Assembly: GCA_015655075.1 (NCBI GenBank)
Contig: JAATFT010000094.1
Span: 1 to 64,000, forward strand
Length of the DNA: 64,000 bases
Reading direction: 5' to 3'
Source of the DNA: Clostridiales bacterium
GTDB taxonomy: Bacteria > Bacillota > Clostridia > Lachnospirales > Lachnospiraceae
The first letter of the stretch is position 1, and the number at the start of each line of letters is the position of its first letter. The notes under the pieces are model-generated. The model searched no databases. It saw nothing but the letters and a program-made list of their open reading frames with translations, and had not been told where the DNA came from. Both the position numbers and the translations under genes were made by a program. Of the stretch, positions 1-64,000 are shown piece after piece.

Positions 1-640
1 ATATGAATAGACATCCACAAAATGGTTAAACTATAAATGAACACAAAATTCGACAAGAGAAATACATATTTAATTCCTGCCAAAAGCAATGGTATTCATC
101 ATGATACTTCAGCTTTGGACACAGAAAAATTTACGCCCTCCAAGAAATCAATTTGTTTCTCGCAAAGTCCTAGCTATTAAATTTGCTACCTATTGTGCAT
201 CTTTTTCTTCAAATCTTATAACCGTTTATTTTCCCTCCAATAATTTCATTATGACACTAAAAAAGCTACCCTCCCTTACTTATATTTCAAGGACGATAGC
301 TTATATGCTTCGTGATACCACCTTAATTTATCTATATTTTACAATATAGACCTCTGCGAGTACGGAATTAACTTCGATACTCTGGTGCTATAATGGGCAC
401 TCCCATCGTAGCCTATACAATTATTGTAGTTGGTACGCAGCTCCAAGAGCATTTTCAACAATGTATTCTGTGCTTCTTCTCACCATAAAAGCTCTCTGTA
501 ACATATCCCATTGCTTACTTTCTTTTCATAGCCTGTTATTATATGTTTCTACTAAAATACTACATTTTTAATATAAAGTCAATGATTGAATGGAAAAGTA
601 ATAAAAATTTTTAGCTGAGCTGATATGTACACAAATAGGA
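1..640. other. Stretch without a convincing gene
   Basis: No open frame here has a plausible ribosome binding site and a recognisable product. On the minus strand, 421-525 stays open for about 33 codons and encodes protein-like sequence (WDMLQRAFMVRRSTEYIVEN), so it may be a remnant of a lost gene, but I cannot assign a family. The stretch probably belongs to the older, decayed element whose integrase remnant begins near 663. Confidence 0.4.
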
Positions 641-662
641 ATAGTGTACCACCTACACTTGG

Positions 663-854
663 TTAAATTGTGTATGCCTTCACTGCACAAGAATAACAGC
701 TGCAAGCCGGTTGAGTACAGCAGGAATGCCTTTGGATAAAATACGGGATATCTTTGGTCAGGTGGATGAAAAGACCACGCTCGGTTATATTTATGATCCT
801 AATATGGAACAAGAAAACCTTGATATCATGAATAAAGCATTGTCCAAAAAGTAG
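663..854 (+). pseudogene. Tyrosine recombinase (integrase) C-terminal remnant, older element
   Basis: Only the last 60 or so codons of a phage/ICE-type tyrosine integrase remain. The frame shows the HxxR catalytic pair (HCTR, about 681-692), then AGMPLDKIRDIFGQVDEKTT and the tyrosine nucleophile context TLGYIYDPN, ending in a natural stop at 852-854. There is no start codon or N-terminal domain. The usual GH dipeptide before the catalytic tyrosine reads GQ, so a catalytic residue is also lost. It resembles the C-terminus of the second integrase pseudogene (2741-3960) and, like it, is followed by a terminator and a copy of the tRNA-Gly 3' end. I infer that it marks the edge of an older element integrated at the same tRNA. 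Confidence 0.8.
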
Positions 855-880
855 TGCACATACCGTACACATATCAGCGC

Positions 881-910
881 AAAAAAATCCCTTGAAAATC
901 AAAGGATTTC
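881..910 (-). terminator. Rho-independent terminator beside the displaced tRNA-Gly 3' end
   Basis: On the minus strand a 10-bp stem (AATCCTTTGA paired with TCAAGGGATT, loop TTT) is followed by a run of seven T. It lies directly downstream of the tRNA-Gly 3' fragment at 912-934, exactly where the terminator of an intact tRNA would sit. It was probably the terminator used when the older element was directly joined to the tRNA. Confidence 0.75.
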
Positions 911-911
911 G

Positions 912-934
912 TAAGCGCGAGACGGGATTCGAAC
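912..934 (-). repeat. Attachment-site core: 23-bp copy of the tRNA-Gly 3' end
   Basis: These 23 bp are identical to 4066-4088, which covers the T arm, acceptor strand and discriminator of the intact tRNA-Gly(GCC). No other part of the tRNA is present, so this is not a gene. It is the direct-repeat half of an att pair bounding the 3.15-kb element up to 4088. Confidence 0.85.
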
Positions 935-942
935 AAATCCCC

Positions 943-1011
943 GCACACATAAATACTGATAAATAGGAGGTTTGCGGCTTCTGTTATTTATCTGCACACA
1001 TACTTGCACAC
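943..1011. repeat. Cluster of TGCACACAT-like direct repeats (candidate integrase arm sites)
   Basis: Three copies of GCACACA-type words occur at 943-950, 993-1001 and 1005-1011, just inside the left end of the younger element. Two more lie at 3985-4004 near its right end. Tyrosine integrases bind short direct repeats (arm-type sites) at element ends. The match in sequence and position supports this role, but it is inference. Confidence 0.45.
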
Positions 1012-1073
1012 AAGGGATGCGTGATTTTTGTAAACAAATTCATGTCTTGTCAATATGTAAACATTTGCTGCAA

Positions 1074-2006
1074 CTACATCAACAATCGGTCAAGGGCCAT
1101 TGCGCTAATGAACATTCTTTCTTTTTTACTTGAAAGTAGTTTTTGAGTCCAATCAACAAAACCCGCATCACCAATTTCTAAAGTTTGCTCGCCAATAATT
1201 AAAAATATTTTAATGTTAATTCCCTTATAATATGAGTTCATTAAATCTTTGTCTGTTACTACTATTTGAGTATCTTGAAATTCTTTATGAATATAACCGG
1301 AAATTCTTTCAAAAAAGCCATTAGAATCTTTATAACCAGCACGATGTTGTATTTCTAGTAATATCTTACCTTGAAATTTTATTTCTAAAAAAGTTTTATA
1401 TAAGCCTATATGCTTTTTTATTGCTTTTCGTTCAAAATCATATGAACCAGTATCCTTCCCAGAAGAAACCATGCAAAATAGTCCAAAATGAGGTACTTGA
1501 CCAGGATAATATTGAGCTTGAACTCGTGTTAACCTATGTGTTGTGCAAATATGTATTTCATTGTTTGTTCGATTAATAGTGCCGCTTTTAAGTCCATCAG
1601 CTATATATACTGCTAACATATTTGTCGGGTCTGAAAGAATTTCAGTTCCTCGTAACGCCGATATAATTTTGTTTTGATTAACAGTAGCAATCGAGGAGCA
1701 ACAACCTAATAATGCAAGTGGAGAAAGTATGATGGGAATAATTCCTTCTTCTTTAGCCTCCGATAATACTTCAACTTCTAATTTATGATAATCAATAGTA
1801 TCTATGCTACTTGGTTTAACAAAATAATTCGAAGAATAACTTTTTAATATATCTTCAGGAATTATATTTTCAGTTATTTGTGAAAATAAATCCATTAACA
1901 ATGAGTTAATTTCAGAAAAGGACAGTTTATTAACCAATTCATCTAATAATTGTGGAGTGTGAAGTTTATTTAGAATTTTAGACGTAATTTTATTTTCATT
2001 CGACAT
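1074..2006 (-). CDS. Conserved-looking protein of unknown function, cargo of the tRNA-Gly element
   Basis: An intact 310-codon gene with a good ribosome binding site (AAAGGGTG) and an excellent promoter upstream. I do not recognise the family. The N-terminal 70 residues look helical. A central region around residues 90-210 is rich in small and aromatic residues (SPLALLGCCSSIATV, then ICTTHRLTRVQ, then a GSYDFERKA stretch) and looks like an enzymatic or ligand-binding fold. No signal peptide or membrane segment is visible. It is the only undamaged gene between the two att copies, while both integrase genes beside it are broken. That contrast suggests selection or recent arrival; defence or another accessory role is possible but unsupported by any motif. 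Confidence 0.75.
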   Translation of the reverse strand: MSNENKITSKILNKLHTPQLLDELVNKLSFSEINSLLMDLFSQITENIIPEDILKSYSSNYFVKPSSIDTIDYHKLEVEVLSEAKEEGIIPIILSPLALLGCCSSIATVNQNKIISALRGTEILSDPTNMLAVYIADGLKSGTINRTNNEIHICTTHRLTRVQAQYYPGQVPHFGLFCMVSSGKDTGSYDFERKAIKKHIGLYKTFLEIKFQGKILLEIQHRAGYKDSNGFFERISGYIHKEFQDTQIVVTDKDLMNSYYKGINIKIFLIIGEQTLEIGDAGFVDWTQKLLSSKKERMFISAMALDRLLM

Positions 2007-2060
2007 TTGTTATCACCCTTTCACTATAAATAACATGTAATTAAATTTCACATTTATGTA

Positions 2061-2089
2061 ATTATACATATCCGATTATAGTAAGTCAA
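2061..2089 (-). promoter_or_regulatory. Sigma-A-type promoter of the unknown cargo gene
   Basis: Read on the minus strand: TTGACT, a 17-bp spacer, then TATAAT. This is close to consensus and lies about 55 bp before the start codon at 2006. Confidence 0.7.
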
Positions 2090-2151
2090 TCCATGCTGGA
2101 AAAAAGTGTATTATCTGCACTTTTAGAAAAAGTGTACGCATATTCAAATAG

Positions 2152-2210
2152 ACATGATAACGGTTACTCGTATCCCTCTTCAAGTAAACGGTTAATCATG
2201 TCATTTTTTC
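2152..2210 (+). terminator. Long imperfect hairpin followed by a T run
   Basis: Left arm from 2152 (GACATGATAACGG...) pairs imperfectly with a right arm ending at 2203 (...TTAATCATGTC), and TTTTTT follows at 2205-2210. It could terminate plus-strand transcription entering the integrase region, or act as an element-specific regulatory hairpin. No obvious plus-strand gene precedes it. Confidence 0.45.
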
Positions 2211-2333
2211 AAATATCGTACTTTAAATAATAGCATATTAAGTTTGTATATGATGAAAGGAGAAAACAAAACAAACAAAGCTCTTGCACATACTTCGTCA
2301 TGCGCATAAAGATTGCGCGGAAAAGAGGTGAAA

Positions 2334-2579
2334 ATGGCTCGTAACAGAGAAAAGAAACACCAATCATTGGTTCATCAGGTGGAGATCAAATTAAAATCAA
2401 AAATGGCAATCGGTCATTCGAAATATGATGACCAGAGGGCGGAACGTGCACTATTGAAAGAAAAGCGGAAAAAGGATTCTAAGGCAATGTTAAGTTATCA
2501 AGAACGTATTACCATACATAAGATTTATACCTGGAGTACCTTTCAGGATTATCAGAAACATGCCTGTTATTGGTCATAA
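2334..2579 (+). pseudogene. Truncated tyrosine-integrase-like protein, N-terminal part
   Basis: Start ATG at 2334 has a clear ribosome binding site (GAGGTG). The predicted 81-residue product is very basic and ends abruptly with TFQDYQKHACYWS. The layout (lysine-rich N-terminus, then a YTWSTFQDYQKHACY segment) resembles the N-terminal arm and start of the SAM-like core-binding domain of recombinase-type proteins found in clostridial mobile elements. The rest of that domain and the whole catalytic domain are missing, so I treat it as a truncated gene. It could instead be a small standalone accessory protein of the element. Confidence 0.5.
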
Positions 2580-2620
2580 CAGAATCAATACATTGCAGAA
2601 CATTATTTGCGCTAACTCTT

Positions 2621-2643
2621 ATGCCCGCAGGATCTGCGGGCAT
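2621..2643. repeat. Perfect 10-bp inverted repeat with 3-nt loop
   Basis: ATGCCCGCAG and CTGCGGGCAT flank GAT. It follows the truncated gene at 2579, but no T run follows on either strand, so it is a structure of unknown role rather than a convincing terminator. Confidence 0.5.
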
Positions 2644-2740
2644 ATTGTAGAAAAAAGCTTCGTTTTTAAAATCACCTGTCATATTGTTTTATGAAATATG
2701 AAACAAATTTTTAAAACAATTGACAGGAGGTCACATTATT

Positions 2741-3960
2741 ATGCTTGATGCATTATCTATCTTGCAGGAAGCTTATGAATGTGGTATCTTGGATGCAACA
2801 GAAGTCGCAATAAAAATAAATATGACCAAAGAAAACTATGTAAAAGAGCATCATCCATATTCCATCAGCTCTAGGCAGGATGGACGCTACATAACCACCA
2901 TAAAGAAAGAGGACGAAGAAAGACAGCAGATAGCCGCACCATCATATGTAGAACTGATTAGTAAGCTCTACGAATATTATAGTGACCGTAAAAGTGATTA
3001 TACTATCAGTGATTTATATGAGATGTGGATAGAAAAGCGAGAAAAACAGTCTGTAGAAGATACCATTGATATTAAGACTGTTAAACGGGATGAACAGCAT
3101 TAGCGTAAGTATTATGCTGATTATAAGCTTGTTACGATTCCCATTCAGAAAATAACCACCAGAATGCTGAATGATTTTCTGAATGATTCCATTACCACAT
3201 TTAAGTTTTCCCGAAAAGAATTTAACAACATGAAAACTATCTTGAATTCTGTCTTTCAGATAGCAATGGGTAAGGAGATCCTATCGGTAAATCCATTACT
3301 CAACACACATACGAGCATTAAATTCCGCTCCATTCAAAAGAAAAAAGATGGTTCCAAGCTTTATCTTGAAAAAGAAATGGAAATCCTTGAAGATTTTCTC
3401 TATCAACAAGGAACTATGGAAGCTTATACGATTTTGATGGATTTCCAAATCGGAACAAGGATAGGTGAACTGGTTGTTCTGAAAAAGGAAGATATGCTTG
3501 ATGATGAAGTCTATATTCATAAGATGGAGATTGTTGATGAGGAAAGAGTAGGCGGAGTATATATCCGCAAAGGCTATAAGGTTGTGGAATACGTGAAACA
3601 TGATATTTCCTCTGGCTATCGGACTGTTCTTTAACAAAAAAAGCAAAAAAGATTCTGGAAGAGGCTAAAAAGCTTTCACCTGACAGTGAATATCTTTTCA
3701 CACAGTCAAATGGTGAAAGAATGACTAGCAGAAGCTTTAACTACTGGCTGGAGAAGTATTGCAGAGATGCTGGAGTAACGTTTAAGAGCAGTCATTGTAT
3801 CCGAAGAACCTTTTTCAGTCGGTTGTATGCAGAGGGCCGCATGCCTTTAGAGGAAATCAGTGTGTATATGGGCCATGAAGATACGGATACAACGAAAGGC
3901 TATATCTACAATTACAACGAAATCGAAAAGAATCGTGCCTATATGAACAAGGCATTATAG
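2741..3960 (+). pseudogene. Tyrosine integrase of the younger tRNA-Gly element, inactivated
   Basis: The true start is the ATG at 2741 behind AGGAGG; about 405 codons would be normal for an ICE/phage integrase. The frame is broken by a TAG at 3101-3103, after which homologous sequence continues in the same frame, and by loss of one base near 3630, after which it continues in another frame (LTKKAKKILEEAKK...). Domains in order: N-terminal AT-hook-like/arm domain, core-binding domain (about 3110-3330), catalytic domain with R in GTRIGEL, HxxR in SHCIRRTF, GH in MGHED and the Tyr nucleophile in KGYIYN. All catalytic residues are still readable, so decay is recent. It ends 107 bp from the tRNA-Gly it targets. 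Confidence 0.9.
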
Positions 3961-3984
3961 CAGTCCCCGTACGTAAAGGGATGT

Positions 3985-4004
3985 TGCACACATCCTGCAC
4001 ACAT
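3985..4004. repeat. Two TGCACACAT direct repeats near the right element end
   Basis: TGCACACAT occurs at 3985-3993 and 3996-4004, spaced 11 bp apart, about one helical turn. The same word occurs near the left end (993-1001). Candidate integrase arm-type or excisionase sites. Confidence 0.45.
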
Positions 4005-4015
4005 TATTTTTGGAC

Positions 4016-4056
4016 ACAAAAAAACAGGAAAGCTTGATTTTACTAGTTTTCCTGCC
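4016..4056 (-). terminator. Terminator of tRNA-Gly, copy 1
   Basis: On the minus strand, CAGGAAAA and TTTCCTG form a stem around a 15-nt loop and are followed by seven T. It lies 12 bp beyond the tRNA 3' end. By position it was supplied by the integrated element. Confidence 0.75.
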
Positions 4057-4067
4057 CTTTTCAATTA

Positions 4068-4139
4068 AGCGCGAGACGGGATTCGAACCCGCGACCCTCG
4101 CCTTGGCAAGGCGATACTCCACCTCTGAGCCACTCGCGC
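4068..4139 (-). tRNA. tRNA-Gly (anticodon GCC)
   Basis: A 72-nt cloverleaf on the minus strand: acceptor GCGCGAG/CTCGCGC with discriminator T, anticodon stem TCGCC/GGCGA around loop TTGCCAA (anticodon GCC), and T arm GCGGG-TTCGAAT-CCCGT. CCA is not encoded. The gene is identical to the copy at 37781-37852. Its 3' end is the integration site of the element to its left. Confidence 0.95.
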
Positions 4140-4192
4140 GTATATAATTTAAAACACAGATGAAGCATGTATGTGCGTCAGACACAAATGAT

Positions 4193-4221
4193 ATTATAGT
4201 GTATGAAAGCTTTTCTGTCAA
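4193..4221 (-). promoter_or_regulatory. Consensus promoter of tRNA-Gly, copy 1
   Basis: Minus strand TTGACA, 17-bp spacer, TATAAT: a perfect sigma-A promoter whose -10 lies 53 bp before the tRNA 5' end. Confidence 0.85.
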
Positions 4222-4256
4222 TAGAAAATTAGAATTTTTTTTCATATATTTGACCT

Positions 4257-4382
4257 TTATTTGACCTTATTTACATTCCGACTTCCTTTTTTCGATTGAA
4301 TATATCTTTTTATTTGCGCTTTCCTTTTACCGAAGCCCGCGTCCATAGAACCATGTTTTTCATCTAATTTTTCATCTGACAT
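4257..4382 (-). CDS. Small basic protein, 41 residues, unknown
   Basis: A short frame with a strong ribosome binding site (AGGAGAGGG, 7 nt before ATG). The product begins MSDEKLDEKHGSMDAGF and turns strongly basic (KRKAQIKRYIQSKK). There is no membrane segment or signal peptide. It lies between the tRNA-Gly promoter and the HAD phosphatase gene, 39 bp downstream of the latter on the same strand, so it may be the last gene of that transcript. I do not recognise it; the evidence for a real gene is the ribosome binding site and plausible composition. Confidence 0.5.
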   Translation of the reverse strand: MSDEKLDEKHGSMDAGFGKRKAQIKRYIQSKKGSRNVNKVK

Positions 4383-4421
4383 AGAGCCCTCTCCTATTAC
4401 ATGAAAAAGGGACTTTATAAA

Positions 4422-5213
4422 TTATATAATACAAAAATGCCGCAGGGCATATGCTATCCCGTCTTCATGAATATCCTTCGTTATATAACTCGCAATATTA
4501 TGGATACATTCATCGCTTTTTTTCATAGCTATACTGTTGGATACATATTCAAACATGGAAAGATCGTTGGAACTGTCCCCAAAGACATACGTATTTTCAA
4601 GGGGTAGGTGATAATATTCCAGGACCTTTTTAATTCCGCCGGCTTTGGAATAACCCCGCGGTACTATTTCTAAAAGCCGGCTTCCCCTGTCAATACAATC
4701 AAATCCGTCACTTAGTGACTTAATAAATTCATCAAGGTTCGTATCCGCATTCGCTTTCGCAAATAATTTATCAAAAATAAGTCCCTTTGTATCCCAGTTT
4801 TTCTTAAGTCCGTAACCCCTCCTGTGAAAATGTTCCTGTATTATTTTTATATCCATTGATACCACTTCCCTGGAATCAAAATAAACATCATCCAATCCTT
4901 CCAAAACCGCATCTATATTGTATTTTCTTAATAAACGGATGATTTTTCTGCAGGTTGACTCTTCAATTGTTGCCGCTGCAATCACCTGGTTATTAATATT
5001 TATATAGGTCCCGCAGCCACATATGTAACCGTCAAATCCAATATCCCGTATTTCTCTTTCTATATTAAAGTAAGTTCTTCCGGTATTTATAAATGCTAGG
5101 TGTCCTTTCCTTCTTGCATCTTTAATTGCTTTTATGGTACTATCGGGAATCATCTGCGTATCCTCAGTCAATATTGTTCCGTCAATATCAAAGAACATGA
5201 TTATTCGCGCCAT
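4422..5213 (-). CDS. HAD-superfamily phosphatase, Cof type
   Basis: Predicted cytosolic phosphatase acting on sugar phosphates or flavin/pyridoxal-type phosphates (family knowledge; substrate not predictable). Visible motifs: motif I FFDIDGT with nucleophile D9 and acid D11, motif II INTGRT near residue 45, a central cap domain (about 80-190), and motif III/IV GDSSND near residue 207. Length (264 residues) is normal for Cof-like HAD IIB proteins. The start was placed at the ATG preceding ARIIMFFDIDG, which has an AGAGG sequence upstream; an ATG 14 codons earlier has none. The gene stands alone on the minus strand, facing away from a repeat-rich spacer. Confidence 0.85.
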   Translation of the reverse strand: MARIIMFFDIDGTILTEDTQMIPDSTIKAIKDARRKGHLAFINTGRTYFNIEREIRDIGFDGYICGCGTYININNQVIAAATIEESTCRKIIRLLRKYNIDAVLEGLDDVYFDSREVVSMDIKIIQEHFHRRGYGLKKNWDTKGLIFDKLFAKANADTNLDEFIKSLSDGFDCIDRGSRLLEIVPRGYSKAGGIKKVLEYYHLPLENTYVFGDSSNDLSMFEYVSNSIAMKKSDECIHNIASYITKDIHEDGIAYALRHFCII

Positions 5214-5483
5214 CTTGTACATCCTCTCTATACGTTTATTATCCCAATACATCATATTTTTTAATTATATCTGGAAATAAGGAAGATTGCAAACCAATTA
5301 GCAAAACTTCAGTCTTAATGAAAATTTCAATCTTAAATTCTTGTGGATTTTTGTGCCCAAATATATTTCAAAAAATATTATAATATTTTTATGGCAAAAT
5401 TTATGGCATTTTAATGTAAAAGTTTTGTAATTTTTAGCTCTTTTTCTTTTTCTTAACTTCTTTATTGGCAGTCTCTCACTATC

Positions 5484-5658
5484 TTTTTGTAAAGTTAACA
5501 ATAATTTCATAAAATCATCAAATCCTGTACACATATGAACAGTATACTTAACTTATGGCAGAAAGCAAGGTTCCCCACCTTGTTTATATAATTTTTTTTT
5601 TCATAAATTTGGCCGGCAGGATATCTGCCGGCTCCTCCTTTATAATTTACTTTAATCG
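5484..5658. repeat. Dispersed repeat of about 170 bp, copy 1
   Basis: This segment and 8761-8929 align over their whole length at roughly 80% by eye, in the same orientation. Both contain a small hairpin (CAAGGTTCCCCACCTTG here), an AT-rich run, and a GC-rich hairpin (GCCGGCAG..CTGCCGGC). Both lie just downstream of a minus-strand gene, so the hairpins may also serve as terminators. Confidence 0.75.
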
Positions 5659-5685
5659 TAAAAGTAAATCGTTTTTCACATATTC

Positions 5686-5901
5686 TTACCATTCCTTTGT
5701 AATTTCCGCTACGGTTATATCATACTTTTTTAAAAATTCATCCAGGTCTCGGCTATCCCTAATCAGCATAACTTCCGTAAATTTTCCGGTATGCAGATTC
5801 TTAAATCCGGCGACTTTCTCTCCATTACAGATACTCGCCCGGATTACTGGCTTTAGATTCTCCTTGTCATACAGTTCCTTTACCTTCTTTTTATGAAACA
5901 T
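5686..5901 (-). CDS. Small conserved-looking protein, unknown function
   Basis: A 71-residue product beginning MFHKKKVKELYDKENLKPV, with no membrane segment. The segment SICNGEKVAGFKNLHTGKF followed by EVMLIRDSRDLDEFLKKYDI reads like a compact alpha/beta domain. I have the impression of similar small proteins in other Lachnospiraceae but can give no function. The start at 5901 is preferred because AAAGGGG lies about 9 nt upstream; an in-frame ATG 15 codons earlier lacks a site. Copy 1 of the dispersed repeat follows immediately downstream. Confidence 0.6.
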   Translation of the reverse strand: MFHKKKVKELYDKENLKPVIRASICNGEKVAGFKNLHTGKFTEVMLIRDSRDLDEFLKKYDITVAEITKEW

Positions 5902-6202
5902 CCCTGCGCACACCCCTTTATCATGAATGATGTTTGCCTGAAGCATTTTCTGCCCGGCATGCTGGATTTTGAATTGCTTTTCCCTCTCCAGAAATACTTC
6001 TAAAATCCTTTCGGCGGGTATTCTTTTGGGGCTTGATTTCCAACAAGTCCTCTTGCAGCTGTTTTGCTATCGCTTCAGCTGCTATATAGTTTCCTTTCAC
6101 TTCTGGTCTAACGCAAAGTTCAGAGAGACCTTAGTTCAGAGAGACCTTTAAGCTGCGTGTTAAGGCGTGTATTTAACCTATATGCTATTTTCAGCCGCAG
6201 TT

Positions 6203-6475
6203 TCAGCCGCAGATTTCGAAGGAATTCTCATTCACGGCGGTAGGAAGCTCTTTCGTGTCTATATTATCGATGTCTATATAATGACTTTTTTTAATCATTT
6301 CTAGCATGGCGTCTATACCGTATCGTTCACCCTGAACCTCCATTGTTACGCTGCCGTCAAACTCGTTACGTACCCAACCGGTAAGTCCGAGTAAATGTGC
6401 TGCCTGATAGGCTCTGAAGCGAAAGCCGACGCCTTGTACACAGCCTGTAAAGATGTATCGCATTCTTATTATCAT
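6203..6475 (-). CDS. acyP: Acylphosphatase
   Basis: Hydrolyses acyl phosphates such as carbamoyl phosphate or 1,3-bisphosphoglycerate in the cytosol. The 90-residue length is standard. The family signature is complete: GCVQGVGFRFRAYQ with catalytic Arg19, and GWVRNEFDGSV with catalytic Asn37. The start has AAAGGTGA at good spacing. It is read in the same direction as the GIY-YIG gene just upstream of it, 56 bp away, and may share its transcript. Confidence 0.93.
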   Translation of the reverse strand: MIIRMRYIFTGCVQGVGFRFRAYQAAHLLGLTGWVRNEFDGSVTMEVQGERYGIDAMLEMIKKSHYIDIDNIDTKELPTAVNENSFEICG

Positions 6476-6530
6476 ATCGTCACCTTTAAGAAATTCACTT
6501 AATATAATGTCAGCTAAACATCTGGCTGAA

Positions 6531-6833
6531 TTATATTAATAATCTACAATTCGCTGTAACTGGGTTTATTTTCCGTTGCTCGATCAGTGAGAGCTTTTCG
6601 GCGTGGATAAGCTTTTTCAAAGCTGCTTCACGCTTTAGAGCTTCACTCTTTGTTGAAAAGCTCTCTTTATAAACCAACTCAACCGGCAGGCGTGAACGGG
6701 TATATTTTGCGCCTCGTCCACTGTTATGTACAGCAGTACGGCGGCATGGGTCGGTTGTGTAGCCGCTATAGATTGTACCATCTGCGCAGCGTAGCATATA
6801 CGCGTAATATTTGGTAGCTTTCACAATTTTCAT
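6531..6833 (-). CDS. GIY-YIG domain protein (UPF0213/YhbQ type)
   Basis: A 100-residue single-domain protein. The GIY-YIG module starts at YYAYMLRCADGTIYSGYTT, followed by the conserved Arg/His stretch (DPCRRTAVHNSG), RGAKYTRSRLPVELVY and an ESF..KSEALKREAALKKL helix. The family comprises small putative structure-specific nucleases linked to DNA maintenance; activity has rarely been shown. The ATG at 6833, preceded by AAGGA, is a better start than the ATG six codons upstream. Confidence 0.9.
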   Translation of the reverse strand: MKIVKATKYYAYMLRCADGTIYSGYTTDPCRRTAVHNSGRGAKYTRSRLPVELVYKESFSTKSEALKREAALKKLIHAEKLSLIEQRKINPVTANCRLLI

Positions 6834-6855
6834 TTTGAGTTTTTCCTTCATAGAT

Positions 6856-7004
6856 TATATTTGTGTTACTTCAGGCAGCGGCAGTTTTTCGTTTTCAAGA
6901 TTAGGATGTTCGTTAAATTCTTTAATTATGAATCCCGCGTTAATAACAGAATTTATGATTTCACTTAAAGATTTTTCGCCCCCGGTGCAGATATGCTCAT
7001 AATC
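6856..7004 (-). pseudogene. C-terminal remnant of a class I methyltransferase-like gene
   Basis: About 48 open codons encode DYEHICTGGEKSLSEIINSV, INAGFIIKEFNEHPN and LPLPEVTQI before a stop. Patterns of the form 'L..AGF.I..F.EHP' are typical of the last strand-helix unit of small SAM-dependent methyltransferases. No start or catalytic part is present upstream, because the CAT-family gene ends 12 bp away. It is therefore a leftover of a gene truncated by rearrangement. Confidence 0.5.
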
Positions 7005-7015
7005 TCACCGATAAA

Positions 7016-7645
7016 TCAGAACCTATTTAAGTAATCTTGCAAAGAATCGGCCAACTTTCCAATATGTATCCCATCTACAAAGGAATGATGCACTTGAACA
7101 GAAAAAGGAAGAATCCATTTTCCATCCCTTTCAAAAAATTTTCCCCAATCAAAGAGAGGTGTAGCATTATCTTTTTTCCCTGAGTTAGTATGTGAAATAT
7201 GAGTATATGATACCCACGGAAATGGCGAAAACTGAAATACATCATTGCCTAATGGCCCTATAAAATACTCTTTTTGATTTTCAGCCTTTTCTATAGCTAT
7301 GGCAATATATTCTTCTAATGTATCCTGCATCTCAACCTTAACAACCTTAAAAAGCTCGGTGACTTTGTCCATATATGTAAAAGCGGTATCAATTCTGTCA
7401 TAAAGCACTATCTGACCATCTACGAAGCGATATCTAAACTCCTCAATTTCGTTTGCACATTTAGAAATAATAAAGATTAGTGCCATTGTAAACGAATACT
7501 TCATCTCTTTAACTCTTGCTAAGAAATTACTTATATCCAACTCAAAAGTCACACAGTATGACGGTTCAATGCTGTTTCTAAATATTTCACAGTGTAATGC
7601 ACGCTTCCAATTGTTTTCATCAATTACCTTATAATTACTAAGCAT
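7016..7645 (-). CDS. Chloramphenicol acetyltransferase family protein (type A-like)
   Basis: Transfers acetyl from acetyl-CoA to a hydroxyl group; in true members this inactivates chloramphenicol. The 209-residue product has the family core: VIDENNWKRALHCEIF at the N-terminus, a central PFPWVSYTHISH segment, and the catalytic HHSFVDG motif (His187, Asp191). Length fits the CAT trimer subunit. The start at 7645 is preceded by AAAGGGG; an ATG 16 codons upstream lacks a site. Divergent CAT-like genes are common in Firmicutes, so resistance cannot be asserted. The neighbours are another small enzyme gene and a methyltransferase remnant, so this is an accessory zone. Confidence 0.82.
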   Translation of the reverse strand: MLSNYKVIDENNWKRALHCEIFRNSIEPSYCVTFELDISNFLARVKEMKYSFTMALIFIISKCANEIEEFRYRFVDGQIVLYDRIDTAFTYMDKVTELFKVVKVEMQDTLEEYIAIAIEKAENQKEYFIGPLGNDVFQFSPFPWVSYTHISHTNSGKKDNATPLFDWGKFFERDGKWILPFSVQVHHSFVDGIHIGKLADSLQDYLNRF

Positions 7646-7720
7646 TATTATATTGTCCCCTTTATGAATAATTTCAGTTTTGCTGAACATCAAATACTTG
7701 TAAAATTATATGTATAAAAG

Positions 7721-8464
7721 TTATTTTTCAAGCTCCCAAAATAAAAACATAGGTATTTTTGTTAGCCATCCTATTCTTGGTGACATTTTTAACTGTTCTT
7801 CAGTAGGTAAGGGTTCATTTAAATCTGTTATTCTTAAACCATTTTTAACAAAAACTTTTACATATTCATTTAATGTTCGATGTCTCCAAATAACAGTATC
7901 ATTTATACCTTTAGCTGGTGGCATTTCCCATTCTTTTGGCAAAAAATAGTTCTGCACTACTACTACCTTGGTTTCATTATCTCCATCGGTCCATTTTATA
8001 TTCTTTCCATTAAAGCATGGATGGAGAACACTAGCAAAAATTTTGCCATCACTTTTCAACACCCTAGCTATTTCTTTAATTGTTCCATCTAAATTTTCAC
8101 AATCCATTAACATCATTGAACAAAGAACAACGTCAAAATAATTGTCTTGTATATCGTATAAGTCACAACTATTACGGATATAGTGAATGATTATCAATCC
8201 TTGTTCCTTTGCTGTATTAATAGAATATTCTATCAAATATTCGGAGCAGTCAATTGCTGTTACAAGTGCTCCTTTTTGTGCTAATGCCCTTGAATATCCA
8301 CCATCACCGCATCCAATATCTAATATTCTTTTTCCAGAAACATCACCAAGTTGTTGCAATGTATATGGCATAATAAAGAACATCCTAAAGTCATTTCTTT
8401 GAGCAACTTCACACCATTCTTTACCAGCTTTACCCCAGCATTTTGTAGAATTATCATTATGCAT
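7721..8464 (-). CDS. SAM-dependent class I methyltransferase
   Basis: A 247-residue Rossmann-fold methyltransferase. SAM motif I is RILDIGCGDGGYS (about residues 47-59); the acidic end of strand 2 is AIDCSEYLIEYS, and motif IV is FDVVLCSMMLMDCEN. A C-terminal part (HPCF..., NEYVKVFVKNGLRI) resembles the ubiE/Methyltransf_11 group acting on small molecules. The substrate is unknown. Start 8464 has AAAGGAG at good spacing, better than an ATG ten codons upstream. It lies 75 bp upstream of the CAT-family gene on the same strand. Confidence 0.85.
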   Translation of the reverse strand: MHNDNSTKCWGKAGKEWCEVAQRNDFRMFFIMPYTLQQLGDVSGKRILDIGCGDGGYSRALAQKGALVTAIDCSEYLIEYSINTAKEQGLIIIHYIRNSCDLYDIQDNYFDVVLCSMMLMDCENLDGTIKEIARVLKSDGKIFASVLHPCFNGKNIKWTDGDNETKVVVVQNYFLPKEWEMPPAKGINDTVIWRHRTLNEYVKVFVKNGLRITDLNEPLPTEEQLKMSPRIGWLTKIPMFLFWELEK

Positions 8465-8760
8465 ACTCTTAGCTCCTTTATTATGACATTTCAAAATTGT
8501 AATCCATTAGTTAATCAACAAATTGCAATTTATTTTATTATACTTATTCTAATATAAGAAGTCAATCAACACTTCAACACCTGAATTCCCTCAATATTTT
8601 AATATCCTTATGCATAGATATTATATTGCACATTTTACAGGGTGTAAAAACATAATATTCCATTTCGAGCTAAAAAAGGCTCTGTCAGAATCTTGAAAAT
8701 GGACTAAATATAGTTTACTGGTATGCTACCGCCGCCCTTGACAGCTGACAAAACAAAAGT

Positions 8761-8929
8761 TTTCTGTAAAATTAACAATAACTTCACAAAATTATCAAAT
8801 CTTATACACATGTGAACGGTATACTTAACTTGTAGCATAAATCAAGGTTTCCCACCTTGTTTATATAAATTTTTTCATAATTCGGCCGGCAGGTTAACCT
8901 GCCGGCCCCTCCTTTATATCTTTTAACCG
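8761..8929. repeat. Dispersed repeat of about 170 bp, copy 2
   Basis: Aligns with 5484-5658 throughout, including CAAGGTTTCCCACCTTG and the GCCGGCAGGTTAACCTGCCGGC hairpin core (arms GCCGGCAGG and CCTGCCGGC). It lies downstream of the GH51 gene (stop at 9079) on the minus strand, so its hairpins may terminate that operon. The remaining bases of the 8465-9078 spacer show no gene. Confidence 0.75.
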
Positions 8930-9078
8930 ATATCCCATGGCTGTTAAGCAGGTAATCTTTAGCTGCAAATAGCTTTGATGATACATAAAACAGCCTTTCT
9001 TCTGGCTTTTGCAGCAATAATGATTAAAAACAGCCCTCAAATCCAGTAACATAAGGATTTGCGGCCGAAATACTGCCT

Positions 9079-10674
9079 TTAGTCCTCCTGTCTGAAACGG
9101 TACACACTCACGGATGCCGGCGGGATTACAACTTGATACTCCTTCCCCGCATTTATTGGATTCCGCCACTCATTTACTGGATTTTTCCCCGCTTTTACCA
9201 GATTCTGTCCGGATTTTGCGCGGACTCTGTCCGGATTCTGGAATGTATTGCATGCTTTCGGACTATCCGCATTCAGGACTGTTACCTCTTCCAAAGCGGC
9301 ATTCTTTTCAAATTGTATACAGGCTTCTTTTTCCTTTTTAAAATCCGTATTTATAACATTGAAATTAATGATATGATCCTTTATGGATGCAAAAATAAAT
9401 AACCGCCCCTCTTCTGATGTATTCTCTTCTTCGCATTCACATTCTATTGCCGATGCATCCCGGTGTACCATATACATTTTAAATACATCATAATTCGGTG
9501 TTTTCACAAACTCTTTTCCTTTTGTAAGAAATAGGGAATTTAGGACATTCACCGTCTGCGCCACGCATGCCATCTCTACATGGCTGCAGTTCCGATGGAA
9601 TATATCCAGTGTCAACGCACTTGTAATAGCATCCCGCATTGAGCATTGCTGATACAGAGCCGGTTTGCTCTGAAAAGCCATGCCATGCCAGTTTCCCCAT
9701 TCTCCGACTACCAGCCGGCATTTAGGCGGCGAATCAAAATGATCCGCAGACATTACTTCCGGTTTTTCAAAAGAATCCAGCCCTTCTTCAATCAGCTGTT
9801 TCTGTTCCAATATTACCTCTTCTAACTTAAGACAGCTGTTAATGACACGGTACCAGTCTGCCCCTTCAAATTCATCCTCCTTTTCCTTTAGATTCGTAAT
9901 GTTCCAGTTATAAAAATGAAGATCCAGCGCATCCAGGGGCGGCTGACGGAAATTCTTTAAAGCCTGAAAAAGTCTTCCGGTCCATTCCACACGTTCTTTG
10001 GACCTGTTTCCATCCGGCCCGCAGGCTATCCGTAGGATCTTTTCATTCTCATGCCCCGGCATACCTGAATGAAACAGCGGAATTGCCGAAGCATATTGCC
10101 TGTATACATCCGCATAACTTTCCGCCGTTGCATTTCCGCCTCCACACCAGGATTCATTTCCGATGCCCCAGTATTTTACCTGAAATGCCTTTTTTGAACC
10201 GTTTTTTGCCCTTTCACTGGACAGTGTTGTATCTTCTTCCCGGTTGCAGTACTCCATCCACTCTCTCATCTCCCCAGCGCTGCCGGTCATCATATTCACA
10301 TTCAGCCATGGCTCTGCACCCACCCTCCGGCATAATTCCATGAACTCATGTGTTCCGAACTGGTTTTTATCTTGCGTAAAGGTACCAAAATTTTCATTAT
10401 AGGTGATTGGCCTATCCTCTCTTGGACCTATTCCATCTCTCCAGTGATAGGTATCCGCATAGCAGCCGCCCGGCCACCGGATTACCGGCGGTGCCAATTC
10501 CTTCAGCCCATCTACAACATCTTTACGCATGCCGTTATAATTAGGGATTTCCGAATTTTCTCCTACCCAGATTCCATCGTAAATGCAGGAACCCAGGAAT
10601 TCAATGAACTGGCTGTGAAGTTTTGGATTGATATGCCCAATCGTTTTTGACTCTTTTATCTTAATTTTATTCAT
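9079..10674 (-). CDS. Alpha-L-arabinofuranosidase, GH51
   Basis: Releases terminal alpha-L-arabinofuranosyl residues from arabino-oligosaccharides, here probably inside the cell because no signal peptide is present. Family GH51 features: VIRWPGGCYADTYHWRDGIG near residue 65, acid/base Glu174 in YWGIGNESW, and nucleophile Glu325 in VVGEWGNWHG, followed by a C-terminal beta domain. At 531 residues it is slightly longer than usual; residues near 480-515 hold a degenerate duplication (RNPDR..., KNPVNE, RNPIN). It is the last gene of an operon with an ABC importer (21 bp after the permease gene), so imported arabino-oligosaccharides are the likely substrate. Confidence 0.93.
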   Translation of the reverse strand: MNKIKIKESKTIGHINPKLHSQFIEFLGSCIYDGIWVGENSEIPNYNGMRKDVVDGLKELAPPVIRWPGGCYADTYHWRDGIGPREDRPITYNENFGTFTQDKNQFGTHEFMELCRRVGAEPWLNVNMMTGSAGEMREWMEYCNREEDTTLSSERAKNGSKKAFQVKYWGIGNESWCGGGNATAESYADVYRQYASAIPLFHSGMPGHENEKILRIACGPDGNRSKERVEWTGRLFQALKNFRQPPLDALDLHFYNWNITNLKEKEDEFEGADWYRVINSCLKLEEVILEQKQLIEEGLDSFEKPEVMSADHFDSPPKCRLVVGEWGNWHGMAFQSKPALYQQCSMRDAITSALTLDIFHRNCSHVEMACVAQTVNVLNSLFLTKGKEFVKTPNYDVFKMYMVHRDASAIECECEEENTSEEGRLFIFASIKDHIINFNVINTDFKKEKEACIQFEKNAALEEVTVLNADSPKACNTFQNPDRVRAKSGQNLVKAGKNPVNEWRNPINAGKEYQVVIPPASVSVYRFRQED

Positions 10675-10694
10675 GCTGTTTCGCCTCAAGTCTT

Positions 10695-11528
10695 TTATGA
10701 TTTAACTGCACCTGCTGTTAATCCTTCAATAATATACTTTTGTAAAAATGCATACAAAATAATCATTGGTACAATGGAAAACAGGAAGGATGCAAAAGCC
10801 AGATTATAATCAAAGGTATAGGCTGACTTAAAATTATACTGATAGATAGGAAGTGTCCACATGGATGCCGATTTGTTCAAAATAAGCAAAGGCAGCAGGA
10901 AATCATTCCAAATCCATAAGGTATTCAAAATAATTACGGTAACTGTCATGGGTTTTGCCAGGGGATATACAATCCGGAAGAAAGTTCCGAGAACCGTACA
11001 GCCATCAAGGCCTGCCGCCTCCTCCAACTCAATGGGTATGGATTTGTAATAACCGCAGAACAGGAAAACCCCCTGTCCCAATGCAAATGTACTATAAATA
11101 ATTATCACTCCCGCCTGATTCATGATATGCAGCTTTGTACATAACTGGGTAAGCGGAACCATTAAAACCTGGAACGGTGCAAATATGGACATAATAAACA
11201 GGACATAGAGTGCCGCATAATATTTATTCTGCTTCCTGTTTCTCGCAATCGCATAAGAAACCAGCGGAATCATAACCGCAATAATGGAAATGGAGGCCAG
11301 CGTAATTACCAGTGAATTCCTGACATAATCACCAAAATGACTGTCGCTCATTACCTCTGTAAAATTCCCCAAATACAAGCGTGTCGGGAAAGCGAAGAAA
11401 TTTCTGGTTGATTCTTCCGTTGTTTTAAAGGCTGTTACAAACGTAACCCAAATCGGAAAAATAATAATTATAACTAATATACACAGCAAAATATAACCGA
11501 TAATCTGTAACGGTAATTTTCTTTTCAT
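10695..11528 (-). CDS. Carbohydrate ABC permease, MalG/AraQ type
   Basis: Inner-membrane subunit of a CUT1-family importer. The 277-residue protein has six predicted membrane segments and the EAA loop that contacts the ATPase (ELEEAAGLDGCTVLGTFFRI, about residues 167-186). The C-terminus ends in GLTAGAVKS, the typical tail of MalG-like subunits. Its start overlaps the end of the preceding permease gene by 4 bp (ATGA), which points to translational coupling. No ATPase gene is present; CUT1 importers in Firmicutes commonly share a global MsmX-type ATPase. Confidence 0.92.
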   Translation of the reverse strand: MKRKLPLQIIGYILLCILVIIIIFPIWVTFVTAFKTTEESTRNFFAFPTRLYLGNFTEVMSDSHFGDYVRNSLVITLASISIIAVMIPLVSYAIARNRKQNKYYAALYVLFIMSIFAPFQVLMVPLTQLCTKLHIMNQAGVIIIYSTFALGQGVFLFCGYYKSIPIELEEAAGLDGCTVLGTFFRIVYPLAKPMTVTVIILNTLWIWNDFLLPLLILNKSASMWTLPIYQYNFKSAYTFDYNLAFASFLFSIVPMIILYAFLQKYIIEGLTAGAVKS

Positions 11529-12415
11529 ACCTGACCCACCTCAAATTTCGAACTGATTTTCATCTGCAGTGCCGACACGATAGCAATAATAATCAACAGT
11601 ATTACCGCATAAGCGGTTGCCAAACCTGCCTTGCTGTCTGAAAATGCCAGCTGGTAAATTAATACGCTTGCAGATTCCGTTGACTGTATAGGCCCTCCTT
11701 CTGTCATTGCCTGAATATAGTCAAACACGGTTATACCGCTCTTTAATACCATAACAAAGGCCACATTAATTACAGGAAGCATATAGGGTACCGTGATTTT
11801 GCAAAACAGCTGAAACGGATTGGCTCCATCGATTTTTGCAGCCTCATAAATATCTGCCGGAATATTCTGTATTCCCGCTAGCAGCATAATAAAAGGAATT
11901 GATGTTCCCTGCCATATGTTTACCAGCAAAATTCCCCATATTGCGGTTTTAGGAGATCCTAAAATATTTTTGGAAAGTAAATCACTATGCAAAATTTCTC
12001 CAATTGCCGGAAGCACACGATAAAAAATCTGATTCCAGGTCAAACCAACCGTGACAAGACTTAATACTGCAGGGAAGAAGAAAACAGACCGGTAAAACGT
12101 CCTGAGTTTTTTGCTGACAAGATAGGTCAATGCAAGAGTAAGCAGCATTGCCAGTACCATTACAATAAGTACTAAAAGTATTGTATATTTTCCGGTAAAC
12201 AAAAGGGATTTTACCGTACGTTTATTCGTAAATATATTTATATAGTTGCCAAGTCCTATATAACGGTATTTGCCCGATAAGCCATCCCAGTTGGTCAGAC
12301 TGTAGTTAATTCCCATAAATACCGGAACTACAAATAATAACAGATATAGCATTAACGGTACGATTGTAATCAGAAAAAAGGTTCTTTCTCTTTTATTCTT
12401 TTTTGCTTTACCCAT
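11525..12415 (-). CDS. Carbohydrate ABC permease, MalF/AraP type
   Basis: Partner permease of the importer. About 296 residues with six membrane segments; the EAA loop reads DIYEAAKIDGANPFQLFCKI. The N-terminus is a short basic cytoplasmic stretch (MGKAKKNKRERT). The start is set at the ATG following GGGAGAG; an ATG six codons upstream has no site. It follows the binding-protein gene after a strong intergenic hairpin. Confidence 0.92.
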   Translation of the reverse strand: MGKAKKNKRERTFFLITIVPLMLYLLLFVVPVFMGINYSLTNWDGLSGKYRYIGLGNYINIFTNKRTVKSLLFTGKYTILLVLIVMVLAMLLTLALTYLVSKKLRTFYRSVFFFPAVLSLVTVGLTWNQIFYRVLPAIGEILHSDLLSKNILGSPKTAIWGILLVNIWQGTSIPFIMLLAGIQNIPADIYEAAKIDGANPFQLFCKITVPYMLPVINVAFVMVLKSGITVFDYIQAMTEGGPIQSTESASVLIYQLAFSDSKAGLATAYAVILLIIIAIVSALQMKISSKFEVGQV

Positions 12416-12456
12416 TTTTTCTCTCCCTTTCATAATACAACGTCTCTAAGCTGCAA

Positions 12457-12493
12457 CACGCATTTAATCCTCATTGTGGGGATTAGATGCGTG
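12457..12493 (-). promoter_or_regulatory. Intergenic hairpin between binding-protein and permease genes
   Basis: CACGCATTTAATCC and GGATTAGATGCGTG form an almost perfect 14-bp stem with an 8-9-nt loop. There is no T run after it on the minus strand, so it is more likely an RNA-stabilising or partial-attenuation hairpin that raises binding-protein over permease levels than a full terminator. Confidence 0.65.
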
Positions 12494-12516
12494 CAGACTT
12501 CTAATTCTGTAATATT

Positions 12517-13806
12517 CTATTTATTTTCATTGAATGCGGTTGCAATATTTTCTGCAAATACCGATGTATCAAGATCATAGTACAACTGCTGGATTGCTGC
12601 ACCTGCTGCTGCCTGCTGTCCGCTTGACCAGTAGCAATCCGGGTTTACAATGAATTTTCCGGTGGTAACATAATCCGCATATAAATCGGCAAACTCTTCC
12701 GCAACATAATCAACACCGTTTATACAGGATGGATTTCCTTCCTGCTCCGCATATTTTGTAGCGATTTCCGGAGACGTCATCCATTTTACAAAAGCAATTG
12801 CGGCATCTTTTACTTGCGTGTCTGCTGCAATGGAAAGAGCCATATCTCCTGCGGAAGCACAGGTATTGGTTAATTCAGCCGCATCACCCGGAATTGCCAT
12901 CATGGAAATATTCATATCCGGATTAGCTGCCGTAATAGATGCATATAACCAGGAACCGCCGATCATCAATGCTCCTTCTCCGTTGGCAAAATTTGCGGTG
13001 GCAGAATCCTGATCGGTCCCAAGGATATCCTTCTGGCTGTATCCAATGACCTGTACCATCTTCTCTGCCATTGCGGTTAATTCTTTTCCATATGCTTTGC
13101 CGGTGTCTAACGTACCTGCACTTGCATCTGTTTTAAATTCATCATAGGAATCCTGAAAAGAAGAGGCTAGGAATACTTGCAACTGACGGTCTGTAATATC
13201 CGTTTCTTTGGCCGATGTCACAAATGGTGTATACCCTGCTTCAACTAATTTATCACAATCGGCAATCAATTCATCCCAGGTTGCCGGAATTGTACTGATG
13301 CCTGCTGCCTCAAAGATATCTTTATTATACCAGATGCCGGAACAGTTATAGGACATTGGTGCCGAATATTCCCCATCTTCCCGTTTCAGACTTTCTCTTG
13401 CAGAATCCTGAATATTATCCATAATACCTGTATTTTCAAGATTTAATACACTTCCGGAATCCACTTCTGCCGCAAATGTGCTGGTGGCAGGCCAGTCCGT
13501 AAATATATCCGGTGTATCTTTGCTTGCCATTCTGGCTGCTAAAACGGTTGTTGAATCAGAAGGTGTTATCAGTTCAATCTTTACGTTTGAATTTGCTTTT
13601 TCATACTCAGCAACCAATCCTTCTAAAATATCAACTATTTCTGTCTTTTGATTAAAAAATTCAACCGTAACCTTGTCGCCTGCAGTTGATGTGTCTGCAG
13701 CAGTACTGTCTGCAGTTTCACTTGAATCTGAACCACAGCCGCTCAATGTCATAGCCGTTAATATTACTGCCAATCCAATTGATAATAATTTTTTTCTCTT
13801 AACCAT
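12517..13806 (-). CDS. Sugar ABC importer substrate-binding lipoprotein
   Basis: Extracytoplasmic solute-binding protein (SBP family 1, MalE-like) anchored by a lipid. The signal peptide ends in lipobox LSGC (mature Cys about residue 24), followed by a Ser/Thr/Asp-rich linker (GSDSSETADSTAADTSTAG). The core shows typical SBP1 landmarks: IFTDWPATSTF, GIWYNKDIFEAAGI..PATWDELI, and GEGALMIGGSW. The length of 429 residues is normal. The ATG at 13806 lies 9 nt after GGAGGAGG; a further upstream ATG would place the signal peptide badly. Its operon with GH51 suggests arabino-oligosaccharide binding, which is inference. Confidence 0.93.
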   Translation of the reverse strand: MVKRKKLLSIGLAVILTAMTLSGCGSDSSETADSTAADTSTAGDKVTVEFFNQKTEIVDILEGLVAEYEKANSNVKIELITPSDSTTVLAARMASKDTPDIFTDWPATSTFAAEVDSGSVLNLENTGIMDNIQDSARESLKREDGEYSAPMSYNCSGIWYNKDIFEAAGISTIPATWDELIADCDKLVEAGYTPFVTSAKETDITDRQLQVFLASSFQDSYDEFKTDASAGTLDTGKAYGKELTAMAEKMVQVIGYSQKDILGTDQDSATANFANGEGALMIGGSWLYASITAANPDMNISMMAIPGDAAELTNTCASAGDMALSIAADTQVKDAAIAFVKWMTSPEIATKYAEQEGNPSCINGVDYVAEEFADLYADYVTTGKFIVNPDCYWSSGQQAAAGAAIQQLYYDLDTSVFAENIATAFNENK

Positions 13807-14027
13807 AATGAACAATTCCTCCTCCATAGTCTTGCCTCTAATGCTTATACAATAGTTTCTGCATTTCAGACGTCTGTAAATGCATTCGTTAATATTTATT
13901 AACTAAATTGAATATATCAAAGTTATCTGCTCTTCTATATCAAGCAGCTAATATTTTTATCACAGGAATAATATATAATATTTTTATTTTGTACAGATAG
14001 CCTGCTAAACTAATTCTGCGCTGAAGT

Positions 14028-14196
14028 ACTAGTACAGCCTTGCATAAATTTCACTTAATATCAGTACCTGATATTTGCGTCAGAGCAAGGCAGAGGAGGG
14101 AGGCGTAGCGGTGTTCTACGCTGACTGACGATAACGCAGCACTGGCGGAAATAGCGGGTGCTGAATTAAGTGATAATTGTGCAATGCTGTACTAGT
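14028..14196. repeat. MITE-like element with 32-bp terminal inverted repeats
   Basis: The left end (from ACTAGTACAGCCTTGCATAA) and the reverse complement of the right end (ACTAGTACAGCATTGCACAA) match at about 26 of 32 positions. The 105-bp interior is much richer in GC than the surroundings and includes a CGTAGCGGTGTTCTACG hairpin. Related end sequences recur at 55018-55109. No coding capacity; a non-autonomous transposon or structured repeat. Confidence 0.65.
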
Positions 14197-14214
14197 CGCT
14201 TCAGCGGCAAATTT

Positions 14215-14284
14215 CCCTGGAGTGTGTTTGAAAAATGCTTGGGGCGGTCAGAACGGTGCAATGATTTTTCAAATACGCTCTGGC
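14215..14284. repeat. Short copy of a GTTTGAAAA terminal-inverted-repeat element
   Basis: GAGTGTGTTTGAAAAAT at the left pairs with ATTTTTCAAATACGCTC at the right. Its reverse complement (GCCAGAGCGTATTTGAAAA..., CACCGTTCTGACCGC) closely matches the left end of the 168-bp element at 39688-39855, so this is probably an internally deleted copy. Confidence 0.65.
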
Positions 14285-14349
14285 ACGTCATGCGCATCTT
14301 CCGGAAAAATTGTTCTCGAATAGAACACAACACAATTTATATTGAATAA

Positions 14350-14389
14350 AAAAATACAGTACATAATAAAATTTTATGTACTGTATTTC
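14350..14389 (-). terminator. Terminator overlapping the end of the AraC gene
   Basis: Minus strand AAATACAGTACATAA pairs with TTATGTACTGTATTT and is followed by a T run. The stop codon (14374-14376) lies inside the stem, so the last codons of the regulator double as terminator sequence. Confidence 0.85.
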
Positions 14390-15591
14390 CGTGAAAAATC
14401 CTTTACACCATATCTGTCCCTGAACTCTTTCGGTGTCATATTCGTTATTTTTTTAAATATTTTTCCAAAATGGCTTTGTGAACAAAAGCCGAAATAATTA
14501 CTGATTTCTTCTATCGAATACTCCGAATAAACCAGAAGATTTTCTGTCAGTTGAATTTTTTCCTTTCGGATATAATCCTGCAGGCAAATACCTTCTTCCT
14601 TTCGAAACAAGGTAGACAGGTATTCCGGTGTAATATTTAAATGTTCTGCCAGATCCCTGACTTCTATTTTCCGATGCATATTTTTAAAAATCAGTTTTTT
14701 GCATTGTTCAACTAATGGATTTTCTTTATTCTTTTTATTTTCCTTCTGAACTCTTGTAGTAAAATCAATTTTTGCCTGTTGGACAATTGCCTCTATCCGT
14801 CCGATATTATTGGATTCATCCACCTTTAAAATATAACTGTCACTGACCGAAAACGCTTCTTCCGGTAACATGCCTCCCTCAATTGCGGCTCTGCAGGATA
14901 TTGCCAGACCCACAATCCCAAGATTTTTCGACGCCTGAAGCTTGTCTTTTGACAAAATTGCATATTCTCCGTCAAATACCTCATTGATACTTTTCTTGAG
15001 TTTTTCAATATCCCCGGATCGAATGCTCTCCATTTCCCGCTTTTCCCTGTCATATGGATTATGGACTTTTTCATGTTCCTGGTAATTAAAAAAAAGCTGT
15101 CCTATTTTTTTCCGGGTATCGTTTAACAATTCCTCATCCAGATAATTCTTACTATTCAATTCCTGATAAGTCATATTGGAATCTTTTAAAAAGTTATACA
15201 GCAGCAAAACTTCTTCGCAGAAATTTTCATAACTACAGTAAGAAACTCTGTGCCCTTCTTCCTTTGTATTATGCGTTTTTGCAATATATTCACTGCATTT
15301 TCTTCCGTCGTCTACTCTTGAATCATAATCGACAATAATTGGCCCTATAACATAAACAATCTCCTTATCTTCCACTATGCCATAATAAATCGGATACTTT
15401 TCCAGATAGATAACCGGATAATCTGCTTTTGCATTCTCAAGTATCCTATTAAGGAACGCTTTATCGCATAACAGGGGGTCTTTTTCTTTGTCCATGCCAA
15501 AAAATGCAACCAGTTCCCCATTTTTATCAAACTGGCGAACCGGAGAGTGTGTACTTCTTAACAGATAACTGTATAAATAATCCAGTCTCAT
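14374..15591 (-). CDS. AraC-family transcriptional regulator of the arabinoside operon
   Basis: A 405-residue DNA-binding regulator. The C-terminal ~100 residues carry two helix-turn-helix motifs (IEVRDLAEHLNITPEYLSTLFRKEEG, continuing as the second HTH near YSIEEISNYFGFCSQSHFGKIFKK) and the AraC signature ending TPKEFRDRYG. The long N-terminal part has no phosphoreceiver; it resembles the sensor-like PAS/GAF-type region of some clostridial AraC proteins but I cannot name it. It lies upstream of the binding-protein gene on the same strand, separated by its own terminator and two repeats, and probably activates that operon. Confidence 0.88.
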   Translation of the reverse strand: MRLDYLYSYLLRSTHSPVRQFDKNGELVAFFGMDKEKDPLLCDKAFLNRILENAKADYPVIYLEKYPIYYGIVEDKEIVYVIGPIIVDYDSRVDDGRKCSEYIAKTHNTKEEGHRVSYCSYENFCEEVLLLYNFLKDSNMTYQELNSKNYLDEELLNDTRKKIGQLFFNYQEHEKVHNPYDREKREMESIRSGDIEKLKKSINEVFDGEYAILSKDKLQASKNLGIVGLAISCRAAIEGGMLPEEAFSVSDSYILKVDESNNIGRIEAIVQQAKIDFTTRVQKENKKNKENPLVEQCKKLIFKNMHRKIEVRDLAEHLNITPEYLSTLFRKEEGICLQDYIRKEKIQLTENLLVYSEYSIEEISNYFGFCSQSHFGKIFKKITNMTPKEFRDRYGVKDFSRKYST

Positions 15592-15809
15592 ATCTACCCC
15601 CGCGTATCCTTTTACTAATCATCCATTCTTATATAGATAACCCTGCACCAAAAAATCCCATTCTAAAAACACTGAAAAGAAAGGGGGTTGACCACTTCTG
15701 ATTTATGTATACATAATTGTGCACATATTTTTATGTATTGAAATCTGGCAATATTTGAATTATATAACAGGTAACTCCTTTGATAATTTGAAATTATGTT
15801 ATCCTTGCG

Positions 15810-16721
15810 TCAAATAAGAGGTTTAAGCATAATGAGACAAGAATTTTTTTCGTCCCACATTTCAGTCAGTGTAACAAGCGGCTCGAATCCAACGCTTTTG
15901 TAGAATTCTCTTGTTCGGGCATATGGTTCATAGCTTACTGCATCACTCAGTGTTTTAACCATTACGTATTTACAGCCCGCTTGGATTAAATACGACTCCG
16001 CTTGGTTATAAAGAGCTTTTCCTATACTGTTACGGTGATATTCAGGAAGCACTCCGCACACAAATATATCACCTGTGTGTCCATAATACGTCTTAACAGC
16101 TAAAAAGCCGATACAGTTATTCTCTTTATTCAATGCGGCCCAGTAGGGGAGTTCAACTACTTTTGCAACATAATCGCCAAGGGCTTGCTTATTTCCAAAC
16201 CATTCGGGTAGTTTTTCGAGCACCTCTTTGGTATAAGCGGATTTTTTTAAGCCGTCTTTTACCTCAATAACAATAACATTATTTAAACACTGCATATATA
16301 TTTTTTCTTCTGCACCCCAATATGCTATCTTCTTATCAATTACTGAAAAACCATATTTTTCATAAAGATTGTCATGGTCACTGACTAAGTAAATTTTTTC
16401 GAACCCTAACTCCTTTGCATAAGCCATCGCTTTTATTATAAGTTTTTGGCTTATCCGATTGCCTCTAAATTTCTCTCCAACAAACATAAAACCAATGTAT
16501 GGAGTGTACGGTACATCTGGAATACAATCTGTCTTTGTAACGGTACAATAACCTGCAATTTCATCATCTTCAATTGCTATAAATACACGTTCCCACTCTG
16601 TAAAATGTTCCTTTTTCATTGCATTTGCTAAATTTATTCCTGCTTTCCAAGAACAATTTTCAGCATAATCAATTACCCTTGTCCATTCACTATCAATTGA
16701 TGTAATTGCTTTAATATCCAT
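15810..16721 (-). CDS. Tandem-domain GNAT acetyltransferase
   Basis: A 303-residue protein made of two GNAT folds. Domain 1 (about 1-145) has the acetyl-CoA loop region VGEKFRGNRISQKLI and the tail NLYEKYGFSVID. Domain 2 (about 150-303) has CGVLPEYHRNSIGKALYNQAE, matching the Q/RxxGxG/A motif, and TREFYKSVGFEPL. Both look competent for acetyl-CoA binding. The acceptor is unknown; small amines or antibiotics are typical for such genes. Start has AGAGGT upstream. It is the last of three consecutive minus-strand GNAT genes, the middle one being broken. Confidence 0.88.
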   Translation of the reverse strand: MDIKAITSIDSEWTRVIDYAENCSWKAGINLANAMKKEHFTEWERVFIAIEDDEIAGYCTVTKTDCIPDVPYTPYIGFMFVGEKFRGNRISQKLIIKAMAYAKELGFEKIYLVSDHDNLYEKYGFSVIDKKIAYWGAEEKIYMQCLNNVIVIEVKDGLKKSAYTKEVLEKLPEWFGNKQALGDYVAKVVELPYWAALNKENNCIGFLAVKTYYGHTGDIFVCGVLPEYHRNSIGKALYNQAESYLIQAGCKYVMVKTLSDAVSYEPYARTREFYKSVGFEPLVTLTEMWDEKNSCLIMLKPLI

Positions 16722-16798
16722 AATTTACCTCTGTGATATATGGAGGGTTAAATTCTCTGTTCCCTCCAATGATTAGTCGCAGTAGCATATAATTTTTT

Positions 16799-17174
16799 TC
16801 ATATTAGCATTCTTTCGCAAGACCTTTCTTTTGCGTCTTCAACAAGTCTTGTTAAAATTTCTTTTGCAATTCCATTTCTACGATATTGGGGAATAGTATA
16901 TAAATTTCCCACATAGGCGGTTTTTCCAAAAGGACACCAATCATTTGGTGGCAAAACAAAATAATTTATACAGCCCATAGCGATAATTTTATCTTCTTCC
17001 ACAGCTGTTATAATTAAAACTGAATTTTGTTCTATTCCATTTATTCAATATTTATTTGTTTTATTTAAAAGCACGTTATTAAATGTTGCTGTATATGTTT
17101 TCTTCATTCAACATATCCACACGTAATTGTGATAACAAAGGAACCTCTTTTATCAAGGCTTTTCGAAAAATCAT
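16799..17174 (-). pseudogene. GNAT acetyltransferase, frameshifted
   Basis: The N-terminus (ATG at 17174 after AGGAG) reads MIFRKALIKEVPLLSQLRVD, a usual GNAT opening, and runs into a stop after IYSNI. The matching downstream sequence continues in another frame (ATFNNVLLNKTNKY, a TGA, then INGIEQNSVLIITAVEEDKI) and includes the acetyl-CoA loop PQYRRNGIAKEILTRL before a premature stop at 16799. At least one frameshift and one nonsense codon are needed to explain it. A full-length relative would be about 150 residues. Confidence 0.8.
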
Positions 17175-17228
17175 TTTTTATTCTCCTAATATGTCTGTTA
17201 ATCTACTTAATGAATTCAAATTTGTAAA

Positions 17229-17630
17229 TCACTTCTTGGTAATTGCCATAACAACTGCACTTTCTACTACATCAAAGCCTTCTCTTTGGTAATAATCCAT
17301 TAGGTCTTCATTTTCAGCTATTAATATTAGATATAAATAATTGGAGTATTTATCCTTAACTTTTTTAAGCAATTCTTTTCCTATACCATGGCTTTGACAT
17401 ACCGGATTTACTAATAAATAGTGAAGATAGGCTGTTAATTCTCCATCATCAATAACATTTACTAAACCCACCAATTTTTCATCATTCCAAGCTGTAAATA
17501 CAGTCTCCGAATTATCCAGAGCTTTAAATACTCTTTCTGGATAATTTCCAGATAGCCAACCTACAGATTGAAATAAGTCTTGCAACTGTTCTTGGGTATA
17601 GCTTTTATCGGAAGTATACACTATATTCAT
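17229..17630 (-). CDS. GNAT family N-acetyltransferase
   Basis: A 133-residue single GNAT domain. It shows ERVFKALDNSETVFTAWNDE, a beta-hairpin GELTAYLHYLLVNPVCQ, the acetyl-CoA pyrophosphate loop QSHGIGKELLKKV and the C-terminal DYYQREGFDVVESAVVM. Length and motif order match small arginine-type GNAT enzymes. Substrate unknown. Start has AAAGGA at good distance. It precedes the GNAT pseudogene and the tandem GNAT on the same strand. Confidence 0.9.
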   Translation of the reverse strand: MNIVYTSDKSYTQEQLQDLFQSVGWLSGNYPERVFKALDNSETVFTAWNDEKLVGLVNVIDDGELTAYLHYLLVNPVCQSHGIGKELLKKVKDKYSNYLYLILIAENEDLMDYYQREGFDVVESAVVMAITKK

Positions 17631-17639
17631 ATTTCTATC

Positions 17640-18587
17640 CTTTCTTCAAGTTCATGTTTATATATTTCTAATACAATAATATCATATCAAATAAAATAAA
17701 TAAACTAAATTTACCAGTAATCTGTGTACACCAATTATAAATGCTTATTTCTACACTTTTTCAAATAGTGTATACCTTATCCTAAAATAAATCAAAGTAT
17801 TAACATTAAAACGGTCAGACGTGATTATGAATACTGGAATAAGTATTATATAGACAATCCCATCATGGGGAAAATACTTTATCGTTAGTCTCAAATTCAA
17901 GAGATATTCCGTTGATTTCTGCTGAAATCATTATATTTCCTTTCAATCTTGTTATTGATACAATAATCTAAATGACGTTCCGATTCCCGGCATACTGGTC
18001 AGTTTATAATCAAAACTCTACAGGATTTACTCGATTTCTTTATCAAGCCCTGCCAGTTCTTCTTTCTGATGTTCTAAGTCTCTTACCAGTCCTTGTGATA
18101 AAATCTCTGGATTCCTGATATTCCCGTGTGGTGTTTCCATTATTCTTAACCCCCGCACCCCCCCGGCAGCCCCATTTTACCATATAACCAATTTCCTGTA
18201 AATCCCAGGAAGAAAACGGACAGGAAACAGTATCCGTATAAGAACGATAGATCTCGTAATCATCGTTATGTCGAGTTAAATCAACTCTGAAAGGTAAATA
18301 TTTTTCGCACTAATTTATACAATTAAGATAGGGCTTATCAGCAGATCCACAGAAAAAACGAAAGTAGCATAAGTTAGCTATGTGGTGTGGATAAAAAACC
18401 TGTAAAATCGTAAATAACCCCAAATATTCCCTTGCTTATCAACAATGGGTGTTTTTGCAGAAATTAATGAAGTTTACCTTTCGGAGTTGGAGTCAGATGA
18501 AAACACCCGCACAAAACAAGAAATAGCCTTATCATAAGCATATGGGAGGGTTGTTCTAAATAGATAACCCGCTTAGAGGAAGACCGG
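17640..18587. other. Decayed coding debris at the edge of the mobile segment
   Basis: No intact gene. Protein-like fragments can be read: plus strand near 17815-17890 (RDYEYWNKYYIDNPIMGKI), minus strand 18142-18300 (DDYEIYRSYTDTVSCPFSSW), a minus-strand 37-codon frame at 18027-18140 starting METPHGNIRNPEIL, and a plus-strand frame at 18449-18538 (MGVFAEINEVYLSELESDEN). None identifies a family. Their density suggests a mobile-element backbone largely erased by deletions. Confidence 0.45.
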
Positions 18588-19814
18588 TTACAAGTTTCTA
18601 AAAAAGCCTGTTGCTAACAAACCAATAGTACAAACAATTATGCCAGTAGGAATTAGGACAAGATAAACAGCGTTGCTAAACCTATCAAATAATAGTCCGT
18701 AAACGGTTTGTCCTAATGGTTGAGCGCACATTGAAATAGTGGCAACATAAGCCATAACTTTTCCGGTCAGATTGTTAGGTGTCCTTTGCTGAATGAGTGA
18801 GAGCGCAAATATGGAAAAGATACAAGCTGCAATCTGTACGCCGCAAAATGCAATAAGGTTGACTGTATATCTTGTAACTGTACCCGCAGGAACGAGAAAG
18901 ATAATACCCGCAGGAATTAAAAATGCGCCAAGAGCCGCGACGACGATTGACAATTTGCGTGTTTTGAGTTTCCCCGTTAGAAGCCCGGCAGCGACGCTTC
19001 CAAGAATTGCGGCAAAACCCAATGTGCTTTCTGCCGCACCGTAATACTCCGCGTTCAATCCAAGGACGGCACGCACGATATAGGGCAACCCTACCATAGC
19101 AGTACCTATTACGAAGAAACTAATCAATGCGGTTAGAAGCAGCATTTTCAAAATGCCCGGCTGCTCCTTCCGGATAAAACGCATACTCATAGAAAAATCA
19201 TTTTTGACAATGGCTAAAACGCCTTCATGGGTTTCAGACGCTATGTATTCCAATTTAATAAAGCACTCAAATAATGCGGTAAGAAAGAAACATAAGATAC
19301 TTGCTACCATAACGGGCTTTAGGCCAAAGGCAACATATAGCACACTTCCAAGTATCGGTGCAATCAAGGCGGCTACCGCAGCCACTTGATTGACAACAGC
19401 ATTCCCCTTGATAATGTTATCCCCTGTTTGCATTTGAGGAACACACGCTTGAACGGTGGGCGACTCAAACGCACCCAAGATAGAGAGCAAAACAAGCAAT
19501 ATGCCAATTACAGCAATACCGTTATTTTCGGAAAATAGTAATGCGGCGCATAATACAGCTATACCTGATAATGTATCTAACGCAACCATGATATTTCTTC
19601 TATTTGCCCGGTCTGCAAGAATACCGCCTAAAGGTGAAAGCAAAATCGTTGGTATTGTAGCGATAGCTAAAATTCCTGCATAAATGGTTGCCGACCCCGT
19701 TATCTCTAAAACATACATGGATAGGGCAAACTTTAGGATATAGTTTCCAAAGAGAGATGTTATTTGTCCCAGTACAAGAAGTGTGAAGTTTTTCGAAAAC
19801 AATTTTTGGTTCAT
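18588..19814 (-). CDS. MFS efflux transporter (Mef-like)
   Basis: A 408-residue integral membrane protein with about 12 hydrophobic segments. Family marks: N-terminal NFTLLVLGQITSLFGNYILKFALS, the loop 2-3 motif GGILADRANRRNIMVALD, and ESPTVQACVPQM in segment 4-5. These are typical of macrolide-efflux (Mef/MFS_3) type exporters, driven by the proton gradient. The actual drug is not predictable. It lies downstream of an ABC-2 transporter and a TetR regulator on the same strand, a resistance-like cassette within a degraded mobile segment. Ribosome binding site AGGAGG. Confidence 0.88.
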   Translation of the reverse strand: MNQKLFSKNFTLLVLGQITSLFGNYILKFALSMYVLEITGSATIYAGILAIATIPTILLSPLGGILADRANRRNIMVALDTLSGIAVLCAALLFSENNGIAVIGILLVLLSILGAFESPTVQACVPQMQTGDNIIKGNAVVNQVAAVAALIAPILGSVLYVAFGLKPVMVASILCFFLTALFECFIKLEYIASETHEGVLAIVKNDFSMSMRFIRKEQPGILKMLLLTALISFFVIGTAMVGLPYIVRAVLGLNAEYYGAAESTLGFAAILGSVAAGLLTGKLKTRKLSIVVAALGAFLIPAGIIFLVPAGTVTRYTVNLIAFCGVQIAACIFSIFALSLIQQRTPNNLTGKVMAYVATISMCAQPLGQTVYGLLFDRFSNAVYLVLIPTGIIVCTIGLLATGFFRNL

Positions 19815-19870
19815 CAGCTATTCCTCCTGTGAGCTGCGTAATAGGATATAATTTCTTTATTCATGGGTCA

Positions 19871-20093
19871 TTAGAAGAACAGCCTAATGAAATCCTTGAA
19901 AACATCAAGGACAACGATAAGCGCACCAATTCCCATACAGATATAAGCAGCCTTTCTTTTTCATAAGTACGAAACCTATAACCAATAAAACGATAAAAAA
20001 AGCAAATCCAATGATAAGCTCGTATTGCCAAGCCCAGTTTGCGAAACTTTCTACCGATTGTTCAACGGCCTGTTCAAATCCTTGCTCTGTCAT
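19871..20093 (-). pseudogene. Small two-helix membrane protein, frameshifted
   Basis: Starts MTEQGFEQAVEQSVESFANW with a first membrane helix (YELIIGFAFFIVLLVIGFVLM). In the starting frame the product ends as YLYGNWCAYRCP, at 19905. If one base is ignored near 19955 the frame continues as AAYICMGIGALIVVLDVFKD and FIRLFF, giving a second membrane helix and a natural stop at 19871. A frameshift of an originally ~73-residue protein is likelier than a truncated one. It follows the ABC-2 permease gene by 3 bp, so it was probably an accessory subunit. Confidence 0.6.
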
Positions 20094-20096
20094 TCC

Positions 20097-20804
20097 CTAT
20101 ACCTCCATTTGTTCTACTCTGTGAAACAAGTCCTTTAGCACCAATGCAGCCGCAATAACGCCAAGAACAAGAACGCCTAAAACGATTGAGTAGTAAGTGA
20201 TTGTCGCAGCCATGATTTGGCAAACCACCGTTGAAATAATGACAGCGGCAACGATTGTGGTGGAAATAGACTTTTTCCAAAAACCAAACCATAAAGAAAC
20301 AATGCTCAATACACCAGATAAAAGCGAATAGCAGAGCAGGGATAACAAACTGCTGAAAAATGTTGTTAATTTCAAAGTGTCTGCACATATCGGAAAGAGG
20401 TTTTCTGTTATGAAGAAAATCCCGAATATCACTACGCCACAAAGAAACATTGAAATGACCGTGTAGGAAAACACCATAATTACTTTTGCGCCTAATATTC
20501 TTTTGCGGTCAACCGGATAGGAAAATAAAAGGACAGCTCTTTTCCCCGAATATTCCTCTACAACAAACTTTGAAAACATAACGGATGAAAGGATTACAAA
20601 TATGACCATACAAATAATGTTAATCAAGTTAGTTAAACTGTTGTAGGTCATAAACAGTCCTAAATCCGTTTCCGTTGGGTCTAATTTAGGAATTACCGCT
20701 AATAGGTATAGAAAACACAACATAATGGCTGTTACAATCAAGACTGCGGTATGGTATGTTTTCAAACCATTCCTTTTTATTTCAAGCGAGATTAGTTTAT
20801 TCAT
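20097..20804 (-). CDS. ABC-2 type transporter permease
   Basis: Membrane subunit of an ABC-2 exporter: 235 residues with six hydrophobic segments, an N-terminal cytoplasmic amphipathic stretch (MNKLISLEIKRNGLKTYHTA) and the conserved VVEEYSGKRAVLLFSYPVDRKRIL loop before segment 3. Such permeases pair with BcrA/CcmA-like ATPases in peptide-antibiotic or lantibiotic immunity and drug export. It overlaps the upstream ATPase gene by 8 bp, indicating coupling. Ribosome binding site GGAGG. Confidence 0.88.
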   Translation of the reverse strand: MNKLISLEIKRNGLKTYHTAVLIVTAIMLCFLYLLAVIPKLDPTETDLGLFMTYNSLTNLINIICMVIFVILSSVMFSKFVVEEYSGKRAVLLFSYPVDRKRILGAKVIMVFSYTVISMFLCGVVIFGIFFITENLFPICADTLKLTTFFSSLLSLLCYSLLSGVLSIVSLWFGFWKKSISTTIVAAVIISTVVCQIMAATITYYSIVLGVLVLGVIAAALVLKDLFHRVEQMEV

Positions 20805-21528
20805 TCCCTTTTCCTCCGTTTACGACTGTCATAAAATAGTCCTCAATACCACCTGCATACTGTTCTTTGATTTCTTGCGGAGTAATTTCCTGTATGACAG
20901 TACCATCAACAATAATACCAATCCGGTCTGCGGTCTGTTCAATTTCAGAAAGGATGTGGCTGGATAATAAAATGGTGATACCAGTTTGCTTCATATTGCA
21001 AAACAGCTCCCGCATTTCCTTTATACCTACAGGGTCAAGCCCATTTACAGGCTCATCTAAAATCAAAAGTTCCGGTTTGTGTATCAATGCGCGGGCAATC
21101 CCTAATCGTTGCCGCATACCGAGGGAAAAAGTTGAAACAGGTTGTGCGCCAACCTTTGGTAAACCTACCATTGCAAGAGTTTCATCAATATCGGCGTTTG
21201 TTATCCCCATATAGTCAAGGTGAATTTGTAGATTTTCGGCTGCGGACAGGTGTTCATAGAAAAGAGGGGTTTCAATCAAGCTACCTGTCCGCTTCAAAAT
21301 ATCAAGATTGTTCTTTACACTATCCATGCCTAAAACGGTTACTTCGCCCATAGAGGGTTTTAGCAAGCCTAAAAGAATCTTAAAAACGGTTGTTTTTCCG
21401 GCTCCGTTTTTTCCCAAGAAGCCGTAAATCGTTCCTCGTTCAACGGACATAGTGCAATCATGGATAACCTCTTTTCCATGAAACGCTTTTGCCAACTGCT
21501 TTGTTGATACAACTAATTCTGTATTCAT
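20797..21528 (-). CDS. ABC transporter ATP-binding protein (BcrA-like)
   Basis: Cytosolic ATPase partner of the permease. Walker A GKNGAGKTT (about residue 39), Q-loop near SLIETPLFYEHLSA, signature SLGMRQRLG, Walker B LLILDEPVNGLD and H-loop SSH are all present. The signature SLGMRQ, in place of LSGGQ, is typical of the BcrA/lantibiotic-immunity group. Length of 243 residues is rather short, without the extra C-terminal domain of many relatives. Ribosome binding site AAAGGAGG. Confidence 0.9.
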   Translation of the reverse strand: MNTELVVSTKQLAKAFHGKEVIHDCTMSVERGTIYGFLGKNGAGKTTVFKILLGLLKPSMGEVTVLGMDSVKNNLDILKRTGSLIETPLFYEHLSAAENLQIHLDYMGITNADIDETLAMVGLPKVGAQPVSTFSLGMRQRLGIARALIHKPELLILDEPVNGLDPVGIKEMRELFCNMKQTGITILLSSHILSEIEQTADRIGIIVDGTVIQEITPQEIKEQYAGGIEDYFMTVVNGGKGNE

Positions 21529-21623
21529 TTTGTCCTCCTTTGATACATTTGGTCGGTATGTATATTGTCATAATAAAAAGTGTATATACGCAATTTAATA
21601 CCAAACGAATGTATGTATGTCTC

Positions 21624-21661
21624 TAAAATAAAACTGCTTTTTGCAAGGCAGTTTTTATTTT
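21624..21661 (-). terminator. Terminator of the TetR gene
   Basis: AAAACTGC and GCAGTTTT form a stem around a loop of about 10 nt with A and T runs outside, overlapping the TetR stop codon. It separates the regulator transcript from the ABC/MFS genes, which have a spacer of about 95 bp for their own promoter. Confidence 0.75.
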
Positions 21662-22307
21662 AATTTTCCGTTTCAATCTGTTCAAAAAAACGCTTTGCTA
21701 TATCCAAGATTTCATCATCAATAAGCGGTACTCCCATATTGTCAAACATATCCCTGACAAAAGAAAGCTTACGGAACATTTCAATTGCAGAAGCAGGATA
21801 AACAGACGGTGCTAACCATAGGTTCGTCAACAAAGGAAGCAATTCTGAAAGCTCTTTCGCATAACTTGTGTGGATTGAGCCGTCGCGCTTTCCCTCCTCG
21901 ATTAGTTCTAACCAAAACGGAGCAATCAAACGTCTGTCGGTATCAATCATTCCGGCTAATATACGCGGATTTTTCAGAAGTGAGATACTCTGTCTGCTTA
22001 TTTCAGTTCTGCTTGTATCTGCATGATTTATTTTAACAACTTCACGCATTTTTTGCAGACCATTCAAGTCTTTACGCTGTTTTATGGCTGAAAAAGGGTT
22101 GTTATCAAAAAACATCTTGTCTCCCAATGCGTCCATGATTTCCTCTTTAGACTTAAAATGATGATAGATTGCACCTTTAGTTAAACCTCCAAGTTCATTG
22201 ACAATATCTTGAATAGTTGTACCGTCATACCCTTTTTCTAAAAAGAGCCGCTGTGCCACTTCCAATATTTTTTCTACGGTTACTTCAGGGTATTTATTTC
22301 GTGCCAT
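21660..22307 (-). CDS. TetR-family transcriptional regulator
   Basis: A 215-residue repressor. The N-terminal helix-turn-helix is clear (VEKILEVAQRLFLEKGYDGT, then TKGAIYHHFKSKEEIMDAL); the rest is the variable ligand-binding helical domain. Ribosome binding site AGGAGGG. It precedes the ABC-2/MFS genes on the same strand and probably represses them until an exported compound binds. TATGTAT-type words flank both its own start and the ABC promoter spacer (about 21555, 21612, 22337), and are candidate operator parts. Confidence 0.9.
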   Translation of the reverse strand: MARNKYPEVTVEKILEVAQRLFLEKGYDGTTIQDIVNELGGLTKGAIYHHFKSKEEIMDALGDKMFFDNNPFSAIKQRKDLNGLQKMREVVKINHADTSRTEISRQSISLLKNPRILAGMIDTDRRLIAPFWLELIEEGKRDGSIHTSYAKELSELLPLLTNLWLAPSVYPASAIEMFRKLSFVRDMFDNMGVPLIDDEILDIAKRFFEQIETEN

Positions 22308-22464
22308 TTACAGCCCTCCTAACATAACATTCTTTTAGTATGTATTTTATTATAGCAGCCGCCTTTGGATATGTCAAGATACATAACGCAGGTATTAAAA
22401 AATTATCAATGGCGCTTACATAAATGCTCTATTTCGGTCAGTTATATGATATGTGTACTCATAT

Positions 22465-22947
22465 CTAAAAAGCCGTCACAGATTGCCCGGATACTGGAAG
22501 CGGACAAGGTGTTCACCCCCGCCGCCTATTGGCAGGAGAACGGTATTTCTTGCTCATCGCAACAGCCCCCAAATCCCTATCGTTGGGTGTCGTCAACGGT
22601 ATCCGATATTCTGGAGAAGCGGAATTATCTCGGTCATACTGTGAACTTCAAAACCTACAAGCAATCCTATAAATCCAAAAAGAAGCTCTACAATCCAGAG
22701 GATAAACAAAAGGTGTTTGAAGATACTCACGAAGCCATTATTGACCTTGATACCTGGGAACGGGTACAGGAGTTGCGGAAACATAAACGCCGCCCCACGC
22801 GAACCGGCAAGACGAATATGTTTTCGGGTATCGTCCGCTGCGCTGACTGTGGGGAAAAGCTATACTACTGCACGAGCCGAAACTTTGAGGAGCGGCAAGA
22901 CCATTTTATTTGCTCTACTTCAAGGCTGAAAGGCACAGAGATATCCA
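22465..22947 (+). pseudogene. Large serine recombinase remnant (Tn4451 TnpX-like)
   Basis: Encodes the middle of a large serine recombinase: the recombinase domain (KPSQIARILEADKV, RWVSSTVSDILEKRNYLGHT, then VNFKTYKQSYKSKKK and FEDTHEAIIDLDTWERVQEL) and the start of the zinc ribbon (FSGIVRCADCGEKLYYCTSR). The N-terminal resolvase domain with the catalytic serine is absent, and the C-terminal coiled region is cut off. At about 22945 the sequence switches to IS256 transposase coding in another frame. It marks the right boundary of the degraded mobile segment. Confidence 0.85.
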
Positions 22948-23136
22948 TATGCCATCAGTAACTGGGGAAGCAACTGGGATGTAGTCAGCCCCTTCTTCCG
23001 TTTTAACGATGATATCCGCAGAATCATGTACACAACTTATACCGATATCGGCCATAGCACAACAAACATCATAGAGGGGCTGAACCGTCAGTTCCGAAAA
23101 GTCACCAAGACAAAAAGTTCCTTTACAAATGATTAA
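22948..23136 (+). pseudogene. IS256-family (mutator) transposase C-terminal remnant
   Basis: In frame from 22948: YAISNWGSNWDVVSPFFRFN, DDIRRIMYTTYTDIG, STTNIIEGLNRQFRKVTKTK, SSFTND, stop. The segment TTN.IEGLNRQ.RKVTKTKG/S is the hallmark near the end of IS256 transposases. There is an apparent small insertion (TYTDIGHS) before the TTN motif. Start, DDE residues upstream and terminal inverted repeats are not seen. It ends 9 bp before the stop of the LarA-like gene. Confidence 0.85.
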
Positions 23137-23144
23137 TCTGGATT

Positions 23145-24422
23145 CTACATTTCATGAAATCTATTCTTATCTATCCAAAGACCTAGTGCTGGATTCGGTA
23201 TATAGAATATCTCTTCCCCATCAGGCATAATATTCCATCCATATTTCATCTCATTTACATTGTATCTCTTAGCCGTCTCATCGTAATCAGCAGATTGAAA
23301 TCCAACTCTCTCTATTTCTTCTTTTGATATGTTTTTGACTGCGTAAGTAATATGAAAACGTTCATCACTAGAGCCATGTATTAAGTGGGCTGCCGCTCCC
23401 ATATTATCTCTTAGATCCTGATTTTCCTTAAACAGCTCTAATATCTTTTTTCTTCCACAATATCCATATTTTCTGATAATCTTATCATTATCACTATCTT
23501 CACCAAAACTTTTAACCCCAGGTGCTAAGACTACTAATTCACCATCGTCTTCAATAGCCATTCTCGTACGGTAAATGGCCTTATTACCAAGCCATGTACT
23601 GTGAAACTCTTTGGGATCCAAATAAACTACACACTTTTTAAAACCTTTTTCTACAAAGTCTATATTATGTTTCTGTGCTGCTGCAATGGCATTCTCTAAT
23701 ACGGCTCTCTCATCACCAATATAAATACCGTGAGTTAAAATTTTATTCTGCGAAGCCTTTGTCACAGTTAAGACAAATACAATTGGAACATTACTTAAAA
23801 AATGTTCCAATCCATAATCTAAAATTTTCCGTACAGGAGAATGGTCTTTTCCCATGATTCTCTCCAGACCAAAGACAGCTCCTATCATGTGAGAATCATT
23901 AATAATTTTACTACCGCCTACTCCTACGAATATATTTTTCGAGTGATTGGCCATACCTATGACTTCATGAGGGACTACTTGTCCAACAGATAAAATCAGA
24001 TCATAAGATGGATCCATAACTCTTTTATTTACCTCTACAATAACTTCTTCATCCCACGTTCCTTCACTGATCTCTTCTAAATACTCACCTGGAACTGTGC
24101 CTATTTCAATAGTATCTTCCCTCCATCTATGCTCTGACATAACTTCAAATGGAATATCTCCATACATTTCCTGAAATTGTTCTTTTGACATAGGTCCATG
24201 GGTTCCTTGAGCGATTAAAACATCAACTGTACATCCTTGATCCTTTAACATATGATAATACCGATTAGTTATAAAACCAGCATTGGAATGAAAGCGAGTA
24301 AAGTCTGGTGGTATGATTAATACTTTATTTAAATTACGCTTTTCAATGGACTGTCTTAAGCTTTCTATGATTTCCTCATCTGTTAGAGCTTCACCTTCTT
24401 TTGCTTCTAGTAATAGATTCAT
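23145..24422 (-). CDS. LarA-superfamily (nickel-dependent racemase/epimerase type) protein
   Basis: Related to lactate racemase LarA, which uses a nickel-pincer nucleotide to invert an alpha-hydroxy carbon; family members are known for several hydroxyacids including D-gluconate. The 425-residue length fits. Candidate ligand/catalytic residues: HGPMS with His75, EHRW with His98, VPHEVIG with His152, NHSKN with His160 and Lys162. The start was placed at the ATG before NLLLEAKEGE, after AAAGGA; an in-frame start 12 codons upstream is weaker. It is the last gene of an operon with an FGGY kinase, hydroxyacid dehydrogenase, KDPG aldolase and Liv-type importer, suggesting C2 epimerisation of a sugar acid (inference). 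No larB/C/E cofactor genes lie in the window. Confidence 0.82.
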   Translation of the reverse strand: MNLLLEAKEGEALTDEEIIESLRQSIEKRNLNKVLIIPPDFTRFHSNAGFITNRYYHMLKDQGCTVDVLIAQGTHGPMSKEQFQEMYGDIPFEVMSEHRWREDTIEIGTVPGEYLEEISEGTWDEEVIVEVNKRVMDPSYDLILSVGQVVPHEVIGMANHSKNIFVGVGGSKIINDSHMIGAVFGLERIMGKDHSPVRKILDYGLEHFLSNVPIVFVLTVTKASQNKILTHGIYIGDERAVLENAIAAAQKHNIDFVEKGFKKCVVYLDPKEFHSTWLGNKAIYRTRMAIEDDGELVVLAPGVKSFGEDSDNDKIIRKYGYCGRKKILELFKENQDLRDNMGAAAHLIHGSSDERFHITYAVKNISKEEIERVGFQSADYDETAKRYNVNEMKYGWNIMPDGEEIFYIPNPALGLWIDKNRFHEM

Positions 24423-24499
24423 GATTTTATCATTCCTTTCACTTCCCTCAAGATCCAACTGAAAACCTATGATTTTATATCTCCAGGATATTTGCTTCT

Positions 24500-25918
24500 T
24501 TATTTTAAATGGTAGGCTTCTAAATACTTTTCATAATATCCTCTATAATAATCAAATGCTTCTTCTCTAGGCTTTATTGTAATAGCTGAATTGTAATCCA
24601 CACGAAATTCCTTAATATCCTCTAATTGTCCACAAGCATGAAGGGCCAATGCAATGGCTCCCATAGAGGAAGCATTGGGATAGCTAGATACAAGGATCTC
24701 CTTTTGAAAAATATCAGCTAACATCTGTGTCCATCCTTTGGAATTGGTAATGCCACCAGATACGATGATCTGATTGGGTGCTCCATTTTCCTTACACAGT
24801 ACTTCATAGCATTGATATGAGTTAAATAGAATTCCCATCTGGATTCCTTGATAAAGCTCTGGAACTCCATGGAACTCATCTAGAGCCATAAAGCCTCCGC
24901 GTCTTGCATCATTCCAACCCGGACATCTTTCCCCATATAAAAATGGTAGAAATACAGGTACACTGGGATACTCATCACTGGTTTCTTCTAACTCCTCAAA
25001 AGATAATTCGCCACGCCCTATCTTGTTTCTATACCAATCAATACAATTACATGCTCCTGCAATAGCCGCTCCTGATATCCACTCTTCTACACCACAGTAA
25101 CACCACAATTGATTACCTTCTGGTAATACCGGCATCTTAGTAACCATACGAAGAGCACCACTGGTTCCTATGGATATAGTCATCATCCCAGGATGGCTGG
25201 CATAATTCCCGATTTGATTCAAAGCCCCATCTGGATGGGCAGGAACAACTGGTATTCCTTCTGTAAGACCTAACAATTTAGCACCGTATGCATTTAATGG
25301 CCGCGTTTCTTTGTAATCAACTACTCTTCCCAACTGATCTTCTCTGATTCCAAGTAAGTCTAAGGTATAGGCATCGTATTTCCTTTCTTTTAAATTAATA
25401 ATACCAGAACCACTTTGAGTAGTAACAGATTCAAGAAATTCACCTGTTATTTGGTAAAAGTTATAGCCGCCTTGTGTAACAAAGTATTTATCGGTAATAT
25501 CCAGTCCTTCTTGAGCCATGTATTGTATTCCATGTCTAGGATAGGTAACGTGTAACATACATCCAGTATTATGATATATCGTCCTTTTTAGTTCTTCATC
25601 TTTTCTTAATGCATTACAGATATCAGCCGTTTTCACAAAATTCCAAGAATAGACCGGTGTCACAGGTTTCATTTCTTCATCACAAGCACATAATCCATGC
25701 CAAGTACCACAAAGAGAGAGCGCCTCTATCTTCTCGCCTTGTGCAATACTTCTTGCAATATCCATGCTTAGCTGAAAGACTCCTTCAGCATTGGTTTCTC
25801 CTTCACCTTCTATTTCTTTTTCATAGATTCTCTGATCAGACTTTACGATACCTTTTTCTGTATCATACAAAATTGCTTTTGCTGAACTTGTGCTGGATTC
25901 TATTGCTAAAACTAACAT
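24500..25918 (-). CDS. FGGY-family carbohydrate kinase (gluconokinase-like)
   Basis: Phosphorylates a sugar, polyol or sugar acid with ATP. N-terminal ATP/phosphate motif LAIESSTSSAKAILYD, substrate region CGTWHGL and YSWN, catalytic Asp likely in HPDGALNQIG (D230 region), and phosphate motif TISIGTSGALRMV; C-terminal adenosine motif IIVSGGITNSKGWTQMLADI. Length 472 is slightly below the 490-510 usual for gluconokinases. The features GTSGA and HPDG resemble gluconokinase/xylulokinase subgroups, and the KDPG aldolase neighbour favours a sugar-acid substrate. Ribosome binding site GAGGGGG. Confidence 0.87.
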   Translation of the reverse strand: MLVLAIESSTSSAKAILYDTEKGIVKSDQRIYEKEIEGEGETNAEGVFQLSMDIARSIAQGEKIEALSLCGTWHGLCACDEEMKPVTPVYSWNFVKTADICNALRKDEELKRTIYHNTGCMLHVTYPRHGIQYMAQEGLDITDKYFVTQGGYNFYQITGEFLESVTTQSGSGIINLKERKYDAYTLDLLGIREDQLGRVVDYKETRPLNAYGAKLLGLTEGIPVVPAHPDGALNQIGNYASHPGMMTISIGTSGALRMVTKMPVLPEGNQLWCYCGVEEWISGAAIAGACNCIDWYRNKIGRGELSFEELEETSDEYPSVPVFLPFLYGERCPGWNDARRGGFMALDEFHGVPELYQGIQMGILFNSYQCYEVLCKENGAPNQIIVSGGITNSKGWTQMLADIFQKEILVSSYPNASSMGAIALALHACGQLEDIKEFRVDYNSAITIKPREEAFDYYRGYYEKYLEAYHLK

Positions 25919-25956
25919 TACCCCCTCATCTCCTTCCTGTCATTAAATATCGTCTG

Positions 25957-26907
25957 CTACTTCACTATGTAAGCACAGTCTTCGCCGTTTAATATTTTCA
26001 TCAGATTCTCCACAGCCCTTGCAGCCATAAGTTCCGTAGCTTCTTTCGTATGAGCACCTGTATGAGGAGTTGTTACTACATTAGGGAATTCAAACAGTGG
26101 TAATTTCCCTGGAGGTTCCTCTTCAAATGCATCCAAACCCAGTCCTCCTATTTTCCCTGTTTTTAATCCTTTATAGGCAGCATCTTCATCAATAATGCCT
26201 CCTCTAGAGGTATTGATAATGATTACTCCATCCATCATTTTCTCTATTGCTTCGCTTCCGATTAAGTGTTTCGTTTCCTTATTAAGGGGAATATGTATGC
26301 TAATAATATGCGATCTGGAAATCACCTCATCCATAGTCACTGGTTCAATCCCTTGATCCTTGCAATAGTTCTCGTCTATATAAGGATCATAAGCTATGAC
26401 TTTCATTCCGCATCCCATTGCACATTTAGCCAGCACCTTACCAATAGCTCCAAGACCTAAGATCCCCAATGTCTTTCCTTTCATCTCCATTCCAGTAGAA
26501 CGTGCCCATTCCCCTTCTTTGGTCATACAATTAAGATACGGAATTCTTCTAGCCACACTTATCATGAGAGCAAAAGCTAATTCTCCAACTGCTTGTGCAT
26601 TAACACCGGGGGTGTTGGTAATAGTCACCCCGTATTTTTTAGCAGCCACCATATCTACACGATCATATCCTGCTCCATATCTTGAAATCACTCGTAACTT
26701 CTTACATTCCTTTAGCACTTTTTCTGTGATAAAATCAAGACCTGCAATATATCCATCACAGTCTTTTAATAATGGAATTAATTCATCTTCTTCCAATGGT
26801 CTTCCCTTTGGATTAAATACCAGCTCTAAAGAAGAATCTTTTAACTTTTTTAATACTTCTGATTTAGAATGTTCTTGCAAAGATGTTGGTGTTATTAATA
26901 CTTTCAT
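25957..26907 (-). CDS. D-2-hydroxyacid dehydrogenase
   Basis: NAD(P)-dependent oxidoreductase interconverting a 2-hydroxyacid and 2-keto acid. The Rossmann motif is GILGLGAIGKVLA (about 148-160). The catalytic triad is Arg235 in NTSRGG, Glu264 in FEEEP, and His282 in TPHTGAH. Length 316 is standard. The acidic residue after the glycine motif appears to be Asp174 in AYDPY, which usually indicates NAD preference. In this operon it could reduce or oxidise a 2-keto sugar acid, complementing the LarA-like protein; this is inference. Confidence 0.9.
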   Translation of the reverse strand: MKVLITPTSLQEHSKSEVLKKLKDSSLELVFNPKGRPLEEDELIPLLKDCDGYIAGLDFITEKVLKECKKLRVISRYGAGYDRVDMVAAKKYGVTITNTPGVNAQAVGELAFALMISVARRIPYLNCMTKEGEWARSTGMEMKGKTLGILGLGAIGKVLAKCAMGCGMKVIAYDPYIDENYCKDQGIEPVTMDEVISRSHIISIHIPLNKETKHLIGSEAIEKMMDGVIIINTSRGGIIDEDAAYKGLKTGKIGGLGLDAFEEEPPGKLPLFEFPNVVTTPHTGAHTKEATELMAARAVENLMKILNGEDCAYIVK

Positions 26908-26917
26908 GTCATTCTCC

Positions 26918-27556
26918 CTACTCTTTGCTTTCCACTAGCGCTACCGCTTCTCTTACTAGGCTCTCTATTTTGGAGAATTCTTTTCCCTTAATAAGTGCAT
27001 CTTGCACCATCCAACTTCCACCACAGGCAATAACAGAAGGACAAGCCAGATACTCAAGTATATTGGAAATATCAATTCCACCTGTAGGCATAAATTGCAT
27101 ATGCGGGAAAGGTGCTGCCAAGGCTTTAATGGTATTCAATCCACCATACTGTTTTGCCGGAAAGAATTTTACAACTGAAAGATTGTATTCCAATGCCATC
27201 ATTAATTCTGAAGGTGTACAAATTCCTGGATAAATAGGTATTTTCTGATCTACGGAGTACTCTATAACCCCTCTATTAAGACCAGGTGAGACGATAAATT
27301 TCACACCTGCATCCACTGCTTTTTTTGCTTGTTCAAGGTTTACAACCGTTCCTGCCCCTACCATTATCTCTGGATATTCTTTAACCAATCTTTGTATGGA
27401 CTCTTCTGCTGCATCCGTTCTAAATGTGACTTCTGCTGCAAGAAGCCCTCCTGCTCTTAAAGCACTACCCAGTGGTAAGGCATCCTCAACGCTATCTAAT
27501 TTAATAACAGGAACTAGCTTGGTTCTTTTTAATTTTTCTTTCGCTTCTTCAAACAT
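26918..27556 (-). CDS. eda: KDPG/KHG aldolase
   Basis: Splits 2-keto-3-deoxy-6-phosphogluconate (or a related keto-deoxy acid) into pyruvate and an aldehyde (glyceraldehyde 3-phosphate). Class I aldolase marks: AEVTFRT with Glu42 and Arg46, GAGTV phosphate contact, PG region in VSPGLNRG, and the Schiff-base lysine Lys130 in VVKFFPAK; the C-terminal phosphate loop is MPTGGI. The 212-residue length matches Eda. The ATG at 27556 with GAGAGG is chosen over a start 19 codons upstream. No phosphogluconate dehydratase gene (edd) is in the operon, an informative gap. Confidence 0.92.
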   Translation of the reverse strand: MFEEAKEKLKRTKLVPVIKLDSVEDALPLGSALRAGGLLAAEVTFRTDAAEESIQRLVKEYPEIMVGAGTVVNLEQAKKAVDAGVKFIVSPGLNRGVIEYSVDQKIPIYPGICTPSELMMALEYNLSVVKFFPAKQYGGLNTIKALAAPFPHMQFMPTGGIDISNILEYLACPSVIACGGSWMVQDALIKGKEFSKIESLVREAVALVESKE

Positions 27557-27618
27557 AGACAATCCTCTCTTTCCTATTACTTGCTTCCTCTCTTGATAAA
27601 CAGTTACATCCATGTCCT

Positions 27619-28635
27619 TTATAAAATCACATTTACCTTCATGTAATCACCAGGATTCTTATCTATATCAATAATGGTTTCCGGAGTCTCTTCCATGGGA
27701 ATTACTTTTGTAAGTATAGCTCTAACATCTACTTTATTTTTGTAGATTAGCTCAATAGCTTCCTCAAATTCATTGGCACTGGTTCTTGCACCTTTGATGT
27801 CGATTTCCTTCTTGGTAATCCTATCTGTATGTAGAGGGGTCTCTGTCTTAGGCCATCCTGTCAGTGTCACTCTACCAGCATTTGAAACGATATCCAAGCA
27901 AGCTTGAATTGCTGAATTAGCACCTGAACACTCCATGACTAACTCTGCCAGCCTCCCATTGGTATAATCTGGTATTTTAGATGTCAAATCTTCTTTCATA
28001 GAATTAATTGTGTATTTTACGCCTATATTCTTAGCAAACTCCAGACGTTCATCCACTACATCAATAACAATAGGCTCTGCCTCATAAGCAAGTGCTACCA
28101 TAGCGGCCAGAATTCCAATTGGGCCTGCTCCAATAATTGCTACGTGTTCTCCTGCCTTTAATTCTCCTCTATGTACACCGTGCAAAGCTATGGTAAGCGG
28201 TTCAATCATAGGTGCAATATCCCATTCCATAGCATCAGGAATCTTCCATAGCATATCTGCCGGATGGGACAGATAATCTGACATTCCCCCATCTACATGT
28301 ACACCTAATACCTTTAGATCGGTACAACAGTTCGTACATCCTATAGAACAAGGGTAACATTCTCCACAATATAGATATGGGTCTACAATGACATGATCCC
28401 CTACCTTTAATCCTCTGCTGTTATTAGAAGGTATAGATAGAATCTCTCCTGCTATTTCATGACCGATAATTCTTGGATAAGATACCAAGGGATTGGTTCC
28501 TCGAAATGCACCAATATCACTTCCACAAATACCTGCAGACTTTATTTTAATAAGTGCCTCACCTTGTTTAGCTACTGGCTCCTTAATTTCAATACAATCT
28601 ACTTTCTGTGGTTCTGTTAATTTTATTGCTCTCAT
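27619..28635 (-). CDS. Zinc-dependent medium-chain dehydrogenase (polyol / L-idonate type)
   Basis: Oxidises a secondary alcohol of a polyol or sugar acid using NAD(P). Catalytic zinc site: Cys in AGICGSDIGAF, His-Glu in IIGHEIAGE. Structural zinc Cys cluster: YCGECYPCSIGCTNCC, with one extra Cys beyond the usual four. Rossmann motif VAIIGAGPIGILAA. Length 338 matches the sorbitol/threonine/L-idonate dehydrogenase group. With the 2-hydroxyacid dehydrogenase it could rearrange a keto sugar acid before phosphorylation. Ribosome binding site GGAGGAG. Confidence 0.9.
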   Translation of the reverse strand: MRAIKLTEPQKVDCIEIKEPVAKQGEALIKIKSAGICGSDIGAFRGTNPLVSYPRIIGHEIAGEILSIPSNNSRGLKVGDHVIVDPYLYCGECYPCSIGCTNCCTDLKVLGVHVDGGMSDYLSHPADMLWKIPDAMEWDIAPMIEPLTIALHGVHRGELKAGEHVAIIGAGPIGILAAMVALAYEAEPIVIDVVDERLEFAKNIGVKYTINSMKEDLTSKIPDYTNGRLAELVMECSGANSAIQACLDIVSNAGRVTLTGWPKTETPLHTDRITKKEIDIKGARTSANEFEEAIELIYKNKVDVRAILTKVIPMEETPETIIDIDKNPGDYMKVNVIL

Positions 28636-28703
28636 ATGCTCCTCCTTTTAAGCCAAATCAGGTTTTCTTCAAAATAAACCTTTTTTATTTTCATTACAGA
28701 ATC

Positions 28704-29414
28704 TTAACCACCCAAATAAGCCTTTTTAATTTCATCTGTGTCCATTAATACCTTACTATCTCCCTGGGTAATCAAATTCCCTACTTCAAGAACGTACGTC
28801 CTATTAGAGATGGACATAGCCATAAATGCATTTTGCTCCACGATAACTACTGGTATCTTTCTATCTTTATTAATACGTACTATAATATCGAACATATCAT
28901 CTACAATCACTGGAGCCAGTCCTAAGCTTGGTTCATCCAGCATGAGTAATTCAGGATCTGGCATTAAACCTCTGGCAATTGCAAGCATCTGCTGCTCCCC
29001 TCCAGACATAGAGCCTGCTTTTTGTTTGATACGTTCTTTTAGCCTTGGAAAGATCTCATACTGCATATCTAAATGCTCCTGCAATTCAGAACTTTTCATC
29101 TTCACAGAATAAGCTCCCATCTCCAGATTTTCTTGTACCGTCATATTGGGGAAGATCTCACGACCCTCTGGTATATAGACAATTTTTTCTTTTACGATCT
29201 TATGTGTGTGAATTCCACTTATGGTTTTACCTTTATATTCAATGCTTCCTTTTTTTGCTTTGTTGATTCCCATGATTGTTTTCATCAGCGTTGTCTTACC
29301 AGCACCATTGGCTCCTATGATAGAGACAATTTCATCGCCGCCAACTTCAATGGATACATCAAACAGTGCCTGCACTTTCCCATAATAAACGTCTATTCCA
29401 TTTACTTTAAGCAT
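28704..29414 (-). CDS. Liv-type ABC importer ATPase, LivF-like
   Basis: One of two ATPases of a hydrophobic-amino-acid-type (HAAT) importer. Walker A GANGAGKTT, signature MSGGEQQMLA, Walker B LLMLDEPSLGLAP and a short C-terminus (236 residues) are exactly LivF-like. It overlaps livG-like by 13 bp. In this operon the importer likely carries a hydroxy- or sugar acid instead of an amino acid, because the accompanying enzymes are carbohydrate-acid enzymes. Confidence 0.93.
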   Translation of the reverse strand: MLKVNGIDVYYGKVQALFDVSIEVGGDEIVSIIGANGAGKTTLMKTIMGINKAKKGSIEYKGKTISGIHTHKIVKEKIVYIPEGREIFPNMTVQENLEMGAYSVKMKSSELQEHLDMQYEIFPRLKERIKQKAGSMSGGEQQMLAIARGLMPDPELLMLDEPSLGLAPVIVDDMFDIIVRINKDRKIPVVIVEQNAFMAMSISNRTYVLEVGNLITQGDSKVLMDTDEIKKAYLGG

Positions 29415-30223
29415 TTGCGGCCCCCTTTGCCATGTTCTTTCTTATATCTATCACCCAAATATGCTTCAATTACTAGAGGATCTTCTTGAATTTGTTCAGG
29501 TGTTCCTTCTGCGATCTTTGAGCCAAAGTTAATAACTGTTATATCGTCACTAATGTTCATAATAACGTCCATGTTATGCTCAATTAAAAATATATCAATG
29601 CCCGATTCAAATACCTTCATGATGATATCAACAAATTCCACACGCTCTGATGGGTTAAGGCCTGCTGCTGGTTCATCTAAGAATAGAAGGCTTGGTTCTA
29701 ACATAAGTGACCTTGCTAGTTCCGTTAATTTCTGTTTTCCATATGGCATATTAGCTGGATACTCATTTGACAGTTCCTGAAGCCCTATAAATTTCAATAT
29801 TAAATCTGCCTTTTCATTCATTGCTTTATCTTCTTGTCTTGCCTTTTTAAAGTCAAACATAAATGGCAAAAACCCTTGGTGCATGTCCATCATCATTCCT
29901 GTCATAATATTTTCTTTCACCGTCATAGAACGATATAGTTTTAGGTTTTGGAAGGTTCTACTGCATCTGGTTTGAGCTATTTGATAAGCTTTCATACCGC
30001 TAATCTTCGTATCTCTATGATATATTTCTCCATCCGTTAAAGGTAATAATCCAGTGATCATATTGATAACTGTTGATTTGCCAGCACCATTCGGTCCTAT
30101 AAGGGAATGGATAGTTCTTTCTTTCATCTTAAGGGATAGGTCCTTTACCGCTACTAAACCTGCAAATCGTTTCGTTACATTCTTTAGCTCTAAAATCGTC
30201 TTACTTTCCTTGTTATTTTCCAT
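29402..30223 (-). CDS. Liv-type ABC importer ATPase, LivG-like
   Basis: Partner ATPase, 273 residues. Walker A GPNGAGKST, signature MPYGKQKLTELARSL (LivG subunits often have PYG/LPYG instead of LSGG), Walker B LLFLDEPAAGLNPSER, and H-loop EHNMDVI. The insertion with FMFDFKKARQEDKAMNEKAD between Q-loop and signature is typical of LivG. Confidence 0.93.
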   Translation of the reverse strand: MENNKESKTILELKNVTKRFAGLVAVKDLSLKMKERTIHSLIGPNGAGKSTVINMITGLLPLTDGEIYHRDTKISGMKAYQIAQTRCSRTFQNLKLYRSMTVKENIMTGMMMDMHQGFLPFMFDFKKARQEDKAMNEKADLILKFIGLQELSNEYPANMPYGKQKLTELARSLMLEPSLLFLDEPAAGLNPSERVEFVDIIMKVFESGIDIFLIEHNMDVIMNISDDITVINFGSKIAEGTPEQIQEDPLVIEAYLGDRYKKEHGKGGRKCLK

Positions 30224-30241
30224 TTACTTTTACTCCTTCCC

Positions 30242-31183
30242 CTATTTTTTCATACTTTTCTTCTTGTTAAATAAAGAGAGCATTCCATTCGGAAGAAAAA
30301 TTACGAATAGTAGTGTAATAATAGAGAATACAAGCCAATAGTAGTTTTCAATAAATCTAAGTAATTCTGGTACTATGGTAACAAGGATGGCTCCTGCTAT
30401 ATTTCCTGCCACCGAACCGATTCCGCCGATAACCAGCATTACTACGTAGTTTATTGAGAACTCTATATTATATGCACTAGGATTCATAAATCCTACGTAG
30501 TGAGCGTATAGGCTGCCTGCGATTGTGGAATATACAGCTGTAAGTGTAAATGCCATGATTCTTAATTTGGCAATATTAACGCCGCTTGCATTGATTGCTT
30601 CTGGATTATCCTTAATTGCTAAGAAAGAACGTCCCCATTTGGAGTTAACGATTCTATAAGCATTGAATATGAGCAACAATGCAATCACAAGATACAAGTA
30701 ATAGATCTCTTTGTTTTCTCTAAATTCATGGCCGAAGATAGAAAATACAGGTATATTATTTACTCCTAAGGCACCACCTGTTAGATCCGTTAGATTGGTC
30801 ATTAATACTCTGACAATCTCTGAAAAACCGATGGTGGTCAGCGCCAGATATACTCCCGAAACCCTTAAGGAAGGATATCCCAAGCCTACACCGATGATAA
30901 TTCCCATAACTGCAGCTAGGATAAGACAGATCCATGGATTGACTCCTGATTTCGTTGCTACTAAGGCTGATGTGTATGCTCCCATTGAGAAGATACCTGC
31001 TGTTCCCAAGTTCATCTGTCCTGTAAGACCTGTAATAAAGTTAAGACCAAGCACTATGATAATATTGATCAATACTTGAATCATAAGATTCAAGTGATAG
31101 TTATTAGAAATAAATAATGGAAGAATAGCAGCAATGCCTATACATATTAATGCAATTATTAATGTTTTATTTTGTTTTTTCAT
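30242..31183 (-). CDS. Liv-type ABC importer permease, LivM-like
   Basis: Inner-membrane subunit, 313 residues with 8-9 hydrophobic segments. Family marks: GLNFITGLTGQMNLGTAGIFSMGAY region near residue 45-65, SGVYLALTTIGFSEIVR, and the ATPase-contact loop WGRSFLAIKDNPEAINASGVN. The tail is short and basic (SLFNKKKSMKK). It is separated from the LivH-like gene by 19 bp. Confidence 0.92.
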   Translation of the reverse strand: MKKQNKTLIIALICIGIAAILPLFISNNYHLNLMIQVLINIIIVLGLNFITGLTGQMNLGTAGIFSMGAYTSALVATKSGVNPWICLILAAVMGIIIGVGLGYPSLRVSGVYLALTTIGFSEIVRVLMTNLTDLTGGALGVNNIPVFSIFGHEFRENKEIYYLYLVIALLLIFNAYRIVNSKWGRSFLAIKDNPEAINASGVNIAKLRIMAFTLTAVYSTIAGSLYAHYVGFMNPSAYNIEFSINYVVMLVIGGIGSVAGNIAGAILVTIVPELLRFIENYYWLVFSIITLLFVIFLPNGMLSLFNKKKSMKK

Positions 31184-31202
31184 GTTTACCTCAATTCCCC
31201 CC

Positions 31203-32069
31203 TTATTTTCTATCCCTCAGTAAACCTGAAGGTTTGATTAATAAGAATATAATCAACAAAATAAATGAAAGACAATCCTTATAAACGGACGGGATTATCA
31301 TGCTTCCAAATATTTCCACAACCCCTAATAATATTCCTCCAAGAATCGCCCCCGGAAGGTGACCAAAGCCCCCAATTACACCTGATGCAAAGCCTTTTAG
31401 ACCAATCATAGAAGACATTTGTAATTCCACATTAAAGATTGGAACAACTAGGATTCCGATAATAGCACAGATGACAGCTGAAATCCCTACTGTTAGTGCA
31501 ATGTTAATAGATACGTTCACACCCATTAAAGAAGCTGCTGTTTTATTCTCAGATACACATCTCATGGCCTTACCTGTCTTCGTAAATTTGAAAAACAATT
31601 GAAGACTAACGGTAATCAAAGTACAGACTAGAATAATGATTACATGGGATCTTGATACGACTACGGAGCCAATCTTATACGACCCCTTTAAGAATCCATC
31701 TAAGGAAAATGGTAGAGGACCCCAGATCAAGCGAACTGCTTCTGTTATAATCCTACCTAAAATAACAGTTCCAATTACGGCAAATAAATTAGTAGATAAT
31801 CTGCTTAATGGATTGAATATTACGAATGCGCTCACAATTCCAAATAAAAACATCGTAATGATTGTACATAAAACCGCTATGACTGGTGGCAGCCCCAAAC
31901 TTAATACGTATGTACCTGCGAACATGTAAGCACCGAATAAGATGAATTTATCATGGCTGAAATTCAATAATCCTGTTGCATTCCATATAATGGTATACTC
32001 AATAGCTACCAGTGCGTAAATGAATCCCATAGCTATACCAGTTATCAATAACTGTATTAAAACCTGCAT
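31203..32069 (-). CDS. Liv-type ABC importer permease, LivH-like
   Basis: Partner permease, 288 residues, about eight membrane segments. LivH marks: IAMGFIYALVAIEYTIIWNATG, NFSHDKFILFGAYM, the coupling loop TKTGKAMRCVSENKTAASLMGVN, and LKGFASGVIGGFGHLPGAILG. The usual N-terminal 'LNFAHG' reads LNFSHD, a modest deviation. Ribosome binding site AAGGAGG. Confidence 0.92.
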   Translation of the reverse strand: MQVLIQLLITGIAMGFIYALVAIEYTIIWNATGLLNFSHDKFILFGAYMFAGTYVLSLGLPPVIAVLCTIITMFLFGIVSAFVIFNPLSRLSTNLFAVIGTVILGRIITEAVRLIWGPLPFSLDGFLKGSYKIGSVVVSRSHVIIILVCTLITVSLQLFFKFTKTGKAMRCVSENKTAASLMGVNVSINIALTVGISAVICAIIGILVVPIFNVELQMSSMIGLKGFASGVIGGFGHLPGAILGGILLGVVEIFGSMIIPSVYKDCLSFILLIIFLLIKPSGLLRDRK

Positions 32070-32095
32070 AAATAAATCCTCCTTGGACCTAGAAT

Positions 32096-32142
32096 GTTAG
32101 GCGTCAATATGTTGCTTGTCTTGATTTCTATTGACGCCTAAC
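32096..32142 (-). promoter_or_regulatory. Perfect 14-bp hairpin between binding-protein and LivH-like genes
   Basis: GTTAGGCGTCAATA and TATTGACGCCTAAC are exact inverted repeats around a 19-nt loop. No T run follows in the direction of transcription. As with the other importers in the window, it probably stabilises the binding-protein mRNA or attenuates readthrough. Confidence 0.7.
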
Positions 32143-32196
32143 CAAGAAAAACATAAAATGATTTTTGCGTTTGATTAATACTTAATTAAGTGATAC

Positions 32197-33378
32197 TTAC
32201 TGTGCAACGCTCATGCTTTTCTCACCATCAAACACTAGTATGTAAAGGTTGGTATTCATCTCACCCTTATCATTACAGTTCAAGGATCCAAACACTGCTT
32301 CAAAATCTTTTGTCTCAGAGAGTGCTTTTCTGATCTCTTCCGGATTATCTGAACCTGCACGCTCAATAGCATCTGCCACTAGATAAGCCGCTGTATAGTA
32401 CATAGCAGCATAACGTTCTACATCTTCATTCCATCGATCATGGAATCTGTCTAAAAATGCTTTCATAGTTTCATTTGTTTCATCTGCGAAGAAATCTGTA
32501 GAAGCATAAGTACCTTCTAATTGTTCCGCATCACATAAATCATAAGTTTGGGACATTGCAAGGGCATTAGGCCCTACGTGTGGAATATCATCCATTCCTA
32601 ATTCACTAAGCTGTCTGACGGTTAAAGCTGCCTCAGCATCGTGTGTAAAGTCAAAGATGACATCTGGCTCCCAGCTCTTGATCTTAGACAGCTGAGAAGT
32701 AAGGTCTTTGTCTCCTGTAGTCAAGCCCTCTGAATAATACTCGACTCCTTTTTCATCACAAAAACTCTTAGTAGCACCATCAGCTGCAACACCATAATCA
32801 TCTGTGTCATATAATGCAGCAATTTTTTTAGCATTATATTTCTCAATTGCAAAATCAACCATTGCTGGTCCAACTGCTCCGTCAGACACTGATATTCTGA
32901 AGAAATAAGGATTTTCTGCCTCTACTAATTTCGGTGAGGTTGCGGCTGTTATAAATGGGACTCCTGCTTTCCTATAAATCTCCTGAGTGGCTGATACCAT
33001 TGATGATGTATGAGGTCCTATGGAAACTGCTACATTATCACCTAAAATTTTATTAACAGCATTGACAGCTCCCGTTTGTGTACCTGCATCATCTACTAGT
33101 ACCATTTCTAAAGGTCTCCCATCTAACACTCCGCCTTTGGCATTAATTTCTTCAAAAGCTAAGGTAATTGCTTGTTTCATTCTAATTCCACCTGCCGCCA
33201 TAGGTCCGGTCATCATATTTGATACACCTACCTTAATGGATTTACCTGTTGCAGTTGATTTCGCTCCTGATTCACCAGTGGTTTTAGATTCTCCTGCTGA
33301 ATTCCCACATGCTGATAAGGTGGTTACCAGTAAACTTGAAGCTAATAATACTGTTATTAATTTTTTAAATCGTCTCAT
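32197..33378 (-). CDS. Liv-type substrate-binding lipoprotein (Peripla_BP_6)
   Basis: Lipid-anchored binding protein of the importer. Signal peptide MRRFKKLITVLLASSLLVTT with lipobox LSAC. Family landmarks: IKVGVSNMMTGPMAAGGIRM, AFEEINAKGGVLDGRPLEMVLVDD, IGPHTSSMVSATQEIYRKAGVPFI (ligand loop), and ALYDTDDYGVAADGATK. Length of 393 is normal. The ligand cannot be read, but the usual alpha-amino-acid contacts cannot be confirmed and the enzyme neighbours point to an organic acid. First gene of the operon. Confidence 0.92.
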   Translation of the reverse strand: MRRFKKLITVLLASSLLVTTLSACGNSAGESKTTGESGAKSTATGKSIKVGVSNMMTGPMAAGGIRMKQAITLAFEEINAKGGVLDGRPLEMVLVDDAGTQTGAVNAVNKILGDNVAVSIGPHTSSMVSATQEIYRKAGVPFITAATSPKLVEAENPYFFRISVSDGAVGPAMVDFAIEKYNAKKIAALYDTDDYGVAADGATKSFCDEKGVEYYSEGLTTGDKDLTSQLSKIKSWEPDVIFDFTHDAEAALTVRQLSELGMDDIPHVGPNALAMSQTYDLCDAEQLEGTYASTDFFADETNETMKAFLDRFHDRWNEDVERYAAMYYTAAYLVADAIERAGSDNPEEIRKALSETKDFEAVFGSLNCNDKGEMNTNLYILVFDGEKSMSVAQ

Positions 33379-33424
33379 TTTCTTCCTCCCAATACTTTTA
33401 TTGTATATTAGTATCCCTATAATA

Positions 33425-33470
33425 TATTACAGTACTGTTAATATATCATAACTACAAATTTAATGCAATC
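33425..33470 (-). promoter_or_regulatory. Candidate promoter and operator of the Liv/LarA operon
   Basis: On the minus strand: TTGCAT (33463-33468), 17-bp spacer, TATATT (33440-33445). The perfect palindrome ACAGTACTGT (33429-33438) sits directly after the -10, around the likely start of transcription, a normal place for a repressor. A GntR/FadR-type site would carry a GTAC-type core, as this does. Confidence 0.5.
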
Positions 33471-33620
33471 CTTTTTCACTTGTTTATTGTCATTTTGTAC
33501 AGTTTTTATATTTTTTTTATATTTTTTTGTTAATTTATTGTATTAAAAATATAAATCATTATCGACATATGTACTTTTTCCTATATTTGTTACGATACCT
33601 TTCAACAATTAGCCTATCTC

Positions 33621-33662
33621 TTGACAAAACTGCTTTTCACCTTATATACTCATATTTGTACA
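33621..33662 (+). promoter_or_regulatory. Candidate promoter and operator of the GntR gene
   Basis: TTGACA (33621-33626), 18-bp spacer, TATACT (33645-33650), followed by TTTGTACA at 33655-33662. The same TTTGTACA word recurs at 33494-33501 upstream of the divergent operon. This suggests autoregulation by the GntR protein. Confidence 0.5.
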
Positions 33663-33706
33663 CTTTGACACTAATATACTATGATAAAATAAAAGGTAGG
33701 GTTATA

Positions 33707-34390
33707 ATGGAAGAATTCAAACAAATAAAGAGTGAGAATGCAAGAGAGTATGCATTACGATATCTTTTACATCAGATTGTAAGCTTGAACCTGTCACCTG
33801 GACAGAAAATTTCTGATATGGAAATTTCAAAAGAGCTTCATATTAGTAGAACTCCCGTTAGAGAAGCTGTCATTACTCTGGTTAATCAGAAGTTAATTAA
33901 TAGCTATCCTCAAAAAGGACTCTATGTATCATACATTGATCCACATATCGTAGAAGAAGTTTGTATTATGAGAAAAGCAGTTGAAAGTGAACTTGCAGCT
34001 ATGAGCTGTAAACTCATTACGCAAAGCAGTTTAGATAATTTATACGATACAATCACCCTTCAAAAAGATTATATTTCCAGCGGTCCCAGAAGGAACTTAG
34101 AGAAGTTTTTAGCCCTCGACAAAGCTTTTCATAAAGAATTCTATAATATATGTGATATGGGATTTACCTATGATACCATGCAATCGGTAATGTCTCATTT
34201 TGATCGTCAGAGGAATTTGAGCTATCGCATCAATATAGAGCACCGTGTAATCAAGGAACACACAGATATATGTAATGCACTAGAGGTCAAAGACGAAGCA
34301 GCAGCACGTAAGGCCATGGATAAACACATTGGCGCCGCTTTATTAGATCAAGCAATATTAAAAGAAAAGTTTCCTGATTATTATTGTTAA
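33707..34390 (+). CDS. GntR-family regulator (FCD subgroup), divergent to the Liv/LarA operon
   Basis: A 227-residue transcription factor. N-terminal winged helix: SENAREYALRYLLHQIVSLN, PGQKISDMEISKELHISRTPVREA, LVNQKLINSYPQKGLYVS. The C-terminal FCD domain has the metal/ligand histidines (FLALDKAFHKEFY, HRVIKEHTDICNALEVKD, AARKAMDKHI). FCD-type GntR proteins usually sense small organic or sugar acids, which supports the predicted substrate class. The ATG at 33707 with AGGTAGGG fits the domain start; the open frame extends 60 codons further upstream without function. Confidence 0.9.
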   Translation: MEEFKQIKSENAREYALRYLLHQIVSLNLSPGQKISDMEISKELHISRTPVREAVITLVNQKLINSYPQKGLYVSYIDPHIVEEVCIMRKAVESELAAMSCKLITQSSLDNLYDTITLQKDYISSGPRRNLEKFLALDKAFHKEFYNICDMGFTYDTMQSVMSHFDRQRNLSYRINIEHRVIKEHTDICNALEVKDEAAARKAMDKHIGAALLDQAILKEKFPDYYC

Positions 34391-34440
34391 TATTTTAAAT
34401 CTATTTATCATTTTGAAATTTATATGTTTTGTAATAGATA

Positions 34441-34493
34441 TGAAGTGTACCTTCAATGTTAGATAGAAGATCTAATATTTGAGGTGTACTTCA
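34441..34493. repeat. Imperfect 23-bp inverted repeat
   Basis: GAAGTGTACCTTCAATGTT... (34442-34464) and the reverse complement of 34470-34492 (GAAGTACACCTCAAATATT...) match at 18 of 23 positions around a 5-nt loop. No T run follows. It could be a transposon end pair, a large RNA hairpin or a relic of an insertion. It stands between the GntR gene and its apparent terminator. Confidence 0.5.
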
Positions 34494-34510
34494 CATTTGC
34501 CAAAGAGCAA

Positions 34511-34552
34511 AAAAATCAGGAGCAATTATTTCCATAGTTGCTCCTGATTTTC
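34511..34552 (+). terminator. Strong terminator downstream of the GntR gene
   Basis: AAAATCAGGAGCAA and TTGCTCCTGATTTT form a perfect 14-bp stem around a 14-nt loop, with T-rich sequence after it. It is nearly symmetric, so it may stop transcription from both sides. Confidence 0.85.
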
Positions 34553-34673
34553 TGCTTTCTGTTATGTAGTGACTTTTGTCAAGTAGTAACTCACAATTTT
34601 TTTCCTGTTACTATGATTCACAGTTTCCTGAAGATATTTTGAAAGAGCTATATACAACAACAGTTCTCCGGCA

Positions 34674-34877
34674 TTGGCCACTCTGTTATACTTTAGGGCC
34701 AAAGCTTCTTATTCAATCCCCATAGGTTACTGGAAAACGCAGTTTACTATTTTGAGTGACTATATGTCCAACAACGCAGCTGTTGTTCTTACCTTACCTA
34801 TAGCACTTGGAATGTTTACATTGCCTCTCTGCTCAACGCGAATATATTCTACCAAACCAATATACCTCCTTTCTTAA
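34674..34877 (+). pseudogene. Possible transporter fragment
   Basis: The frame includes YWKTQFTILSDYMSNNAAVV followed by LTLPIALGMFTLPLC. 'SNNAAV.L..PIAL' resembles the conserved C-terminal segment of anion/Na+ symporters of the DASS/ArsB type. Only about 60 codons are open and nothing matching lies on either side, so I regard it as a leftover. Identification is tentative. Confidence 0.3.
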
Positions 34878-34948
34878 TCGGCAAGATACATATGTGGTTC
34901 TCGGTCACTGCTTATGGGAAGTCTTGAAATCCTGGTACTTTGTGTGCT

Positions 34949-35745
34949 TTATTTACCCTGCCAAACCGGTTCCCTCTTTTCAAGGAAAGCGGTTAAACCT
35001 TCATGCACATCTTAGCTGGCGGTAAGGAGGACAACCAGATCGTGCAGATAATCCATAGATTTATAAAACTCCATATCCCTGCACTTATACATGCCTTCCC
35101 GACCCAGTGCAAGCGCCAGAGGACTCCTCGTTGCAAGAGTTTTTGCAAACTCACTGACGGCCTGATCCAATTGGTCATCAGGCACAACATGGTTGATAAG
35201 CCCAATTCTTTCGGCCTCGGCAGCCATAATGTGTTCGCCGGTATACATCAGCTCAAGACTCTTTTTGGTGCCGATGAGACGCGCTATCGGGGCAGTAATC
35301 ATCATACCCCATATACCTCTCGTAACCTCAGGAATGCCAAACTTTGCCGATTCGGCTGCAAATGTGATGTCGGCTGTAACGGCGAAGCCGCAGCCCGCCA
35401 GCCAACGCGTGCCCCCTGCACTGCGGCAACAGTCGGTTTTCCCGCATTAGTCAGTTCGATCAGGAGATTGGAATAATGACTCAGATGCTCGCGCAGCACA
35501 ATAACATTCTTGCGAACCTCGTCCAGGTTTCCAAGGTCAGCGCCGGTGCAGAAAGACTTACCGTTACTGCGGATTATGATAACTTTTACATCCGGATTGA
35601 CTCTGGCTTCGCGCAAAGAACCGCTATATTGGGTACCTCCTTTAAACCAAATAATTTCCCTTATCGGGTTCACCATGCCTCTTCCAAAAACTGCTGCAGT
35701 TCCGTGGTGTTGTGCACCGGACGGGCGTTGAAGCGCAGATACCAA
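34949..35745 (-). pseudogene. Enoyl-CoA hydratase/isomerase (crotonase) family pseudogene
   Basis: Crotonase-type coding sequence in pieces. Segment 1 has VNPDVKVIIIRSNGKSFCTG and AD (oxyanion hole region), then NLLIELTNAGKPTVAAVQGA. A frameshift near 35395 follows, and the protein resumes in another frame as MMITAPIARLIGTKKSLELM, EHIMAAEAERIGLINHVVPD and SPLALALGREGMYKC. A TAA at about 35015 interrupts before DVHEGLTAFLEKREP and the natural stop at 34949. The N-terminal part (FNARPVHNTTELQQFL) is also out of frame. At least three lesions make it non-functional; it is unlike its neighbours and was probably acquired with others lost from this zone. Confidence 0.8.
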
Positions 35746-35784
35746 TCATCCATCGCTCTTGCAGCAATGCCTAAGATTTGCTTT

Positions 35785-36089
35785 CTATTTTAGGCTATCA
35801 CAGAGGATATTACGCGGGAAGCCGGAGATTGTGATATCCGCTATCAGAAAATTTAAATACGCGATCGCATTCACGTGAGAGGAGCCAAGGCCAGCGCGGT
35901 CATTTTCAGCAGCATGCGGACGAATCCGGGGAACAGATTGAACCTGTACGCCGCCCGTCGCATATATTCCGGAATTTCCCCAGCCGGGGTATGCGGAACG
36001 GCAAAGAAGACGAAAGGCCCTGCTGCCATTCTCAGTCCCCGGCAAGCGAGGGTGTGGAAAATCACTAAAATAAATTGATGGAGTGACAT
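35785..36089 (-). pseudogene. Unidentified decayed coding fragment
   Basis: Two overlapping minus-strand frames give protein-like pieces (RRAAYRFNLFPGFVRMLLKM and, in the other frame, NAIAYLNFLIADITISGFPR), consistent with one frameshifted gene. GC content is higher than in the surroundings, as in the adjacent crotonase pseudogene, so both may derive from the same foreign segment. No family is recognised. Confidence 0.35.
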
Positions 36090-36190
36090 CCTTTTTCTAT
36101 TTAAGCAAAAAAAAGAAAAGCATCCCGTTTTGTGGAGTCCTTTCCTTTTTCAGACGTACTTTATTAAACTGTTTGTTTTCACCTTGTTTT

Positions 36191-36765
36191 TTATGCCGTT
36201 TTCAATGGAAACAGATAACTTTCTGTCCGTTCATTCTGTATCTTTGCATGGAGTTTGTTGATGTTATACCCCATACAAAAGTATTTCCAATTTTACCTTG
36301 GTTTTCCTCTGTTTCACTTATGATATTTTCATAGGATTCCTGACGTTTCTCAATGAAGCTTTTAGAAACATTCAGCCGTTTGTTCCACTTGGCTTTCGTA
36401 CATTTTTCCTTATGAGAACATCCGGTCCAGTCTTCACATTCATACACCGTCACCTCGGATTCGTAGCCATTTTTACTTTTCTGCTTTTTTATATACAACG
36501 GACTTAACTTTTTACCCGCATGGCAGGTATAACTATCTGTTTCTCTGTCATAATCCATGTTTTCCCGTTTGCTGATATCCTTCTTAAAACTGCGCTTTTT
36601 CCATTTCTCATAGATCTGGGGCTTGATATAGGGGACTTGCCGCCTGTTTTCTTTCAGATAGCTGTATCCCTCCTCGCTTTCGTAACCGGAATCAGCAGTC
36701 ACGCTGGGATATCTCAATCCCAACTTTTCTTCCATGTGTTTTAAAAATGGAAACCAATCTAACAA
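36191..36765 (-). pseudogene. IS1182-family transposase remnant
   Basis: Encodes the C-terminal half of a DDE transposase: HMEEKLGLRYPSVTADSGYE and SEEGYSYLKENRRQVPYIKP (motif around the second catalytic Asp), then the Cys-rich CEDWTGCSHKEKCTKAKWNK typical of IS1182/ISL-type enzymes. After ISETEENQGKIGN an internal deletion joins to the tail, which reads in another frame as CMGYNINKLHAKIQNERTES and YLFPLKTA before the stop at 36191. The N-terminal half and start are missing. A dead insertion sequence. Confidence 0.85.
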
Positions 36766-36818
36766 TAAAATTGGGATTTAGTGACTTCGTGTTATGCTCA
36801 TAATCTTACGGATAAATT

Positions 36819-37475
36819 TTATTTTGAAGTAGAATTGTGGCTGCAATCTGACTTTCTTTCAGCAATATCTTTTACTATTGAACCAATAGCTATTCCAATT
36901 GCAGCGCATATAATGCCTGACAAGAATCCTATGGCATCTGGCATATTGATTTTATTGAAAGTTATCATGTTGCTCAGGCTGAATGTAAAATACGGAGCCA
37001 GCATATTCATGATACCAAAGAAAAGTAGCATGAGCAACTTGACATTAGTCCAGCCATCACCTTTTCCAATAAAGACGGAAATTATTAGTGTGCTGATTGG
37101 TAAAGCGAAGTAGAATACGACAAGAGAATATCCCATTGCATCTTGATTGCCTCCAAGCCAAAAAACAACAATTGATAATACCCATATCACAAGATAGGCG
37201 ATAACCAAGACCAGTTTTGAGAGTTTCTGTCTGCTTTTGACCACATCGGTGCTTTCCTGTAGATATTCAACCATCTTCAAATCCTCCTTCAACAATTCAT
37301 CAAGGCTGATAGAATATAGGTTGCTTAACGCTATAACGTTGATTATATCGGGATAAGATTTATCGTTCTCCCAATTTGATATTGTTTGACGGCTTACCCC
37401 TATTTTCTCTGCAACACTCTCTTGCGTTAATCCCGCAGTCAAGCGCGTATTTTTAAGTTTTTGTCCTATATTCAT
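36819..37475 (-). CDS. XRE-type helix-turn-helix protein with membrane domain
   Basis: A 218-residue regulator fused to a membrane anchor. The N-terminal Cro/C1 HTH is LKNTRLTAGLTQESVAEKIG and VSRQTISNWENDKSYPDI (about residues 8-44), followed by a linker and four hydrophobic segments (from LVLVIAYLVIWVLSIVVFWL onward). Such HTH-plus-transmembrane proteins are common in Firmicutes next to ABC transporters; none is adjacent here. Ribosome binding site AAAGGAGG. It is read towards the IS1182 remnant. Confidence 0.88.
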   Translation of the reverse strand: MNIGQKLKNTRLTAGLTQESVAEKIGVSRQTISNWENDKSYPDIINVIALSNLYSISLDELLKEDLKMVEYLQESTDVVKSRQKLSKLVLVIAYLVIWVLSIVVFWLGGNQDAMGYSLVVFYFALPISTLIISVFIGKGDGWTNVKLLMLLFFGIMNMLAPYFTFSLSNMITFNKINMPDAIGFLSGIICAAIGIAIGSIVKDIAERKSDCSHNSTSK

Positions 37476-37734
37476 TTGGTCCTCCTTTGTCTTTCATTAT
37501 GTAGCAAAGAACAGATGTTGTCTATCAAATTACCTTTCCATAGAAGAAAATTGACTGTCAAAATCCTTTTACATCAGTGATTCCTACTATTAACACCTAA
37601 ATTCATCAACATTCAATTCCTGTTTTTCGTTTATCGTATTATATAAATAAGCGCAGTTCAATCTTCCCGATAAATTCCTGTTTATCTTTTTAATGTGATA
37701 GCGCTGCATCAATAATACCATGATTTTTCGCACA

Positions 37735-37779
37735 GAAAAAGACATAACTTCACCTTGGCGGAAAGCTATGTCTTTTTTG
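37735..37779 (-). terminator. Terminator of tRNA-Gly, copy 2
   Basis: AAAAAGACATA and TATGTCTTTTTT are exact arms around a loop of about 21 nt. The run of A/T on both sides makes it potentially bidirectional. It starts 1 bp after the tRNA 3' end. Confidence 0.8.
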
Positions 37780-37780
37780 A

Positions 37781-37852
37781 AGCGCGAGACGGGATTCGAA
37801 CCCGCGACCCTCGCCTTGGCAAGGCGATACTCCACCTCTGAGCCACTCGCGC
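37781..37852 (-). tRNA. tRNA-Gly (anticodon GCC), second copy
   Basis: Identical over all 72 nt to 4068-4139, with the same strand, anticodon loop TTGCCAA and discriminator T; CCA is not encoded. Flanks differ completely. Its 3' end shows no sign of an integrated element: no integrase and no second att copy nearby, and the terminator abuts it directly. Confidence 0.95.
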
Positions 37853-37898
37853 ATATCATGTGCTTTTTCGGTTTATTTATCCCGCAGACACATGACAT

Positions 37899-37928
37899 AG
37901 TATAGTATAAATACAATATGCTTGTCAA
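37899..37928 (-). promoter_or_regulatory. Promoter of tRNA-Gly, copy 2
   Basis: Minus strand TTGACA, 18-bp spacer, TATACT; the -10 lies about 46 bp before the tRNA 5' end. Confidence 0.75.
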
Positions 37929-37969
37929 TACTTTTATAATTTTATGTGTTGTATATTTATTTTGTTAAA

Positions 37970-38737
37970 TTAGCACATTTTAATACTGATGACATAATCA
38001 TTTTTCTTAAATGCAATATTGCTGATATTATCCTGATGAATTAATTTAACATCTACCCACAGCTCATCTGCCGTTACAAGGAGATGAGCCAAACATATAC
38101 CGATATCAATCAGCTTTACTTCATTTAAAATTCCCGTTAAAAACACATTCTTTTTACAGAAAACATGAATTCGGTTATCATAAACCACCAATCTCCAAGG
38201 CTGGCTGTTCATACTGGAAGGCGCCAGACGTGCCGCCTGAATCATTGTCTTAATATTCCTGCTTACTTCACTTTTAAATATTGCAATATCATTAAGGGGC
38301 AGGCGTTTTGCCTTATCGGAAGAACGGTATACCTCATTTACTGCTTTTCCAAAAGCAAGTGCAATTACATATTCAAGCTTCGTTCCTTCCGTTTTCACCT
38401 TCTTGGGTTTCAGAATGCCCATAAAACAGGAACCCAGCCCCTTCGCGGTCATATACAAGGAAACCTGTTGCATCAGATATCCTCCATTTATTTGATAATC
38501 CGATATATTTTCCGCGTATAGCACAAGATAATAAGGTGCCTTGTAGGTTAAGACACCTCTGAAATTCTTTTTTATTTCGGAACGACCCATTAATCTATAT
38601 TCAACAGTAATACCCTCAAACAATGGGGGGATACTCTCTGCGAAATTTATTATTCCGTCCAGTAAGGCTTGCTCCAACGGCTCTATCTTATATTTTCCTA
38701 TTGTTTTTCTGACAAATATTGCTTCATATAAATTCAT
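37970..38737 (-). CDS. Nitroreductase-family protein (TM1586 type)
   Basis: FMN-dependent oxidoreductase fold of about 255 residues. N-terminal MNLYEAIFVRKTIGKYKIEP contains the FMN-contacting RKTI.KY motif; the second half has IQAARLAPSSMNSQPWRLVV, the classical nitroreductase FMN motif, and KLIDIGICLAHL. The arrangement, with two halves in one chain, matches the putative-TM-nitroreductase group. Start is placed at ATG 38737 after GGAG; the frame is open for 57 codons upstream but that part overlaps the next gene and has no family features. Physiological substrate unknown. It follows the AraC gene closely. Confidence 0.82.
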   Translation of the reverse strand: MNLYEAIFVRKTIGKYKIEPLEQALLDGIINFAESIPPLFEGITVEYRLMGRSEIKKNFRGVLTYKAPYYLVLYAENISDYQINGGYLMQQVSLYMTAKGLGSCFMGILKPKKVKTEGTKLEYVIALAFGKAVNEVYRSSDKAKRLPLNDIAIFKSEVSRNIKTMIQAARLAPSSMNSQPWRLVVYDNRIHVFCKKNVFLTGILNEVKLIDIGICLAHLLVTADELWVDVKLIHQDNISNIAFKKNDYVISIKMC

Positions 38738-38804
38738 AATTACTCCAATTCCATGTTGATATACATAATTGCCGGCTGCGTGATAATTTAGGCCAAATAT
38801 TTTT

Positions 38805-39668
38805 TCAGGCATGTTTTTCCATTGCAATCTTCTTATAGTAAAGGGGCGAAATTCCATAATATTTTTTAAACAGCTTACTAAAATGGTAAACATCTTCATA
38901 GCCCACACTGTTGGCTATGCTTTTAATGCTGCCGCCCTCCGAAGTAAGTAAGATGTCCCGTGCTTTTTCCAATCTGATTTTTATCAGATAATTAATTGGC
39001 GATTCTCCCGTTTCTTCTTTGAAAATCTTTGAAATATATACCGGGCTCAGATACATATTATGTGCAATTTGGTCTAAAGATATCTTGTTTTCGTAATTTT
39101 CATTCAAATAATTAATTATTTTCTTAACCGCATAGCTTTTGTTATAAGATTCAAAATTACAACCTTTTTGACTAATATCCTGGGCTTCGAAAATCTCACG
39201 TATCATTAATAATAATATCTGTATTAAATGAGCTTTCAGCATAAAATATTTACCCACCTGGCAGGCTTCATTTTCTGCCAGCATTTCATAACAATGCCTT
39301 GATATATCCTGCTTTGTCTCGGCGGTGGTATGAAGTACATAACCTCCGTTCTTTAAAATAATGGAATTAGGCGGCATATTTTTAAAATGAAAGTCCGTAA
39401 AGCCCGCAAAAAATTCTACTGTAGGTTCCTTGGGATTTACAATAATGTTTTGATGTTTTACTCCCGGATTACAAATGATTACATCTCCTGCCTCTACATC
39501 ATAAATGGTCCCCTCCACTAAATATTTCCCCTTACCTGATAACAGATAGGTTAATTCTGTAAAATCATGATCGTGATATATGGATTCCGTTATCATTCTT
39601 TGCTTACTGGCAAAAAATATGGTTGGATTTAAGTCATTATAGGTTATATCAAATTGATGCTGGCACAT
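38805..39668 (-). CDS. AraC-family regulator with cupin sensor domain
   Basis: A 287-residue regulator. The N-terminal cupin-like domain has HDHDFTELTYLLSGKGKYLV, DVEAGDVIICNPGVKHQ. The C-terminal double HTH is KISLDQIAHNMYLSPVYISK/IFKEETGESPINYLIKIRLE and SIKSIANSVGYEDVYHFSKL/FKKYYGISPLYY. Usual ligands are sugars. Start chosen at the ATG after GAGGAGG; an ATG five codons upstream overlaps that site. It is 67 bp upstream of the nitroreductase gene on the same strand and divergent from the ABC exporter genes. A MITE-like element lies immediately upstream and may have altered its promoter. Confidence 0.88.
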   Translation of the reverse strand: MCQHQFDITYNDLNPTIFFASKQRMITESIYHDHDFTELTYLLSGKGKYLVEGTIYDVEAGDVIICNPGVKHQNIIVNPKEPTVEFFAGFTDFHFKNMPPNSIILKNGGYVLHTTAETKQDISRHCYEMLAENEACQVGKYFMLKAHLIQILLLMIREIFEAQDISQKGCNFESYNKSYAVKKIINYLNENYENKISLDQIAHNMYLSPVYISKIFKEETGESPINYLIKIRLEKARDILLTSEGGSIKSIANSVGYEDVYHFSKLFKKYYGISPLYYKKIAMEKHA

Positions 39669-39687
39669 ACCATACCTCCTCATCTTT

Positions 39688-39855
39688 GCCAGAGCGTGTT
39701 TGAAAACTCATTGTACCGTTCTGACCGCTCCGCTTTGCGGTATTCTGCGTCGCAATTTCTGAAACGTAGAACCACTACGCTCCCAAAATCGCTCCTTGTC
39801 TCCCGCAAAGCGGAACGCCCAGCCCGGCGCAAGCAGTTTTCAGACACGCCCTGGC
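39688..39855. repeat. MITE-like element, 168 bp, with GCCAGRGCGTGTYTGAAAA ends
   Basis: The left end GCCAGAGCGTGTTTGAAAA and the reverse complement of the right end, GCCAGGGCGTGTCTGAAAA, are near-identical 19-bp terminal inverted repeats. The GC-rich interior includes ACGTAGAACCACTACGCTCC, related to the interior of the element at 14028-14196, and the CCGCTTTGCGG / CCGCAAAGCGG arms. No coding capacity. An internally deleted relative lies at 14215-14284. Confidence 0.75.
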
Positions 39856-40189
39856 AAGAAATATACCTACGATTTTAAGTCAGATACCTACTTTTACAGG
39901 TCTGGTATTTGTTACTCAAAAACTATATTTTATTATATCACCTTTTTGCTAAATGAAAACCATTTTTTATACTATTTTATCTTTTTTTTGCGCAAGGTTA
40001 ATTCTGCCCTTATTTATCCACTGTTACCCTCCTTTTTATTTCCGAGAGTGCTCTTTTCATCGGAAGTTTTCTCCATTATAATAATCGACATGTTTTAAAT
40101 AACAAAGTACATTTAATTTTTTATTTTTAATAATATAATGGAACAGAATCTAAAATGTAACCGAAGAAAAAGGGGAGGACAATTAAATC

Positions 40190-41953
40190 ATGACAGCTTC
40201 ACAATGGTTTTTTTCATTTCTGAAAAAATACCGGCTTAACCTAATCACTGAACTTATTTTAGTTACTTTTTCATCCGTTCTTACCATCGTTAACCCGTAT
40301 ATTTCAGGTATTATTGTGGATGATGTAATCAAGGGAGGACATAAGGAGCTGCTGCTGAATCTGGTGCTGCTTCTCATCATTACCACAGTGGTAAGATCCA
40401 TAATAAGGTATATGTATTTATTTATATTCGAAAAAACATCCCAGAGAATGCTCTGCACCATGCGCGATTACGTATACCGGCGTTTTCTGGAAGAAGATTT
40501 TACTTTCTACAATAAAAACCGCACCGGCGATTTAATGTCAAGACAGACCGGCGACATGGATGCAATACGGCACTTTGTGGCGTTTGTTATCTATTCCATT
40601 TATGAAAATTCCCTGCTGTTTTTCATTGCGCTGGTTATGATTTTTACGGTGGATTATCATCTGGCACTCTGTATGATTGCAGTCATGCCTCTGACTGTTT
40701 TTATAACCTGCAAACAATTAAGAGCCATTAAACCTGCCTTTCATAATATTAGAAAACGTTTTTCCAGTCTGAATACCGCAGTTCAGGAAAATGTCAGCGG
40801 CAACCGTGTCGTGAAGGCTTTTGCCAAAGAAAATTTTGAGATTGAAAAGTTCAATAGGGAAAATGACGGATACCGGGATGCGGAATTGAATGCCGCTGCC
40901 ATCTGGCGCAAATATATTCCCATATTTGAATTTTTATCCAGCACTTTAACCTTTATCCTTTATCTGGTGGGTGGAATCATGGTGGTAAAGGGTTCCATAT
41001 CCTTAGGAAAACTTGTAACGGTAAGCGGTTATCTCTGGATGTTAAACAACCCTTTAAGAATGGCCGGGTGGCTGGCCAACGATTACCAGCGTTTTGTTAC
41101 TTCCGTTGAAAAAATCCACTCTACGATCAAAGAGGAACCGGTTATTAAAACTCCGGGAAAGGCGGTCGTCCACAAACGTTTTAAAGGCGAAATTGAATTT
41201 AAACACGTAAATTACCGTGCGGAAGACGACGTAATCTTAACGGACATTAACTTCAGAATATCGCCGGGTCAGACGGTAGGTATTATAGGGACCACCGGTT
41301 CCGGCAAATCCACCCTTATGAATCTTCTATGCCGTTTTTATGATGTTACGGACGGTGAAATCACAATTGACGGAATTAATGTAAAGGATATGGATTTATA
41401 CTGCCTTCGCAATAATGTCGGTATGGCCATGCAGGATGTGTTTCTATTTTCCGATACCATTGAAGGCAATATTGCTTACGGCAATCCTGCCTGCACCTTT
41501 GAAGAGGTGCAGGAGGCTGCCAAAATTGCCGATGCCGACGGATTTATCCAAAACATGCCGGAGGATTATGATACCATAGTCGGCGAACGGGGCATGGGAT
41601 TATCCGGCGGACAAAAGCAAAGAATCTCCCTTGCCAGGGCCCTGCTTAAAAATCCTTCCATTGTCATATTGGACGATACCACCTCCGCCGTGGATACGGA
41701 AACCGAAGCCCATATCCAAAGCCAGTTAAATGCCCTTGCCAACCGGACTGTTTTCATCATTGCCCATCGTATTTCTTCCATTAAAGATGCGGATGTAATT
41801 TTAGTATTGAATAACGGTAAAATATTGGAATCTGGAAACCATGAAAGCTTAATCGCAAAGAAAGGTTATTACTATACCGTATTTAATCATCAGTATGGCG
41901 AATTTGACAAATACATAGGAGCAAGGCAAAAAGGAGGTAGGTACAATGGCTAG
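40190..41953 (+). CDS. Heterodimeric ABC exporter, subunit 1
   Basis: A 587-residue half-transporter: six-helix membrane domain (about 15-310) and ATPase domain (about 340-575). Walker A GTTGSGKST, Q-loop MQDVFLFSD, signature LSGGQKQRIS, H-loop IIAHR. Walker B reads IVILDDTTSAVD, with Asp in place of the catalytic Glu; one such degenerate site is characteristic of heterodimeric multidrug exporters (BmrC/BmrD, LmrC/LmrD type). The gene overlaps subunit 2 by 8 bp, with AAGGAGG inside its end. Probably exports drugs or lipids. Confidence 0.92.
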   Translation: MTASQWFFSFLKKYRLNLITELILVTFSSVLTIVNPYISGIIVDDVIKGGHKELLLNLVLLLIITTVVRSIIRYMYLFIFEKTSQRMLCTMRDYVYRRFLEEDFTFYNKNRTGDLMSRQTGDMDAIRHFVAFVIYSIYENSLLFFIALVMIFTVDYHLALCMIAVMPLTVFITCKQLRAIKPAFHNIRKRFSSLNTAVQENVSGNRVVKAFAKENFEIEKFNRENDGYRDAELNAAAIWRKYIPIFEFLSSTLTFILYLVGGIMVVKGSISLGKLVTVSGYLWMLNNPLRMAGWLANDYQRFVTSVEKIHSTIKEEPVIKTPGKAVVHKRFKGEIEFKHVNYRAEDDVILTDINFRISPGQTVGIIGTTGSGKSTLMNLLCRFYDVTDGEITIDGINVKDMDLYCLRNNVGMAMQDVFLFSDTIEGNIAYGNPACTFEEVQEAAKIADADGFIQNMPEDYDTIVGERGMGLSGGQKQRISLARALLKNPSIVILDDTTSAVDTETEAHIQSQLNALANRTVFIIAHRISSIKDADVILVLNNGKILESGNHESLIAKKGYYYTVFNHQYGEFDKYIGARQKGGRYNG

Positions 41954-43742
41954 AAATAAGTATGATATTGATGAAACTCTCCAATCCGAATTCAGCTTTG
42001 AGCAGCTAAAAAGACTTTATGCCTATATTAAGCCCCATAGAAAGGATATGACCTTCACCATTATCCTGATGATAATATCCAGTGCTTTGGGAATGTTTAC
42101 ACCTAGAATTTTAATGACCATCATGGATGACTATATTCCCGATAAAAATATTAAGGGAATCGTTGCAATCAGTTTGTTATTATTATTGTTCAGTTTAATT
42201 ATTGTAGTATTCCTCCGTCTGAAAATCCATATTACCACCAGATTGGGCCAGAATATTATTCACCAGATAAGGAGCGATATTTTTAATCATTTGCAGGAAC
42301 TGCCCTTCTCCTATTATGATGACAGGCCCCACGGCAAAATACAGGTCCGTGTGGTAAATTACGTGAACAGCTTAAGCGATCTGCTGTCCAACGGTATTGT
42401 CAATACCATCACCGATTTGTTCAGCCTTATTTTCATCGTTGCTTTTATGCTGTCCATTAATCTGCGCCTGTCCCTTATCTGCTTGTTAGGACTACCGGCG
42501 CTTATGGCTTTAATATTCATTATCAAGAAAAAACAGCGGATTGCCTGGCAGATATCCAGCAATAAGTCCTCCAATTTAAATGCCTACATAGCGGAGAGCA
42601 TTAATGGAATCCGGGTTACCCAAAGCTTTGTCAGGGAACGGGAAAATATTAAAATATTTAACAGCTTAAGCGATAACTACAGTAAGGCCTGGATGAACGC
42701 GGTTAAATTGAATTTCCTTCTATGGCCGGCCATCGATAATATATCAACCCTTACCACCGCAGCCATATATGTCCTGGGCGTTGCCTGGATTGATAAACAG
42801 GTGCCCGGCATCACGGTAGGTGTTTTAATCGCTTTTACCGGATATATCGGCAGGTTCTGGGCGCCCATCAATACCCTGGCCAGCTTTTACAACTCCCTAC
42901 TAACTGCTATTTCCTATCTGGAAAGGATTATGGAAACCATAGACGAACCGGTTCTGGTCAAAGATATGGAAGGAGCCGTGGAAATGCCGCCTATTAAGGG
43001 TACGGTGGAGTTTAAGGAGGTCTGCTTTTGCTATGAAGACGGCGTCCCCATATTAAATAAGGTTAATTTTAAAGTCAATCAGGGGGAAACCTTTGCAATC
43101 GTAGGCCCTACCGGCGCCGGTAAAACTACCATCATCAACCTGATCAGCCGTTTTTACAACCTGGATTCCGGTGAAATTTTAATTGACGGGATTAATATTG
43201 TAAAGGTAACCATTAAATCCCTGCGCAAACAGATGGGCGTCATGCTCCAGGACAGTTTCATTTTCTCAGGCACCATTATGGATAACCTCCGTTACGGCAA
43301 TATGGAGGCAACGGACGAACAGGTAATGGCAGCTGCCAAAACTGTATGTGCCCACGATTTTATCATGGGACTGGAAAACGGCTATTACACGGAAGTAAAT
43401 GAACGTGGCAGCCGTTTGTCGGCAGGTCAGAGGCAGTTAATCTCCTTTGCCAGGGCATTGCTTGCCGACCCGAAAATTTTAATTCTGGATGAAGCCACCT
43501 CCAGCATTGATACGGAAACGGAAATACTGCTGCAGGAGGGACTTACCAGGCTCCTTAAAAACAGGACTTCCTTCATTATTGCCCACAGGCTTTCCACCAT
43601 TAAAAACTCCAACTGCATTCTGTATGTGGACGGCGGAAGCATCCAGGAAATGGGCAGCCATGAAGAGCTAATGAAATTAAAAGGCAATTATTATGATTTG
43701 TTCTTATCACAGTATGAATTCTTAAATGAAAACCGCATTTAA
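41946..43742 (+). CDS. Heterodimeric ABC exporter, subunit 2
   Basis: A 598-residue partner with the same layout: membrane domain (about 25-330) and ATPase domain (about 360-595). Walker A GPTGAGKTT, Walker B ILILDEATSSID with the canonical Glu, signature LSAGQRQLIS (one Gly changed to Ala), H-loop IIAHRLST. The pair therefore has one catalytic and one degenerate ATP site. It ends just before a strong terminator. A regulatory gene is not adjacent in the same operon; the MerR-like gene at 45929 is a distant candidate only. Confidence 0.92.
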   Translation: MARNKYDIDETLQSEFSFEQLKRLYAYIKPHRKDMTFTIILMIISSALGMFTPRILMTIMDDYIPDKNIKGIVAISLLLLLFSLIIVVFLRLKIHITTRLGQNIIHQIRSDIFNHLQELPFSYYDDRPHGKIQVRVVNYVNSLSDLLSNGIVNTITDLFSLIFIVAFMLSINLRLSLICLLGLPALMALIFIIKKKQRIAWQISSNKSSNLNAYIAESINGIRVTQSFVRERENIKIFNSLSDNYSKAWMNAVKLNFLLWPAIDNISTLTTAAIYVLGVAWIDKQVPGITVGVLIAFTGYIGRFWAPINTLASFYNSLLTAISYLERIMETIDEPVLVKDMEGAVEMPPIKGTVEFKEVCFCYEDGVPILNKVNFKVNQGETFAIVGPTGAGKTTIINLISRFYNLDSGEILIDGINIVKVTIKSLRKQMGVMLQDSFIFSGTIMDNLRYGNMEATDEQVMAAAKTVCAHDFIMGLENGYYTEVNERGSRLSAGQRQLISFARALLADPKILILDEATSSIDTETEILLQEGLTRLLKNRTSFIIAHRLSTIKNSNCILYVDGGSIQEMGSHEELMKLKGNYYDLFLSQYEFLNENRI

Positions 43743-43782
43743 AGCAAAAGTGATATAAAATGTGTATGAATATATAAGAAAT

Positions 43783-43821
43783 CAGCCGAAAAAAGCTAAA
43801 TTCCTTTTTCGGCTGATGTTT
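43783..43821 (+). terminator. Bidirectional terminator between exporter and chemoreceptor genes
   Basis: ATCAGCCGAAAAA and TTTTTCGGCTGAT form a near-perfect stem with a T-rich tail. It separates the converging exporter and MCP genes. Confidence 0.85.
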
Positions 43822-43856
43822 TAGGTCTTGCAATACATTCCTCTTGTGTATCCCAA

Positions 43857-45626
43857 TTATATATTTTTAAATTTTACTACCGCACTATTGAGGTTTTCAA
43901 CAGAATCTGAGCTTTCTGTTAATGCGTTTTGGAATCGTTCCACATCTTTATACAGGCTTTCACTGTTTTCCGCAACGTTCTGTGCGTTATTAGAACTTTC
44001 GCTGATAATGATTGTTACACTGTCAATGGCCTTTACAATACTGTTCATGGATTCTTCCAACTGTCTTGCCGTATTCCTGAATTCATTCATAATCTGATCA
44101 ACAGTTTTTGCATCACTGTCATATTTTTCACCTGTTTCAACCATCACCGAATAATCATTTATAACTCTTGATTCAACAAACTCCAACATCCGGTTGGAAT
44201 CAGCGGCCAGCTCTCTGACTGCCTCTATAACGGAATTGCTGATTTCCTGTATCTGGTTCGCCGTTTCCTTTGAACGGGCTGCAAGATGACCAATTTCACC
44301 TGCCACAACGGCAAATCCTTTCCCCTGTTCTCCTGCTCTGGCAGCTTCTATCGATGCATTCAGTGCAAGCAAATTTGTCTGGGATGTAATATCTAAAATA
44401 GTATTTGTCAGTACGTTTATCTGCTCCACCTCTTTTGATTTTTCGATGGTAACCTTAACATTCTGCCCTATATCCCGTAAAACATGTTTTGTAGATTCCT
44501 GGGCGTCGGCAGACGTTTTCTTTAGATCACCTGCACGGGTACTGATTTCCTCTGCTAAATTCACCCCTTTGTCTGCCTTGCCTGTGATTACCTGAATTAA
44601 ATTATTTATATCCGTGGTTGAGGCATTTACCTCCTCAATGTTTGAAGCCGTCTCTTCCATTCCGGCTGACATTTCCTCCATAGCCGCCGAATTATCGGCT
44701 ACACTGTCTATTACTTTACGGATTCCCGTTTCAAATACATTAAAATTCTTCCGCAAATCCTGAGACACATATTGAATATCCGATATGGTTTTTTGTAATT
44801 CATCAATAAAACTGTTAATTCCCTGAACCAGTTCCCCGATTTCATCATTGGATTCAACAGAAATCCGTTTTGTAAGGTCTCCCTTTCCATTTTCTATATC
44901 CTTAGTAATTAACTGGAGGGCTTTCCTGGCCCGGATCGTAGGTTTTACCAAACTAATGTGTATAAAAATCCATACCGCTAATGTAATTAAAACTGTTATA
45001 AGAAAACTTACAGCTGTTGCAATTAAGGCGGAACGTTTATTAACCTCTAAACTATCCACCAGATTTTCGGCCAGGGTTTTGTTATAGGTGTTTAATCCCC
45101 GTAATTTTTCATATATCTTTACGGTAATAGGCTCCATTTCTGACAGGAACATGGCATATGCCTGCTTCCCTTTCCCTGCATCGGATATTGTAATTCCTTC
45201 TTCCAGCTTGCTGTAATATTCATCATATTCTTCAAGCAAAGCTGTTACAGTTTCTGCATTTTCCGTATTCTTCATGCTTTCCTGAAGCAGCAGAATGGAA
45301 TCCCTGGCCTGTGACTGGCAGGAATCTATAATTGTCTTATATTGTTCCCTAACCTCTGCCTCCTCGGCCAGATAATATTTAGCTGCAAGACCGTCCATGG
45401 ACAGGATAAAAGTATAAGCATCACTATAGGCGATCAAATCCTCCACATTGCCATTGACAACTCTGTCTGCCGTATCCTGTGCCTTACGCTGATAAACAAG
45501 ACTGATAACCTGTGCGACAATCGCTACAACAAATATTAACATAACCGCAAGTAATATTTTTACAGAAATTTTTAAATTTTTTATAAAGTCGTTTGTATTC
45601 AGAAAATTATTTGTGTTCTTTTCCAT
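43857..45626 (-). CDS. Methyl-accepting chemotaxis protein
   Basis: A 589-residue membrane chemoreceptor. Short N-terminal cytoplasmic part, membrane segment 1 (about 22-45), a 150-residue extracellular four-helix sensor domain (4HB/HBM-like, with [12 protein letters not shown]), membrane segment 2 (about 200-222), HAMP (about 225-280), then the long signalling coiled coil. The kinase-contact tip is [20 protein letters not shown], and the adjoining [20 protein letters not shown] is typical. Ligand unknown. It implies a motile host; no che or flagellar genes are in the window. Confidence 0.93.
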
Positions 45627-45861
45627 AGTTCCCTCATCCTTATGTAATAATTAATATAGTAAATATTAACATTCTAAAAAATTTAAGTAAAAGTCAAATT
45701 GGATATTCCAGATCTGTTCCGCTGCTTGCATATAATAAAAGTCAATTTAACAATTTAGGACTTATTTCTTAATTAAATCCTTTTTTTCGACAAATGCTGT
45801 TAAATCAAGGCCTCACAAGAATTTTCCTTATGCTCGAGCTTTGGAATGCTCTTTCCAAGTC

Positions 45862-45891
45862 TTGACACCCATGGTTTTTTTCTTGTATATT
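45862..45891 (+). promoter_or_regulatory. Promoter of the MerR-like gene
   Basis: TTGACA (45862-45867), 18-bp spacer, TATATT (45886-45891), 38 bp before the ATG. The slightly long spacer suits MerR-type control, though no strong dyad is seen in it. Confidence 0.6.
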
Positions 45892-45928
45892 GGTAGTATT
45901 TACAAGAATTACTATAAAGGGTGAGTAT

Positions 45929-46717
45929 ATGAAGTATAAGATTAGTGATGTGAAACATATTTTAAATATCAGCGAAGAGACCTTGCGCTATTTCGACAAC
46001 AAAAATATAATTAATACAATCCGTGATAAAAATAATAATTACCGATATTTTGAATCTGAAGACATTAATAAAATCTTCGCATATAAAATGTATCGTTCCC
46101 TGCTTTTTAACATGAATGATGCAGACCAGTTAATTTCCGGAAACCCAGTCGATATGCTGGAATCCAAGCTGAAAAAACAGCTTGAGGTCATTGGCAAAGA
46201 AGAAGAATATCTAATCAGGGCTAAAAAACATATTACCTTATTAACCAAAAAAGTCTGTAAATGGAAACATTTTAAAGGCGGATTTAAGGTTACCCGGTCA
46301 CCCGGGTGTTACTATCACCGTAACCAGACAGACTCCTGCTTTATCAGGGAAGACGAGGTTTTTGAAAACACCCGCCAATGTCTGAATTATCTTCCGGATA
46401 TCTGGCCGTGTTTTTGTTATGCTCCGTCCCATTTCCAGAATATTTCCGGTTTTAGTTTTGGTTATGGTTTTTACACGGATCAGACTATACCCATACAGGG
46501 CCTTCTGCATCTTCCCTCCGCCAAATGCCTGTATACTATGTTTACCCTGGAAGGCGATCTGGTACAATACCTGCCCAATCTTCTTATAAAGGCAGAAGCT
46601 TACTGCAAAGAAAGCGGCTATACCTTAGAAGGAGTCATGCACGGAAGCATCATACATGAAATAAAGGAAGAAAACCGTACCGTCAGGTTATTTGATATTT
46701 ACATTCCTTTTACTTAA
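45929..46717 (+). CDS. MerR-family regulator with C-terminal effector domain
   Basis: A 262-residue regulator. N-terminal MerR HTH: MKYKISDVKHILNISEETLR followed by YFDNKNIINTIRDKNNNYRYF, then a coiled coil (ESKLKKQLEVIGKEEEYLIR). The C-terminal ~150 residues form a GyrI/SoxS-like effector-binding domain as judged by layout, with an unusually high content of Cys, Tyr and Phe (CFCYAPSHFQNISGFSFGYG). The ATG at 45929 lies after AAAGGGTGAG. It is transcribed alone; ligand unknown, possibly an aromatic or cationic compound. Confidence 0.85.
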   Translation: MKYKISDVKHILNISEETLRYFDNKNIINTIRDKNNNYRYFESEDINKIFAYKMYRSLLFNMNDADQLISGNPVDMLESKLKKQLEVIGKEEEYLIRAKKHITLLTKKVCKWKHFKGGFKVTRSPGCYYHRNQTDSCFIREDEVFENTRQCLNYLPDIWPCFCYAPSHFQNISGFSFGYGFYTDQTIPIQGLLHLPSAKCLYTMFTLEGDLVQYLPNLLIKAEAYCKESGYTLEGVMHGSIIHEIKEENRTVRLFDIYIPFT

Positions 46718-46773
46718 ATTTACCGGATTTAATATTTTTATAGTTACATATTCATAACCGCAGCCTGACAATT

Positions 46774-48789
46774 TTATTCCTTGAATAAATCTATCTGGCT
46801 TCCCAAGGCATTTTCCGTGGCATTGGCACCGGCGAGCCTTCCGGAATTATACGCCCAGCCTTGAGCCGCTCCTTCTATGGTATGGGCATAGTGGTCTGAG
46901 TATATTCCGCCGGCATCCGCACCCGCGGCATACAGGTTTTTAATTGATGTATATCCGTTTTCCGGGTCATCTTGCACCACTTCAAAATTAGAGTCGATAC
47001 GGATACCGCCAACCGTACATAAATTATTTACACTTACTTTAAAGGCATAATAAGGTCCTTCACTCATCTGATACATATGCTGTCCGTCCTTACCGTATAA
47101 GGTGTCAACACCTTTTTTCGCATCTTCGTTATATTTATCCATGGTATCTTTCAGGGTTACTTTGTCCATTCCCAATTTTTCAGCTAATGCTTCAACGGTA
47201 TCTGCTTTTACTACATATCCGCCCTCAACCATTTTGTCTACAATTTCGGTGAGCTTGCTCCATCCTGAATCAATGGGCGTTATTTCCGGCATAGGCCCCA
47301 TGGCTATTTTTTCACTCATGCCTGCCGCTCCTGCCCCTTTTGTCTCCAGTGTTTTCAATAATTTTTCATTATATAAAAAGTATGCAAAATTACCTTGTGA
47401 TATTACGGAATTACTGGATAAAGCCCTGTCATACACAATATCTTCGTTGGCAAAGCGTACCCCGCTTGCATTCACCCAGGGAATAAGCGGCACATAAGCT
47501 ACGGAAGTGGTTGCCTGGTATAATTCCATATATTCATAGTCGCCTTCTATTTTGTCATTGCCTTCCACACTGAAGGTATGGGCAACCATGGCGGATAACC
47601 CTCTGGAGGCGGCGCCGATATCCCAGGCCATGTTAATACCGTCACCCGTATTGGAATTATATCCGGCGGCATTTACTGTTACACCGTTTAAGGCATTTTT
47701 AACCATCTCCGAATTTCCTACAAAGCCTCCGGTAGCAATAATTACGGATTTGGCTTTAATTTGGAGTTTGGAACCGTCCTCGGCATTTGCCGTAACTCCG
47801 GTTACTTTATCGTCTTCTACTATTAAACTGTCCGCCGGGGTTTCATAATAAACCTTGGCACCGTAATCGGAAACAATCTTATCAAGCATTGCTCCCAGCT
47901 GTGAAGAAGTCTTAGTATAATCATCGTATTTGTGATATCCGTTGGTACCTTCTTCGTGGCTTTGCTGTACCGCTTCTTCTGTTTTATGAAACACCACCCC
48001 ATGGGCTTCCAGCCAGTCAGCGGTGGTATGGGATAATTCCAAAAACTGCTTTACCAGACTGGCATCTGCCAGCCAATCCATTTCCTCCATCCATTCTTTA
48101 AATATATAATCCGTATCAACCGGATCATCTCCTAATTTCCTTGCCTTTGCACTGTCAGCAGCAAAAAAACCGCCTCCGTTAGCCGTCGTTCCTCCCGGAA
48201 TAGCCGTTTTTTCAAGGACGATAACTTTTGCTCCATGTTCTGCGGATGTGACGGCGGCAGCAACTCCAGCTCCGCCGGCACCGATTACAACAACGTCTGC
48301 TTCCAGGTTGACTACTTTACCTTCATTTTCTTTAGCGACTGTAGATTTCAGGGTATTGATATCTCCTCCCGCCTGGGTAAGGGCATCTTCCACGGCTTCC
48401 AAAAATGCCTCGGAAGTTTCGGTTGCACCGCTGACCGCATCCAAGCCGATAGACTGTTTGGAAAGAATATCCTTGGTCAGGCTTTCCATGGCAGTATCAC
48501 CAATTCCCTCCGTTTCCGCGGATTCCAATATTGTAATATTTTCAATTTTGCTTTCACTGACAGCTACTTCCACTTTAATGGTTCCGTCTTTACCTTCGGC
48601 CTGGGCTGTATAGGTTCCTGCCTTAAAGCCGCTTTCTCCTGCACTTTCTTTGCCTTCCGTACTTACTGTGTTTTCCGTACTTTCGGCAGTGATGCTGCCG
48701 GAAGGTTTCTCCTTCTTTTTATACGAGCATCCTGCTAACGCAAATACTAGAATAAAAGACAATAATACAAAACATACTCTTTTCATCAT
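46774..48789 (-). CDS. Flavinylated lipoprotein reductase (fumarate reductase flavoprotein type)
   Basis: An exported redox enzyme, 671 residues. Signal peptide ends in lipobox ALAGC (Cys about 21) with a Ser/Thr/Glu linker. An FMN-binding domain follows (about 55-140) with the flavinylation motif DAVSGATETSEAF, in which ApbE attaches FMN to Thr. The FAD domain begins DVVVIGAGGAGVAAAV (about 166) and includes TTANGGGFFAAD and GGIRIDSNFEV. This architecture belongs to extracellular reductases of the FrdA/UrdA superfamily, which pass electrons from flavins to acceptors such as fumarate, urocanate or other enoates. The acceptor cannot be read. No ApbE or quinone dehydrogenase gene is adjacent. 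Confidence 0.9.
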   Translation of the reverse strand: MMKRVCFVLLSFILVFALAGCSYKKKEKPSGSITAESTENTVSTEGKESAGESGFKAGTYTAQAEGKDGTIKVEVAVSESKIENITILESAETEGIGDTAMESLTKDILSKQSIGLDAVSGATETSEAFLEAVEDALTQAGGDINTLKSTVAKENEGKVVNLEADVVVIGAGGAGVAAAVTSAEHGAKVIVLEKTAIPGGTTANGGGFFAADSAKARKLGDDPVDTDYIFKEWMEEMDWLADASLVKQFLELSHTTADWLEAHGVVFHKTEEAVQQSHEEGTNGYHKYDDYTKTSSQLGAMLDKIVSDYGAKVYYETPADSLIVEDDKVTGVTANAEDGSKLQIKAKSVIIATGGFVGNSEMVKNALNGVTVNAAGYNSNTGDGINMAWDIGAASRGLSAMVAHTFSVEGNDKIEGDYEYMELYQATTSVAYVPLIPWVNASGVRFANEDIVYDRALSSNSVISQGNFAYFLYNEKLLKTLETKGAGAAGMSEKIAMGPMPEITPIDSGWSKLTEIVDKMVEGGYVVKADTVEALAEKLGMDKVTLKDTMDKYNEDAKKGVDTLYGKDGQHMYQMSEGPYYAFKVSVNNLCTVGGIRIDSNFEVVQDDPENGYTSIKNLYAAGADAGGIYSDHYAHTIEGAAQGWAYNSGRLAGANATENALGSQIDLFKE

Positions 48790-48904
48790 ATTTATCCTCC
48801 TCTTTATGATAAAAAGAGTTTATACCCTGTAGTAGGTACAGGGTCAAGGATTTTGTCACATATTTAACATAGGGTATAAACAAGCTGCCAATGCAATAAG
48901 GCTG

Positions 48905-49855
48905 TCACCTCAGTATTCTGTTTGTATATTCCCTGATTACCTTAATGGAATTTTTAAATTTCTCCATCTCTTCCCCGGTCAGATGCACTTCTACCACATC
49001 CTGTACACCGCTGCGGTTTAGGATTACAGGAACTCCGCAGAATACATTAGATTCACCGAATTCTCCTTCCAAAAGAGTAGAAACAGGAATGATTTTATTT
49101 TCATCATTCAGGATAGCCTTTATAATTCCTACCGCCGTGGTTGCGATGCCATAACAGGTAGTCCCTTTCACTTCCAGGATATCAAATCCAACTCTTGTAA
49201 TTCTTTTTACGATATCATCCAGATTTACGTTGTCAAATTCCCTGTTATCTTCAAGAATATCGTATATCCGCTTCCCGCCTACCGTAACATGGGACCACGG
49301 ACACATCTGGCTGTCGCCGTGCTCTCCCATGGTATAGCCCTGAACACTTCTTGGGTCCACATGAAATAACTCTCCGATGAAATATTTAAGTCTTGCGGAA
49401 TCCATGGCCGTTCCTGTTCCGATAATCTGATTTTTGGGCAGTCCGGATAGCTTATACACATAATGTGCAATTATGTCCACGGGATTGGATACTACAATAA
49501 AATGTCCCCAAAACCCGCTTTCCATTACCGAACCGACAATGGATTTCACAATGCCGGCTGATAATTCAAGGGTATCTAATCTTGTCTGTCCGGGCTTTGG
49601 CGGCGCCCCTGCCGTTATGACTACGATATCCGCATCTTTGCAGTCTTTATAATCCCCTTCGCTCACTTTTACATTTCTGTTTAAGTATTCCACACAATGG
49701 CATAAATCCATTACTTCACCGCGGGCTTTATTTTTATTTATGTCAATTATCATAACTTCGTCGCAGACACCTTGTGTAATCAAACTGAACGCGGTGGATG
49801 AACCTACTAAACCGGCCCCAATAATTACTACCTTACTACGATTGATTGTCATCAT
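48905..49855 (-). CDS. L-lactate dehydrogenase / L-2-hydroxyacid dehydrogenase
   Basis: NAD-dependent enzyme reducing pyruvate, or a related 2-keto acid, to the L-hydroxyacid. NAD motif VVIIGAGLVGSS, mobile loop TAGAPPKPGQTRLDT, catalytic Arg155 in GTAMDSARLKYF, catalytic His179 in MGEHGDS. The substrate-specificity position, usually Gln in lactate and Arg in malate dehydrogenases (A-x-Q/R-K-P), is Pro86. So the preferred substrate could be lactate or a branched hydroxyacid. Start at the ATG after AAAGGTA. Length of 316 residues is normal. It is monocistronic. Confidence 0.88.
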   Translation of the reverse strand: MMTINRSKVVIIGAGLVGSSTAFSLITQGVCDEVMIIDINKNKARGEVMDLCHCVEYLNRNVKVSEGDYKDCKDADIVVITAGAPPKPGQTRLDTLELSAGIVKSIVGSVMESGFWGHFIVVSNPVDIIAHYVYKLSGLPKNQIIGTGTAMDSARLKYFIGELFHVDPRSVQGYTMGEHGDSQMCPWSHVTVGGKRIYDILEDNREFDNVNLDDIVKRITRVGFDILEVKGTTCYGIATTAVGIIKAILNDENKIIPVSTLLEGEFGESNVFCGVPVILNRSGVQDVVEVHLTGEEMEKFKNSIKVIREYTNRILR

Positions 49856-49992
49856 CTTCTTATACCTTTCTCTACACAATTATTTTATGATACTGCAATA
49901 CTATCAGAAACAACATCAGGAATCAATCGTGTTATTATATGAATCAGTATTTTTTAAGCGGCCGCCTGTAAAAAATATAATTATACCGAATA

Positions 49993-51252
49993 TTATTCAA
50001 AGTAATTGTTTTTTGTATAATAGATTGCAATTCTTTTTACACAGTCTCTTCTGTCACTTTTAACCTTAATCATAAAGTGTTTTGAAAATACGGCCGGGAA
50101 AGTGCAGATTGCCTTGTGTCCCATTGTGTATCTTTCACATAATACAATCGGCTGATAGGCAAATTCCGGCTGCGCTATCACCTGAAAGCCTGTGATCGAT
50201 TCTCCATTTTCCAGATTTTCTTCCAATACCATACAATTCGCTAATTCATCATAATCCAATTCCATAACAATTTCATAATTCGTATCTAATTCTGCATTTG
50301 TCTGTTCATAAATAGGATTGGAAAATCTTTTTCTTATAGCATCCCCAAATTCCAATATTCTTCTTGTATCTTTCTTAGGCAGCATCCCTTTGGAGTCGGG
50401 GCCGATATTGATTAATAAGTTGGAACCTCTTCCTACGGAATAATCATATAACCCCATTAGCTGGTCTAAAGTTTTGACTGTATTCTCATTATTCTCGCTG
50501 GTAAACCAAGTAAAAGGCCGCATCTGCACATCACATTCTCCTGGTAAAAACTTTTTCTCTTTAAGGATGTGCTGAGTATCTGTTCTGATTGAAAAAGGTA
50601 CTGTATCGGTAATATAAGAATTGTTTAACGGTGCAAATCCGGCTTCATTTCCAATCCAACGTGTATCAGGATCCCACATATCAAAAATCAGGATTTCCGG
50701 CTGCAGGGAGCGAATCACTCGTATTATCCGTTTCGTATCATATTCATGGTTTTCTGATCCGCAGCCGTCAAACCACAAATAATCAATTTTTCCATAATTA
50801 CTTAACAGCTCTGAAATCTGATTTACAAAAACATTATCGTATTCCTTGTCCGTCATTTTTTTTCTTTTAGAACTAACATCAGCCGGTGAATAATATATGC
50901 CTATTTTCATTCCATATTTTCTGCAAGCCTGGACATATTCTAAAACCACATCACCCTTTCCGTATTTCCATGGTGTCTTGGAGATATTATAATCTGTAAA
51001 TTTAGACGGCCATAAGGCAAAACCGTCATGATGTTTTGCGGTTAAAATTGTATATTTTGCTCCTGCTTGTTTGGCAACGAAAATCCATTGTTCACAGTTC
51101 AAATTTTCCGGCTTGAAGCCTTCCGGCAGAAGTTCTGATTCACGTCCATCCCAGTCTTTATGTCCAGGGTAAAAGGTTCTGATTCCAAAATGGTAAAATA
51201 TTCCAATTTCCCATTCCATGAATTCCAATTGTTTTTTACTAGGCTTTATCAT
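49993..51252 (-). CDS. Alpha-L-fucosidase, GH29
   Basis: Removes terminal alpha-L-fucose. A 419-residue (beta/alpha)8 enzyme without a signal peptide, so cytoplasmic. GH29 marks: EWEIGIFYHFGIRTFYP at the N-terminus, AKYTILTAKHHDGFALWPSK (substrate histidines 74-75), YYSPADVS, and the nucleophile Asp162 in YLWFDGCG. The acid/base is not obvious, as usual in the family. Its ATG overlaps the stop of the GH20 gene (ATGA), and AAAGGAGG lies within that gene's end, so the two are translationally coupled. It degrades imported fucosylated oligosaccharides together with GH20. Confidence 0.9.
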   Translation of the reverse strand: MIKPSKKQLEFMEWEIGIFYHFGIRTFYPGHKDWDGRESELLPEGFKPENLNCEQWIFVAKQAGAKYTILTAKHHDGFALWPSKFTDYNISKTPWKYGKGDVVLEYVQACRKYGMKIGIYYSPADVSSKRKKMTDKEYDNVFVNQISELLSNYGKIDYLWFDGCGSENHEYDTKRIIRVIRSLQPEILIFDMWDPDTRWIGNEAGFAPLNNSYITDTVPFSIRTDTQHILKEKKFLPGECDVQMRPFTWFTSENNENTVKTLDQLMGLYDYSVGRGSNLLINIGPDSKGMLPKKDTRRILEFGDAIRKRFSNPIYEQTNAELDTNYEIVMELDYDELANCMVLEENLENGESITGFQVIAQPEFAYQPIVLCERYTMGHKAICTFPAVFSKHFMIKVKSDRRDCVKRIAIYYTKNNYFE

Positions 51253-53117
51253 ATGTCCTCCTTTATGCCTCTCAAATAATCTGCATACCAACTAATAACA
51301 TCCTGAATTCTGCATAATTCCGATTCCTTGCTGACCCGCCTCCATTCCTGCTTATAGTAGTAAAGCCATCTTTCCAAATTTTCTGCGAGTTCCGCAGCCT
51401 CCGCTTGAAAAACAGTCATCTGGAGATATTCTTTCCTGCTTATAATCCCTCCAAGTAGATTCAAATACTTACATCCGTCAATCGCTACGAGATAAGTGGT
51501 CAATAATTCTCTTTTTTCTTCATAGGAACATGGGATTTTATACATGATTTGCGCCTGTATCTTATCTAATTCAAAATTACTGCTTTTTAATCGTTCTATT
51601 CTTTCTTTTTGCAGAAATCTTTTTTTAACCACTTCCTGATCTATATTATTATATAATTTGTATTCCCTGAAAATGCATATATCCATCCAACTATAAAATG
51701 CATTGTCATCAATCTGCGATATGCTTTCTGCCAGATTCTCACACTCCTTTCCAAATTCCAGAATTGAAATCATTTGATTTAATTTCTCATATTCCAAATG
51801 ATACTTACTCCATGAAAAATGGGCACCATATATCATTCCAATGAGGCTAAACTCAGGATGGTTTATATGATGATAATCGCCCCAGTCTGTATTCAAAATT
51901 CCAACAGCATGATATTTCTTCCCATAGTCCGACATTTTTTGGATATTCATGTATGCTGTTAAAGAATTATTCACCAATCGTGTCCAGCCACTAACTCCCG
52001 GACAATTATAAAATATTGCCTGTATGTCCGAAAAATTTTTGCTTTCTTTCTCTGAAACATCTGCATCATAACCCCAGTTTAAAAACACCACCTCCTTAGG
52101 AAGCTCCATAATCAGTTTGGGATATTCGCTTATAATATCCCCCCACATCATTGGTTCACATTTCATGCTAATTAAATGCTCACAGATTTTCTTTACATAT
52201 TCAATATAGGCTCTGCTCTTTCCTATTTTCTGACAATAGTTTTTACTTCTTCCTTTTCCCAAATCAAAAGTTTCATCTGCACATATATTAAATTTGTTTG
52301 TACGAAATAACGGATGATACTCGTCAATCATTTCTTTTACCAACACAATACTCTCTTCATTAGTAATATCAATGGTATGGTGAAATTGCTTATCCCACGC
52401 AGAAAATGGCTGGGTATCTGAATGTTCCAATTCGCATAATTTACAATACTGTTTTGTCCTCAATAATTTATACAGATGACTGAAGGTAGAAATAGAGGGA
52501 ACCAATTCTACCTCCCTGTCATAACAGTAAGCATCCAGCTCTAAGATTTCTTCCGGAGTCAATGGCGTATCATCTCTCCACACTTCACTAAAATCACGAA
52601 ATAAATATGTATTTTCCACATAAAGCTGCAGTTGATTTATTTTGTATTCCGACAGATGATCCACAAGCCATTTTAAATATGACAATTTTGGGATCCTGCC
52701 CCTGGTTACATCATGGTAAAAACCTCTATATTTCATCTGTGCATAATCGTGGATTACCATTCCAGGAATGAAAGAACCGGTCTGCCTTAAAATTTGTATT
52801 AACGTTTGCATTGCATAAATCATGCTGTGTTCACTGCCTGAAATTTTAATTTCGTTTTCTTCAATCAGCAGTTGATAATTATCTGGCTGCTCCTTTCTAT
52901 TTTCAAAATAACAAACAGAAATATCGCCTTTTTTAGCTTTTCCATAGGAAACGTGCAAGCAATAACCTGTTATCAACTGAATTTTACTTTTTAAGATAAG
53001 AGCCTGTCTATATATATGCTCACTACATTTTGGCGCCATTACGATATAGGCACAATAGTTTAATAAAAAAGGGGTCCCTGTCTCTTCCATATAAACAGGC
53101 TTTGGTATGATATACAT
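51249..53117 (-). CDS. GH20-like beta-N-acetylhexosaminidase
   Basis: Likely removes terminal GlcNAc or GalNAc by substrate-assisted catalysis. N-terminal zincin-like GH20b domain (about 1-125, YIIPKPVYMEETGTPF start), then a TIM barrel with MKYRGFYHDVTRGRIPKLSY, ELVPSISTFSHLYKL and the Asp281-Glu282 pair in NICADETFDLGKG; a helical C-terminal extension follows. The pair is normally in a GGDE context, so this is a divergent subgroup. It has no signal peptide and 622 residues. Ribosome binding site GGAGG. It is in an operon between importer permeases and the fucosidase gene. Confidence 0.82.
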   Translation of the reverse strand: MYIIPKPVYMEETGTPFLLNYCAYIVMAPKCSEHIYRQALILKSKIQLITGYCLHVSYGKAKKGDISVCYFENRKEQPDNYQLLIEENEIKISGSEHSMIYAMQTLIQILRQTGSFIPGMVIHDYAQMKYRGFYHDVTRGRIPKLSYLKWLVDHLSEYKINQLQLYVENTYLFRDFSEVWRDDTPLTPEEILELDAYCYDREVELVPSISTFSHLYKLLRTKQYCKLCELEHSDTQPFSAWDKQFHHTIDITNEESIVLVKEMIDEYHPLFRTNKFNICADETFDLGKGRSKNYCQKIGKSRAYIEYVKKICEHLISMKCEPMMWGDIISEYPKLIMELPKEVVFLNWGYDADVSEKESKNFSDIQAIFYNCPGVSGWTRLVNNSLTAYMNIQKMSDYGKKYHAVGILNTDWGDYHHINHPEFSLIGMIYGAHFSWSKYHLEYEKLNQMISILEFGKECENLAESISQIDDNAFYSWMDICIFREYKLYNNIDQEVVKKRFLQKERIERLKSSNFELDKIQAQIMYKIPCSYEEKRELLTTYLVAIDGCKYLNLLGGIISRKEYLQMTVFQAEAAELAENLERWLYYYKQEWRRVSKESELCRIQDVISWYADYLRGIKEDI

Positions 53118-53178
53118 GCGTTTTCCTCCAAATTATTTTTTCCCATATTTTTTCTTTTTCTCTGCGTATCCGGTCAGA

Positions 53179-54078
53179 TCAGCATTTAACAGCCCCCAGC
53201 ATGATACCTTTTGTAAAAAAGCGCTGCATAAACGGATATACTATAAAAATGGGCAAAAAAGCCAGCACAGTGATTGTCATACGAACGCCTTTTGTAGAAA
53301 TGGAGGCTGCTGCCGAACTAATTGTACCATGGGAATTTTTTACCTGATCTGCCATCTGCTGTGCCTGATTTAGATATTGATATAACAAATATTGTAATGT
53401 TTGAATTCCTTCATTTTTACTGGTATAAATATAGTTATCAAACCATGAATTCCAATGTGATACGGCCGCAAATACCGCTATTGTTGCAATAATAGGCTTC
53501 GATAACGGAATAATCACACTTGTAAATACTTTAAAATAACCCGCACCGTCAATAACTGCCGCCTCTTCCAGTTCCTTCGGAAGCTGTTCTACAAACGTTT
53601 TTATTAAGATAATATAGTAACCAGAAACCGTCATGGGTAAAATATAAACCCAGAAATTATTTAACAAACCGTAAGAACGAATCAAAATAAAGGTCGGAAT
53701 TAAACCTCCGTTAATATACATAGTCAATACTACTGCTCTGTATAAAACTTTTCTGCACGGCATTTCCTCTTTTGTAAATAAATAGCCCATAATTGCACTG
53801 GCAAATACCGTAACAAAGGTTCCTAATACAGTTCTTAAAATAGAAATGAGCAGGGAATGAAAAAAACCGTTTAACACTAAAATCTCTTTATAGTTATTTA
53901 AAGTAAATCCCTTCGGGAACAGAATAGGAGCTTTTATGTCGGCAACCGACGGATCGCTGACAGTATAGATTATCATTGTCCAGAACGGATAAACACATAT
54001 CAATGTAAATCCAATCAAAAGAATGTAATTAAATATCTGAAAAATTCTTCTTGATGGTTTCTCTTTCTTTGTGTACAT
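53179..54078 (-). CDS. Oligosaccharide ABC permease, LplC/YtcP type
   Basis: A 299-residue membrane subunit with six helices. EAA loop LPKELEEAAVIDGAGYFKVF (about residues 168-187), and C-terminus KGIMLGAVKC, usual for YtcP/LplC-like permeases of complex-glycan importers. It lies 12 bp after the partner permease gene. Again no ATPase gene is linked, implying a shared MsmX-type ATPase. Confidence 0.92.
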   Translation of the reverse strand: MYTKKEKPSRRIFQIFNYILLIGFTLICVYPFWTMIIYTVSDPSVADIKAPILFPKGFTLNNYKEILVLNGFFHSLLISILRTVLGTFVTVFASAIMGYLFTKEEMPCRKVLYRAVVLTMYINGGLIPTFILIRSYGLLNNFWVYILPMTVSGYYIILIKTFVEQLPKELEEAAVIDGAGYFKVFTSVIIPLSKPIIATIAVFAAVSHWNSWFDNYIYTSKNEGIQTLQYLLYQYLNQAQQMADQVKNSHGTISSAAASISTKGVRMTITVLAFLPIFIVYPFMQRFFTKGIMLGAVKC

Positions 54079-54090
54079 AGTAATACCTCT

Positions 54091-54999
54091 CTAAATAATA
54101 TATTCTCCCCGTATCCTTTTTGCAGCTTTATTGGCTAGCGTAAGCAGTAAAACACTAATCGCAAATTTCATGATTCCAATTGCCACACCATAGGAATAAT
54201 CCTGTGATTCCAGGCCGATTCTATACACATACAGATCCAATACTTCAATGTTCGATGCTGTTTGTGGATTTTTAAACAGAAAATATTGCTCAAATCCTGT
54301 GTTTAAAAGATTCCCAATATTCAACATTAATAATACAAAATAAGTTTCTGAAAGCGCAGGAAACGTAATATGAAGTGCACATTTAAAGTATCCTGCTCCA
54401 TCTACCTTTGCGGCATTGTAAAGTTCCTGATCAATCCCCGTTATAGCCGCCAAATAAATAATTGCATTCCATCCAAGGGTTTTCCATAATTGCAAAAATG
54501 ATTGAAACCAATAAACTGCATTGGAATCTCCCATAATATTATACGTATTGCCTGCATCGACGTTAACTCCGAAAACCTGTAAAACAGCATTAACCAGGCC
54601 ATCATGTGAAAACAGGGAAAATGCCAGGGAATATACAATAATCCAACTGATAAAGTTAGGAATTGTGGAAAAAATCTGAATTATTTTCTGTACCGGCCTT
54701 AATTTGATTTCATTTAATAATATGGCAAACAGCATAGGCAACGGTGTTAAAATAATGCTGATTCCTGCAAAAATGAGCGTATTTTTTATCACCCGAAAGG
54801 TATTTACATCCGTAAAAAGCATTCTGAAATACTTTAGTCCTACAAAATCACAATCCTTTAATGCGATTCCCGGGATGTAATCATATAAGGAATAAATCCA
54901 TCCAAACACCGGCATATAATTAAATAAAAGAATCAAAACCATAAAGGGAAGTGCCATTAATAATAATCTATAACGATAAAAGCTTTTTCGTTTTGCCAT
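54091..54999 (-). CDS. Oligosaccharide ABC permease, LplB/YteP type
   Basis: A 302-residue partner permease. N-terminal basic stretch MAKRKSFYRYRLLL, a GWIYSLYDYIPGIALKDCDF loop with the FVGLKYF motif of this family, EAA loop DQELYNAAKVDGAGYFKCAL, and tail NKAAKRIRGEYII. The start at 54999, following GGAAGG, is preferred over a TTG six codons upstream. It follows the binding-protein gene after a palindromic spacer. Confidence 0.92.
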   Translation of the reverse strand: MAKRKSFYRYRLLLMALPFMVLILLFNYMPVFGWIYSLYDYIPGIALKDCDFVGLKYFRMLFTDVNTFRVIKNTLIFAGISIILTPLPMLFAILLNEIKLRPVQKIIQIFSTIPNFISWIIVYSLAFSLFSHDGLVNAVLQVFGVNVDAGNTYNIMGDSNAVYWFQSFLQLWKTLGWNAIIYLAAITGIDQELYNAAKVDGAGYFKCALHITFPALSETYFVLLMLNIGNLLNTGFEQYFLFKNPQTASNIEVLDLYVYRIGLESQDYSYGVAIGIMKFAISVLLLTLANKAAKRIRGEYII

Positions 55000-55017
55000 T
55001 GTTTTTGTTCCTTCCAA

Positions 55018-55109
55018 ATTAAGCGATAATTGTGCAAGTCTCCGTTACCTGGTACCGCATTGCATAGATTTCAGTGAATTTATCGAAACTTATGCAATGC
55101 GGTACTGGT
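55018..55109. repeat. Palindromic repeat between binding-protein and permease genes
   Basis: GTACCGCATTGCATA (55052-55066) and TATGCAATGCGGTAC (55091-55105) are exact inverted repeats. The flanking ATTAAGCGATAATTGTGCAA is nearly identical to the right end of the MITE-like element at 14028-14196, as is the left arm to that element's left end. So a dispersed repeat seems to have been adopted as the hairpin of this operon. Confidence 0.65.
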
Positions 55110-55121
55110 ATTTCGTTTCTT

Positions 55122-56855
55122 TTATTTGGCTGTTGATTCCTCTACTTTGTCTTTTGCCTTCTGGTAAGTATCCGTCCACCACTGAACGGCTGTATCAATG
55201 TCAGCTGCTTTTAAATCGGACATCAATTTTTCTTTTACCGTATTAAATGCCGATTCATCCTCGGCCTGAACTAAATAAGGTATTGCATTAGTTACAATTT
55301 CAACTACGTTATTGTCAATACGCGTAATATCTTGAGGTGCACTTTCCATACAAGCAGTATACAAACTATTGATTTTACTTTGGTCAAAAGATTTTCCTTC
55401 TTCTATCCGTTTATTAATAATCTCACTCGGATAATTCAACCCGAAAGCATTACACATATCCTGCTCTGTCGTTGAAAGTGAACTGCTGAACACCTTATCT
55501 GTATTCCAAAGAGATGCCGGAGCACCGTCTTCCAAAATAGCGGTAGCGCCAATTGCACTTATTGAATCCCATCCATATGAACCAGATAACCCCAGTTCTC
55601 CCCAGTTCTCTGTTCTGGCCGGATCAGATTTCATCGCAACAGTATCATCCGTCAACTCACCATTTTCCCAGTTCTGACCTTCAATTCCTGAAAAGATAAG
55701 TCTGGCAAACTCTTCGCTGTTAAAAAAATCAAGGGCCATAATTGCTCTGTCTATATTTTTACTGTGACTTGACACAAAAAAGAGTTTATCACTCCATCCG
55801 CCCGGAGAAGTCGCTCCTGACCATACCATATTGGAAGGCAAAATAATATATGATTCATCACTGTCTGCATGGCCGGAATTCCAGTCACCATAATGCCAGC
55901 TGTTGATTCCGCCTAAGTACTGACCTTTTGTATATTTGCCTTTTAAGTCTTCCGCCTTTTCAATGAAGCAGTCCGGGTCTAGAAGTCCTTCCTTATACAT
56001 CTGATTGTAAAAATGCATATCGTCCCAGAAGGGGCTTGACTCTTCCTCTGTCATAACATTGGAAATTAATTCATTATTTCTGACATCTACCAGATACATA
56101 CAGTTTCCATCAACATTCGTATATCCCAAATCCAACATTCCGCGAAATGTCCATGAATGCAAACCGGAGTCATTATAATGCCCCATGGCATAAACGGGAA
56201 GACCCTCCTCTGTTTCGGAATAAACTTCTTTCATTTTCTTTAATGCTTCAATGTAGTCTTCTCCAGAGTTAATTTCCGGCATTCCTATTTTTTTATAGAG
56301 ATCCCATCGGACAACATATCCATACATAACAGTAGGATATTTTTCACCTTCTCCTTCACCTAACTCACCTGGTGTGGTAAAATATAAATTGCTTTCATCA
56401 CCGCTTCTGAATTCCCGGATAATACTATTTCTGGTTTCAAAACGGTCTGAAAAGATATTCTTAGCCAATGTATCCGTATAATCATCCAGATATACGGCAT
56501 GTTTTCCTTTCAGTACATTTTCAATGTATTCCGGTCCGATACACATAATATCGCACATATCTCCCGATGTAAGATCTATGCTTAACTTCTGATCATCATA
56601 ATTAATAATTTTCAATTCAATATTCAACTTATCTTCAATCGCTTTTGTAATTTCCATAGGCCAATACTTATAAGTAGATGAGTCTACAAAATTCTTGATT
56701 CCCACTGTAATTGTAATCTTTTCTGAAGTATCAGAAGATGTTTTTACATCACCGGTTTCTGGATCGTTTTTCCCGTTATTACCACAGCCTCCCAGTACTA
56801 CGATTGCCATTGCGCAACACAATGCAATGAATTTTTTCATCATTTTTCTTTTCAT
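55122..56855 (-). CDS. Oligosaccharide ABC importer binding lipoprotein (LipO/YtcQ type)
   Basis: A 577-residue lipid-anchored binding protein, the large form typical for complex glycan importers. Signal peptide MKRKMMKKFIALCCAMAIVV and lipobox LGGC, then an Asn/Asp/Thr linker. Family marks: IIREFRSGDESNLYFTTPGE, VVRWDLYKKIGMPEINSGED, and SHSKNIDRAIMALDFFNSEE near the middle. The ATG at 56855 follows GGAG; the frame extends 23 codons further without function. First gene of the glycan operon; its ligand is presumably a fucosylated or HexNAc-containing oligosaccharide. Confidence 0.92.
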   Translation of the reverse strand: MKRKMMKKFIALCCAMAIVVLGGCGNNGKNDPETGDVKTSSDTSEKITITVGIKNFVDSSTYKYWPMEITKAIEDKLNIELKIINYDDQKLSIDLTSGDMCDIMCIGPEYIENVLKGKHAVYLDDYTDTLAKNIFSDRFETRNSIIREFRSGDESNLYFTTPGELGEGEGEKYPTVMYGYVVRWDLYKKIGMPEINSGEDYIEALKKMKEVYSETEEGLPVYAMGHYNDSGLHSWTFRGMLDLGYTNVDGNCMYLVDVRNNELISNVMTEEESSPFWDDMHFYNQMYKEGLLDPDCFIEKAEDLKGKYTKGQYLGGINSWHYGDWNSGHADSDESYIILPSNMVWSGATSPGGWSDKLFFVSSHSKNIDRAIMALDFFNSEEFARLIFSGIEGQNWENGELTDDTVAMKSDPARTENWGELGLSGSYGWDSISAIGATAILEDGAPASLWNTDKVFSSSLSTTEQDMCNAFGLNYPSEIINKRIEEGKSFDQSKINSLYTACMESAPQDITRIDNNVVEIVTNAIPYLVQAEDESAFNTVKEKLMSDLKAADIDTAVQWWTDTYQKAKDKVEESTAK

Positions 56856-57279
56856 ATACATTCTCCTTTTCTTTGTTCCTGATTCGGTTACAGGTTTGTA
56901 TATTTTACATATCCATATTACCAAAATCAGATTCTGTTTTGTATGACATTTCTTTTTTCCCGTATGACATATTTTTCTTTTCTGACTTTATTTCACATAA
57001 ATTTTGACTTTTTTTACTCATCTCTTTCATATAATACATAATCGAATCTATGTCTATGCTGCCTGATTTCATCCAATCACAATTTATTGGTGGTTTTTGA
57101 GAAAATAGCTCTGGTTTTTTGAAAAATATTGTAGTAAAATGAAAAAAATTACAAGTATAGTCGGACAATATAATTAGAAAGGCTGATGACTCTGATTTTA
57201 ATATTATTTCAATTAAAAATACAGATTTATAGCAGACCAAGAATAAAAAATATCGGTTGCAAGGAGGAGATGAATTAAA
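56856..57279. other. Regulatory spacer between the glycan operon and the first two-component system
   Basis: About 420 bp between divergent transcription units, AT-rich, with no gene. It should hold the promoters of both and the site for the AraC-type response regulator, but I see no unambiguous promoter or direct repeat. Confidence 0.5.
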
Positions 57280-58434
57280 ATGTATCGTGTACTATTTGCA
57301 GAAGATGAATTACTGGTAAGATTAGGGTTACAGAATTCTATTCCTTGGGAATCCTTCGGAATGGAACTGGCAGGGGAGGCTGATAATGGCCTTATTGCAT
57401 ACAAAATGTTTAAAGAATTAAAGCCGGATATAGTAATTACCGATATTAAAATGGATGGAATGGATGGATATGAACTAATCCGAAAAATCAGAGAAATCGA
57501 TTCAAAATGTGCAATTGTGATTATAACCTGTCTGGATGATTTTGATGCTTTAAGAAAAATGATGGGGTTTCGCATAATGGGATATATTTTAAAAGCAAGT
57601 ATGACCATGCAGGAAATCTCTAATATAATGGGACAGGTAAAAGAATATTTGGATTATATATATCAGCAAAAACCGAAATTTTATCAGAAAAAAGCGGCTG
57701 AAAAGGATGAAATTTTGAAATATTTAAAAGGGGAAGAATGCGGGCAGCAAATTAGCTGGAAGTCTGAAACAGGTTTTTTTAAAAATGAGATTGCCGCAAT
57801 TTCCATGTTAAAATTGAAAAGTACGGATCAGGGAAAAATTAATGATCTTGCCATGAAACTAATTCATGAATTATTAAAACAGTGGTTATCCGGATGTTAT
57901 GTACTTCAAACAGATACGTTTGAAGTACTTATATTCACTAATCAAACAGAAAAATGCCTGACTGAGGATTTCCGACATTTTGATACCTCGGTTACACAAT
58001 TTCTAGGTGTAAATTTTAATAGAGTAACGGTAGAGTGCAATCAGAAAACATTTCCGGAAATATATGCAGAATTAAAGGAAAAATTTGAGCTCGTGGAAAG
58101 CCAGGATATAAATATGAATATTATTATTCAGCAGGCAGTTGACTATTTAAAAGAAAATTATCAAAAACCTTTAACGCTTCCTAAAATAGCAAAAAAATTT
58201 GGATTAAGTCCCAGCTATCTGTCCTACCTGTTTAAAAAAGAAACAGGAAAAAATTATGTAGATTTTTTAACTGAATTACGTTTGATGCATGTATTAAGTG
58301 ATTTAAAAACATCAAAGGATAAAATTCAGGTTGTGGCTGAACGAAATGGATTTTCAAATTTGGAATATTTCAGCCGCTTTTTTAAGAAAAAAACGGGAAC
58401 CTCTCCGGCAAAATGGAGGCAAGAGCATTGTTAA
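57280..58434 (+). CDS. YesN-type response regulator (receiver + AraC)
   Basis: A 384-residue regulator. N-terminal receiver domain with acidic pair Glu8-Asp9, phosphorylation site Asp55 in VITDIKMDG, and Lys in ILKAS; a divergent middle region; C-terminal AraC HTH pair (LTLPKIAKKFGLSPSYLSYL and KIQVVAERNGFSNLEYFSRF, ending TGTSPAKWRQ). YesN-type regulators activate carbohydrate uptake operons. It is divergent to the GH20/GH29 importer operon and most likely controls it. Ribosome binding site AAGGAGGAG. The gene overlaps the kinase gene. Confidence 0.93.
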   Translation: MYRVLFAEDELLVRLGLQNSIPWESFGMELAGEADNGLIAYKMFKELKPDIVITDIKMDGMDGYELIRKIREIDSKCAIVIITCLDDFDALRKMMGFRIMGYILKASMTMQEISNIMGQVKEYLDYIYQQKPKFYQKKAAEKDEILKYLKGEECGQQISWKSETGFFKNEIAAISMLKLKSTDQGKINDLAMKLIHELLKQWLSGCYVLQTDTFEVLIFTNQTEKCLTEDFRHFDTSVTQFLGVNFNRVTVECNQKTFPEIYAELKEKFELVESQDINMNIIIQQAVDYLKENYQKPLTLPKIAKKFGLSPSYLSYLFKKETGKNYVDFLTELRLMHVLSDLKTSKDKIQVVAERNGFSNLEYFSRFFKKKTGTSPAKWRQEHC

Positions 58435-60161
58435 GAAAATGGTATATAAGGAGTATGAGAAAAATTAACTGGCAGAAAAAGGTAGTCCTGTCAATTATTG
58501 GGGCAATTATATTAATAATTGCAATTCTATTCGGAGTAACCTATGAATTTTTTGTAAATCGGTTAAAACAGAATGATGAAAAAATTGCCCTGTTAAATTT
58601 TAAGCAGGCTGAAAAAAATTTGCAGGACCTTATAGGACTGTCGGTTCAAGAAGGAACACGGTATTATATGGAGCAGGAAGCTTGGTCATTCAGTAAACAG
58701 AATTATGCTAAAACTAAAAGAAATGTCTTTTTAGATCGAAAAATTATCAAGAATTTTGAATCCCTTATGGAAATTAATAACAATTTATATAGCTGTGTAC
58801 AGCTTAACGGTAACGGAACTTTTATTCTGTCTTCAGAACGTAAAAGCTTTACAGGCGTTGAAATTTTATCGGAAGATGCTAAAAGAATTCTAGAAGAAAG
58901 CCAGGATTCGTATCCTGGATATTTATGGACAGAAGGCGATAAGCTGGGAATTGATGAAAACAGTGATCTTTATGCTGCGGTAAGCAATCCGGTATTAATG
59001 GGAATTTATTCATTTAATAAAGGAATCTCTATTGAAAAAAACAGCTATCTCCTTATCACAATTTCGGAAGATGCAATTTGTAAATGTTATGAATCTGTTA
59101 TTTATAATAACAGTCAGGCGATGTTGTTAAACGAAGAGGAAGAAATTATATCTGCAACTGCTAAGAAAATCATCGGAACAAAATTTATAGCAGACGAAAA
59201 ATATCAGATTGTAAAATACCCCCTTTCATATAATAATTGGACGATGGTTAATATGATTCCTGTAAAAAGCTATCAATATGAAAGCAGAAGTATTCGAAAT
59301 TTTGGTATTTTAATTGCTGCAATTGCATCGCTCCTGGTGATTATAGTTTCCTTAATTTGGAGTAAAAAATACACGAAACCGATTCAAATTTTAATGGATC
59401 ACATGGAAAACGTAGGGCAGGAAAGATTTGATATGCCTAAGCCAAGGCATGTGGGATGGCCGGAATTAGATAATCTGAATCAAACTTTTTACCATACAGT
59501 GCAAAAGCTAAAGAGTTACATGGAAAAACTTAAGCAAACCGAACAGGAAAAGGCACAGGAGGAAATGCGCGCTCTACAGTATCAGATTAATCCGCATTTT
59601 TTGTACAATTCTTTAAATTCTATCCGGTGGATGGCAATGATGACGAATAATACCAAGGTTGCAGATGCTCTTGTTATGCTGAGCAAAATAATTACTCCTG
59701 TTTTTAAAAATCCAAGTTTTACATGGAAAATTAAGAACGAACTTGAATTTCTTGATAATTATATTTGGATGATGGGATTACGTTTTGGCGAAACTCTGGA
59801 TTATAAGATGAATTGTCCAAAAGAGCTGGAAGAAGAAATAATACCACGTTTTGTTCTGCAGCCGGTGCTGGAAAACTGCTTTGTGCACGGGCAAACCCGT
59901 CAGGGAATCCGTCATATTATAGTTAAAATTGAAAAGCCCGGAGATCATTTTTATATTGAAATTCAAAACGATACTACAAAAATTCAACCAGAATTCTTAG
60001 AGAAGGTTAATGAAAAACTGCTACATATGGATATGGTGCAAAAAGAAGAATTAGGTCTTTATAATGTTGCAAGACGGCTGTATTTTTTATACGGAGAATC
60101 TTCCAGCGTCACACTTCATGCAATTTCAGAAACAGAGATTATGGTAAAAATTATATTTTGA
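58428..60161 (+). CDS. YesM-type sensor histidine kinase
   Basis: Membrane kinase partner, 577 residues. First membrane helix about 20-42, extracellular dCACHE-like sensor (about 45-285), second helix (about 290-315), HAMP, then the His_kinase domain with phosphoacceptor His390 in QINPHFLYNSLNS and a HATPase domain with N-box LENCFVHG. The start is probably TTG at 58428, overlapping the regulator's stop (TTGTTAAG) with GGAGG 8 nt upstream; ATG at 58413 has no site, and ATG 58455 has one too close. It senses an extracellular glycan or signal from the binding protein. Confidence 0.9.
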   Translation: MLRKWYIRSMRKINWQKKVVLSIIGAIILIIAILFGVTYEFFVNRLKQNDEKIALLNFKQAEKNLQDLIGLSVQEGTRYYMEQEAWSFSKQNYAKTKRNVFLDRKIIKNFESLMEINNNLYSCVQLNGNGTFILSSERKSFTGVEILSEDAKRILEESQDSYPGYLWTEGDKLGIDENSDLYAAVSNPVLMGIYSFNKGISIEKNSYLLITISEDAICKCYESVIYNNSQAMLLNEEEEIISATAKKIIGTKFIADEKYQIVKYPLSYNNWTMVNMIPVKSYQYESRSIRNFGILIAAIASLLVIIVSLIWSKKYTKPIQILMDHMENVGQERFDMPKPRHVGWPELDNLNQTFYHTVQKLKSYMEKLKQTEQEKAQEEMRALQYQINPHFLYNSLNSIRWMAMMTNNTKVADALVMLSKIITPVFKNPSFTWKIKNELEFLDNYIWMMGLRFGETLDYKMNCPKELEEEIIPRFVLQPVLENCFVHGQTRQGIRHIIVKIEKPGDHFYIEIQNDTTKIQPEFLEKVNEKLLHMDMVQKEELGLYNVARRLYFLYGESSSVTLHAISETEIMVKIIF

Positions 60162-60368
60162 GGAGATTCTTCCTCCCTGGAGCCGGTTCTCTCTGACTTC
60201 TTCCGCCTGCATCCTGATTTCCATCCCTCTACTTTTAATATTAATAAAAATAAGCCGAAATTGATATATAAAATTGTCATCTTTATCAGAGGATGTCAGG
60301 GGGATTACAAAAGCGGGTTATAGCTTAACCTTAACATAGAGGAGAGAAGTGCTAAAGGAGATTAATAT

Positions 60369-61973
60369 ATGATGAATGAAGTACAGTTAAGAATCATAGT
60401 TGCTGACGATGAAGCCATGCAGCGGAATGTACTAAAAAAAATTATTCACAAACTATGCCCGACTTTTGAGGTTATCGCATGCAGCAATGGGAAAGAGGTT
60501 TACGATATTTTAATGGAGAAACCGGTGGATATCATTTTAACAGATATCCGTATGCCGATTATGGGAGGAATGGAACTGATCAAAAAGATCTTTGAGGAAT
60601 ATCCAAAAACTAAGGTGATCCTGATCAGTGCCTACCAGGAATTTGAATATGCGCAGAATGCGATCAAATATAAGGTTGTTGAGTATCTGATAAAACCGTT
60701 TCGTATAACGGAGGTTCAGAAGGTTTTACAAAAGGTCCGGAATGAGATCCGGAAAGAAAACGAGAATGAGAACAGTCTGAATAAATACCAGGTTTTAGCG
60801 ACGAAAGCAAAGAAGCAGGAGGAATATAATCTTTTGCAGGATATCCTTAAAGGTAACCTGGAGGCTGTTAAATCGAATGAAGATAAATACGGCATATTAC
60901 AGGAATTCGGAACCGTGGCCCTGCTTCGGTGGAGAACAGAATCAGGGGATTCTAAGAAGGTGTACCGCACATTGTCACAACAGCAGCAAAGTATTTTCAT
61001 GGAGCATATCTCGTTTTTGTTTCCAAATATGTTTTTGTCCCCCCAGGCAAATGATTTTAATAAGTCAGTCCATAAGGCGGTCTTACTGCTCCCGAAAGAA
61101 ACCGCATTAGAAGTAGAACAAAAATTAGAATACTGTCTTAATCAGTTACGACAGAAAAATATTATTTTCTGGGCGGGTTTATCGAACACAAAATTATGTC
61201 TGGCAGATTCCGCGGCAGAAGCCCTGGTACAGGCAGAAGAGATGCTGGCTTTTTATTTTTATGAGACCGGGGGAGGTGTCTTTTCCTTTGATAAGATGCA
61301 TACCGTTATGGATATTCCGACAAAGTCTACGGCTTCCTTTGAAAACCAGCTGCATCGGGCCATCCGCAATTATGATTTGAATCAGATGGGGGATATAATT
61401 GCTGGCATGAAAACAGCACTGTCAAAAGAATCAAGATGTTATCCCAATAAAATTAAGCACAGGATATCTTCTGTAATCGTATTGCTCCTGAAAGAACTGG
61501 AGAATGCAATTTTACAGGAACAGTACGACCAGTTATTAAACCAGTCTTATCAAATGTATGCGGAATGTGATTCCTTCGATCAGTTGTTTGAAATTTCAAA
61601 GCAGTTATTAGGACAGGCTATACAGTGTTCCCGACAGAAAGTAAATCAATCCGATGCGGTGGAAGAATGTATCGCTTATATTAAGACGCATCTGGACAGC
61701 GATCTATCCCTGCAAAAGGTAGCAGAGTACGTACATTTTCATCCGAATTATTTATCCGGAAAGTTAAAGGAAAAGGTAGGACTGCCCTATAGTGTGTACG
61801 TACTGAAACTAAGGATGGAACTGGCCTGCAGGCTATTGATAGACACTAACGGCAAAATACAGGAGATAGCCTTAAAATGCGGCTTTCATGACAGTAATTA
61901 TTTTAACAGGATGTTCCGCCGGGAATTTAATATTTCTCCGGAACATTACAGAAAGGCTCATAAAAAATGGTAA
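60369..61973 (+). CDS. YesN-type response regulator, second system
   Basis: A 534-residue regulator with a long middle domain. Receiver: Asp13-Asp14, phosphorylation site Asp59 in ILTDIRMP, and YLIKPF. The middle 250 residues have no named fold. C-terminal AraC pair: LSLQKVAEYVHFHPNYLSGK and KIQEIALKCGFHDSNYFNRM, ending NISPEHYRKAHKKW. Ribosome binding site AAAGGAG. Upstream spacer (60162-60368) holds nothing identifiable. It overlaps its kinase gene by 7 bp, and the next gene is a sugar-type binding protein. Confidence 0.92.
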   Translation: MMNEVQLRIIVADDEAMQRNVLKKIIHKLCPTFEVIACSNGKEVYDILMEKPVDIILTDIRMPIMGGMELIKKIFEEYPKTKVILISAYQEFEYAQNAIKYKVVEYLIKPFRITEVQKVLQKVRNEIRKENENENSLNKYQVLATKAKKQEEYNLLQDILKGNLEAVKSNEDKYGILQEFGTVALLRWRTESGDSKKVYRTLSQQQQSIFMEHISFLFPNMFLSPQANDFNKSVHKAVLLLPKETALEVEQKLEYCLNQLRQKNIIFWAGLSNTKLCLADSAAEALVQAEEMLAFYFYETGGGVFSFDKMHTVMDIPTKSTASFENQLHRAIRNYDLNQMGDIIAGMKTALSKESRCYPNKIKHRISSVIVLLLKELENAILQEQYDQLLNQSYQMYAECDSFDQLFEISKQLLGQAIQCSRQKVNQSDAVEECIAYIKTHLDSDLSLQKVAEYVHFHPNYLSGKLKEKVGLPYSVYVLKLRMELACRLLIDTNGKIQEIALKCGFHDSNYFNRMFRREFNISPEHYRKAHKKW

Positions 61974-63787
61974 AAATTAATATGGAACGGATTCTGTACA
62001 TGAGTCTTAGGGCCAAGCTCGGAATTATACTGGCAGTATTTGCAATTATTCCGTCCTTTGTGATATATAACCAGATAATGAAAACCTACGAGGCCGATAT
62101 GGTGAAGGTAGCTTCACAGAATGTACAGTCTATTGTAAAAACAAACAATAACCTCATTGATACCACCCTTAACCGGATTGAAGATGCCTCTTATCTGCTT
62201 TTAAATAATAAAGACTGCTTTGACTGTTTTTCGAATATGGATATCTTTACGGTCAGTGATTTTTTAAACGAAGACCGGGTCATATCGGATGTACTGGGAA
62301 AGCAGTTTGCGGCTAATAATACGGTTTATGCGAAGTATTTATATATGTCAAAATGGATCTTTGATACGAATAATACCTCCATGAAACCCACCGTCGAAGA
62401 AATACAGAAATTCGGTCTGGATAAAAAAGCGGCAGAAGCCGGAGGGCAGGTATTATGGATCACCGGTTATGATTACGGAAAGTGGTTTCAGACAGAATAC
62501 TTAAGCAAAAAAGAAAATTACAAATATCAGTATCCAATTACTATGGTCAGGCAGATGAATTTTCAATATTCCCAGAACGGTAAGCTCTATGTCATGAAGA
62601 ATGAACAGGAACGGCCTGTTTTAGTCGTACACGTGCTGGAGGAAACACTGGCCTCCCTTTATGAATCCAGTGTAAATTATGAAGGCAGTATCTATGGGGT
62701 GGTCAATGAAGAGGGGCGGATTATCTCCTCGGATAATAAACTGTTTCCCATTACCTCCCTGGTGCCGGAACGGATTCTTAATTTAAAATCTTCTTCGGGT
62801 TATACTTCTTACTGGATAAATAACATAGAATATCTGCTGTGTTACGATGATATGGAAGGGCGTAACTGGTTTTCCTTCTGCCTGATACCCATGACGGAAG
62901 TGATCCAGACCACAAAAGAACAGATGCAGAACTCCCAGAGATGGATCACCATGGTATTACTGGCTGCTTCCGTACTCATTGCGGCCCTCCTTTCCTCTAC
63001 CATCAGTAAGCCCATCGCAGCGCTGACCAAGTCTGCGGAACGGGTTTCAACCGGGGATTTCAGCGCGGATACACCGGTGCCCAGAGGAAAGGATTTTAAA
63101 ATCCTGACCCTGACTTTTAATCATATGGAAACGGAGATCACCCGGCTAATCGATGAAAACTATAAGATTTCCCTGCGGGAAAAAGATACCCTGATCATGG
63201 CCCTGACCATGCAGATCAATCCGCATTTTTTGTACAATACGCTTAACACCATCAATATGATGGCTATCCTCAATGACGATCATGAGACCTCGGACCTGAT
63301 CGTAAGCCTGTCGGAGATGCTCCATTATTCTTTTAGAAATACAAATGAAAAAATACCTCTGTCCGATGAGGTCCAATGGACGATCAACTATATTAATATT
63401 ATGTCCAGGCGTTTTGAAGGGGTATTTGAAACAAAAATAGAAATTCCGGATGAGCTGATGGTATATAAGGTTCCCAAATTTTTTCTGCAGCCTATTGTGG
63501 AGAATTCTATCCTGCACGGGTTTGAAGGAATGTCAGGGGGAGGGATCTTAAGGCTGTGTGCGGAGAAACAGGGGGATTTTATTGTTTTTACCGTTTCCGA
63601 TAACGGCAAAGGTATGGAGATTACGGATTATGAGAATATCCTCCAGAAAACCGGAGGAGGCAGTATCGGCTTATCCAATGTATACCGGCGGTTATCCCTT
63701 ATTTATGGGGATAATTATTCCATTGAATTAAAATCAGAACCTGGTACCGGAACCACTTTTTATCTGACACTTCCCTGTCAAAGCTAA
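61967..63787 (+). CDS. YesM-type sensor histidine kinase, second system
   Basis: A 606-residue kinase. Membrane helix 1 about 18-40, extracellular dCACHE-like sensor (about 45-300), helix 2 about 325-345, HAMP (AALTKSAERVSTGDFSADTP), phosphoacceptor His420 in MQINPHFLYNTLNT, N-box VENSILHG and G-boxes DNGKGM and GTGTTFYL. The ATG at 61967 overlaps the stop of the regulator gene; a later ATG cannot be ruled out. Together with the preceding regulator and the following binding-protein gene it forms a second glycan-responsive unit. Confidence 0.92.
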   Translation: MVKINMERILYMSLRAKLGIILAVFAIIPSFVIYNQIMKTYEADMVKVASQNVQSIVKTNNNLIDTTLNRIEDASYLLLNNKDCFDCFSNMDIFTVSDFLNEDRVISDVLGKQFAANNTVYAKYLYMSKWIFDTNNTSMKPTVEEIQKFGLDKKAAEAGGQVLWITGYDYGKWFQTEYLSKKENYKYQYPITMVRQMNFQYSQNGKLYVMKNEQERPVLVVHVLEETLASLYESSVNYEGSIYGVVNEEGRIISSDNKLFPITSLVPERILNLKSSSGYTSYWINNIEYLLCYDDMEGRNWFSFCLIPMTEVIQTTKEQMQNSQRWITMVLLAASVLIAALLSSTISKPIAALTKSAERVSTGDFSADTPVPRGKDFKILTLTFNHMETEITRLIDENYKISLREKDTLIMALTMQINPHFLYNTLNTINMMAILNDDHETSDLIVSLSEMLHYSFRNTNEKIPLSDEVQWTINYINIMSRRFEGVFETKIEIPDELMVYKVPKFFLQPIVENSILHGFEGMSGGGILRLCAEKQGDFIVFTVSDNGKGMEITDYENILQKTGGGSIGLSNVYRRLSLIYGDNYSIELKSEPGTGTTFYLTLPCQS

Positions 63788-63925
63788 GAAAATGCAAACA
63801 CCTTTGATTTGTACTATTATATGAGAATCCTCATATAGAAGATCGGGAGGCGGTATGGTAAACTTTAATCACCGGGTTAATAAGACGTCTGTTAGCATAA
63901 TAGGAATACCGAAAGGAGATTTTTT

Positions 63926-64000
63926 ATGAAAACAAAACGACTTGTAAGTGTATTATTAATAGCGGTCATGATTTTTAGTGCTACTGCTTGTTCCGGCAAA
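63926..64000 (+). CDS. Start of a binding lipoprotein gene, cut by the window edge
   Basis: ATG at 63926 after GAAAGGAG. The 25 visible residues are a lipoprotein signal peptide: MKTKRLVSVLLIAVMIFSAT followed by ACSGK, lipobox SATAC. The position right after a YesMN pair suggests an ABC importer substrate-binding protein, but only the signal peptide is visible. The 138-bp spacer after the kinase gene contains no clear terminator, so co-transcription is possible. Confidence 0.75.
   Translation, partial: MKTKRLVSVLLIAVMIFSATACSGK

Follow-up and report, generated by a model that had tools for sequence, protein, structure and literature searches.

The window analysed here, a stretch of 64,000 nucleotides, holds a run of ten minus-strand genes between positions 23145 and 33378, opposite a divergent gene for a GntR/FCD regulator (33707..34390, plus strand; PF00392 and PF07729). 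The open reading frames, their order, strand and coordinates, and the domains all agree with the earlier note, which had described ten consecutive genes facing a GntR gene of the FCD type. At the nine junctions, neighbouring genes overlap by as much as 13 bp or lie up to 127 bp apart, and a single transcription unit is therefore plausible. The same note had called importer and enzymes fused in one operon; the shared operon holds as plausible from the junctions, whereas no two of the genes are fused, being only neighbours. All four minus-strand terminator-like matches are intragenic, and neither the terminator-like matches in the region (8 versus 6.4 expected, not significant) nor the promoter-like ones (43 versus 45.1 expected) depart from chance. 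A terminator-like hairpin with an 18-bp stem lies 3' of the regulator gene (34512..34551, plus strand), and a promoter-like match of 11/12 is found at 33621-33650, upstream of the ATG at 33707. This ATG is the likely start of the regulator, rather than the TTG at 33527 where the reading frame opens. The GntR/FCD protein would probably be an acid-responsive regulator of the operon.

By Pfam domains the Liv/HAAT importer set is complete. It comprises a substrate-binding lipoprotein (32197..33378; Peripla_BP_6, PF13458, 210.9 bits), whose nearest solved relatives are amino-acid binders (best 122.5 bits), two BPD_transp_2 permeases (PF02653) of the LivH (31203..32069) and LivM (30242..31183) types, and two ABC ATPases (PF00005) of the LivG (29402..30223; also BCA_ABC_TP_C, PF12399) and LivF (28704..29414) types. 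The best NCBIfam matches of the LivM- and LivF-type proteins are LivM itself (195.4 bits, under the cut-off of 366) and LivF (251.8 bits, under 441).

The other genes, also on the minus strand, have the Pfam domains ADH_zinc_N/ADH_N, KDPG aldolase, 2-Hacid_dh, FGGY_N/C and Lar_N. A zinc-dependent polyol/hexonate dehydrogenase (27619..28635) is RspB-like, with PRK10083 (RspB type) as its best NCBIfam match (244.6 bits, under the curated cut-off of 376) and RspB 4ilk as its best PDB match; it probably acts at C5, and is 68% identical to a gene immediately upstream of a LarA group 18 gene in genome G050. The D-2-hydroxyacid dehydrogenase (2HADH; 25957..26907; PF02826 and PF00389) is PGDH/GhrB-like and finds its best PDB match in phosphoglycerate dehydrogenase 1wwk (234.3 bits), an enzyme that oxidises C2 of a phosphorylated acid. 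The FGGY kinase (24500..25918) has gntK_FGGY (TIGR01314) as its best NCBIfam match, at 220.1 bits and under the cut-off of 648.55, and gluconate kinase 3gbt as its best PDB match. From this nearest PDB relative and the gene context we regard it as a probable gluconokinase-like sugar-acid kinase. Kinase and zinc dehydrogenase fall under every NCBIfam cut-off shown, so that their substrates are guesses.

The last gene of the run (23145..24458) encodes a protein that scores 630.6 bits against NF052594, LarA group 18, above the curated cut-off of 500, and is referred to here as LarA18, a predicted nickel-pincer hexonate 2-epimerase. Enzymes of this group have so far only been hypothesised to epimerise a hexonate. 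The LarA residues H108, H174, K184, H200 and K298, given as catalytic or cofactor-binding in the available text of PMC7583248, correspond in our alignment to H87, H164, K174, H190 and K293, which are invariant in 7/7 aligned sequences. Where LarA has F175, F176, W358 and T359, GntE enzymes usually carry E, V, A and H, as far as the accessible part of PMC11770544 describes them; by our position mapping LarA18 has E165, V166, A357 and H358, and the same residues occur in 106, 104, 105 and 105, respectively, of 106 group-18 matches. In tblastn counts over 86 LarA18 loci, 32 of them with less than 3 kb on one side, a same-strand 6-phosphogluconate dehydrogenase (6PGDH) gene lies within 7 kb in 63; among the 54 whose flanks reach 3 kb or more on each side it does so in 42, a PfkB kinase in 36 and UxaC in 19. 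In Saccharobesus litoralis a gluconokinase is fused to LarA18 (184.8 and 618.9 bits, both above cut-off), with larB, gnd and uxaC nearby, and Catenovulum adriaticum has the gene run uxaC-TRAP-gluconokinase-LarA18-larC-larB. Because its relatives lie near 6PGDH and uronate genes, one of them being fused to a gluconokinase, LarA18 most likely interconverts D-mannonate and D-gluconate. The uncommon epimer suspected in the earlier note is thus retained as the involvement of an epimer, and is sharpened through LarA group 18 to what is most likely the D-mannonate/D-gluconate pair. Group 18 thereby gains a concrete, testable reaction, backed by the gluconokinase fusion and by the neighbours in dozens of loci. 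For the nickel-pincer cofactor, the window's own assembly, which is 78.6% complete, gave a LarE match (345.5 bits) and no match to LarC (PF01969).

The enzymes recur together elsewhere. Genome G163 has a block of aldolase, FGGY kinase, 2HADH and LarA18 (51-61% identity), with an SDR and a lactonase after it, and in G1128 the genes for 2HADH, FGGY kinase, LarA18 and 6PGDH precede another Liv importer, all on one strand; the arrangement is hence more than coincidence. LarA18, kinase and 2HADH also occur beside TRAP importers. By tblastn, locus L125 has LarA18 and an SDR, and locus L126 a 2HADH. Around the FGGY kinase (35 other loci and the window, tblastn), LarA18 and 2HADH were each found in 19/36, 6PGDH in 17/36 and an Eda-type aldolase in 15/36. 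The window's kinase belongs to a clade distinct from the one holding most LarA18 and 6PGDH partners, and 6PGDH is nearby in three of the nine loci of its own clade. At locus L168 the gene run that holds the FGGY gene also includes DgoD, a kinase of the DGOK family and another aldolase. This makes it less likely that the FGGY enzyme is a 2-keto-3-deoxygalactonate kinase, since L168 already carries one, and implies that some aldolases near such a kinase serve another acid. In the 86 LarA18 loci (including the 32 with short flanks) we found no match to FGGY, 2HADH, the binding protein or LivH, and the gene set of the window is therefore a minority arrangement. The exact ten-gene order, for which the earlier note had proposed a search, was not met again in the loci examined, and the literature searched held nothing relevant on this gene set.

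The KDPG/KHG aldolase (Eda; 26918..27613) scores 246.7 bits against TIGR01182 (cut-off 156.05) and keeps 10/10 checked active-site residues of E. coli Eda. An edd-type dehydratase is absent from the operon, as had been claimed, and no match over cut-off was found in 25 genomes, the own assembly (78.6% complete) included, with a model that passes its cut-off in 2/14 control genomes. The sole ILVD/EDD member of the own genome is IlvD, as is that of G163, where it lies beside leuB; plain Entner-Doudoroff catabolism was set aside on these grounds. The own assembly, at that same completeness, also has no 6PGDH match, so that 6-phosphogluconate is without a shown exit there. Neither edd over cut-off, 6PGDH nor UxuA was matched in G163 (99% complete) or in G857, G973 and G1026 (95-97% complete), each of which holds kinase, 2HADH, aldolase and LarA18; this screen of other genomes covered edd, 6PGDH and UxuA. 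Genomes with a gluconate-type operon and a KDPG-type aldolase but none of edd, 6PGDH and UxuA suggest either that an enzyme is missing from the picture or that the route has yet to be recognised. The aldolases of G857, G973 and G1026 carry R49T and S184G, whereas those of the window and G163 have canonical KDPG residues. The two groups may thus differ in reaction, and as regards cleavage these three genomes are kept apart from the window.

Taken as a whole, the operon may serve the utilisation of aldonates and keto-aldonates, with six-carbon sugar acids funnelled into D-gluconate, a reading that we hold with evenly balanced confidence. The Liv importer would take up a sugar acid. Judging from family and context, the zinc dehydrogenase (gulonate/idonate type) would interconvert keto and hydroxy forms at C5, and the 2HADH (keto-gluconate or keto-gulonate type) at C2. 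LarA18 with its nickel-pincer nucleotide would, as its relatives strongly suggest, invert C2 between D-mannonate and D-gluconate. The FGGY kinase would phosphorylate the resulting hexonate and Eda, with the checked active-site residues intact, would split KDPG into pyruvate and glyceraldehyde-3-phosphate, the KDPG most likely coming from some dehydratase encoded outside the operon, which was not found as Edd. The sugar-acid pathway with a KDPG-type aldolase and an epimer, as first proposed, is supported, and so is the linkage of these enzymes in other genomes.

Other readings, which partly overlap and are not all mutually exclusive, concern the ligand as well as the chemistry. It is possible, if unlikely, that the cargo of the Liv importer is an amino acid, or else an acid with an amine group such as 2-amino-2-deoxygluconate, and that its adjacency to the hexonate genes is partly accidental or reflects another ligand. 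S125, T147 and E249 of the binding protein align with the anchor positions of LIVBP, presumably S79, T102 and E226, a Ser/Thr/Glu set that we take to anchor amino acids; among ten plasmid Liv proteins (chosen from 30 of 1202 matching records) the Glu is kept in two and replaced in eight, by Asp in two of these. However, this Glu could also bind a 2-hydroxyl, the protein falls under the subfamily cut-off of LivJ NF011933 (157.2 versus 477 bits), and the Liv binding protein of G1128, encoded next to the same kinds of enzymes, retains the same three residues. The importer class also varies while the enzymes stay constant, being Liv in the window and at L183, same-strand TRAP DctM in 7/36 loci and Rbs-type at L180, and the TRAP class has been shown to carry L-gulonate (PMC5788505, available text). 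A ligand loop one residue shorter in the window and at L183 was dropped as a diagnostic of sugar-acid binding, two of the ten plasmid proteins sharing it. Of the uptake and conversion of a sugar acid originally proposed, conversion is supported, whereas carriage by Liv is conjectural, with a Liv importer beside such enzymes in 1/35 other FGGY loci and 0/86 LarA18 loci and the Ser/Thr/Glu set kept. Nothing relevant on Liv importers of sugar acids was found in the literature searched; the locus suggests that importers of this type can serve them.

For the chemistry, LarA18 might instead turn gluconate into mannonate, which a mannonate dehydratase encoded elsewhere would convert to 2-keto-3-deoxygluconate (KDG) for an FGGY enzyme acting as KDG kinase, followed by cleavage by Eda. 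This would need neither Edd nor 6PGDH, it suits the canonical Eda active site and the position of the window's kinase outside the clade with most LarA18/6PGDH partners, and the own genome does encode, at a xylan locus of contig C76, both a sugar-acid dehydratase of the enolase superfamily and a divergent UxuA. We nevertheless think it unlikely: G163 has the same block with no UxuA match and only IlvD (in a search that covered UxuA and ILVD/EDD members), the 6PGDH neighbours in the kinase clade fit a gluconokinase better, L168 has a DGOK-family kinase beside its FGGY gene, and we know of no FGGY enzyme that is a KDG kinase. Perhaps, and this seems quite improbable, dehydration and decarboxylation are dispensed with altogether: the kinase would form 6-phosphogluconate (or 2-keto-6-phosphogluconate), the 2HADH the 2-keto acid, and the aldolase hydroxypyruvate and glyceraldehyde-3-phosphate, with LarA18 feeding this gluconate route from mannonate and Liv supplying the acid, an extension to which we give no greater weight. 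The four genomes that hold the four enzymes with none of the three exits, the lone IlvD of G163 and the closeness of the 2HADH to phosphoglycerate dehydrogenase agree with it, as does Pseudomonas KguD, which reduces 2-keto-6-phosphogluconate. The kgu operon counts in its favour as one for 2-ketogluconate utilisation (PMC11678583, available text). Against it stand the split between canonical and R49T/S184G aldolases and the scope of the search in those genomes, which took in edd and UxuA and so leaves room for enolase-superfamily or UxaA dehydratases; one search (best 10 of 303 matches) gave nothing relevant on a hydroxypyruvate-forming KDPG aldolase. KDPG aldolases are also thought to be poor users of hydroxypyruvate. 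Very improbable, to our mind, is that the kinase acts first and LarA18 then converts 6-phosphomannonate into 6-phosphogluconate, as suggested for Lactobacillus suebicus, whose extracts showed that pair of activities with genes not assigned (PMC6978723, available text). The kinase-LarA18 fusion is compatible with either order, but the characterised LarA epimerases of related groups use free D-mannonate/D-gluconate, according to the accessible parts of PMC7583248 and PMC11770544.

With the funnel into D-gluconate as the preferred reading, the operon is made of parts of known kinds, its unusual features being the Liv pairing and the one absent step. The Pseudomonas kgu operon likewise joins a kinase to a 2-hydroxyacid dehydrogenase for hexonates with a keto group at C2, but its kinase is of another family than that of the window, and the window has another transporter and adds LarA18, the zinc dehydrogenase and Eda. 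For Thermotoga, Rodionova 2012 (cited in the available text of PMC6978723) proposed a GntE pathway that leads from mannonate through gluconate on to 6-phosphogluconate. It resembles the window's operon in a LarA-type C2 epimerase adjoining a gluconate kinase, and group 18 relatives likewise sit with uxaC, uxuB-type reductases and 6PGDH; in contrast, the epimerase of the window is of group 18 and stands with a Liv importer, two dehydrogenases and Eda in an operon without 6PGDH and uronate isomerase. The L-gulonate pathway of Haemophilus (GulPQM, GulD, UxuB, UxuA, KdgK and KdgA in the accessible part of PMC5788505) shares with the window's operon an importer, a C5 dehydrogenase, a kinase and a KDPG aldolase under joint regulation, whereas the ten window genes include no UxuA, UxuB or PfkB KDG kinase, have Liv in place of TRAP and add LarA18 and 2HADH. 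The fungal D-glucuronate scheme, as far as the available text of PMC6353982 presents it, is unlike the window in being without LarA, importer and aldolase, but its 2-keto-L-gulonate reductase, L-idonate 5-dehydrogenase, 5-ketogluconate reductase and gluconokinase make up the same C2 and C5 redox succession ending in a gluconokinase.

Ten consecutive minus-strand genes (23145-33378) and the divergent GntR/FCD regulator that they face (33707-34390, +) lie where the earlier note had placed them, the named domains being confirmed by family search. Within the ten-gene run, neighbouring genes overlap by at most 13 bp or are separated by at most 127 bp. Because promoter-like and terminator-like matches in the operon region were in number at chance level only, the case for a single transcription unit is one of spacing, strand and conservation. 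The operon is real, coherent and more specific than first described; the kinds of components are already known, and what is new is the combination of a group 18 LarA and a block of FGGY kinase, D-2-hydroxyacid dehydrogenase (2HADH) and Eda-type aldolase with a Liv importer.

A serine recombinase fragment with Recombinase and zinc-ribbon domains (22365-22961, +) lies directly downstream of the last gene of the operon, and beyond the regulator are fragments of an enoyl-CoA hydratase (35302-35745, -) and a DDE transposase (36202-36765, -). With mobile-element remains on both flanks, the operon may have been acquired. Two tRNA-Gly(gcc) genes, at 4068-4139 and 37781-37852 (-), flank the region 33.7 kb apart.

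The LarA-like protein reached 630.6 bits, against a cut-off of 500, on NF052594, the NCBIfam model for a 'nickel-dependent putative hexonate epimerase', whereas none of the other NCBIfam LarA models listed gave more than 62.6 bits; the gene belongs to LarA superfamily group 18 (LarA18). Hexonate epimerisation by this group is put forward only as a hypothesis in the available text of Desguin 2020 (PMC7583248). Gluconate 2-epimerases usually have E, V, A and H at four selectivity positions, according to the available part of a 2024 paper (PMC11770544), and in our own mapping to LarA numbering the window protein has E165, V166, A357 and H358 there. When 123 loci were surveyed, 17 gave no match of 250 bits, and among the 106 counted E was present in all 106, V in 104 (I in two), and A and H in 105, with one match not extending over these two positions. 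The window's own genome also encodes LarE (345.5 bits) and, on contig C7, another LarA homologue, which has both a Lar_N and a LarA_C domain; LarC was not found in this assembly, which is 78.6% complete.

Searching with a seven-sequence alignment gave 570 confirmed candidates, of which the best 80 were named as LarA18 loci and are for that reason skewed to near relatives of the window gene, and six from relatives brought the set to 86. 6-Phosphogluconate dehydrogenase (6PGDH) was encoded no more than 7 kb from LarA18 and on its strand in 63 of the 86 loci. Of these loci, 54 extend 3 kb or more to either side, and 42 of the 54 have 6PGDH; other such neighbours in these 54 were PfkB kinase (36), SDR (20), UxaC (19), UxaE (10) and UxuB (8). 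No FGGY, 2HADH, SBP or LivH match was present in the 86 loci. In Saccharobesus litoralis a GntK-type gluconokinase (184.8 bits against a cut-off of 113.75) and, after it, LarA18 (618.9 bits) are encoded by a single gene, with larB, gnd and uxaC close by. Catenovulum adriaticum has a row of uxaC, three TRAP genes, gluconokinase, LarA18 and larC, with larB two genes further. Taken together, the neighbours, the fusion and this row argue for a route in which LarA18 would convert mannonate to gluconate, which would then become 6-phosphogluconate. The opposite order, with phosphorylation preceding epimerisation, is a less probable alternative; in the available part of PMC6978723 it is known from L. 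suebicus as an activity, not by genes.

The window FGGY protein was matched, own genome included, in 4 of 397 genomes of its host's taxonomic family (E up to 1e-60), and in 15 of 391 genomes of the class and 18 of 398 of the phylum (both E up to 1e-80). The 35 non-self loci listed and the window made a set of 36, some shortened by contig ends, in which LarA18 (19), 2HADH (19), 6PGDH (17) and Eda-type aldolase (15) were found at most 10.5 kb from the kinase gene and on its strand; 2HADH and aldolase were both present in 12. The kinase tree has two well-supported groups. The smaller one (9 rows) contains the window's kinase, whose sister there is that of genome G163 (support 100/95), and only these two members of the group have LarA18. 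In G163 the aldolase, FGGY kinase, 2HADH and LarA18, which are 51, 55, 57 and 61% identical to those of the window, are consecutive and are followed by an SDR and then a PF10282 lactonase, and a divergent 255-aa gene by the block reads from its sequence as IclR type. In genome G1128, 2HADH, FGGY, LarA18, 6PGDH, a truncated SDR, a Peripla_BP_6 binding protein, LivH, LivM and LivG lie in this order on one strand. Elsewhere the enzymes are paired with a TRAP importer (same-strand DctM in 7 of the 36 loci, an importer on the opposite strand in L173) or an Rbs-type importer (L180). By the earlier note, its reading would be refuted if homologous operons lacked the enzymes; on checking, these are kept in G163, G1128 and the TRAP and Rbs-type loci. 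The exact ten-gene order had no second instance among the loci examined. Operons in G1026, G857 and G973 (L195, L196, L197) contain LarA18, FGGY, 2HADH, SDRs, TRAP and an aldolase that has other residues in place of R49 and S184 of Eda. A different LarA group stands within a putative hexonate operon in L181, where a group 22 gene (885-2183, -; NF052515, 559.5 bits, cut-off 400) adjoins a TRAP importer, dehydratases and an FGGY kinase that belongs to the same clade as the window's.

RspB, like GulD, oxidises L-gulonate to D-fructuronate. The zinc dehydrogenase is nearest to PRK10083/RspB, with a score below cut-off, and is 68% identical to the gene directly upstream of LarA18 in genome G050 (L028). 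The GulD reaction is given in the available text of PMC5788505. The L028 genes that come after LarA18 would, judged by their sequences, encode an Rbs-type importer, an amidohydrolase, an MFS transporter and a metallo-hydrolase. The 2HADH is nearest to phosphoglycerate dehydrogenase and glyoxylate reductases, and about equally identical to E. coli GhrB (32%) and SerA (33%). We infer that the zinc dehydrogenase acts at hexonate C5 and the 2HADH at C2.

The nearest solved relatives of the binding protein are amino-acid binders, and its S125, T147 and E249 align with the LIVBP residues to which the ligand's alpha-carboxylate and alpha-amino group bind. All three are kept in the G1128 protein, and a shorter loop common to the two proteins is not diagnostic. 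A hexonate ligand is thus plausible by linkage only, at slightly better than even chances.

The strongest question raised by the operon is the KDPG-forming step. The aldolase shares with E. coli Eda the residues E45, R49, T73, P94, K133, F135, T161, G162, G163 and S184, which have functional roles in that enzyme, and KDPG is thus the likely substrate. No edd match exceeded the cut-off in any of 25 genomes tested; weaker edd-family matches occurred in 17 of them, several genomes having two or three, which may include other sugar-acid dehydratases. G163 and the own genome each have a single member of the family, and in both it is IlvD (801.6 bits in G163 and 784.9 bits in the own genome, against a cut-off of 618.15), with leuB and a gene for acetolactate synthase as neighbours; this identity slightly strengthens the gap. 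6PGDH had no match in seven of the 25 genomes (G000, G163, G050, G039, G857, G973, G1026), and of these seven G163, G857, G973 and G1026 also had no UxuA match. KDPG may be supplied by a dehydratase outside the families searched, the enolase superfamily and UxaA having been covered in the own genome only, or, improbably in our judgement, the route would run without any dehydration. Contig C76 of the own genome encodes a divergent UxuA (320 aa) and an enolase-superfamily dehydratase. Both lie in a xylan locus (L129, C76:14001-32000) together with GH10, a GH2-type protein and a sugar ABC importer.
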